Assembly (NCBI RefSeq): GCF_900120385.1 | Contig: NZ_LT635494.1 | Coordinates: 771,076 to 805,104, forward strand | Source of the DNA: Olsenella phocaeensis | GTDB taxonomy: Bacteria; Actinomycetota; Coriobacteriia; Coriobacteriales; Atopobiaceae | Length of the DNA stretch: 34,029 nucleotides | Direction: 5' to 3' | Part shown: piece by piece, positions 1 to 34,029 of the stretch | Position numbering within the stretch: position 1 is the stretch's first letter | Layout: each line of letters begins with the position of its first letter | Notes under the pieces: generated by a model | What the model was told of the DNA's origin: nothing | The model's database searches: none | Seen by the model: only the letters and a program-made list of their open reading frames with translations | Position numbers and translations under genes: made by a program

Positions 1-1
1 C

Positions 2-385
2 CGCCACGACGCCCGTCGCATGCGCGCGAGCCGCACGGGCAGGCCGGCCCACACGCGTGCGCGGCTGCTGGGAACGGAGGGCGGCATCTCTCTCGTGGCC
101 ATAGAACTCCTGACAGGCAGGCGTCACCAGATTCGAGTCCATCTCTCCCACCTGGGGTTCCCCTTGGTGGGAGACCCGCTCTACGGCAGCTGTCGCAGCC
201 GCCCCGCGACTCACCGGGGCAGGCGTGGCGCGCGCCGGGAGCACTCGCTTATGCTGCACGCCATCGAGGAGGAGCTCGACCATCCCGTGACGGGCGAGCA
301 CCTGCGCCTCTCGACCGCCTGGCCCGCCCGCTTCGAGGAGGCCTTCCCCAAGGGAGAGGACCTTTGGCTCCGCCGCCGCGGCTAG
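2..385 (+). CDS. RluA-family pseudouridine synthase, C-terminal part
   Basis: The reading frame is open from the first base, so the gene begins outside the window and only its 3' end is present. It contains the conserved C-terminal block of RluA/RluC/RluD-type 23S rRNA pseudouridine synthases: GRRHQIRVHLSHLGFPLVGD followed by PLYG. The catalytic HRLD region would lie upstream and is not visible. Enzymes of this family isomerise specific uridines in rRNA or tRNA. The tail LMLHA also fits the family. The last codons and the stop are duplicated 76 bp downstream as a 36-bp direct repeat. The family is clear; which member (RluA, C or D) cannot be decided from this fragment. Confidence 0.85.
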   Translation, partial: RHDARRMRASRTGRPAHTRARLLGTEGGISLVAIELLTGRRHQIRVHLSHLGFPLVGDPLYGSCRSRPATHRGRRGARREHSLMLHAIEEELDHPVTGEHLRLSTAWPARFEEAFPKGEDLWLRRRG

Positions 386-464
386 CACAGGGCCGAGGGG
401 CGGCCGTGCCACCTGTGCGGGGCGCCCAGGAGAGGACCTCTGGCTCCGCAGCCGCGGCTAGCAC
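353..464. repeat. 36-bp direct repeat copying the 3' end of the synthase gene
   Basis: Copy 1 is 353-388 and covers the last codons and the TAG stop of the pseudouridine synthase. Copy 2 is 429-464, offset by 76 bp, with two mismatches (364 against 440, and 374 against 450). The sequence between the copies is not duplicated. This looks like a local slippage or duplication event and is seen directly. Confidence 0.85.
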
Positions 465-610
465 CCTCGCGGACGCCTGCCTGCGGCCCGCGTGTCCACG
501 TGGTTCTCGCTTTGATGCATACTGGTGGGGCAGCCCTATGGGGCGCACGCCGGCGGGGGCCGGCTCAGGAGGGGACGCCGGTTCGTCCGGCGCACGCGAG
601 AGAGGTTCCT

Positions 611-2233
611 ATGGCCGGCAGCATGCGTGGCGTGTACACCAACCTTACCGAGATTCGTCGCAACGTGTTCCGCGAGGTGGCGAAGGTCTGCTACGCGATG
701 GGGGACGACCCCAGCAAGACCGACAGCGACATAGACGATGCCTTCGACGAGCTGCCGTTCAAGATCCTTCCCGGCGACGTCGCGACCTACCGCGAGAGCG
801 TCTTCCTCGAGCGCGCCATCATCGGCGAGCGCATCCGCCTCGCCATGGGTCTGCCCCTGCAGGGCGTCGAGCGGCCCGCGCGCATCTCGGACGGCTTCAA
901 GGAGGCCGAGACGGCCGACCTCGCCTACTACGAGCCGCCCCTGATCAACGTGATCAAGTTTGCCTGCAACTCCTGCAAGGACAACGTCTACGAGGTCACC
1001 AACGCCTGCCAGGGCTGCCTGGCACACCCCTGCCGCGAGATCTGCCCCAAGAACGCGATCTCGTTCGTGGACAAGAGGGCCTTCATCGACCAGGGCGCCT
1101 GCATCCACTGCGGCATGTGCGCCAAGACCTGCCCCTACCAGGCCATCCACCACCACGTCCGTCCCTGTGCCGCTGCCTGCGGCATGAACGCCATCGGCTC
1201 CGACGACCACGGTCGCGCCGACATCGACTACGAGAAGTGCGTGAGCTGCGGCCAGTGCCTGGTCAACTGCCCCTTCGGCGCAATCGCCGACAAGAGCCAG
1301 ATCGCCCAGGTCATCTGGGCCATCCACTCGGGACAGGAGGTCATCGCTGCCGTCGCCCCCTCGTTCGTGGGCCAGTTCGGCGGCAAGGGCAACGTGGGCA
1401 AGCTGCGCGAGGCCTTCAAGCTCCTGGGCTTCTCGGGCGTCGAGGAGGTCGCGCTGGGCGCCGACCTCTGCGCCATGCAGGAGGCGGAGGACTTCCTCGA
1501 GGAGGTGCCCGACAAGCTGCCCTTCATGGGTACGAGCTGCTGTCCCGCCTGGTCGGTCATGGCCAAGCGCGAGTTCCCGGAGCACGCCAACTGCGTGAGC
1601 ATGGCCCTCACGCCCATGACGCTCACCGCCCGCATGATTCGCGCGCAGCATCCCAACGCGAAGATAGTCTTCGTCGGACCCTGCGCCGCCAAGAAGCTCG
1701 AGGCCATGCGCAGGAGCGTGCGCAGCGAGGTCGACTTCGTCCTCACCTTCGAGGAGATGGCGGGCATGATGGACGCTCGCGACATCGACTACCTGAGCCT
1801 CGAGGACGACAACAAGAGCGACTTCGACGTGGCCAGCACCGACGGACGAAACTTCGCCGTCGCGGGTGGCGTGGCCAACGCGGTGGTCAACGCCATCCAC
1901 CGTCGTTACCCCGACCGTGTGGTCAACGTGGTCAACGCCGAGGGGCTGGACGAGTGCCGCAAGATGATGAAGGACGCCGTGAAGGGCAAGTATCCGGGGT
2001 ACCTCATCGAGGGCATGGCCTGTCCCGGCGGTTGCGTGGCGGGCGCCGGCACGCTCGTCGCCATCAACAAGTCGACGGCGGCGGTCAAGCGCTACGCCAA
2101 GAAGTCCCCGCACCTCAACGCGACGGAGAACTCCTACCGCATGCTCCTTCCCATGCTCGAGAAGGGCTTCACCAAGGAAGACGAGGACCTGGAGGTCGCG
2201 GAGAGCCGCGAGGCGCAGGAGCCCAAGCGCTAG
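611..2233 (+). CDS. monomeric [FeFe] hydrogenase, group B type
   Basis: 540-aa cytoplasmic protein that should catalyse reversible proton reduction to H2 with ferredoxin as electron partner. H-cluster motifs: L1 TSCCPAW at 308-314 (C310 the likely proton-relay Cys, C311 a ligand), L2 GPCAAKK at 356-362 (C358), L3 MACPGGC at 469-475 (C471 and C475). The GPCAAKK form of L2, where classical group A enzymes have MPC, and the AGAG after L3 point to group B. Upstream are many Fe-S cysteines: 119/122, 133/136/141/145, a ferredoxin cluster 164/167/170/174 with 186/190, and 210/213/216/220. ATG 611 was chosen over the longer open frame because an AGAGAGG Shine-Dalgarno precedes it and homology starts near it. 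No maturase (HydE/F/G), HydB/C or sensory partner is nearby, so it is probably a monocistronic enzyme ended by the hairpin at 2290-2343. Confidence 0.92.
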   Translation: MAGSMRGVYTNLTEIRRNVFREVAKVCYAMGDDPSKTDSDIDDAFDELPFKILPGDVATYRESVFLERAIIGERIRLAMGLPLQGVERPARISDGFKEAETADLAYYEPPLINVIKFACNSCKDNVYEVTNACQGCLAHPCREICPKNAISFVDKRAFIDQGACIHCGMCAKTCPYQAIHHHVRPCAAACGMNAIGSDDHGRADIDYEKCVSCGQCLVNCPFGAIADKSQIAQVIWAIHSGQEVIAAVAPSFVGQFGGKGNVGKLREAFKLLGFSGVEEVALGADLCAMQEAEDFLEEVPDKLPFMGTSCCPAWSVMAKREFPEHANCVSMALTPMTLTARMIRAQHPNAKIVFVGPCAAKKLEAMRRSVRSEVDFVLTFEEMAGMMDARDIDYLSLEDDNKSDFDVASTDGRNFAVAGGVANAVVNAIHRRYPDRVVNVVNAEGLDECRKMMKDAVKGKYPGYLIEGMACPGGCVAGAGTLVAINKSTAAVKRYAKKSPHLNATENSYRMLLPMLEKGFTKEDEDLEVAESREAQEPKR

Positions 2234-2260
2234 GGGTCGTCATCTGCGGCCGCCCGGTTC

Positions 2261-2294
2261 GAGCGCCAGAAGAAAGGGAGCGCCAGAAGAAAGG
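2261..2294. repeat. perfect 17-bp tandem duplication
   Basis: Units 2261-2277 and 2278-2294 are identical and directly adjacent, just before the terminator stem. The second copy supplies the outer AAAGG of that stem. Confidence 0.9.
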
Positions 2295-2343
2295 GAGAGG
2301 ATCGCGCAGACCAATCGTGGAATGCGCGGTCCTCTCGCCTTTT
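2290..2343 (+). terminator. intrinsic terminator after the hydrogenase gene
   Basis: Arms 2295-2308 and 2323-2336 form a 14-bp stem with one G-U wobble around a 14-nt loop. The stem continues past a one-base bulge as AAAGG/CCTTT and ends in CCTTTTCCC. It ends the hydrogenase transcript and may also act on the opposite strand. Confidence 0.8.
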
Positions 2344-2451
2344 CCCAGGTCAGGCGAGAATGACGCGCAGTCCGTTGCTGTTCTGCGCATCCAGCCCGCA
2401 GGCTTCCCCCGCAGTCGTCCTTGGGGTCTTTCGACCGCTGCGGTCGCGCAC

Positions 2452-2488
2452 AAGAAAAGACCGCGCTGCCAGCTTGGCAGACGCGGTC
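2452..2488 (-). terminator. intrinsic terminator after the 102-aa gene
   Basis: On the minus strand, GACCGCG and CTGCCA pair with TGGCAG and CGCGGTC (2459-2488), with one bulged base and a 3-nt loop. CTTTTCTTG follows, a U-rich tail. It lies 33 bp past the stop codon of the minus-strand gene. Confidence 0.8.
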
Positions 2489-2520
2489 CGATGCGTGCTA
2501 TCGCGAACGAGGGGAGGGGC

Positions 2521-2829
2521 CTAGGGCTCCTTGACGCCCTTCACCGAGGCATAGAACTTGGCGGAGTCGAAGACGTCCTTGATGGTCTTGCCATGCATGA
2601 ACGGAAGGGAGAGGAACTCGTCGACGGTCGGCACGAGGTCGCTGCAGTCGACGAAGTGGTTCTTGGAGTTGCGCCGGCTGGTGTCCTGCGCGCGCCACGC
2701 CTCGAAGTTGACGTCTGTGAGGTAGTAGACGTCGTTGTCGACCTTCATGTATACGGAGTGGTTGCTGTGCAGGTAATCGGCCAGCTCGTCGTAATTTATC
2801 TCGAGCTCCTCAGCTGCCTTCTTGCCCAT
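2521..2829 (-). CDS. small protein of unknown function, 102 aa
   Basis: I do not recognise this family. The start at 2829 is supported by AAAGGAT nine bases upstream; the open frame extends further 5' but without homology-like composition. The product begins MGKKAAEELEINYDELADYL and is acidic and soluble, with no signal peptide or membrane segment. The text YDELADYLHSN, VYYLTDVNFEAWR and TVDEFLSLPFMHGKTIKDVF suggests a compact alpha/beta fold. It has its own terminator (2452-2488) and is probably transcribed alone. No pathway can be assigned from context, since the hydrogenase is convergent and the phosphatase lies 258 bp upstream on the same strand. That gap holds an inverted repeat TTAGGC-N7-GCCTAG near 2921-2938 and no other visible gene. 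Confidence 0.75.
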   Translation of the reverse strand: MGKKAAEELEINYDELADYLHSNHSVYMKVDNDVYYLTDVNFEAWRAQDTSRRNSKNHFVDCSDLVPTVDEFLSLPFMHGKTIKDVFDSAKFYASVKGVKEP

Positions 2830-3087
2830 ATCGCATCCTTTCTCGAAGGAATACTGCCAACGGTGCTGCTGAAAAAATAGTACCGCCCCGCGGCCGCTCC
2901 CATTCGCCGGTTCGCGATGCTTTAGGCAAACGTGGCCTAGGGACGTGCGGGTGGGGGAGGCTTGACCCGTCACCGGCACGAGGCCGTAATGGTGCGGGGT
3001 TGCCGTCGGCGTAAGGCCTCTGGTCGGTCCTGCATCGAGCCTGGTGTCGTCTCCACCCCTCTGCCGAGGGGCGACGCCTCCTCGGCG

Positions 3088-3738
3088 TCAGAACAGGATG
3101 GCCTCGGCAAGCTCCTCGGTCGTGCCCACGATCGTGGTGGCGCCCTGGGCGCGCAGCCAGCCCACGTCCCTGAAGCCCCAGCTCACGGCGATGCAGTCGA
3201 CGCCCGCGTTCCTTGCCGTCTGGAGGTCCACCTCGGAGTCGCCCACGTACACCACCCGCTCCGGCCGGCATCCCAGCTGGGACGTGACGGCGAGGAGGGA
3301 GTCCGGCGCGGGCTTGCGCCTCACGTCGGGCCGCTCGCCCACGACTGCGTCGAAGAGTCCCCCGAAGTAGGTCGCCACCAGGTCCTGGACGGCGGAGTCG
3401 GGCTTGTTGGACACGACGGCCCTCAGCACCCCCTCGCCCGAGAGCACGCGCAGCAGCTCCTTGACCTGTGGGTAGGGGGCGGTCCGCTCGGCGTTGTGGC
3501 GGGCGTAGTGAGCCCGGAAGGTCGCGAGGGCACGCGCCTCCTGAGGCACGGGCGTGCCCTCGGGGACGCTCAGGTGGATGAGCCGGGCCACGCCGTTTCC
3601 CAGGAAGGACCTCACGTCGTCCTTGGAGCGGCCGGGCAGCCCCTCGGAGGAGAGGGCATGGTTGACCGAGGCGTGCAAGTCGTCAAGGGTGTCAAGTAGA
3701 GTCCCGTCCAGGTCGAAGATGGCCGCCTCGTATGCCAT
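3088..3738 (-). CDS. HAD-superfamily hydrolase, phosphoglycolate phosphatase-like
   Basis: 216-aa cytoplasmic phosphatase. HAD motif I DLDGTLLDT lies near residue 10, with the nucleophile and acid/base aspartates. Motif II is the VVSNK serine, and the motif III lysine is in RKPAP. Motif IV is VVYVGDSEVDLQTA. A C1-type helical cap lies between motifs I and II. Length and motif set match Gph/PGMB-like enzymes, which hydrolyse 2-phosphoglycolate or related small phosphates; the real substrate cannot be read from sequence. The start at 3738 has GGAGGAAGG upstream. It is separated from the ABC operon upstream by the hairpin at 3837-3879, and two GC hairpins (3056-3071 and 3073-3089) overlap its 3' end. 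It is probably a housekeeping single gene. Confidence 0.88.
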   Translation of the reverse strand: MAYEAAIFDLDGTLLDTLDDLHASVNHALSSEGLPGRSKDDVRSFLGNGVARLIHLSVPEGTPVPQEARALATFRAHYARHNAERTAPYPQVKELLRVLSGEGVLRAVVSNKPDSAVQDLVATYFGGLFDAVVGERPDVRRKPAPDSLLAVTSQLGCRPERVVYVGDSEVDLQTARNAGVDCIAVSWGFRDVGWLRAQGATTIVGTTEELAEAILF

Positions 3739-3836
3739 GTCCCTGCCTTCCTCCGCGTCCCGCGGTTTCTCCTACCGCCCTGAGTATAGGCTCCCGACGT
3801 GGGGCAGGAGCCCACCGCCAGGTCCCGCCACAAGGC

Positions 3837-3879
3837 GAGGCCCCCGCGTCTCCGGCAGGGCGCCGGTCGCGGGGGCCTC
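3837..3879 (-). terminator. long GC hairpin between the ABC operon and the phosphatase
   Basis: Arms 3837-3848 and 3868-3879 are a perfect 12-bp inverted repeat. A second 5-bp inner helix is formed by 3852-3856 and 3862-3866. There is no U tract on either strand, so it would be a GC-only, actinobacterial-style terminator or a transcript-stabilising end for the macB-like gene. Hairpin seen, role inferred. Confidence 0.55.
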
Positions 3880-3927
3880 CAAGGGGTGCTCGCGGGCGAG
3901 AGGGGCGGTTCGCCCTCGCTGCGATTC

Positions 3928-5156
3928 CTACTGGAAGTGCAGGGACTCCACCGGGTCCAGGCGTGCGGCGTGACGGGCGGGATAGAAGCCGAAGAGGATG
4001 CCGATGGCGACGCAGATGCTCGTCGCCAGGGTGACGGCGGTGGGTTCTATGACGGGCGTGATGCCGCCGGAGCCCCCCATGCCGCTCATGATGCCCGCTC
4101 CTGCCGCCTTGGCCAGCCCGAAGGCGCCGGCATAGCCCAAGACGATGCCGATGACGCCGCCAGCGAGGCAGAGGCAGATCGACTCGAGCAGGAATTGCTT
4201 GGTAATGTCGGACCTCTTTGCGCCCAGCGCCTTTCGCAGGCCTATCTCGCGGATGCGCTCGGTGACGTTGGTGAGCATCATGTTCATGATGCCTATGCCG
4301 CCCACGACGAGGGAGATGCTCGCGACGGTCGTCATGAGCAGCTGGAAGGCGAGCATGGTCGAGTTGAGCTGGTCTGCGATCTGCTTCATCGAATAGACCA
4401 TGATGCCGCCGCCCGTCCCCCCCTCGGAGCTCGCGTCCTGTTGGACGTGGTAGTGGGCCTCGAGTGTGGATTTGGTCGACTTCACGAGCTGGTCCACGTC
4501 CACGCCGTCGCGGGCAAACGCTACGATCTGGTCGACGGTCTGGCTTCCGGTGATGCGGGCGCAGCAGGTGGTGCGGGGGACGTACACCGTGATGCCGTTG
4601 CCCGTCGCCGCCCCCGTGGCGGGCAACACGCCGATGACGGTGTAGTCGTCGTTGCCCAGGCGGACCGTCCTTCCCACCGCCTCCGCGTCGGCGTCGCCGA
4701 AGAGGAGGCCCACGGCGTTCTGGTCTATGACGACGACGGTCGACATCCTGTCCAGGTCATCGGACGAGACGAGCCTGCCCGAGCTGGCATGTCTGCTCTG
4801 AGCCTGGAAGAACTCGGGGCTGACGCCCATCACCTGGGCGTTGGTCTGCTTTTTCTGTGTGGTGACGTCCGCCGATCCGTACGAGATGCCCGTGACGAAC
4901 TCGTAGTCGGGAAGCGCCTGGGCGATGTAGCCAACGTCCTGCTGGGTGATGGGGTCACCCGTGTAGACGGAGATGTACACTGCCTTGGCCTGCGTCAGCC
5001 CCAAGCTGCTCACCAGTGCCTTCTTGATGCCGCCAATCAGCGCGGTCATGGCGATGACGGCGCTGATTCCTATGACGATGCCCAACACGGTGAGAAGCGA
5101 GCGGCCCCGGTTGGCGTCGAGCGCCTCCCAGGTCTCGCTGGCAAGGTCGCGTGCCC

Positions 5157-5160
<4 letters not shown>
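3928..5160 (-). CDS. MacB-like ABC transporter permease
   Basis: 410-aa inner-membrane permease with the MacB/FtsX (type VII ABC) layout. One N-terminal membrane helix (about 20-43, [17 protein letters not shown]) is followed by a large extracytoplasmic MacB_PCD-type domain and three C-terminal helices. The typical [20 protein letters not shown] and [10 protein letters not shown] segment comes after the second helix. Translation starts at GTG 5160, overlapping the stop of the ATPase gene by 4 bp (GTGA), which indicates translational coupling. With the ATPase (5157-5888) and the membrane fusion protein (5897-7360) it forms a tripartite-like exporter. In bacteria with a single membrane such systems export peptides, lipids or toxic compounds; the substrate here is unknown. 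ESLHF at the C-terminus is typical of the family. Confidence 0.92.
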
Positions 5161-5888
<728 letters not shown>

Positions 5889-5896
5889 CGTTGCCC

Positions 5897-7360
5897 CTAG
5901 TACATGATGCCGGCGCCGGCCATGGCTCCGGAGTCCTCGTCGGAGCTTCCGCCGCTCGTGCCCAGGAGGACGAGCTCGCCCTCCTTGAGGCCCTCCACCA
6001 CGGCGTCGCTGGAGTTCTGTGCGACGACCTTGACCTCGCGCTTCTCGCTCGACGCGATGCTGGAGCCGTCGTCCGAGAGCTTGACGACCTCGACCGTGCA
6101 CGTCTCCCCCTCCCCGGGGGTGAGGGCGGTCGCCGGGACAGTCAGGGCGTTGGGGATGCTCTGGGTGGTTATGGTGGCGTTTGCCGTCATGCCTGGCTTG
6201 AGGCTCGGGTCGGGGCTGGGGATGAGCACCTCCACCGAATAGGTGACCACGCCGTAGCCGCTCCCGCCGCTGTCACCGCTTCCGGTCGAGACGGTGGCGA
6301 TGCGGGTGACCTCGCCCTCCATGTTGAGCTCGGGGAGGGCCGAGAAGCTCACGCTCGCCTTCTGGCCGACGGCGAGCTTCGAGATGTCGACCTCGTTGAC
6401 CTGGGCGGTGACCGTCATCTGGGAGACGTCGGCAATTTGCACCAAAGGACCGGAGCCAGCCTGCCCGGTGCCACCGGCGGCCCCTCCCGCAGAGGCGCCT
6501 GCCACCGCGTTGACCGCCACTACGCTGCCGGAGCAGGGAGCCTTGACCGTCCGCTTGGACGTGTTGGCCACGGCCTCGTTGTAGGCGTCGTTCGCGCCCT
6601 CGAGCGAGATGCGTGCGCCCTCGAGGCTGGACTGGGCGCTCTCGACCTCGGCGTACACCTGGTCGGGATGGGTCATGCCCTTCTGGGTCTCGGCGTCCGG
6701 GGCGCTGTTCCATGCGTCAAGCGCCTTGTTGTAGGAGTCCCAGGCGTTGTCGAGGGTGGTCTGGGCGCTGTTGACGCCGTTCTGGGCGCTTCTCACCTGC
6801 TGCGACGCCTCGCGCACTGCCTTGTCGAGGGAGTCGTTCTTGAGGGTGAAGAGCACGTCGCCCTCGCTCACCACCGAGCCCTCCTTCACCTGCACGTCCT
6901 CTATGATGCCGTCGACCTCGGGGGTGACGATGGTGGACGAGAGGGGCTGCGCCTTGCCCGAGGCGCTCACCGTGCTCGAGAAGTCCTGCTTTGTGACGGG
7001 TGCCGTTATGGGGGTCGCCTGCTGTGCCCCCTGCGCCGCGAGCTGCCTGGAGATGGCGATGCCGCCTGCGATGACGGCAACGATGCCTACGGCGACGCCC
7101 ACCTTGATGAGGCGCTTGCGCCTGCGCTTGGCACGACGCTCCTTGGCCTTCTGCATGGCGAGGGCGGTCTGGCGCTCGAGCTCCGCGTCGACGTCGCCGT
7201 CATCGGTTCCTGCGGCACCGATGACCGGAGGGATGTCCGGGAGGTCCATCCGGGTGGTCTGCCCGAGATGGGCGGCGGGCTGCCGCGCATCCTCTCCCAG
7301 GGGGCTCTTGGGAGCTCCGGGCCGGCTGGTGTTCGAGTCGGTGGAATCGTCTAGAGGCAT
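5897..7360 (-). CDS. MacA/HlyD-family membrane fusion (adaptor) protein
   Basis: 487-aa adaptor for the MacB-like exporter. Residues 1-85 form a charged, probably cytoplasmic tail ending in an Arg/Lys-rich stretch (RRAKRRRKR). A single membrane helix follows at about 86-104. Then come a biotinyl-lipoyl-like half ([20 protein letters not shown]), a helical hairpin region (about 185-285), the second lipoyl half with a Gly/Ala-rich insertion ([15 protein letters not shown]) and a beta-barrel domain ([15 protein letters not shown]). ATG 7360 with GGAG seven bases upstream is preferred over the earlier in-frame ATG at 7417. It is the first gene of the operon. The long cytoplasmic N-tail is unusual for this family. 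Confidence 0.88.
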
Positions 7361-7913
7361 CTTTGCTCCATTCCGCACAGGACGCCGCAAGGCGTCACGC
7401 GTTGCATGTGCTCGCACGGATCATGGGTGGTAATTAAATCAGAAATCTACCTGACCCCCCGGCCCGTGGCAACGACCTGGGAAGAGAAATAAGCAAAGCT
7501 TAAGACTGTCTTTCTCCCTTGCGTCGCGAGGGCGCATTGCCATGGCAACAAGGTGGTCAAGTGATGAGAGTTACCATAACCTGATTTTTTGGCTGGCACG
7601 CAGGCAAAAGGTCGCAAGACCCGCACCGCACTCACGGATCGCGGGCACGTTCAGTGCCGGCATCGACGAGAGGATCGACTCGTTCGTCTACTACCTCCGC
7701 TGAGCCGGTGGGCTCGCATCGCTGCTTCGTTCATGACACGCGCGCTCCGCCGCCTGCGTGCGGGCGTGGTGGCGCATCGGGCAACTAGCGGCCACGGTGT
7801 GGCCCGATGCTGCTAGACTGGCGTGTTGCGCGCGTCGGCGCCGTCTACGCCGGGACGCCGTCATCTGTAGGTCCGCCCGCAACGGCACGGGGCGGAAGAG
7901 GCGAGAGGAACCC
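7361..7913. other. 553-bp divergent intergenic region between the exporter operon and aspS
   Basis: No convincing gene is seen. It holds the 5' regions of both flanking units. Visible elements are a hairpin GACGCC-GCAA-GGCGTC at 7381-7396 in the leader of the exporter operon, and an AT-rich patch around 7430-7505 with a perfect inverted repeat TAAGC-N3-GCTTA at 7490-7502, a candidate operator. There is also a T6 run at 7584-7589, a GGTC-GCAA-GACC hairpin near 7610-7621 and a GGCAC-N5-GTGCC hairpin near 7643-7657. An open stretch ending in a TGA near 7703 reads like a protein tail but has no start. Confidence 0.5.
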
Positions 7914-9689
7914 ATGGACTCACACAGCATGCACACCCACACCTGCGGGGAGCTCCGCACCTCGGACATCGGCCACGAGGTTACCCTCACGGGCTGGGTC
8001 TGGCACCGTCGCGACCACGGCGGCATGGTCTTCGTCGACCTGCGCGACCGCGAGGGCCTGACGCAGGTCTCGTTCGACCCCGACCACGCGGGCGGCGATG
8101 CCTTCCACGTGGCGGAGGCCATCCGTCCCGAGTGGCCCATCAAGGTCCAGGGTGTCGTGCGCGAGCGTCCCGAGGCGAACGAGAAGGTGGCGACCGGCCA
8201 GATCGAGGTCCTGGCCGCGAGCGTCGAGGTTCTCAACCGCTCCAAGACCCCCGCCTTCCAGATCGAGGACCAGCTCGACATCTCCGAGGACATCCGCCTG
8301 CGCTACCGCTACCTCGACCTGCGCCGCCCCAGCATGATGGGCAGGCTGCGCCTGCGCTCCGACTTCACCTTCGCCCTGCGCGAGGCCCTGCACGGCCGCG
8401 AGTTCATGGAGGTCGAGACCCCCGCGCTCTTCAAGTCGACCCCCGAGGGGGCCCGCGACTTCCTGGTGCCCAGCCGCACCCAGCCGGGTCACTTCTACGC
8501 CCTGCCGCAGTCCCCGCAGCTCCTGAAGCAGCTGCTCATGGTGGGTGGCGTCGAGCGCTACTACCAGGTCGCCAAGTGCTTCCGTGACGAGGACCTGCGC
8601 GCCGACCGCCAGCCCGAGTTCACGCAGGTGGACATCGAGATGAGCTTCGTCGAGCAGGACGACGTCATGGACGAGCTCGAGGAGGTCCTGGCCGACGCCT
8701 TCTCCAAGGTTGGCGTCGAGATGCAGCTTCCCCTGCGGCGCATCGGCTACTGGGACGCCATGGACCGCTATGGCAGCGACAAGCCCGACACTCGCATCGG
8801 GATGGAGATCCACGACGTGAGCGAGGTATTCTCTGCCTCGAAGTTCAAGCTCTTCGCGAGTGCCGCCGCCGACCCCAAGGCCCATGTCAAGGCCATCTGC
8901 GCCAAGGGTGCGGGCAGCTGGGCACGCTCCAAGATCGACCGCCTCTCCGAGGTCGCGGCGGGCTTCGGCGCCAAGGGCCTGGCCTACCTCGCCTTCCATG
9001 AGGACGGCAGCCTGAAGAGCCCCATCGCCAAGTTTCTCTCGGAGGAGGAGGTCCAGGGTGTGCGCGCCGAGCTCTCCGTCGAGCCGGGCGACCTCGTGCT
9101 CTTCGCGGTGGGCAACCGCCTCGAGTGCGACCAGATCCTGGGCGGCATGCGCAACCACATGGCAGATGCCCTCGAGCTTCCCCGCGAGGGGCACGACTTC
9201 CTCTGGGTCGTCGACTTCCCCCTCTTCCACTGGGACGAGGAGCGCAACGCCTTCGCGGCGGAGCACCAACCCTTCACCCAGCCAATCGAGGACCAGCTCG
9301 GCCTGCTTGCGAGCGAGGACCGCGACGAGGTCCTCTCCATCGGCTCGCACACCTACGACTTCGTCATGGACGGCTTCGAGGCGGGCGGCGGCGGCATGCG
9401 CATCCACGACGCCGAGCTGCAGATGCGGATCCTGCGCCTGCTGGGCTTCGATGACGAGCGCGCCAAGGAGCAGTTCGGCTTCCTGATGGAGGCCCTCGAG
9501 TTTGGCGCGCCCCCCATGGGCGGCTTCGCTCTGGGCCTCGACCGCGTCTGCATGCTGCTGGCCGGCTCCGACTCCATCCGCGACGTCATGGCCTTTCCCA
9601 AGACCACCTCGGGCTCCGACCTCATGAGCGACGCGCCCGGCGAGGTCAGCGACCGCCAGCTCAAGGAGGTCTCGCTGAGGCTCCTCTAG
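7914..9689 (+). CDS. aspS: aspartyl-tRNA synthetase
   Basis: 591-aa class II aminoacyl-tRNA synthetase charging tRNA-Asp. The N-terminal OB-fold anticodon-binding domain (GWVWHRRDHGGMVFVDLRDR) precedes motif 1. Motif 2 is FRDEDLRADRQPEFTQ and motif 3 is GLDRVCMLLAGSDSIRDV. The bacterial GAD insertion domain lies in the middle. Length matches bacterial AspRS. ATG 7914 was chosen because AGAGGAA lies just upstream and homology starts there. Whether it is discriminating or also charges Asn cannot be settled here, since gatCAB is not in view. A terminator-like hairpin follows at 9744-9773. Confidence 0.97.
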   Translation: MDSHSMHTHTCGELRTSDIGHEVTLTGWVWHRRDHGGMVFVDLRDREGLTQVSFDPDHAGGDAFHVAEAIRPEWPIKVQGVVRERPEANEKVATGQIEVLAASVEVLNRSKTPAFQIEDQLDISEDIRLRYRYLDLRRPSMMGRLRLRSDFTFALREALHGREFMEVETPALFKSTPEGARDFLVPSRTQPGHFYALPQSPQLLKQLLMVGGVERYYQVAKCFRDEDLRADRQPEFTQVDIEMSFVEQDDVMDELEEVLADAFSKVGVEMQLPLRRIGYWDAMDRYGSDKPDTRIGMEIHDVSEVFSASKFKLFASAAADPKAHVKAICAKGAGSWARSKIDRLSEVAAGFGAKGLAYLAFHEDGSLKSPIAKFLSEEEVQGVRAELSVEPGDLVLFAVGNRLECDQILGGMRNHMADALELPREGHDFLWVVDFPLFHWDEERNAFAAEHQPFTQPIEDQLGLLASEDRDEVLSIGSHTYDFVMDGFEAGGGGMRIHDAELQMRILRLLGFDDERAKEQFGFLMEALEFGAPPMGGFALGLDRVCMLLAGSDSIRDVMAFPKTTSGSDLMSDAPGEVSDRQLKEVSLRLL

Positions 9690-9743
9690 CCCTGCTCTCC
9701 GGGGTGGCGAGAGTCGCGTCAGCCCTTGTCATTCTGTGTCTTC

Positions 9744-9773
9744 GGGGCGGGTGGGCCATCCATCCGCCCCTTT
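9744..9773 (+). terminator. intrinsic terminator after aspS
   Basis: Arms 9744-9754 and 9760-9770 pair over 11 bp with one G-U wobble and a 5-nt loop, followed by TTTGCT. It sits 55 bp after the aspS stop and 17 bp before the crcB start. No fluoride-riboswitch consensus was recognised between the two genes. Confidence 0.65.
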
Positions 9774-9789
9774 GCTATGGAGGTGTGCC

Positions 9790-10161
9790 ATGGAGGCACT
9801 TGCGGTTGGCCTGGGAGGCTTCCTGGGCAGCCTGGGACGCTGGCAGCTGGGTGTGTGGCTCAAGGGGGTCACCCCGGCCTTGCCTGCAGGCACGCTGGTC
9901 GCCAACCTGCTCGCTGCCCTGCTCATCGGCCTGGTCACCGGGGTGGGCCTTGCCGCCCCGATGCCCGAGAGGCTGCGGCTCTTCCTGGCGGTGGGCCTCT
10001 GCGGCGGCCTCTCCACCTTTTCCACCTTCTCCAACGAGACCTTCCAGCTCGCCTCTTCCGGCAACTGGGTCGGAGCCGCGCTCAACGTCGTCGCCAACGT
10101 GGCGAGCTGCCTTTTTGCCGTGGGTTGCGGGATCGCCTTGGGCAGGATGCTCGTCTCCTAG
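9790..10161 (+). CDS. crcB: CrcB/Fluc fluoride ion channel
   Basis: 123-aa, four-helix membrane protein of the Fluc family, which forms antiparallel dimers and lets toxic fluoride leave the cell. Visible signature elements are GGFLGSLGRWQL near the N-terminus, NLLAALLIG in helix 2, and GLCGGLSTFSTFSNE with the conserved Gly-x-Ser/Thr-Thr-Phe-Ser-Thr-Phe break of helix 3. ATG 9790 follows GGAGGTG. Only one crcB copy is present, implying a homodimer. It is not preceded by a recognisable fluoride riboswitch, so expression may be constitutive. Confidence 0.93.
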   Translation: MEALAVGLGGFLGSLGRWQLGVWLKGVTPALPAGTLVANLLAALLIGLVTGVGLAAPMPERLRLFLAVGLCGGLSTFSTFSNETFQLASSGNWVGAALNVVANVASCLFAVGCGIALGRMLVS

Positions 10162-10303
10162 GCCTTGCCGTGAGCGGGCGCCGTTGAAGGAGGGACGACC
10201 GACCCCATGCCCGGTGCTTCGCACGACTCCGCTTGGGGTATATGACTCCCATCAGAGACAAGGCGCGGCCCCATCCGCCGCATGCGAAGAAAGCGAGTCC
10301 GTT

Positions 10304-10618
10304 ATGGCTGAAAAGACGCTCGAGCTCTACATCAAGGACGGTTGTCCCTTCTGCCACAAGGTCCTCTCGTTCATGAAGAAGAACGGCATCGAGCTGCCCC
10401 TGCACAACATCAGCCGCAGCGAGGAGGACCTCAACCATCTCGTCGAGGTGGGCGGCAAGAGGCAGGTGCCCTGCCTCTTCATCGACGGCGCCCCCCTGTA
10501 CGAGTCTGGCGACATCGTGGCCTATCTGGCCAAGGAGTTTGCAGTGGGGGCAACCTCCGCTGACGAGGCGGCGCCTGCGGGCGGCGTCTGCACCATCGGG
10601 GGCGGCTGCTCCTTCTAG
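10304..10618 (+). CDS. glutaredoxin-like protein with Cys-bearing C-terminal tail
   Basis: 104-aa thioredoxin-fold redox protein. It has the dithiol active site CPFC in DGCPFCHKVLSF (about residues 13-16), the cis-Pro segment QVPCLFIDG and a GDIVAYL C-terminal helix, all typical of glutaredoxins and NrdH-like proteins. After the fold comes an extension of about 25 residues ending VCTIGGGCSF, with two further cysteines separated by five residues. This tail is not part of the standard fold and could form a second redox pair or bind metal. ATG 10304 has GAAAGCGAG upstream. It lies 39 bp before the glycerate kinase gene and may be cotranscribed with it. Confidence 0.85.
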   Translation: MAEKTLELYIKDGCPFCHKVLSFMKKNGIELPLHNISRSEEDLNHLVEVGGKRQVPCLFIDGAPLYESGDIVAYLAKEFAVGATSADEAAPAGGVCTIGGGCSF

Positions 10619-10657
10619 GGCGTCTCGGGAACCGAGGCCGACGGGAGGTCGTCGTCC

Positions 10658-11803
10658 ATGTCGCTGAGCGTGCTGGTGGCGTCCGACTCCTTCAAGGGCT
10701 CGGCGTCGAGCAGGACAATCGCAGAGCTCGTCGAGAGAGGCGTGCGTCGGGTAGATCCTGACGCACGCGTCTTTTGCCTGCCCATCGCGGACGGGGGAGA
10801 GGGAACCATCGACGCCCTGCTTGCCGCTCGGAGTGGCAGGTTGCGACACCTCGAGGTCAGGGGGCCCTTGGGCGTGCCCGTCGACGCGCGCTATGCGCTG
10901 CTGGACGACGGGTGCGCCGTGCTCGAGGCGGCGGAGGCCATAGGCATCGGCCTCTCCGACCGCAGCCCCGCCTCCGCCCTTGCCGCCTCGAGCTTCGGCC
11001 TGGGGCAGCTGCTGCTTGACGCACTGGACCAGGACGCGCGGAGGGTGCTTGTCGGCCTGGGCGGCAGTGCCACCAGCGACGGCGGCGCAGGATTCGCCAA
11101 GGCGCTCGGGGCCAGGCTCCTCGACCGCTACGGCATGCCCGTCGAGGAGGGCCTCGCAGGGCTCGTGCGCGTGGAGTCGCTGGACGTCTCGGGCTTGGAC
11201 CCGCGCCTTGGGGAGGTGGACATGGAGCTCCTGCTCGACGTCACCAACCCGCTCGTTGGCTCCGCTGGGGCGGTGAGGGTGTTCGGACCCCAGAAGGGGC
11301 TGGACCCACGCGAGCTCGACCGTTATGACGGGTGGATGAGCGGATGGGGCGAGCTCCTGCACCGCGTCTGCAGCAGGGACGTCGCGGCTGTGGAGGGCGC
11401 CGGTGCTGCCGGAGGCCTGGGCGCTTGCCTCATGGCGCTCGCCGACGCCAGGCCGGGACGTGGCATCGAGCTCGTTCTGGATGCCGTCGGCATCGACCAG
11501 GCGCTTGCGGGGGTTGACCTCGTCATCACCGGCGAGGGAAGGATGGACGCCCAGTCCGCCTGCGGGAAGGCGCCGGTCGGCGTGGCACGTCGTGCGAAGG
11601 CGCAGGGCAAGCCGGTGGTCGCGGTGGTGGGAAGCTGCTCCGACGAGCTCGAGGCCGCGTACGCGCAGGGAGTCGACCTCGTCGTTCCCTGCGCCCACGA
11701 GCCATGCTCGCTCGAGGACTGCATGAGGGGCGTGGAGAGGAGCGTGCCCTTTGCCGCCGAGTCGGCGGTCCGGGCCTTCCTCTTGGGTCGGTCCGCGGTC
11801 TAG
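10658..11803 (+). CDS. glycerate kinase (GarK/GlxK family)
   Basis: 381-aa cytoplasmic kinase that phosphorylates D-glycerate to 2- or 3-phosphoglycerate, feeding lower glycolysis. Family blocks are DSFKGSASS near the N-terminus, IADGGEGTIDALL, GLGGSATSDGGAGFA (nucleotide and substrate loop), FGPQKGLDP, GAGAAGGLG and GEGRMDAQSACGKAP. ATG 10658 has GGGAGG at a suitable distance. Which phosphoglycerate is made cannot be read from sequence; most members of this family give 2-phosphoglycerate. Confidence 0.94.
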   Translation: MSLSVLVASDSFKGSASSRTIAELVERGVRRVDPDARVFCLPIADGGEGTIDALLAARSGRLRHLEVRGPLGVPVDARYALLDDGCAVLEAAEAIGIGLSDRSPASALAASSFGLGQLLLDALDQDARRVLVGLGGSATSDGGAGFAKALGARLLDRYGMPVEEGLAGLVRVESLDVSGLDPRLGEVDMELLLDVTNPLVGSAGAVRVFGPQKGLDPRELDRYDGWMSGWGELLHRVCSRDVAAVEGAGAAGGLGACLMALADARPGRGIELVLDAVGIDQALAGVDLVITGEGRMDAQSACGKAPVGVARRAKAQGKPVVAVVGSCSDELEAAYAQGVDLVVPCAHEPCSLEDCMRGVERSVPFAAESAVRAFLLGRSAV

Positions 11804-11922
11804 CCCGCCTGTGCCCACGAGTGCAGAGGGGCAGCACGTCGTTCTCGCTTGACCTCATCTCTCCCGTGGCGGAATCTGGGGTTAGCACGCGCGCCATCCT
11901 GCCGGGGGGCGGAGGCGCACAG

Positions 11923-13197
11923 ATGACACAAAGGGAGAGGTTCGAATTGGCGCTGCACATAGTCGAGGAGGCAGACCGCTGTCTCAACTGCAAGAGGCCC
12001 CTCTGTCAAGAGGGATGCCCGGTCCATACGGCCATCCCCCAGGTGATTCAGATGTTTCGCGAGCGCAGGATGGAGGAGGCGGGCAGGACCCTCTTCGAGA
12101 ACAACCCCATGAGCGTGGTGTGCGCGCTGGTGTGCAACCACAGCGCGCAGTGCGAGGGGCATTGCATTCGGGGGCGCAAGGGCACCCCGATCCACTTCTC
12201 GGCCATCGAGGACTACATCTCCGACGCATACCTGGACCGCATGGGGCCGGACGAGCTGCCTGAGCGCAACGGACGCCACGTCGCCGTGGTGGGCTCCGGT
12301 CCCGCGAGTCTCACGGTTGCCATCCAACTTGCCGCCCTTGGCTGCGACGTCACGATCTTCGAGCAGAAGATGGAGATCGGCGGCGTGCTGCGCTACGGCA
12401 TCCCCGAGTTCAGGCTGCCCAACTCCATCATCGACCGCTATCGTGCGCTGCTCGATCGCCTGGGCGTGCTCGTGCGTCCCAACACGACGATTGGCGGCGC
12501 GCTGAAGCTCGACGACCTCCTGCGTGACGGCTACGACGGCGTCTTCGTGGGCACTGGCGCCTGGCGCGCAAAGACCCTGGGCATCAAGGGGCAGGCGCGC
12601 GGCAACGTCTTCTTCGGAATCGACTACCTGGTCAACCCCGAGGTCTGTGAGATCGGCCAGGACGTCGCCGTCATCGGCGTGGGCAACGTTGCCATGGACG
12701 TGGCGCGCACGGCGATCCGCCAGGGGGCGCGTCGCGTGACGCTGTATTCCAACTGGGGTGGCGTCTCGGCAAACTCTGACGAGGTGGAGCTTGCGCAACT
12801 CGATGGCGCGCAGATCGTCTACGGGCAGTCCATCGAGTCGATCAACGACAGGGGGCCGGTGTTCCGCCGCTCGATCCTAGACGAGGAGGGACAAGTCGTC
12901 GACATGAGCGACGAACTCGTTCAGGTGGAGTGCGACACGGTGATCTTCTGCGTCTCGCAGGTGCCCAAGGACAAGCTGATCCTCACCACCCAGGGACTCA
13001 GGGGCACGGAGCGGGGGACCCTGGTGGTGGATGACGACTGCATGACCACGGTCGAGGGCGTCTTCGCCGCGGGTGACGTGGTGAACGGCCCCAAGACGGT
13101 GGTGCACTCCGTCGAGGGGGCCAAGAGGGCGGTCGTCGGCATGCTGCGCTACATGGGGCTGGACGAGTCCGGGCGTCCGGTCGCGGCGCAGGAGTAG
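11923..13197 (+). CDS. GltD/NfnB-type NAD(P)-dependent flavoprotein oxidoreductase
   Basis: 424-aa protein of the glutamate synthase small-subunit family. Two N-terminal [4Fe-4S] clusters are suggested by C20/C23/C28/C32 and C67/C71/C77/C81. An FAD Rossmann motif GSGPAS lies at 124-129 and IGGVLRYGIPEFRLP nearby. A second nucleotide site is VIGVGNVAMDVARTA, and the C-terminal GVFAAGDVVNGPKTVVHSV binds FAD. In glutamate synthase this subunit passes electrons from NADPH to a large subunit; in Nfn it pairs with NfnA. Neither partner is next to it here. It may work with an unlinked partner or alone as a sulfide dehydrogenase-like or NADPH:acceptor enzyme. ATG 11923 has GGAGG upstream, preferred over the longer frame. 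Confidence 0.9.
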   Translation: MTQRERFELALHIVEEADRCLNCKRPLCQEGCPVHTAIPQVIQMFRERRMEEAGRTLFENNPMSVVCALVCNHSAQCEGHCIRGRKGTPIHFSAIEDYISDAYLDRMGPDELPERNGRHVAVVGSGPASLTVAIQLAALGCDVTIFEQKMEIGGVLRYGIPEFRLPNSIIDRYRALLDRLGVLVRPNTTIGGALKLDDLLRDGYDGVFVGTGAWRAKTLGIKGQARGNVFFGIDYLVNPEVCEIGQDVAVIGVGNVAMDVARTAIRQGARRVTLYSNWGGVSANSDEVELAQLDGAQIVYGQSIESINDRGPVFRRSILDEEGQVVDMSDELVQVECDTVIFCVSQVPKDKLILTTQGLRGTERGTLVVDDDCMTTVEGVFAAGDVVNGPKTVVHSVEGAKRAVVGMLRYMGLDESGRPVAAQE

Positions 13198-13241
13198 GCC
13201 AGAGTCTCGCAAGAGCCAAGGCCGCTTGGCCATGGGACCCG

Positions 13242-14426
13242 TCAGCTGGCGGGACCCGGCTCCTTGTTGCCGGGAAGCCTGGCATGCCTCTTCCTCTTGG
13301 CGCGCCTTGTCTCCCGTCTGTTGACCGACGCGACTCGTAGTCTGGATTGGGCAAGCAGGGATCCCAACACCTCTGCCCGGATGGCGTGCCGTGCGGGGTC
13401 GTCAAGCAGCCGCAGCACCCTCCTCGCCTCTGTCCTGTGGCCCTTGGCGTCAATTGCGTTTGCGATGCGGGCGAGGGTTCTCTCGAGGGAGGACGTATCC
13501 CTCAGGTCTTCGCTACGAAGGATGAAGAGCGTGTCGCCCATGGTGGAATAGTCCTCGATGCGCAGCTTGTCGTCTCGCATGCTCCGCTCTTGCGCATGGG
13601 AATCGCGGCCGTTGTATTCGAGCGAGATCCCAAAGCGGTCAAATCGGATGTCAGGCCTCATGCTGTGATGCATCAGCAGCCCCCTTGGGTCGTTCGAGAG
13701 GTCGATGGGCCTGTTGAGCGCCCCAAAGGTCAGGCTCACTCCCCCATAGCGCGGTGGGTTCGAGAGCATCAGCCCCAGGATGGACTCCATGGGGGAGGCG
13801 GAGCCATCGAGGATCATCTTCGCCGCCTGTCGAGCCAGCTTCGCTCCGTGCCTCCCCCTGCTCGCGGCTAGGTACGAAGACACCTCCGAGGAGGTGGCAA
13901 GGGGGTCCAGGCCAAACCCACACCCGCCGTCGTGCCCTGGCTCAAAGGAGTATGTGCCGCAGAGCTCGCAGCCCAGGCCCATGAGCTCGGCAGTCGCGGA
14001 AAGATTGCTCATCCTTCCCGATGAAACGAGCTGGTTCAGTTCGGAGGCTCGTCCTAGGAGCATGAGCCCGGGGGCGTCCACATAGACGTTGACGCCCCTT
14101 ATGGGACTGTCGAGAAAGGGGGTCCTGGTGTCACAGACGCGCAGGAGCGAGTTTGGCAACAGCTCGCCCTCGGTGACGCTGCAACTGAGGCCACGAACAA
14201 GAATGCGCTCCTTGCTTGATGCGACCCTGATGCCGATTGCTGGGTCCTCGGCCGCAAACAGGGGGGCAACGAGTTCCCTGACCCCGCTGTGCCCCATCAC
14301 GTCTCGGCCGCTTGCGTCGACGGGAGGCACCGCCTGGAGCGTGGCTGGTGCCAGGCCGAGGTCGGACCTCAGGCGAGCGGCGCGAAGGAGCGCCACTCCC
14401 ACTTTTCCCGTGATTACCAGATTCAT
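13242..14426 (-). CDS. AbiEi/DUF559-like protein with Vsr-fold nuclease-like C-terminus
   Basis: 394-aa protein. Recognition is partial. The middle carries SPMESILGLML, and the C-terminal part has RPDIRFDRFGISLEYNG followed by a His, RDDKLRIEDY and LFILRSEDLRD. This order matches the DUF559/Vsr-like PD-(D/E)xK domain found at the end of actinobacterial AbiEi-family antitoxin-like proteins (ME-S-x-L, PD, E-YNG/YDG, RD, DL). The N-terminal region would be the AbiEi-like part, and a Cys pair (CELC) lies near the centre. No AbiEii toxin gene is adjacent, so a classical type IV toxin-antitoxin role is not supported. The basic C-terminal tail (RRETRRAKRKRH) could bind nucleic acid. The start at 14426 has only a weak GGGGG upstream. 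It converges with the flavoprotein gene 44 bp away. Confidence 0.6.
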   Translation of the reverse strand: MNLVITGKVGVALLRAARLRSDLGLAPATLQAVPPVDASGRDVMGHSGVRELVAPLFAAEDPAIGIRVASSKERILVRGLSCSVTEGELLPNSLLRVCDTRTPFLDSPIRGVNVYVDAPGLMLLGRASELNQLVSSGRMSNLSATAELMGLGCELCGTYSFEPGHDGGCGFGLDPLATSSEVSSYLAASRGRHGAKLARQAAKMILDGSASPMESILGLMLSNPPRYGGVSLTFGALNRPIDLSNDPRGLLMHHSMRPDIRFDRFGISLEYNGRDSHAQERSMRDDKLRIEDYSTMGDTLFILRSEDLRDTSSLERTLARIANAIDAKGHRTEARRVLRLLDDPARHAIRAEVLGSLLAQSRLRVASVNRRETRRAKRKRHARLPGNKEPGPAS

Positions 14427-14878
14427 CCCGTTGGCCCCCTGACTGGAAACTTCGGTGTCGCAAGTGCTGCCGCGAGCTTTTCAAGGTGCAAGAAACCTAA
14501 ATGGCGTTAGTGTAAACAACGGACAGGAAAAATGGATGATTCTGGATGTGATTGACGATTGTGTAAGGATGATTAGCCCAACTTGGCAATGAGCCACAGA
14601 ATTCTTTTACACAATCGGAGAACACGTCCATTTGCCCATGTTCTCCGGCAGCGAACTTCACACAATCGTTGAAGTCGAAACCACTCTCGTTGGGAATCGA
14701 GTGCGGGGCGTTTGACGATTGGTACGTGGCGAACGGGGAGCGCAGATGGAATGTCGTTTTTTGTCATAGCACTTGGGGATGTCGCGGGTAGAGCGGTCTG
14801 ATGAGGCTCCTGACAAGGGCGTGGGGAAGTCTGGTGAAGATTCCCGGGCGCGTGCGGTTGGCGTCGGTCAGCCCCCTT
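14427..14878. other. 452-bp AT-richer intergenic region
   Basis: No gene is supported. Composition is visibly less GC-rich than the surroundings, especially 14490-14780. It holds the ordered array of ACGATTG-type motifs (14552-14721), an 8-bp inverted repeat GGAGAACA/TGTTCTCC at 14617-14624 and 14639-14646, and the 5' region of the AbiEi-like gene. A 64-codon open frame on the minus strand (14573-14767) has no ribosome site or recognisable sequence and was not called. Confidence 0.55.
14552..14721. repeat. four ACGATTG-type motifs at 52-56 bp spacing
   Basis: TTGACGATTG occurs at 14552-14561 and again at 14712-14721. TTACACAATCG at 14607-14617 is the exact inverse of CGATTGTGTAA at 14556-14566, and CACACAATCGTTGAAG starts at 14659. 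Core centres lie near 14558, 14614, 14666 and 14718, in orientations +, -, -, +. The regular spacing, about five helical turns, suggests a cooperative operator or a folded DNA element upstream of the AbiEi-like gene. Confidence 0.55.
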
Positions 14879-16288
14879 CTAGCCCCTCACGCGAAGCAGG
14901 ACGTACTGGACCACGAGCATCACGAAGAGGGCGCCCATCGAGGCGAAGTAGGCCCAGACCGCGCCATTGAAGCCGAGCGTTGCCACCAGCGTCACGCTCA
15001 GCACGACGGAGAGCGCGAAGGTGAGCAGGTAGCTGCGGGTGACCACCTCCTGGCGTCGCAGCACGGTGATGATCTGGTAGAGGAAGTCCACGATCGCCGA
15101 CATCCCCCCCGCGAGGACCATCAGGTACAGCTGGGCGCGCATGGGCTCGAAGTCGGTGCCATAGAGGATTCCCAGCAGGGGCACGCCGAAGGCGGCGTTG
15201 AAAAGGAGGATGCCGGCGGTCAGGGCCGCGGCGACGCCCGCCACGGCAATCACGATGAGGTCGAAGCGTCCCCGGTGGTTGGGCTCGGACCAGATGTTGG
15301 AGAGCCTCACGAGCTGGGGCTTGTACACCAGCCCCACGGTCATGGCTATGCCCTGGGCGGGGAAGTAGATGGCGTTGAAGAAGAGCTGGCTCTCGTATGC
15401 CAGCGCCCCCTCCATGGCGAACTTCGGCACAGACTCGATGAGCACGAAGAGAAACTGCGCCGCGAAGGCTGGTGCGCATTCGACGAAGATCTCTCGCAGC
15501 TCCACGAGGCGGACCCCACGCGAGCGAGGGGTCTCGAGCAGGGCGAGGGGAAGGCTCACCAGCAGGAGCGAGACCCCTGCCGCCCCGGCAAGCGCAAGGC
15601 TTGCCACCGCGACGTCATGCGTGACGAGCAGCGCCACGGTGAAGGCGAGCATGGACACGCCGCAGCGCAGCGCCTGGGAGACGCCAGCCAGCCAGAGCTT
15701 GTCACATTGCTGGAGCCGTCCCTCGTACACGTCTGCGAGCGAGTCGACCAGGCGGAAGGCGAAGGTACCCACGCAGATCGAGAGCATCTCGCCCGAGTAG
15801 CCCTTGACCAGGCACCAGAGCCAGGCCACCCCAACCATGAGCAGACAGCTCGCGGCCCTCTGGAGCTGGTACGAGCCAAACGACTCAGCCTCGTCCACGT
15901 CGGAGACCTGGTAGGTGCGCACGCCATAGGTCCCCACGAACTGCAGGAGGTTGGCGATGACGAAGGCCATGGAGAAGCGCCCCGCCGCCTCGGCGCCCGC
16001 GAGTTGGGTGGCGATGACGGTGAGCAGGGGGAAGAGCACTCCCCAGAGCCCTAGGCCCAGACTGTTGAAGAGGTAGTCGCTGCGGGTGCGGTGGGCGGCG
16101 TAGCGTGCGGTCTGGTCTGCGAGCGACCCCGACCACACGGACGAGATGAGCCGGTCCCACCAGTCGTTGGCGAGGCGCACGACGAGGGGAGTCCTTGCCA
16201 CCCTCCCGCCGCGAGACCCTCCCGCGCCGGGACGCCTTCCCGCAGCATCGCTCCTGCCCGAAAGAATGCGCTCCAGTGGGTTGGTCAT
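14879..16288 (-). CDS. oligosaccharide flippase, Wzx/MATE-like (MVF/MOP superfamily)
   Basis: 469-aa multi-spanning membrane protein with about 12 hydrophobic segments after a basic cytoplasmic N-terminus of about 60 residues. The start of the transporter core (SDYLFNSLGLGLWGVLFPLLTV) and a mid-protein RSRGVRLVELREIF linker match polysaccharide/O-antigen flippases of the PST/Wzx group, which move lipid-linked sugars across the membrane. ATG 16288 was chosen because the frame upstream of it runs antisense through ppc and is meaningless. No glycosyltransferase or polymerase genes are adjacent, so it is an orphan flippase here. It is divergent from ppc. Confidence 0.85.
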   Translation of the reverse strand: MTNPLERILSGRSDAAGRRPGAGGSRGGRVARTPLVVRLANDWWDRLISSVWSGSLADQTARYAAHRTRSDYLFNSLGLGLWGVLFPLLTVIATQLAGAEAAGRFSMAFVIANLLQFVGTYGVRTYQVSDVDEAESFGSYQLQRAASCLLMVGVAWLWCLVKGYSGEMLSICVGTFAFRLVDSLADVYEGRLQQCDKLWLAGVSQALRCGVSMLAFTVALLVTHDVAVASLALAGAAGVSLLLVSLPLALLETPRSRGVRLVELREIFVECAPAFAAQFLFVLIESVPKFAMEGALAYESQLFFNAIYFPAQGIAMTVGLVYKPQLVRLSNIWSEPNHRGRFDLIVIAVAGVAAALTAGILLFNAAFGVPLLGILYGTDFEPMRAQLYLMVLAGGMSAIVDFLYQIITVLRRQEVVTRSYLLTFALSVVLSVTLVATLGFNGAVWAYFASMGALFVMLVVQYVLLRVRG

Positions 16289-16522
16289 GCAGTGCCTCGC
16301 ACATCCTGTTCGCTTGGTTCGTCGCCTGCTCGGACGCTCGGCGCGCATCCCGTGCCACGCGTTCGCCCTGGCGATTGTATCCCGCCCTGCGCGTGAAGAT
16401 TGGGTTTCGCTGCGGTCGGCTACATCCTCGGCATACACCCGCCGGCTAAAGTATGGTGTGCGATTCTTTGGCACAAGAGGCTCGAGGCCGGCGCCCGCGA
16501 CGTTGGCCCAGGGGGAGGTACG

Positions 16523-19285
16523 GTGTCTGAGCTGGATAGACTGAAGGAGGGCGGGCAGGGTTCTGTCCGACCCTCCGCAAGCGAGGCAGAGCTCGAGTGG
16601 GCTGCCGCCCGCGAGGCGCTCTCCGAGGTCGAGGTTCCCGACGGGCTCAAGGACAACATGGCGCTCTTCCTGCGCCTGGTGCGCAAGGTACTTGGCGAGT
16701 ACGACAGCGACCTGCGCGCGACCTTCGACGCGCTGCTCGTCGACACTATCAAGGCGAACTCCTACGAGCCTGGCACCAACGAGGTCGAGATGAACGCCTT
16801 CCGCGACGCGGTGCGCATCATCGACTCGCTGCCCGTGGAGAAGGCAACCCTGGTCATGCGGGCCTTCGCGGCCTACTTCCACCTCGCCAACGTCTGCGAG
16901 GAGAACTACCGCGTCGGCTCCCTGCGTGCGCGGGAGAGCGCCATTTCGACCAGCGAGCGCGAGGACACCATCAACGACCTGACCGTCGCATATCGCCAGC
17001 TCGTGGACGAGTGCGGCACCGGCAAGGCCATGGCCCTGCTCGACCGCCTCGAGTTCCACCCGGTCTTCACCGCGCATCCCACCGAGGCCCGGCGCAAGGC
17101 CGTCGAGGGCAAGATTCGCCGTATCGCCGGCCTTCTCGAGGAGCGTCCCCGCCTGGGCGGCGCGTCCCTGGCCGAGAACGAGCGTCGCATGCTGCAAGAG
17201 ATCGACGCGCTCTTCCGCACCTCGCCCATCGGCATCAAGAAGCCGACTCCCGTCGAGGAGGCCGACACCGTCATTGACATCTTCGACAACACCCTCTTCG
17301 ACATGGTTCCCGAGGTCTACCGCCGCTTCGACGACTGGGAGCTGGGCGAGAAGGCCGGCACCGTCCCGCCCATCTGCCCCGCCTTCTTCCATCCCGGCAG
17401 CTGGATCGGCTCCGACCGTGACGGCAACCCAAACGTGACCGCCAAGGTGAGCCGCAAGGTGAGCGAGAAGTTCCGCGTCCACATGCTCGAGACCCTCACC
17501 GATGCCACGCAGGTCACGGGCCGGAACATCACCCTGGACGCCGCGTCGACCAAGCCCTCCTCCGAGCTGCTCAACCTCTGGAGCCACCAGGTCGAGATGA
17601 GCGAGTCGCTCACCAAGCGCGCCCAGGACGTGAGCGCCTCCGAGCTCCACCGCGCCGTGATGATCGTCATGGCAAACCGCCTGAGGGCGACCATCACCCG
17701 CACGGCCGACGTCATGTACGCCAACGCGGAGGAGTACGTCGCCGACCTCATGGTGGTGCAGCGCTCCCTCGCCAAGGCTGGCGCAGTGCGCACTGCCTAC
17801 GGACCCGTCCAGAACCTCATCTGGCAGGCCCAGACCTTCGGCTTCCACCTGGTGGAGATGGAGTTCCGCCAGCACTCGCTGGTCCACAGCCGCGCCCTCG
17901 AGGACATCCGCGCACACGGCCGCTGGGGCGAGCGCGGCGAGCTCGCTCCCATGACCCGCGAGGTCCTGGACACCTTCCGCGCCATCGGCTCCATCCAGCG
18001 CAAGAACGGCGTCAAGGCCGCTCGCCGCTACATCATCTCGTTCACCCAGAGCGCACAGAACGTGGCCGACGTCTACGAGCTGGCCCGCCTCGCCTTCGCC
18101 CACGAGGAGGACGTCCCCACCCTCGACGTGATTCCCCTCTTCGAGCAGGTGGAGGACCTCGAGAACGCCATCGACACCCTCAACGAGGTCATCGAGCTTC
18201 CCGACGTGCAGCGCAGGCTCCGCCAGACCGGCCGCAGGCTCGAGGTCATGCTGGGCTACTCCGACTCCTCCAAGGACGCCGGCCCCACCTCTGCCACCCT
18301 GGTCCTGCACGCCACCCAGGCGCGCATCGCCAAGTGGGCGGAGGAGAACAACATCGACCTCGTGCTGATGCACGGCCGCGGCGGCGCGGTGGGACGCGGC
18401 GGCGGCCCCGCGAACCGCGCCGTCCTCTCGCAGCCCAAGGGCTCGGTCAACTGCCACTTCAAGCTCACCGAGCAGGGCGAGGTCATCTTCGCCCGCTACG
18501 GGGACCCCACCCTGGCACGCCGCCACGTGGAGTCGGTCGCCGGAGCGACGCTGCTCCAAAGCTCCCCCTCCATCGAGTACGTCAACACCGAGACCACGGC
18601 CAAGTACGCCGACGTCGCCACGGCGCTCGACCGGGCCTCGCGCGAGCGCTACCTCGACCTCCTCAACAGCGAGGGCTTCGCAGAGTGGTTCGGCGTCGTG
18701 ACCCCCCTGGCCGAGATCGGCCTCATGCCCATAGGCAGCCGCCCGGCCAAGCGCGGCCTGGGGGCAAAGTCCCTGGCCGACCTCCGCACCATCCCCTGGA
18801 TCTTCTCCTGGTCACAGGCGCGTACCAACCTCGCCGCCTGGTACGGGCTGGGCAGCGCCTGCGAGAGCTTCGGCGACCTCGCCCGCCTGAAGGAGGCCTA
18901 CGCCGAGTGGCCCCTCTTCACGACCTTCGTCGACAACATCGAGATGTCGCTTGCCAAGACCGACGACCGCATCGCCCAGATGTACCTCGACCTCGCCGAT
19001 CGTCCCGACCTCAACGAGAAGGTCCTGGACGAGATGCGCCTCACTCGCAAGTGGGTGCTCGCCATCACCGGCAACGAGTGGCCCCTCCAGAGCCGTCGCG
19101 TCCTGGGTCCCGTCATCCGCATGCGCCTGCCCTTCGTCAACGTCCTCTCGCTGGCGCAGGTGCGCGCGCTGGACACCCTGCGCAACAAGGGGGAGGCGCT
19201 CACTCCCGAGGAGCGCGAGCGCTTCATCTATCTGATTCTCTGCACCGTCTCCGGGGTCTCCGCCGGCCTGCAGAACACGGGCTGA
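16523..19285 (+). CDS. ppc: phosphoenolpyruvate carboxylase
   Basis: 920-aa cytoplasmic enzyme that adds bicarbonate to PEP, giving oxaloacetate and phosphate for the reductive TCA branch and aspartate. Catalytic and conserved blocks are FTAHPTEARRKA (about residue 184, catalytic His), GSDRDGNPNVT, MLGYSDSSKDAGP, the mobile loop and active site HGRGGAVGRGGGPANRA (about residue 617), and the C-terminal QNTG. Start is GTG 16523 with GGGAGGT at ideal spacing; an in-frame upstream ATG lacks a ribosome site. Length is normal for the bacterial family. Its presence fits a mixed-acid fermenter making succinate or aspartate. Confidence 0.97.
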   Translation: MSELDRLKEGGQGSVRPSASEAELEWAAAREALSEVEVPDGLKDNMALFLRLVRKVLGEYDSDLRATFDALLVDTIKANSYEPGTNEVEMNAFRDAVRIIDSLPVEKATLVMRAFAAYFHLANVCEENYRVGSLRARESAISTSEREDTINDLTVAYRQLVDECGTGKAMALLDRLEFHPVFTAHPTEARRKAVEGKIRRIAGLLEERPRLGGASLAENERRMLQEIDALFRTSPIGIKKPTPVEEADTVIDIFDNTLFDMVPEVYRRFDDWELGEKAGTVPPICPAFFHPGSWIGSDRDGNPNVTAKVSRKVSEKFRVHMLETLTDATQVTGRNITLDAASTKPSSELLNLWSHQVEMSESLTKRAQDVSASELHRAVMIVMANRLRATITRTADVMYANAEEYVADLMVVQRSLAKAGAVRTAYGPVQNLIWQAQTFGFHLVEMEFRQHSLVHSRALEDIRAHGRWGERGELAPMTREVLDTFRAIGSIQRKNGVKAARRYIISFTQSAQNVADVYELARLAFAHEEDVPTLDVIPLFEQVEDLENAIDTLNEVIELPDVQRRLRQTGRRLEVMLGYSDSSKDAGPTSATLVLHATQARIAKWAEENNIDLVLMHGRGGAVGRGGGPANRAVLSQPKGSVNCHFKLTEQGEVIFARYGDPTLARRHVESVAGATLLQSSPSIEYVNTETTAKYADVATALDRASRERYLDLLNSEGFAEWFGVVTPLAEIGLMPIGSRPAKRGLGAKSLADLRTIPWIFSWSQARTNLAAWYGLGSACESFGDLARLKEAYAEWPLFTTFVDNIEMSLAKTDDRIAQMYLDLADRPDLNEKVLDEMRLTRKWVLAITGNEWPLQSRRVLGPVIRMRLPFVNVLSLAQVRALDTLRNKGEALTPEERERFIYLILCTVSGVSAGLQNTG

Positions 19286-19346
19286 TCCTGTCGGACGGCG
19301 GTGCGCGATGACCCGTGGCGTGCCACGAGGGCAAGGGCTCATGAGG

Positions 19347-19380
19347 CGAGAGGGACGGGCCGTGGAGGTCGTCCCTCTCG
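19347..19380 (+). terminator. GC hairpin downstream of ppc
   Basis: Arms 19347-19357 and 19370-19380 pair over 11 bp around a 12-nt loop. There is no U tract, so termination is only inferred. The rest of the 336-bp gap to feoA becomes AT-rich towards 19480-19580, where the feo promoter lies; no gene is seen. Confidence 0.45.
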
Positions 19381-19512
19381 TCCCATGACGGGCAATGGCT
19401 CCGGTCGGACCTCGCGGGCCGACGTGTCACCCAGTCTGAGCTGGGCTTCGCATCCAGGCCAACAGGATCCAATGTGTATGTTTTGCCATGATTTCCCCTT
19501 CCCAAAAAATTT

Positions 19513-19573
19513 GTTAGCTTTGGCTTCCCCAGTTGCCAAAAATCTCTACAATAGCGTGTTAGCTAGCATAAAC
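19513..19573 (+). promoter_or_regulatory. feoA promoter bracketed by two metal-regulator-type boxes
   Basis: A TACAAT -10 hexamer lies at 19547-19552. Box 1, GTTAGC-N4-GCTTCC, is at 19513-19528 and overlaps the expected -35. Box 2, GTTAGC-N4-ATAAAC, is at 19558-19573 and covers the expected start site. Both match the window-wide palindrome GTTAGC-N4-GCTAAC. This is the geometry of a repressor acting by promoter occlusion. A DtxR/MntR-type regulator is inferred. Confidence 0.65.
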
Positions 19574-19621
19574 TTGTGGTCCGTAGCCCAAACGGGCGGG
19601 ACCCGGGTGGGGGAGCGTCTG

Positions 19622-19903
19622 ATGGATGGAAGCGTTGTGGATGGCACGAGCATGACGAGCACCGCAGGAGTGCGCGTGGTCGGGGCACAGCTGCCCCTCT
19701 CGATGGTCTCGGAAGGCGAGACGGTCACCGTCGCCCGCGTCCGTGGCAGCCAGGAGCTCAGGCAGCATCTCGCCGAGCTCGGCTTCGTGCAGGGTGCCTC
19801 CGTGAAGGTCGTCTCGCGCGTGAACGGCGACGTCCTCGTGAGCGTCAAGGGGGCTACCTTCGGCATCGGGCGCGACATGGCCATGAAGATCGCCACCTGC
19901 TAG
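19622..19903 (+). CDS. feoA: FeoA domain protein, first copy
   Basis: 93-aa cytoplasmic protein with an SH3-like FeoA fold. The core runs from about residue 30 (VSEGETVTVARVRGSQELRQ, then HLAELGFVQGASVKVVSR) to a C-terminal GRDMAMKIA segment. FeoA binds or regulates FeoB in ferrous iron uptake. The 20-odd residues before the core are low-complexity, and a start at the later ATG 19652 is possible; 19622 was chosen for its GGGGGAGC ribosome site. It is followed by an intrinsic terminator before the second feoA. Confidence 0.88.
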   Translation: MDGSVVDGTSMTSTAGVRVVGAQLPLSMVSEGETVTVARVRGSQELRQHLAELGFVQGASVKVVSRVNGDVLVSVKGATFGIGRDMAMKIATC

Positions 19904-19925
19904 CAAGACAACGGGGGGTATTGGC

Positions 19926-19952
19926 GCCGGGCATCGCCCGGCCTGTTTTTCT
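19926..19952 (+). terminator. intrinsic terminator between the two feoA genes
   Basis: A perfect 7-bp stem GCCGGGC-ATC-GCCCGGC (19926-19942) is followed by CTGTTTTTCT. It would strongly reduce read-through from feoA1 into feoA2, making the ratio between the Feo proteins adjustable. Confidence 0.8.
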
Positions 19953-19963
19953 AAGGGGGAAGA

Positions 19964-20200
19964 ATGGCAAGTCTGAGGGACGTGAAGGTCGGCGAGAGCT
20001 GTACCGTCTCCAAGCTCACCGGTGCGGGGGCGATCAAGCGCCGCATCATGGACATGGGCCTCACCAAGGGCACCAAGGTCCTGGTCCACAAGGTCGCGCC
20101 GCTGGGGGACCCCATCGAGTGCACCATCCGCGGCTACGAGCTCTCGCTGCGCAAGGACGAGGCGGCGTGCATCGAGGTCGTGGACATAGCCAAGGAGTAG
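19964..20200 (+). CDS. feoA: FeoA domain protein, second copy
   Basis: 78-aa SH3-like FeoA protein, close to the minimal domain: SLRDVKVGESCTVSKL, then IKRRIMDMGLTKGTKVLV, then GDPIECTIRGYELSLRKDEA. The MDMGLTKG and RGYELSLRK segments are classical FeoA and differ clearly from the first copy. The start has GGGGGAAG upstream. It lies between two terminators (19926-19952 and 20208-20226), so it could also be made as a short monocistronic message. Tandem FeoA proteins preceding FeoB are known in several anaerobes. Confidence 0.93.
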   Translation: MASLRDVKVGESCTVSKLTGAGAIKRRIMDMGLTKGTKVLVHKVAPLGDPIECTIRGYELSLRKDEAACIEVVDIAKE

Positions 20201-20207
20201 CTTCCCC

Positions 20208-20226
20208 GGGGCACGGCCCCTTTTTT
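20208..20226 (+). terminator. intrinsic terminator between feoA2 and feoB
   Basis: GGGGC-ACG-GCCCC (20208-20220) is followed by six T residues. It is a canonical rho-independent terminator 7 bp after the feoA2 stop, and it implies that feoB is read mainly from a separate promoter or by controlled read-through. Confidence 0.85.
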
Positions 20227-20238
20227 CTGGCCGAGCGA

Positions 20239-20285
20239 GTTACCTAAAACTAACAAATGTGAGTCTTCAGGTAGCAAAGGTAAGC
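20239..20285 (+). promoter_or_regulatory. feoB upstream region with one strong and one weak metal-regulator-type box
   Basis: GTTACC-N4-ACTAAC at 20239-20254 matches the window consensus at 10 of 12 half-site positions. GGTAGC-N4-GTAAGC at 20270-20285 is weaker (8 of 12). Their centres lie 31 bp apart, close to the 33-bp spacing of the pair at 33111-33159. A clear -35/-10 pair was not recognised. Confidence 0.5.
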
Positions 20286-20323
20286 CGAGAATAACTCCGG
20301 ACACGTAGCAGGAAAGGCAAGGA

Positions 20324-22990
20324 ATGGCAGACAAGATCAACATCGCCCTGGCTGGTAACCCCAACTGCGGCAAGACAACGCTGTTCAACGAGCTCACCGG
20401 CTCGAACGGCTACGTCGGCAACTGGCCCGGCGTCACGGTAGAGAAGAAGATGGCCACCTGGAAGGCCAACCACGACGTCACCTTCGTCGACCTTCCCGGC
20501 ATCTACTCGCTCTCCCCCTATTCCCCCGAGGAGGTCGTCTCGCGTGACTACGTGGTCAATGACCGTCCCGATGCCGTGATCAACCTGATCGACGTCACCA
20601 ACCTCGAGCGCAACCTCTACCTCACCACCCAGGTCCTCGAGGCGGGCCGTCCCGCCGTCGTGGGCCTCAACATGTGCGACCTGCTCAAGGAGCGTGGCGA
20701 CGTCATCGACTCCAAGAAGCTGTCCCAGATGCTGGGCGTTCCCGTGGTCGAGGTCTCCGCCCTGCACAACAAGAACCTCGACGAGCTGGTCAACGCCTCC
20801 CTCGACGCCTCCAAGGCCGGCAAGCCCGCAGAGGGCGTCAAGTGCTTCTCCGCCGAGGTCGAGTCCGCCCTGCAGACCATCGCGGGCCTCATCAAGGATG
20901 CCTGCCCCGCCGAGCTCGTTCGCTGGTATGCCATCAAGGTCTTCGAGCGCGATGCCGAGGCCATCCAGCCGCTGAACCTCGGCAAGGACGTCCTCGCATC
21001 CGCCGAGAAGGCCATCAAGGCCATCGAGGACGACCGTGACGACGACAGCGAGTCCATCATCACCTCCGACCGCTACGACTGGATCGCCACGGTCATGGAC
21101 GCCTGCGTCAAGAAGGCCCCCAAGAAGCTCACCACCTCGCAGAAGATCGACCGCATCGTGACCAACCGCGTTCTGGGCCTTCCCATCTTCGCGGCCATCA
21201 TGATCCTGGTCTACTACATCGCCATCTCCACCATCGGCACCAGCTGGACCGACTGGGTCAACGACAACCTCTTCTCCGATGGCTTCTTCTTGAGCGGCCA
21301 GTCGCAGGCCGCCTTCGACGAGGCCAAGGAGGAGTGGTCCTCCAACCACTACGCCGACCAGATCGACGGCTATCTCGCCGCCGCAGAGAAGGCCGGCGTC
21401 AACACCGATGGCGTCGCGGACGCCATCGCCGCGGAGGAGCCCACCGCCGAGGACGAGGCGACCATCGCCGACTTCCAGGCTGCGGCCGAGAAGGCCAAGG
21501 TCGTCGCCACCGACGTCCCCGTGCACGACGACGACGGCAACTTCGTCGACACCGACGACGAGGCCATCACCGAGGAGACCAGCGACGGCGAGCCGGTGCT
21601 CGCCGAGGGGCAGGAGCTCCAGGTGATCGACAAGGTGGACGCCGCCGGCTTCGCCGCCGCCCTCGAGGGCAAGGCCGCCGAGCCCGACGAGCACGACTTC
21701 GGCAGCTTCGTTGACTCCATCCCCACCGCCGCGACCAACGCGCTCGAGGCGGCTGGCACCTCCGACCTCGTCAAGGGCCTCGTGGTAGACGGCGTCATCG
21801 GCGGCGTGGGCTCGGTCCTGGGCTTCATCCCCCAGATTTTCGTCCTCTTCGTGATGCTCTGCTTCCTCGAGGATTGCGGCTACATGAGCCGCGTCGCCTT
21901 CGTCATGGACCGCGTCTTCCGCCGCTTCGGCCTCTCGGGCAAGTCCTTCATCCCCATGATCGTCTCCTCCGGCTGCGGCGTCCCCGGCGTCCTCGCCACC
22001 AAGACGATCGAGAACGAGCGCGACCGCCGCATGACGGCCATGCTCACGACCATGATCCCCTGCTCGGCCAAGCTGCCCATCATCGCCCTGGTCATGGGCG
22101 TGCTCGCCGGCGGCTCCGACATGTGGTGGGTCGCCCCCATGTTCTACTTCCTGGGCATCGTCGCCATCATCGTCTCGGCCATCATGCTCAAGAAGACCAA
22201 GCCCTTCGAGGGCGAGCCCGTCCCCTTCGTGATGGAGCTCCCCGACTACCACTTCCCCAGCATCCGTTCCTGGGCGCTGCACGTGTGGGAGCGCGTCGCC
22301 TCCTACGTCAAGAAGGCTGGCACCATCATCTTCGCGGCTGCCGTGGGCATCTGGTTCCTCTCCAACTTCGGCATCGCGGGCTGGGACGGCGGCGACGGCG
22401 CCTTCGGCTTCCTCTCCGGCATGGAGGGTGTCCCCGAGAACTACATGGACTACTCCATCCTCGCCGGTGTGGGTGGCGCCCTGGGCTGGATCTTCCTTCC
22501 CCTGGGATTTGGCAACTGGCAGGCCACTGCGGCGTCCATCTCTGCCCTGATCGCCAAGGAGAACCTGGTCTCCACCTTCGGCGTCCTCTACGGCCTGGGC
22601 GGCGCAACCGAGAACTCCGTGAGCATGTGGCAGGGCTTCGCCGGGATGTTCACCGTCGCCGGCACGCTCCACGTCGGTGCCATGTGCGCGTTCGTGGCGT
22701 TCAACATGCTCTGCGCGCCCTGCTTCGCCGCCATGGGCACCATTCGTCGCCAGATGAACTCCGGCTGGTGGACGGCCTTCGCCATCGCCTACGAGTGCGT
22801 CTTCGGCTGGGTGATCGGCCTGTTCATCAACCAGTTCTACGAGCTGGTCGTCTTCGGGAGCTTCGGCATCTGGACCGTGATCGCCTTCGTGCTGCTCGCG
22901 GCCATGCTCTTCCAGCTCTTCCGCCCGGCCCCCAAGTGGGACAAGAAGGACGAGAAGATTCTGGACAGCCTTGCGGAGGACGTGGCCTAG
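20324..22990 (+). CDS. feoB: FeoB ferrous iron transporter with acidic insertion
   Basis: 888-aa inner-membrane Fe(II) transporter. The N-terminal G domain has G1 GNPNCGKTT (11-19), G2 around T38, G3 DLPG (56-59), G4 NMCD (116-119) and G5 SAL (145-147). A helical GDI-like spacer runs to about 270. The first membrane helix is about 285-305. The Gate core contains SSGCGVPG (549-556) and MIPCSAKLP (577-585), and several more helices run to about residue 866. Between the first and second membrane segments (about 315-480) is an insertion of about 155 residues rich in Ala, Glu and Asp (for example HDDDGNFVDTDDEAITEE), predicted outside the cell. That makes the protein clearly longer than a typical 700-780-aa FeoB. 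No FeoC gene follows; a GC hairpin does (23051-23089). Confidence 0.96.
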   Translation: MADKINIALAGNPNCGKTTLFNELTGSNGYVGNWPGVTVEKKMATWKANHDVTFVDLPGIYSLSPYSPEEVVSRDYVVNDRPDAVINLIDVTNLERNLYLTTQVLEAGRPAVVGLNMCDLLKERGDVIDSKKLSQMLGVPVVEVSALHNKNLDELVNASLDASKAGKPAEGVKCFSAEVESALQTIAGLIKDACPAELVRWYAIKVFERDAEAIQPLNLGKDVLASAEKAIKAIEDDRDDDSESIITSDRYDWIATVMDACVKKAPKKLTTSQKIDRIVTNRVLGLPIFAAIMILVYYIAISTIGTSWTDWVNDNLFSDGFFLSGQSQAAFDEAKEEWSSNHYADQIDGYLAAAEKAGVNTDGVADAIAAEEPTAEDEATIADFQAAAEKAKVVATDVPVHDDDGNFVDTDDEAITEETSDGEPVLAEGQELQVIDKVDAAGFAAALEGKAAEPDEHDFGSFVDSIPTAATNALEAAGTSDLVKGLVVDGVIGGVGSVLGFIPQIFVLFVMLCFLEDCGYMSRVAFVMDRVFRRFGLSGKSFIPMIVSSGCGVPGVLATKTIENERDRRMTAMLTTMIPCSAKLPIIALVMGVLAGGSDMWWVAPMFYFLGIVAIIVSAIMLKKTKPFEGEPVPFVMELPDYHFPSIRSWALHVWERVASYVKKAGTIIFAAAVGIWFLSNFGIAGWDGGDGAFGFLSGMEGVPENYMDYSILAGVGGALGWIFLPLGFGNWQATAASISALIAKENLVSTFGVLYGLGGATENSVSMWQGFAGMFTVAGTLHVGAMCAFVAFNMLCAPCFAAMGTIRRQMNSGWWTAFAIAYECVFGWVIGLFINQFYELVVFGSFGIWTVIAFVLLAAMLFQLFRPAPKWDKKDEKILDSLAEDVA

Positions 22991-23050
22991 TCCTAGACCC
23001 GCCCGCATCGCGGGCACGACGGGGTTTCGCGTGACCCCAGACTGCAAGCC

Positions 23051-23089
23051 AAGGCGCGCCGCCTGCCTGGAAGGTGGGTGGCGCGCCTT
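23051..23089 (+). terminator. GC hairpin after feoB
   Basis: Arms 23051-23063 and 23077-23089 pair over 13 bp with one G-U wobble. It follows two smaller hairpins (23001-23015 and 23021-23038). There is no U tract. A GTG that opens a longer version of the next gene lies inside this stem, which argues for the later start used here. Confidence 0.6.
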
Positions 23090-23113
23090 CTCATGAACGA
23101 GGAGAGAGCGGAA

Positions 23114-23989
23114 ATGGAGCGGACGCAGAGGTCGGTCGAGGTCTTCGAGCCCCTGAGGGGCGCCCGTCTCGCCATCTCGAGCCCCCTCGCGAAGGGGACG
23201 AACGCCGCGGACTCCTGCCTTCGCTGGAGTGACGGGGAGCTCCTCCTCATCTATTGCAAGGAAGGCATCCGCCCCGCCCATCCCAGGTGCGCCTCGTCCT
23301 CGTCGCCCCGGTCCAAGACGCTCCTGGCGCTTCGCGGAAGGGGAGAAGGCGTCCATCCCCTGCAGCTGCGCAAGCTAGGGGGCATCGTCCTGCTGCTTGA
23401 CCTGGGGCGCATCGCGCGGGAGGAGGGAGAGGCGCTCGCCGAGTTCGGCGTGGATGCCGAGGGCCTGGCTCTTCTTTCCCGCATGGGCACCACGGTGGCC
23501 TCCCTGGACGGGCATCCCGAGCTCGTCCATGTGCTCTTCGAGCTGAACGGCGCCCCGGAGCGGGGTCGTGAGGGCTACCTCAGGCTCAAGGTCGTGGAGC
23601 TGCTTCGTCTCCTCTCGCACATCGAGCTCACGGGCTCCGTCAGCCGTCCGCCCGTCCGCCAGTCGCATCGGCAGATCGCCTATCGCGCCCAGGGCGAGCT
23701 CATGCGCGACCTCTCCACGCCGCTCACCATCGAGCAGCTGGCGGAGCATTGCGAAAGCTCACCCACCGTGCTCAAGCAGTCCTTCCGCGAGACCTTCGGC
23801 AGTCCCGTCTATTCCTGGTACCGCAGGCAGCGCATGAGGCGTGCGGCGGAGCTTTTGGGGGACGGCCGGCTGGGCGTCTCCGAGGTCGCGGCAGCCGTGG
23901 GCTACTCCAACCCGTCCAAGTTCTCCCGTGCCTTCTCCGCCTGCATGGGCTGCTCTCCCAGCGTCTGGAGGGCGCGCCACATGGCCTGA
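23114..23989 (+). CDS. AraC-family transcriptional regulator, PchR-like HTH
   Basis: 291-aa DNA-binding regulator. The C-terminal AraC domain (about the last 105 residues) has both helix-turn-helix units: TIEQLAEHCESSPTVLKQSF and VSEVAAAVGYSNPSKFSRAF. The segment LKQSFRETFG followed by WYRRQRMRRAAELL is the form seen in PchR/siderophore-type AraC regulators. The N-terminal part (about 1-170) is an unrecognised ligand-sensing domain. ATG 23114 was chosen over upstream in-frame starts because GAGGAGAG precedes it and the earlier ones fall in or next to the feoB terminator. Lying between feoB and the metal ATPase unit, it probably senses a metal or siderophore-like signal; this is inference. Confidence 0.87.
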   Translation: MERTQRSVEVFEPLRGARLAISSPLAKGTNAADSCLRWSDGELLLIYCKEGIRPAHPRCASSSSPRSKTLLALRGRGEGVHPLQLRKLGGIVLLLDLGRIAREEGEALAEFGVDAEGLALLSRMGTTVASLDGHPELVHVLFELNGAPERGREGYLRLKVVELLRLLSHIELTGSVSRPPVRQSHRQIAYRAQGELMRDLSTPLTIEQLAEHCESSPTVLKQSFRETFGSPVYSWYRRQRMRRAAELLGDGRLGVSEVAAAVGYSNPSKFSRAFSACMGCSPSVWRARHMA

Positions 23990-24109
23990 GGTCTGCCTCG
24001 GAGCATCGTCGCACGGACACCTCTCGCGGGTCAGAACGGCACACTCCCCAGAAGACCGTCCAAGTAGCGCGTCCGATTGGAGCGGTGCATCCTCTCGGAG
24101 TTGTGAATT

Positions 24110-24137
24110 CTCTCGACGCTGCCTTAGCGTACGAGAG
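24110..24137 (+). promoter_or_regulatory. strong inverted repeat upstream of the metal ATPase unit
   Basis: CTCTCG-ACGCT pairs with AGCGT-(A)-CGAGAG around a 5-nt loop, giving 11 bp with one bulge, 61 bp before the start of the small protein gene. It may be an operator for the neighbouring AraC regulator or an mRNA leader hairpin. There is no T run, so a terminator is unlikely. Confidence 0.45.
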
Positions 24138-24198
24138 GAATGACTGCTGCACAATGTCAACCAAGGCGACCTTGTGCCACGAGAGAGAGGGAGTAGTC

Positions 24199-24501
24199 AT
24201 GCACGCTCATCACATCTGGTTCGCCGTCGGGGGTGCCGCCGTCGCAGGGACGGTCGCAAAGCTCGCGAGCACGGGGCTGCTCCACAAGGGTGCCGTCGCC
24301 GTTGCCACCTGCGCGATGAAGGTCGACGCCGCCGTGACGGCCGAGACCCAGAGCATCGTGGACGACGCGAACGACGCCACGGCCGAGGCTCGCCGCAGGG
24401 CGAAGATCGACTCAGCCGTAAAGGAGCGCCTTGCCGTCGAGGAGGCAAGGATCCGCGAGGAGGTCACTGCCAAGGTCGATGCCGAGGGTTGCGAGGCATA
24501 G
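24199..24501 (+). CDS. small membrane-anchored protein, DUF6110-like
   Basis: 100-aa protein. A short His-containing start (MHAHHIWF) leads into a Gly/Ala-rich hydrophobic segment at about 7-20, with a second weaker one at about 29-40. An Ala/Glu/Arg-rich helix follows to the C-terminus (VDDANDATAEARRRAKIDSA and on), probably a coiled coil. I believe it resembles the DUF6110 small proteins often found next to heavy-metal P-type ATPases; that match is from memory of the family pattern and not a search. It has a good ribosome site (GAGAGAGGGAG) and ends 6 bp before the ATPase start, so the two are surely cotranscribed. Confidence 0.75.
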   Translation: MHAHHIWFAVGGAAVAGTVAKLASTGLLHKGAVAVATCAMKVDAAVTAETQSIVDDANDATAEARRRAKIDSAVKERLAVEEARIREEVTAKVDAEGCEA

Positions 24502-24507
24502 CCCTTC

Positions 24508-26625
24508 ATGCATTACAAGATCATCTCTGACCTTCCTGGCCGCCTGCGCCTGCGCTGCGGCTCCAACCTCTTTGGAGACGAGGAGGCGCGTGGCGTCGCA
24601 TACGCGCTCATGCGCAGTCCCGGCGTGAGGCATGCGGAGGTCCACCCCGCCAACGGGTCGGTCCTGGTGGTCTTTGACCCGTCCTGTCGCGAGCGCGTCC
24701 TCGGCGTGGTAGACGGCCTCGATGTCCTCAGGCTTCCGACTGCGGAAGTGGGCATCGAGTCGTACGCGAACGCCATCGAGATCGCGGCCGAGAACAACCG
24801 CTTCGCCCTGCGCCTGGGCGGCCTCATCGCCTGGCGTGGCATACGGAGCCTGCTTCTTCCTGCCCCCCTGCGCCACGCATGGACGCTCATGCGCTCCGTC
24901 GGCTTCATCGCGGAGGGTCTGAGGCGTCTTGCGCGCGGCGAGATCACGGTCGAAGTGCTCGACGCCACCGCCGTGGTGGCGTCGCTCCTGAGGCGCAGCT
25001 TCGGCGAGGCCGACACGGTCATGTTCCTGCTGCAGCTCTCCTCGGTCCTGGAGAGGCACGTGCAGAGCCGCGCCCACCTCGCCCTCAAGGACGGTCTCAT
25101 CACGCGCGCCGAGAACGTCTGGGCCGTGGTCGATGGCAGGGACGTGCGCATCTCCATGGACGAGGTCGAGCGTGGCCAGGTGCTCCACCTTCCCCAGGGG
25201 AGCGTGCTTCCCGTCGACGGCACGGTGGTGGACGGGGAGGGACAGATAGACGAGGCGTCCATGACCGGCGAGTCACGCCTGGTGCACAAGTCGGTGGGGT
25301 CCACGGTCTATGCGGGCACCGCCCTCGAGGACGGGGACCTCCTCGTTCGCGTGACCGCTGCTCCGGGGGACGCGCGCATCGACGGCATCGTGACCATGGT
25401 CGAGCAGTCTTCCGAGCTCAAGGCGGGCGTCCAGAGCAAGGCGGAGCACCTTGCTGACGCGCTGGTGCCCTACAGCTTCCTCTCGTTCTTCGCGATTCTG
25501 GCCCTGACGCGCAACGTGACGAAGGCCATGGCCGTGCTCATGGTCGACTACTCCTGCGCCATCAAGCTCTCGACTCCCGTCGCGGTCATGAGCGCCATCG
25601 ACGAGGCCTCCAAGTGCAGCATCGTGGTCAAGGGCGGCAAGTACCTCGAGGCCCTCGCCGCTGCGGACACCGTCGTCTTCGACAAGACCGGCACCCTCAC
25701 CCATGCCTCTCCGCGCGTCGAGAGGGTGCTGAGCCTCGCCGGTGCGGACGAGGACACCGTGCTGCGCTACGCGGCATGCATAGAGGAGCACTTCCCCCAC
25801 AGCATGGCGCGCGCCATCGTTGCCGAGGCAGACCGACGTGGCCTCAGCCACGAGGACGAGCTGCACGCCAGGGTCAACTACGTGGTTGCGCATGGCATTT
25901 CGACGCAGGTGGACGGGCTCGAGGCGCTCATAGGCAGCGCCCACTTCCTCTTCGAGGACGAGGGGATCGCGAAGCCGGACGACCTCGAGGAGACCATCCA
26001 GGAGGCCATGCCCACCGCCTCGGTTGTCTACCTGGCGCTCGGCGGCGAGCTCGTGGGTGCCATCTGCATCAGCGACCCGCTGCGCGGCGAGGCTGCCGCG
26101 ACCATCGCGCGCCTCAGGGGGCTCGGCATCCAGAAGGTGGTCATGCTCACGGGCGACTCCGAGTCCTGCGCCGCCCACGTCGCCTCCTCCGTCGGCATCG
26201 ACAGCTACCATGCGCAGGTGCTGCCAGAGGACAAGAGTGGCTATGTGCAGGCGCTGCGCGACGAGGGCCACACCGTCATCATGGTGGGCGATGGCATCAA
26301 CGACTCGCCGGCACTTGCTGCGGCAAATGTTTCGGTCGCCCTCTCTGACGCGAGCGACATCGCCCGCGCCGTGGCCGACGTCTCGGTGCTGGACTCGTCG
26401 CTCGAGTCCCTGGTGACCATGCGTCTCCTCTCCCAGCGCCTCATGGGCCGCATCCGTCGCGACTACGGCTTCATAGTGGGCTTCAACTCCGCGCTCATCG
26501 CCCTGGGAGTTGCCAGCGCCATATCCCTCACGACCGCCGCCTACCTGCACAACGCCTCCACGCTGGGCGCGGTGGCCCTCAACACGCGCCACTTGCTGCG
26601 AGCGGGGGAGGGAGGGGTCGACTAG
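24508..26625 (+). CDS. P1B-type heavy-metal ATPase with SCA in place of CPC
   Basis: 705-aa membrane pump. The N-terminal 70 residues form an HMA-like domain (KIISDLPGRLRLRC, then GVRHAEVHPANGSVLVVFD) lacking the CxxC metal site. The actuator loop has TGES at 253-256, the phosphorylation site is DKTGTLT at 392-398 and the hinge is GDGINDSPAL at 594-603. The membrane metal-binding motif reads DYSCAIKLSTP (347-357), so the usual CPC/CPH/SPC is replaced by SCA. The P1B His-Pro motif is represented by EEHFPHSMA. These changes separate it from the Cu+ and Zn2+/Cd2+ groups; Mn2+, Fe2+ or another metal is possible. It is coupled to the small protein upstream. Confidence 0.88.
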   Translation: MHYKIISDLPGRLRLRCGSNLFGDEEARGVAYALMRSPGVRHAEVHPANGSVLVVFDPSCRERVLGVVDGLDVLRLPTAEVGIESYANAIEIAAENNRFALRLGGLIAWRGIRSLLLPAPLRHAWTLMRSVGFIAEGLRRLARGEITVEVLDATAVVASLLRRSFGEADTVMFLLQLSSVLERHVQSRAHLALKDGLITRAENVWAVVDGRDVRISMDEVERGQVLHLPQGSVLPVDGTVVDGEGQIDEASMTGESRLVHKSVGSTVYAGTALEDGDLLVRVTAAPGDARIDGIVTMVEQSSELKAGVQSKAEHLADALVPYSFLSFFAILALTRNVTKAMAVLMVDYSCAIKLSTPVAVMSAIDEASKCSIVVKGGKYLEALAAADTVVFDKTGTLTHASPRVERVLSLAGADEDTVLRYAACIEEHFPHSMARAIVAEADRRGLSHEDELHARVNYVVAHGISTQVDGLEALIGSAHFLFEDEGIAKPDDLEETIQEAMPTASVVYLALGGELVGAICISDPLRGEAAATIARLRGLGIQKVVMLTGDSESCAAHVASSVGIDSYHAQVLPEDKSGYVQALRDEGHTVIMVGDGINDSPALAAANVSVALSDASDIARAVADVSVLDSSLESLVTMRLLSQRLMGRIRRDYGFIVGFNSALIALGVASAISLTTAAYLHNASTLGAVALNTRHLLRAGEGGVD

Positions 26626-26704
26626 CGCGCCTCTCTTGCCTTGGGCTGGCTGCGTGCGCCTGGGACTTCCTGCTCCCGTCCTGTCATTTGTGCTTGCGTC
26701 TTCC

Positions 26705-26728
26705 TATAATTGGTAAGCACGAGCTAAC
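26705..26728 (+). promoter_or_regulatory. -10 TATAAT with operator box over the start site
   Basis: A perfect TATAAT lies at 26705-26710. GTAAGC-N4-GCTAAC at 26713-26728, 11 of 12 to the consensus, follows at once and would cover +1. No good -35 is visible, which suggests an activator-dependent or weak promoter. Repression by the same metal regulator as feo is inferred. Confidence 0.65.
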
Positions 26729-26751
26729 TTTTGGACATGGATGGGAAGCGC

Positions 26752-27462
26752 ATGGAGAATGCAGCCTACCTCGAGGTCACGGACCTCAGAAAAGGGTACG
26801 GGTCGGGAGAGGCCCACGTGGAGGTCCTCAGGGGCCTCTGCACGGGTGTTCGGTCGGGCGAGATCTGCACCCTCCTGGGCCCCTCGGGATCGGGCAAGTC
26901 GACCTTCCTCAATCTCGTGGGTGGCCTCGAGTCGGCCGACTCCGGCAGCATCCGCGTGGGCGGAGAGGAGCTCACGACCCTCTCCAAGCGCGAGCTCGTC
27001 GAGTACCGACGCCGCGAGCTCGGCTTCGTCTTCCAGTTCTACAACCTCGTCCCGGACCTCACGATCAGGGAGAACATAGAGGTCTGCGCCTACCTCTCTT
27101 CCGAGCCCCTCCCCATGGACGAGCTCCTCGAGTCCCTGGGCCTCTGGGACCACCGCGACAAGTTCCCCAGCCAGGTTTCGGGCGGCCAGCAGCAGCGCTG
27201 CGCCATAGGACGCGCCTTGGTCAAGGCCCCCCGCCTCCTGCTCTGCGACGAGCCCACGGGCGCCCTCGACTACAAGACCTCCAAGGAGATCCTCCAGCTC
27301 ATGGAGGACGTCAACCAGCGCTATGGCTGCACGATGGTCATCGTCACCCACAACGAGGCCATCCAGTACATGTCCCATCGCGTGCTCCAGCTGCGCGACG
27401 GACAGATCGTCTCGGAGCATACGAACCAGACGATTAAGCCCGCCTCCGAGCTGAGCTGGTAG
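26752..27462 (+). CDS. ABC transporter ATP-binding protein, LolD/FtsE-like
   Basis: 236-aa ATPase. Walker A is [10 protein letters not shown], the Q-loop is [12 protein letters not shown], the signature is [15 protein letters not shown], Walker B is [12 protein letters not shown] and the switch His is in IVTHN. ATG 26752 has GGGAAG at good spacing; in-frame TTG 26731 and ATG 26737 lack a ribosome site and would overlap the operator region. It is followed after 5 bp by its FtsX-type permease. Such pairs act in lipoprotein, peptide or antimicrobial handling; the operator upstream hints at a link to metal status. Confidence 0.93.
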
Positions 27463-27467
27463 CCGCC

Positions 27468-29918
27468 ATGAGGAACCCACTCGACAGGCGAATCCCACGC
27501 GAGCTCAAGGCGAACCTCGGGAAGTACCTGGGCATCTTTGCCCTCCTCTTCCTCATCTCCGCCATGGTGACCGGCTACATGGTCGCCGCATCGTCGCTCC
27601 AGGCGACCATCGAGGGCATGCGCGACAGGTATGTCGTCGAAGACCTGCAGTTCGACTGCGACTTCGAGGCCCCCAAGAAGGCGGTGAGGGCCGTCGAGGC
27701 GCTGGGGATGACGGTGCACGAGAACTTCTACCGTGACCTCACGATGGGCTGGAGGAAGGCGTCCGGGGAGGAGGGAACCGGCACCGTCCGCGCGATGCGC
27801 GTCAGGCGAGACTTCGACCTTCCCATATACGTGGAGGGGGAGGAGCCGAACTCGAGGGGCCAGATCGCGCTCGACCGGACGTTCTGCGAGAACAACGGGC
27901 TGCGGGTGGGGGACCACGTCACCGTGGACGGGAGGGACTTCGCCATCAGTGGCGTCATGACGCTCTCGGATTATCCCACCCAGATGGTCCACAACTCCGA
28001 CCTCATGTACAACACCCAGAGCTTCTCGGTCTCGCAGGTCTCTGACGAGGACTTCGACCAGCTCGTGGGAAGCTCGGCGCAGTGGCGCTATTCGGCGGTC
28101 CTGGACGATCGTTCTATGGCGCTTCCCCAGAGGGTCGAGCTCGAGAGGAGGGTGGCAGAGGCCATCAGCCAGAACGGCGCGTCGCTCTCGAGCATCGTGG
28201 ACCGCGAGTCCAACCAGGCCATCACCTTCAGCCAGGACGATGTGGTCCAGGACCAGGGCATGTGGGAGGTCATGCTGGTCCTGCTCGTGCTGATCATGGC
28301 CTTCGTCTTCGTCGTGCTCACCAACGCCACCATCGAGGAGCAGAGCTCGGCGATCGGCACGCTGCTCGCCTCGGGCTGGCGGCGCTCGGAGATCCTGCGC
28401 CACTACCTCACGCTGCCCGTCCTGGTGGGGACCGTCGCCTGCGTCGTGGGCAACGTGGTGGGCTACGCGTTCCTGGTCAAGCCCATGGCCAACCTGTACA
28501 TGCGCAGCTACAGCCTACCTCCGTACGTTGTGACCTTCCAGCCGCGCGTCTTCGTGATGACGACGCTCATTCCCCTGGGCATGCTGGTGCTTATCACCTT
28601 CTTCGGCCTGCTGCGCAAGCTGGGTGCGACCCCCCTGGCGTTCCTGCGGCACGAGACCTCCCATCGCAGGGGCCTCGGCCGCGTGCGCCTCCCCAGCTCC
28701 TGGGGCTTCTCCCTGCGCTTCAGGGCGCGCGTCTTCCTGCGCAACATCTCCCAGTTCGTCATCCTCTTCCTGGGCATCTCGGTGGGAAGCATCCTCCTTC
28801 TGATGGGGCTGATCATGCTGCCCACCGTCGAGCACGTCGCCCGCACCATGAGCCAGTCGGTTCCCGCCCAGCACGTGTACCTGCTCAAGGCGCCGTTGCG
28901 CCTCGACGGCAGCGTCGACGAGCGGGCGGCGTTCGAGGCGGCGGAGACCCTCTCCACCTCGAGCGCGGAGGACATCCAGGCACTCGACCCCGCGGCACTC
29001 CTGGGCCTTGCGGTCAAGGCGCAGACGGTCAACCCGGACGACCGGGCGGTCAACGTGCGCGAGAACTCTCCCGAGCGCATCGAGCAGGCCGAGCGATTCG
29101 CCGCCGCCAGCCTCGAGGTCAAGCGCAACCTTGCCGACTCGATGGAGCAGATCACGCTCTATGGCATCGAGGAGCCGTCGCGCTACTGGTCTGACGTGCA
29201 GCTCTCGCACGGCGGCATCGTCGTGGGGAAGGGGCTGTCCCAGAAGTGTGACCTCAGGGTCGGGCAGACCTACCCCTTCATCGACCGCTTCGAGGGCAAG
29301 ACCTATGAGCTCAGGGTGGATGGCATCACGGATGGCGACACCAACATGGACGCGTACCTGTCGCGTGCGGACTTCTGCGCGCTGATGGGGGAGCCGGACG
29401 ACTACTTCAACGGCTATGCGTCGGACGAGGCCCTCGACCTCGACCCCCGCTTCGTCGCCAAGGAGATCACGCCGCAGGAGATGCTCAAGGTCGTCGACCA
29501 GATTCAGGAGTCCATGGGCGACATCATGAACACCATGGTCGCCCTCTCGGTGCCCTTCTACCTGGTGGTCATGTACCTGCTCACCAAGACGGTCATCGAC
29601 AGGTCCGCCCGCTCGATCTCGTACATGAAGGTGTTCGGCTACCAGGACGGCGAGGTCGCCCGTCTCTACGTCCGCTCGATCACCACGGTGGTGGCCCTGA
29701 CCCTAATGCTGAGCCTCGGCGGGATCGTAAGCCTCTTCAGGCTGATCATGAAGTTCATGATGGTCAACTACTCCGGGAACTGGACGCTCTGGTACGCACC
29801 CCAGCACCTGGTGGAGCTGGTGGTCATCGGATTCGCCACTTATGGCGTCGTCGCCCTGATTCACCTGCGCAACATTCGCAGGGTCTCCCTCTCGGAGGCG
29901 CTCAAGGTCCAGGAGTAG
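27468..29918 (+). CDS. large FtsX-type ABC permease (two FtsX domains)
   Basis: 816-aa inner-membrane permease. An N-terminal helix (about 19-41) is followed by an extracytoplasmic domain (about 45-260). The first FtsX bundle is about 265-400, with NATIEEQSSAIGTLLASGWRR as the coupling region. A fourth or fifth helix begins FVILFLGISVGSILLLMGLI, followed by a second extracytoplasmic domain (about 465-675). The C-terminal FtsX bundle (about 680-800) contains RSISYMKVFGYQDGEVARLY. This ten-helix double-FtsX plan resembles BceB/YtrF-like and salivaricin/bacitracin-type permeases, but no two-component system is beside it. It forms an operon with the ATPase; a long GC hairpin (29954-29989) follows. 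Confidence 0.9.
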   Translation: MRNPLDRRIPRELKANLGKYLGIFALLFLISAMVTGYMVAASSLQATIEGMRDRYVVEDLQFDCDFEAPKKAVRAVEALGMTVHENFYRDLTMGWRKASGEEGTGTVRAMRVRRDFDLPIYVEGEEPNSRGQIALDRTFCENNGLRVGDHVTVDGRDFAISGVMTLSDYPTQMVHNSDLMYNTQSFSVSQVSDEDFDQLVGSSAQWRYSAVLDDRSMALPQRVELERRVAEAISQNGASLSSIVDRESNQAITFSQDDVVQDQGMWEVMLVLLVLIMAFVFVVLTNATIEEQSSAIGTLLASGWRRSEILRHYLTLPVLVGTVACVVGNVVGYAFLVKPMANLYMRSYSLPPYVVTFQPRVFVMTTLIPLGMLVLITFFGLLRKLGATPLAFLRHETSHRRGLGRVRLPSSWGFSLRFRARVFLRNISQFVILFLGISVGSILLLMGLIMLPTVEHVARTMSQSVPAQHVYLLKAPLRLDGSVDERAAFEAAETLSTSSAEDIQALDPAALLGLAVKAQTVNPDDRAVNVRENSPERIEQAERFAAASLEVKRNLADSMEQITLYGIEEPSRYWSDVQLSHGGIVVGKGLSQKCDLRVGQTYPFIDRFEGKTYELRVDGITDGDTNMDAYLSRADFCALMGEPDDYFNGYASDEALDLDPRFVAKEITPQEMLKVVDQIQESMGDIMNTMVALSVPFYLVVMYLLTKTVIDRSARSISYMKVFGYQDGEVARLYVRSITTVVALTLMLSLGGIVSLFRLIMKFMMVNYSGNWTLWYAPQHLVELVVIGFATYGVVALIHLRNIRRVSLSEALKVQE

Positions 29919-29953
29919 CTTGCGACGCGCCGCCAGCGACGACGCGACAAGGA

Positions 29954-29989
29954 GCGCGGCCTCCGTCTCCCAGGGGACGGGGGCCGCGC
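29954..29989 (+). terminator. GC hairpin after the FtsX-type permease
   Basis: GCGCGGCC (29954-29961) pairs with GGCCGCGC (29982-29989), and inside it CCGTC (29963-29967) pairs with GACGG (29976-29980), giving about 13 bp. There is no U tract. Its 3' arm is also the start of a direct repeat. Confidence 0.55.
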
Positions 29990-30071
29990 CATGTGGGCGA
30001 GAGAAGACCCCCGTCGAGTAAGGGCCTGCCCCGCCTTCCTGCTGGCCGCGCCATGTGGGCGAGAGAAGACC
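29982..30071. repeat. 28-bp direct repeat, period 62
   Basis: 29982-30009 and 30044-30071 are identical over 28 bp. Both lie in the 270-bp gap between convergent genes. No coding sequence is involved. Confidence 0.9.
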
Positions 30072-30078
30072 GCAAATC

Positions 30079-30158
30079 CTGTGAAATGCTGTCGTCTAGC
30101 TGCGCCAACAGGCCAAACGCGAAAAACGACAGCATTTCCCACAGAATGCTGTTTTCGC
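30079..30158. repeat. three-armed inverted repeat with alternative pairings
   Basis: Arm A is 30083-30095 and arm B is 30126-30138, a perfect 13-bp inverted repeat extended by CTGTG/CACAG outside. Arm C (AATGCTGT, 30146-30153) also pairs with B, and GCGAAA/TTTCGC flanks that pairing. So B can pair with A or with C but not both. It could be the 3' end signal of the minus-strand PAS gene, an attenuator, or a dispersed intergenic repeat. A related AGCATTTCC...CACAGAA string occurs near 31829-31845. Confidence 0.65.
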
Positions 30159-30188
30159 ATCCTGCGCTAGCGTGTCTCCGTCGTCGCG

Positions 30189-31751
30189 CTACTCCGCCTC
30201 CGCGCGGCGCTGGTCGGCACCGCGGCGGTTCTCGCCCTCGAGGGAGCGGATGTGGGCTATGTCCTGGGTGGTCTCGAGTGCGCCCAGGTATCTGCCCTCC
30301 TCGTCCCTCACGGCAAAGTAGCGGATGTAGAGGAACTGCTCGCCCCTGTGGATCCAGAACTCGAAGCTGTCCTTGGCACCGCTGCGGAAGTCCTCGAACA
30401 CCTTGTGGACCATGGCCTGGCTCTTGGGGGGATGGCAGTCGTAGACGTCGCGTCCCAGGCAGCTCATCGGGCGCGGGAAGGCGCGCGTGTCCCCGTGGCT
30501 GAAGTAGCGGGTCTTGTCGTCGGCGTCGACGAAGGTGAGGTCGAGGGGGATGGTGTTGAGAACGGCCTCTATCTGGGCGACGCTGAACTCTCCCGTGGAG
30601 AGCCTGACCTTCTGCGTGCCGCCTGCCTGGGGCGCCTCGGGGGCAGGGGCGGACGCGCCGGCGTTGAGCCTTTCCTCGGCGATTTCGAGCGCGGAGGCGC
30701 GCCATGCGGGGGGCTCGTCGATTAGGACGTAGCCGAACTCGCCGCTCTCCTCGGCGATCTGCGTCCACTCGGATGCTCCCAGGGTCTCGAGCGAGAGGGG
30801 CACGAGGACGTTCTCCTCCTTGCTGACCATGGACTCCGCCCCCTCGCAGGCAGCGGCGAGCGTGTCCGCGGCTGCGGCGAGCCCCGCCGCGTCACCGGAG
30901 CTCGCAAGGGCCTCCGTCATCTGCCTCAGGTCACCCACGAGCTCGCGGACCTCGTCGTCCTTGCCCCACATGACCTTCGAGGGGCCCGTGACGCCGTGAC
31001 GCTCGAGGTGGGGGAAGAGGAGCTCCTCCTTGCGCTTGTAGTGCGGGAAGATCGCGGCGAGCAGGTCCGCGTCCGCACGCAGCTTCTGGGCGAGCGCGCG
31101 AACGACGTCGGCACCCTTGGCCGCGCGGGAGAGGTCGACGTCGTCTCGAAGCCCCTCGATCAGCTTGAGTATCTGCTCGTTCTCGCTGCGCAGGGTGTGG
31201 ACGGGGTGGCCGGGCCTGTCCTGGGGGTCCGTGCCCGAGAGGCCGGGCGCGCAGGACACGCTGCCCTCGAAGAGCGTGGCGTGCACGTCGCAGAGGCGCT
31301 GCACCTTCTCGACGGGAACGCCGCCCGAGATGAGGGCCTGCTCGGCCGCGGCGATCTCGCCGCCCGAGACGTTGGCGAAGTGGAGGGCGAAGTCCTTGCG
31401 CACGTCCTCGACGTCCTCGCCGGCGCCGAGGCGCTCGAGGTAGCTGGTGAGGAGCGCCTGGCGCTGCTCGGGGGTCTCGTCTGCCACCTCGGCTGCGGGG
31501 GCGTGTGCGGGCTCGTCCTCGTGGCCCTTGACGGAGAAGCCCGCCGCCTTGAGGCCCGAGATGACCTCGTCGAGGTCGATTCCCTTGGCCTTGCAGCCCT
31601 TGGGGATGGTCATGAGGCGACCCATGGTCTGGAGCCTGCCGGGCTTGGTTATCTCGTCGAAGCCGAGCGTTGCCATGACGTCCTTGAACTCGGGGAGTTC
31701 GGAGCAGAGTTCGTAGACGGTCTTCTCGAGGTCGATGAGCTTGTGGTTCAT
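30189..31751 (-). CDS. DUF1858-DUF438-hemerythrin-PAS protein
   Basis: 520-aa soluble protein. DUF1858 is at about 3-70 (LIDLEKTVYELCSELP and on), DUF438 at about 95-165 and a hemerythrin-like helical domain at about 180-320, with H182, H185, PHYKRKEELLFPHLERHG (236-253) and MWGKDDEVRE. A Pro/Ala-rich linker follows at about 363-378, and a PAS domain at about 388-505 with FPRPMSCLGRDVYDCHPPKS and FWIHRGEQFLYIRYFAVRDE. Such proteins are thought to sense oxygen, NO or redox through a di-iron or Fe-S site and relate to the ScdA/RIC iron-sulfur repair proteins; no output domain is present. The start at 31751 has GGAGGAAG. A consensus metal-regulator box lies 15-30 bases before the start codon. 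Confidence 0.9.
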   Translation of the reverse strand: MNHKLIDLEKTVYELCSELPEFKDVMATLGFDEITKPGRLQTMGRLMTIPKGCKAKGIDLDEVISGLKAAGFSVKGHEDEPAHAPAAEVADETPEQRQALLTSYLERLGAGEDVEDVRKDFALHFANVSGGEIAAAEQALISGGVPVEKVQRLCDVHATLFEGSVSCAPGLSGTDPQDRPGHPVHTLRSENEQILKLIEGLRDDVDLSRAAKGADVVRALAQKLRADADLLAAIFPHYKRKEELLFPHLERHGVTGPSKVMWGKDDEVRELVGDLRQMTEALASSGDAAGLAAAADTLAAACEGAESMVSKEENVLVPLSLETLGASEWTQIAEESGEFGYVLIDEPPAWRASALEIAEERLNAGASAPAPEAPQAGGTQKVRLSTGEFSVAQIEAVLNTIPLDLTFVDADDKTRYFSHGDTRAFPRPMSCLGRDVYDCHPPKSQAMVHKVFEDFRSGAKDSFEFWIHRGEQFLYIRYFAVRDEEGRYLGALETTQDIAHIRSLEGENRRGADQRRAEAE

Positions 31752-31765
31752 TGCTTCCTCCGTGA

Positions 31766-31781
31766 GTTAGGGGTGGCTAAT
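31766..31781 (-). promoter_or_regulatory. metal-regulator-type box in the DUF438/PAS 5' region
   Basis: GTTAGG-N4-GCTAAT matches the window consensus at 10 of 12 half-site positions. It lies just upstream of the ribosome site of the minus-strand gene, so a bound regulator would act as a roadblock or overlap +1. Confidence 0.6.
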
Positions 31782-31844
31782 GTTTGCCAGGCACTTACTA
31801 CCCCACGAGAACTGTCCCAAACAGGGCAGCATTTCCGTGCACAG

Positions 31845-31872
31845 AAAAAGGCCCCGCACTGATGCGGGGCCT
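31845..31872 (-). terminator. intrinsic terminator after gpmA
   Basis: A perfect 10-bp stem AGGCCCCGCA/TGCGGGGCCT with a 4-nt loop is followed on the minus strand by TTTTTCTG. It lies 27 bp past the gpmA stop and isolates it from the PAS gene. Confidence 0.9.
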
Positions 31873-31898
31873 CGAAGACGCTCGCGTGCGAACGGAGG

Positions 31899-32663
31899 CT
31901 ACTTCTTGGCCTTGCCCTGGTTGGCGACGGCGTTGATCTTCGCCTCGATGGTGGCGGGGTCGCCGATGTAGTGCTTGTCGACGACGTTCCAGTCCTTGTC
32001 GAAGGTGTAGGAGCAGGGGATGCCTGTCGGGATGTTGACCTCGAGGATCTGCTCGGGGGTCAGGTGCTCGAACTGCATCACGAGGGCGCGCAGGCTGTTG
32101 CCGTGCGCGGCGATGAGGACGCGCTTGCCGGCCTCGAGCTGGGGCTTGATCTCCTGCTCGAAGTAGGGCCAGGCGCGGGCGATGGTGTCCTTGAGGCACT
32201 CGGTGTAGGGGAGGTCCTCCTGCGGCACGTCGCGGAACTGGTCCTGGACGTGGGGGTCGCGCTCGTCGCCGGGCTCCAGCGCGGGCGGGCAGACGTCGAA
32301 GGAGCGACGCCAGATCTTGACCTGCTCGTCACCGTGCTCGGCGGCGGCGTCGGCCTTGTTCAGGCCCTGGAGGGCACCGTAGTGGCGCTCGTTGAGGCGC
32401 CAGGTCTTGTGGACGGGCAGCCAGTTGCGGTCCATCTCGTCGAGGACGTGGTTGAGGGTGTGGATGGCACGCTTGAGCAGCGAGGTGTAGCACACGTCGA
32501 AGTCGTAGCCTGCCTCCTTGAGGGCGCGCCCGCCAGCGGCGGCCTCCTCGTGTCCGGTCTCGGTGAGGTCGACGTCGGTCCAGCCGGTGAAGAGGTTGAG
32601 CTTGTTCCACTCGCTCTCTCCGTGACGGATGATCACGAGGTGCATGTACTCGTCGTTTGCCAT
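31899..32663 (-). CDS. gpmA: 2,3-bisphosphoglycerate-dependent phosphoglycerate mutase
   Basis: 254-aa glycolytic enzyme interconverting 3- and 2-phosphoglycerate. The phosphohistidine signature is VIIRHGESEWN, with GWTDVDLTETG after it. NERHYGALQGLNKAD is the substrate-binding stretch. The second catalytic His is in IAAHGNSLRALV, and GIPCSYTFD with the C-terminal region matches dPGM. The start at 32663 has GAAGGGAAT. A perfect GGGGAG-N4-CTCCCC hairpin sits in its leader, just before the ribosome site. Together with glycerate kinase it feeds lower glycolysis. Confidence 0.96.
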   Translation of the reverse strand: MANDEYMHLVIIRHGESEWNKLNLFTGWTDVDLTETGHEEAAAGGRALKEAGYDFDVCYTSLLKRAIHTLNHVLDEMDRNWLPVHKTWRLNERHYGALQGLNKADAAAEHGDEQVKIWRRSFDVCPPALEPGDERDPHVQDQFRDVPQEDLPYTECLKDTIARAWPYFEQEIKPQLEAGKRVLIAAHGNSLRALVMQFEHLTPEQILEVNIPTGIPCSYTFDKDWNVVDKHYIGDPATIEAKINAVANQGKAKK

Positions 32664-32886
32664 GGCATTCCCTTCTCGTTGGGGGAGGGTTCTCCCCTCA
32701 GCTGCCTGCTACAGCTTGAATGATAAGCCTTGGGGCGGCATGACGTGCCGAGGGGCATGCGCTGGCAGCCTCGTCAGGCCCTTCCATGCGTCATGCGACC
32801 CGCTTCCTTCGCACCAAAAGGATTCTGTGGGAGGGGAGAGGGGCTCCAACTGGGAGGACGGCACCTCTCTTCGCATGAGAGCGTAG

Positions 32887-32988
32887 TCGTGCGAGCGGCG
32901 GTGCCGTATGGTGACGCAGGCCGCATCGGGACGACGCTCGTGCGAGCGGCGATGCCGTATGGTGACACAGATCACGTCGGGACGACGC
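32887..32988. repeat. 51-bp imperfect tandem repeat
   Basis: Units 32887-32937 and 32938-32988 differ at about seven positions, and a degenerate piece of a third unit may follow. It lies in the 733-bp gap between gpmA and the DUF3793 gene, and no gene is supported there. Only the second copy contains the CRP-like palindrome GTGA-N6-TCAC (32962-32975). 51 bp equals 17 codons, so both strands give repeated peptides, but these frames have no start or ribosome site. Confidence 0.8.
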
Positions 32989-33101
32989 ACGCGAGAAAGC
33001 GCAAGCGCGAGTGGCGGCTTCCCGAATCGCACGCCACACGGGATTCCCACCTGCGACGAAGCGCCATGAATGCTCCAATCGGACGCCTGCCGGCCTTTCG
33101 C

Positions 33102-33159
33102 TCGACATTAGTTAGCTTTGGTGTACTCTACTTGCCAGCAGGAGTTAACGCGAGTTAAC
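33102..33159 (+). promoter_or_regulatory. predicted promoter of the DUF3793 gene with two metal-regulator-type boxes
   Basis: TCGACA (33102-33107) and TACTCT (33124-33129) are separated by 16 bp. Box GTTAGC-N4-GTGTAC (33111-33126) fills the spacer and touches the -10. Box GTTAAC-N4-GTTAAC (33144-33159), perfectly palindromic in its arms, lies just after the expected start. The arrangement parallels feoA. Confidence 0.6.
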
Positions 33160-33335
33160 AAAAAGCCCCGAGGGCAGGTAAGGACGGCCCGAGGGGAGTG
33201 GGAGGCGCAAAGGCGCGCGACCCACGGCAACTCGTTTATCCCTACCTGGCGCAAGCGGACCCTCTCCCCGTCTTGCGAACAGGTCCTCAAGCGCCGCCCG
33301 CGTCCCCCCTTTCCTGCGCGAGCGGCGCTCTTTTT
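33160..33335 (+). ncRNA. structured leader RNA ending in an intrinsic terminator (riboswitch-like)
   Basis: Helix 1: CCCC-GA-GGGC (33166-33175) with GCCC-GA-GGGG (33187-33196), a symmetric GA/GA internal loop. Helix 2: GTGGG (33198-33202) with CCCAC (33221-33225), enclosing GCGC-AAAG-GCGC. Helix 3: ACCTG and CGCAAG (33244-33255) with CTTGCG and CAGGT (33272-33284). The loop of helix 1 carries CAGGTA (33175-33180), which can instead pair with TACCTG (33243-33248). Then comes the terminator. I could not match it to any riboswitch class I know. The region is non-coding on both strands as far as I can see. Confidence 0.55.
33290..33335 (+). terminator. intrinsic terminator in the DUF3793 leader
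   Basis: AGCGCCGC (33290-33297) pairs with GCGGCGCT (33322-33329), followed by CTTTTTG. It lies upstream of the gene, in the position of an attenuator. A second perfect 10-bp hairpin (33345-33354 with 33368-33377) follows it, 7 bp before the ribosome site AAGGGGTGAT. Confidence 0.8.
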
Positions 33336-33396
33336 GTCACTTTGCCCGGGGACGTCGCCGAGCGCGTCGTCCCCGGGGCTCATAAGGGGTGATCCA

Positions 33397-34029
33397 ATGA
33401 GCGGAAAGAGCGCGATGTCGGTGCGACTGGTCCATGCGCCACTCGAGGGCTGCGACGCGGAGCAGAGCGCCCTCGCGCACGCCTTCGCCACCACCCTCGT
33501 GCGCTGCTGCGCCGCCGTGATCGAGGGGACCAAGCCCGCGGCGCTCTTCTCGTTCAGACCTCCCGCCTGCGACTGTGGGAACGCGGCCTGCCGCAAGGCC
33601 CGCCTGAGGGAGACGATCGCCGCCTACGCGCGCGAGCTTCCCCTCCATGGCCTGGACCTCACCGTCCTCGGCCACGCGGGGGACCGCGTGCAGCTCCTCG
33701 TCTGGCGCTCCTCCCTCGTGGAGGGAATCGTCCGCGACCCGGAGCTCAGCTCCTTCCTCGAGGCGTCGGGCTACCGTTGTGGGAGCGCGTCCGAGCTGGT
33801 GGGCTGCTTCCGCCATCGCCTCGCTGCCTTCCACCTGAGCATCGAGCCGCGCTTCCCCCATGAGGTGGGCGTGCTCCTGGGGTACCCCCTCGAGGACGTC
33901 AGGGGCTACATCTCGGGCGGGCGGGAGACCTGCCGCGGCCCCTGGAAGGCCTATGGCAGCGCCAGCGAGGCGCGTCGCCGCTTCGGGAGGGTGGCCGCGA
34001 GCGAGGAGCGCTGCCGCAGGCGCTTCGCC
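33397..34029 (+). CDS. DUF3793 family protein, 3'-truncated by the window end
   Basis: At least 211 codons, open to the last base. The diagnostic DUF3793 segment is HEVGVLLGYPLEDVRGYISG near residue 160, followed by a Cys-containing stretch (ETCRGPWKAYG) and the SEARRRFGRV tail region. The N-terminal half has several cysteines (CC at about 37-38, CDCGNAAC at about 58-65). The domain's function is unknown; in Firmicutes it is often found beside feoA/feoB and flavodoxin genes, which agrees with the feo-like operator boxes upstream here. ATG 33397 has AAGGGGTGAT at good spacing. The gene sits behind a long structured leader with its own terminator, an unusual feature for this family. Confidence 0.88.
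   Translation, partial: MSGKSAMSVRLVHAPLEGCDAEQSALAHAFATTLVRCCAAVIEGTKPAALFSFRPPACDCGNAACRKARLRETIAAYARELPLHGLDLTVLGHAGDRVQLLVWRSSLVEGIVRDPELSSFLEASGYRCGSASELVGCFRHRLAAFHLSIEPRFPHEVGVLLGYPLEDVRGYISGGRETCRGPWKAYGSASEARRRFGRVAASEERCRRRFA

Follow-up and report, generated by a model that had tools for sequence, protein, structure and literature searches.

The window, i.e. the whole 34,029-nucleotide stretch of Olsenella phocaeensis DNA that was analysed, ends in a DUF3793 gene, which is preceded by a promoter region and a compactly folded segment. The features of this locus, in window coordinates, are:

33110–33126, + strand: operator O1, AGTTAGCTTTGGTGTAC, which overlaps the promoter; the identical 17-mer is found before feoA in genome G046
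33124–33129, + strand: probable −10 hexamer TACTCT, as read from the sequence; its position beside O1 is conserved in relatives
33143–33159, + strand: second operator-like pair, AGTTAAC-GCG-AGTTAAC, just past the expected transcription start; similar pairs are found there in relatives
33160–33231, + strand: variable 5′ leader with helices 1 and 2, structured in the source genome and without conservation in relatives
33232–33335, + strand: conserved RNA core, the proposed C-rich-loop sRNA (covariance model R1, 102.8 bits)
33244–33284, + strand: hairpin 1, from fold and covariation (helix 3 of the preliminary description)
33259–33267, + strand: loop of hairpin 1, ACCCUCUCC, from loop counts in the copies
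33290–33335, + strand: hairpin 2 (33290–33329) and U run, an intrinsic terminator, from fold and covariation
33304–33315, + strand: C-rich loop of the terminator hairpin, 12 nt of C and U, CCCCCC..CC, from loop counts in the copies
33345–33378, + strand: 10-bp hairpin located past the terminator and ahead of the DUF3793 ribosome site, from the fold
33397–34029, + strand: DUF3793 gene (PF12672, 114.7 bits), start codon at 33397, cut by an assembly gap

The DUF3793 gene runs into undetermined bases at the assembly gap (window position 34029; ~1200 in L002), past which a piece of enolase continues in the same frame to give a chimaeric DUF3793 open reading frame; the 5′ part of glnA is present twice around another assembly gap. 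A two-copy 51-bp tandem repeat (88% matches) occupies 32887–32988, between gpmA and the promoter of the RNA. Elsewhere in the window, an aspS RNA (RF02930, 73.9 bits; 7830–7909, + strand), which is a known cis-regulatory motif, lies just before the aspartyl-tRNA synthetase gene.

The segment from 33155 to 33340 folds better than all 200 of its dinucleotide shuffles (z −3.8). The core of 104 nt (33232–33335) reaches a z of −5.3, with none of 200 shuffles equally good, and the 5′ part (33155–33234) a z of −3.8. Several details that the preliminary description had read from the sequence are borne out, namely: the symmetric GA/GA internal loop in helix 1; the terminator ahead of the DUF3793 start codon, which is a 12-bp GC-rich hairpin followed by a U run; and the further 10-bp hairpin at 33345–33378. 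The latter is perhaps a protective 5′ end following processing; at two other loci (L035 and L040), different hairpins seemingly take its place. Hairpin 2 was not reported by a simple terminator scan of the window because its loop is too long for that scan, and a strict sigma-70 scan did not report the TACTCT hexamer.

Of 140 genomes of the Atopobiaceae, the family of the source organism, 32 give matches in a DNA search. The best matches span only positions 107–215 of the 301-nt query, i.e. window positions ~33226–33334, and since conservation begins at ~33226, helices 1 and 2 are not common to the relatives. The structured leader that had been described before DUF3793 therefore stands as a compact fold with a terminator, but not as a unit, only its 3′ part (33232–33335) being conserved.

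Twenty-seven copies, aligned with plain MAFFT (alignment A2), were used to build the covariance model R1. In A2, 94.0% of the cells are paired; the figure is 83.1% for shuffles and no higher than 49% once the pairing partners are slid. Double changes occur at 19 of the 24 pairs as opposed to 7.1 in shuffles. A search with R1 finds the RNA in 88 of the 140 family genomes, representing 21 of 35 genera. In alignment A3, which has 97 rows, double changes are seen at all 24 pairs (16.8 in shuffles) and 93.5% of the cells are paired. It should be noted that the structure guided the fitting of A3 and that two of its 97 rows were judged spurious (the counts elsewhere use 95 copies), which makes A2 the stricter evidence. 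There are 80 G-U cells and 36 A-C cells, as transcription from the + strand would predict. Compensatory changes, which the preliminary description would expect in helices 1–3, are strongly present in helix 3 (hairpin 1) in both alignments, but not in helices 1 and 2, which are without conservation.

The family that bears the RNA is the Atopobiaceae, in the class Coriobacteriia. When R1 was applied after a pattern scan of named contigs, strong matches were obtained in Olsenella, Thermophilibacter mediterraneus, Tractidigestivibacter and metagenome-assembled genomes (MAGs) of Atopobiaceae; across the class Coriobacteriia, only weak matches (E 3e-4 or worse) lie outside the Atopobiaceae, and a plasmid search gave no match. 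One R1 match of 41.9 bits, at 3158–3249 of a 3.3-kb contig (L260) from a MAG labelled Dehalococcoidia, is probably due to contamination by an Atopobiaceae contig. The RNA is present two or three times in some genomes. In three genera (g23, g25 and g27; loci L163, L177, L184, L187 and L192), 2–3 copies are found within a few kilobases, either following feoB or flavodoxin or preceding DUF3793.

No fixed gene lies downstream of the RNA. A same-strand DUF3793 gene follows 26 of the 95 copies, in 10 genera; 24 copies meet the 3′ end of a convergent, opposite-strand gpmA; eno is downstream of 8; 29 have no reference gene downstream within the fetched stretch; and FeoB_associated, flavodoxin or HMA genes follow a few further copies. 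In Thermophilibacter-like genomes, the RNA is usually located between a ZIP gene and the convergent gpmA 3′ end, and in the large genus g33 it sits behind a ZIP transporter gene, often with feoB ahead of ZIP. In other genomes it starts ~5–55 nt past the eno stop codon, while other copies start just past the stop codons of flavodoxin or feoB. The neighbourhood is one of iron genes, with FeoB, FeoA, ZIP, Nramp, FeoB_associated, HMA and flavodoxin as its gene families. Such varied contexts fit an independent or 3′UTR-derived sRNA and not a riboswitch. Indeed, a riboswitch must stay in cis to the gene that it controls, and with DUF3793 after only 26 of the 95 copies, and many copies running into the 3′ end of an opposite-strand gene, the earlier reading as a riboswitch of DUF3793 is not upheld. 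The accompanying remark that the RNA does not fit the c-di-GMP, FMN, cobalamin, Mn (yybP-ykoY) or NiCo consensus does agree with our search of Rfam 15, in which the RNA matched no known riboswitch and no family reached threshold, with gathering or relaxed thresholds being used.

Many of the RNA promoters have in common a palindrome, AGTTARCCNNGGTKTAC, located over or beside the −10 region, and a second AGTTA...TAAC pair is often present past the transcription start. In ten genomes, the AGTTARCCNNGGTKTAC pattern with at most one mismatch has 16 matches, compared with 1 for the reversed pattern. Eleven of the 16 are RNA promoters; two lie before DUF3793-flavodoxin units apart from the RNA (G006 and G120); in G046, matches are found before feoA and before eno (the latter in L223, ~1501–1517); and one (G043) is without a visible iron link. 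Further sites occur in G073, upstream of feoA, and in G057, around Nramp and DUF3793. With up to two mismatches, a site occurs within 250 nt upstream of 53 of the 95 copies, compared with 2 of 475 shuffled and none of 90 downstream stretches, a test that is partly circular given that the consensus was derived from those promoters. Some copies have no recognisable operator of their own and are located behind eno, flavodoxin or feoB. In the source genome, a search for similar operator patterns found none beyond the RNA promoter, and no operator with up to two mismatches was present at feoA of the Thermophilibacter-like genomes examined.

The metal-type operators that the preliminary description saw on the promoter probably belong to a metal regulon, the site over the RNA promoter recurring at feoA, Nramp, DUF3793-flavodoxin and eno genes. 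Within this set, DUF3793 accompanies flavodoxin under the same operator. Enolase also seems to be part of the metal regulon, judging from the operator before eno in G046 and from eno directly preceding the RNA in several genera. Our impression, and it is only that, is that the operator resembles those of the DtxR family; it is presumably not a Fur box. The metal to which the regulon responds may be iron or manganese.

The loops are nearly invariant. Of the 95 copies, 92 have CCUCUCC in the loop of hairpin 1, and 82 have CCCC in that of the terminator. Termination itself gives no reason for conserving the loop of a terminator, so its conservation suggests that the finished RNA has a task of its own. 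The single-stranded parts that are conserved take the form of C-rich loops, which resemble those of trans-acting sRNAs. In addition, an apparently unpaired conserved stretch, GUUUAACCCU in many copies, lies ahead of hairpin 1.

Taken together, the conservation of the loops, the RNA's own terminator and its genomic context, all established computationally, argue for a role in trans. Our best reading, with a probability of roughly 0.62, is that the locus is a small RNA gene and not a riboswitch: a metal-regulon sRNA that uses its C-rich loops to silence mRNAs in trans. Transcription would start at the promoter overlapped by the operator that is common to the feoA, Nramp and DUF3793-flavodoxin genes, and would end at the RNA's own terminator. 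Since this operator is common to iron-uptake genes, scarcity of iron, or of a related metal, is probably the condition under which the RNA is made. The two loops would probably pair with mRNAs at their G-rich Shine-Dalgarno regions and thereby lower translation; mRNAs for dispensable iron proteins are the most plausible targets. The expected outcome is an iron-sparing response that operates beside Feo uptake and flavodoxin. In the source genome and about a quarter of the copies, where the RNA lies before DUF3793 (usually with flavodoxin), read-through or processing may yield both the sRNA and an mRNA. As for individual targets, GGGGAGAGG occurs before ATG 33 times in the source genome as opposed to 9 times in the control, i.e. 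three- to four-fold above it; it matches any ordinary strong ribosome site, and the set of genes so marked is mixed. A search by loop complements before ATG gave no convincing targets, its matches being indistinguishable from ordinary ribosome sites.

The location of about a quarter of the copies before DUF3793 would also suit a cis role there, which counts against the sRNA reading. In such a role, the RNA would be an attenuator or riboswitch of the DUF3793-flavodoxin genes, with a ligand or protein at hairpin 1 deciding whether the terminator forms. Consistent with this are the same-strand DUF3793 genes in 10 genera, the few copies followed by FeoB_associated, flavodoxin or HMA, and the placement of a terminator between promoter and gene. 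A two-state switch had also been deduced from the complementarity of CAGGTA (33175–33180) and TACCTG (33243–33248). Both elements are present as described, but the switch is not conserved, and we reject it: ACCTG is present in the 5′ strand of hairpin 1 in 14 copies, and only two of these, the source included, have CAGGT in the leader and could form the alternative pairing, which is missing in the other 12. Furthermore, many genomes have no same-strand gene for the RNA to control, or have the RNA facing the gpmA 3′ end; G057 has additional operators separating DUF3793 from the RNA; and the conserved unpaired bases form simple C-rich loops with no junction. We therefore consider a cis-acting attenuator unlikely.

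There is a small chance that the RNA is instead a divergent, coriobacterial 6C RNA (RF01066) with roles other than iron sparing, such as in stationary phase, the SOS response or DNA replication. 6C is likewise an RNA of Actinomycetota with two hairpins carrying C-rich loops, a likeness of architecture only. The 6C model scores 27.5 bits at the source locus, while the copy in G102 reaches 32.8 bits and that in G108 29.8 bits, compared with a curated cut-off of 47 bits; this cut-off is strict, and the 6C of C. glutamicum also falls below it. However, 6C is above cut-off in none of the 140 family genomes, and only 2 of the 95 copies are matched at E ≤ 0.1. To our knowledge, neither an iron-gene context nor an operator of this kind is a feature of 6C. 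A distant common ancestry with 6C is conceivable, although the RNA does not reach the score for 6C membership.

It is improbable that the RNA combines both functions, acting as an iron-sparing sRNA in trans and, before DUF3793-flavodoxin, as an attenuator sensitive to the status of iron, Fe-S or flavin, DUF3793 being a hitherto undescribed partner in the response. Likewise improbable is the idea that the RNA is a protein sponge, in which the C-rich loops bind a protein, e.g. a translational regulator, and not mRNAs; we know of no candidate for such a protein. If the RNA paired with many changing targets, its loops might not need to be conserved as strictly as they are, but C-rich regions of this kind do pair with mRNA in IsrR and FsrA (PMC9410917). 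Finally, it is very improbable that the RNA acts solely as a terminator (bidirectional or of an operon) within the iron cluster, albeit a strongly conserved one. Its position, often immediately past eno, flavodoxin, feoB or ZIP genes, would fit this, but termination does not call for hairpin 1 and its almost constant loop, for conservation of a C run in the loop of the terminator, or for a promoter with an operator directly upstream.

The RNA family, which turned up neither in Rfam 15 nor in the papers searched, adds to what is known of gut and oral Coriobacteriia; our literature searches found no sRNA work on this class and nothing relevant on DUF3793. It offers a handle on DUF3793, a family without an assigned function, and the operator motif allows the regulon to be mapped. 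If confirmed, a metal-regulon sRNA at this locus would be a further case of a C-rich-loop sRNA that evolved independently within an iron regulon. Convergence among RyhB, FsrA, IsrR and MrsI has been noted earlier (PMC9410917).

With regard to known sRNAs, the sX13 model (RF02232) scores 24.6 bits at E 0.02 when the window is searched, which is below its 50-bit cut-off; 20 relatives give no match to it at E ≤ 0.05. sX13 is an sRNA of Xanthomonadaceae that has C-rich loops like the RNA described here, but belongs to unrelated bacteria. IsrR, FsrA, MrsI and RyhB are not among the Rfam hits, each possibly being without an Rfam entry, and the likenesses that follow are by description. IsrR of Staphylococcus is a Fur-repressed, iron-sparing sRNA with conserved C-rich single-stranded regions on hairpins, its own terminator and two operator boxes at its promoter (PMC9410917). 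The present RNA shares with it the hairpins with C-rich regions, the terminator, the two operator boxes and the probable iron-regulon setting (PMC9410917), whereas the structure, the bacterial class and the neighbours differ, and an operator presumably of another kind stands in place of the Fur box. FsrA of Bacillus subtilis is a Fur-regulated sRNA that binds Shine-Dalgarno regions via a C-rich motif (PMC9410917); Fur control and the Fbp chaperones are features of FsrA, and may set it apart. MrsI of Mycobacterium tuberculosis is an iron-sparing actinobacterial sRNA for which control by IdeR has been predicted (PMC9410917), and it resembles our RNA in being actinobacterial and in the iron-sparing role that we propose. 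The RNA is best read as an analogue, and presumably not a homologue, of FsrA and IsrR, and we class it as a new RNA family belonging to a known kind, that of C-rich-loop sRNAs in metal regulons.
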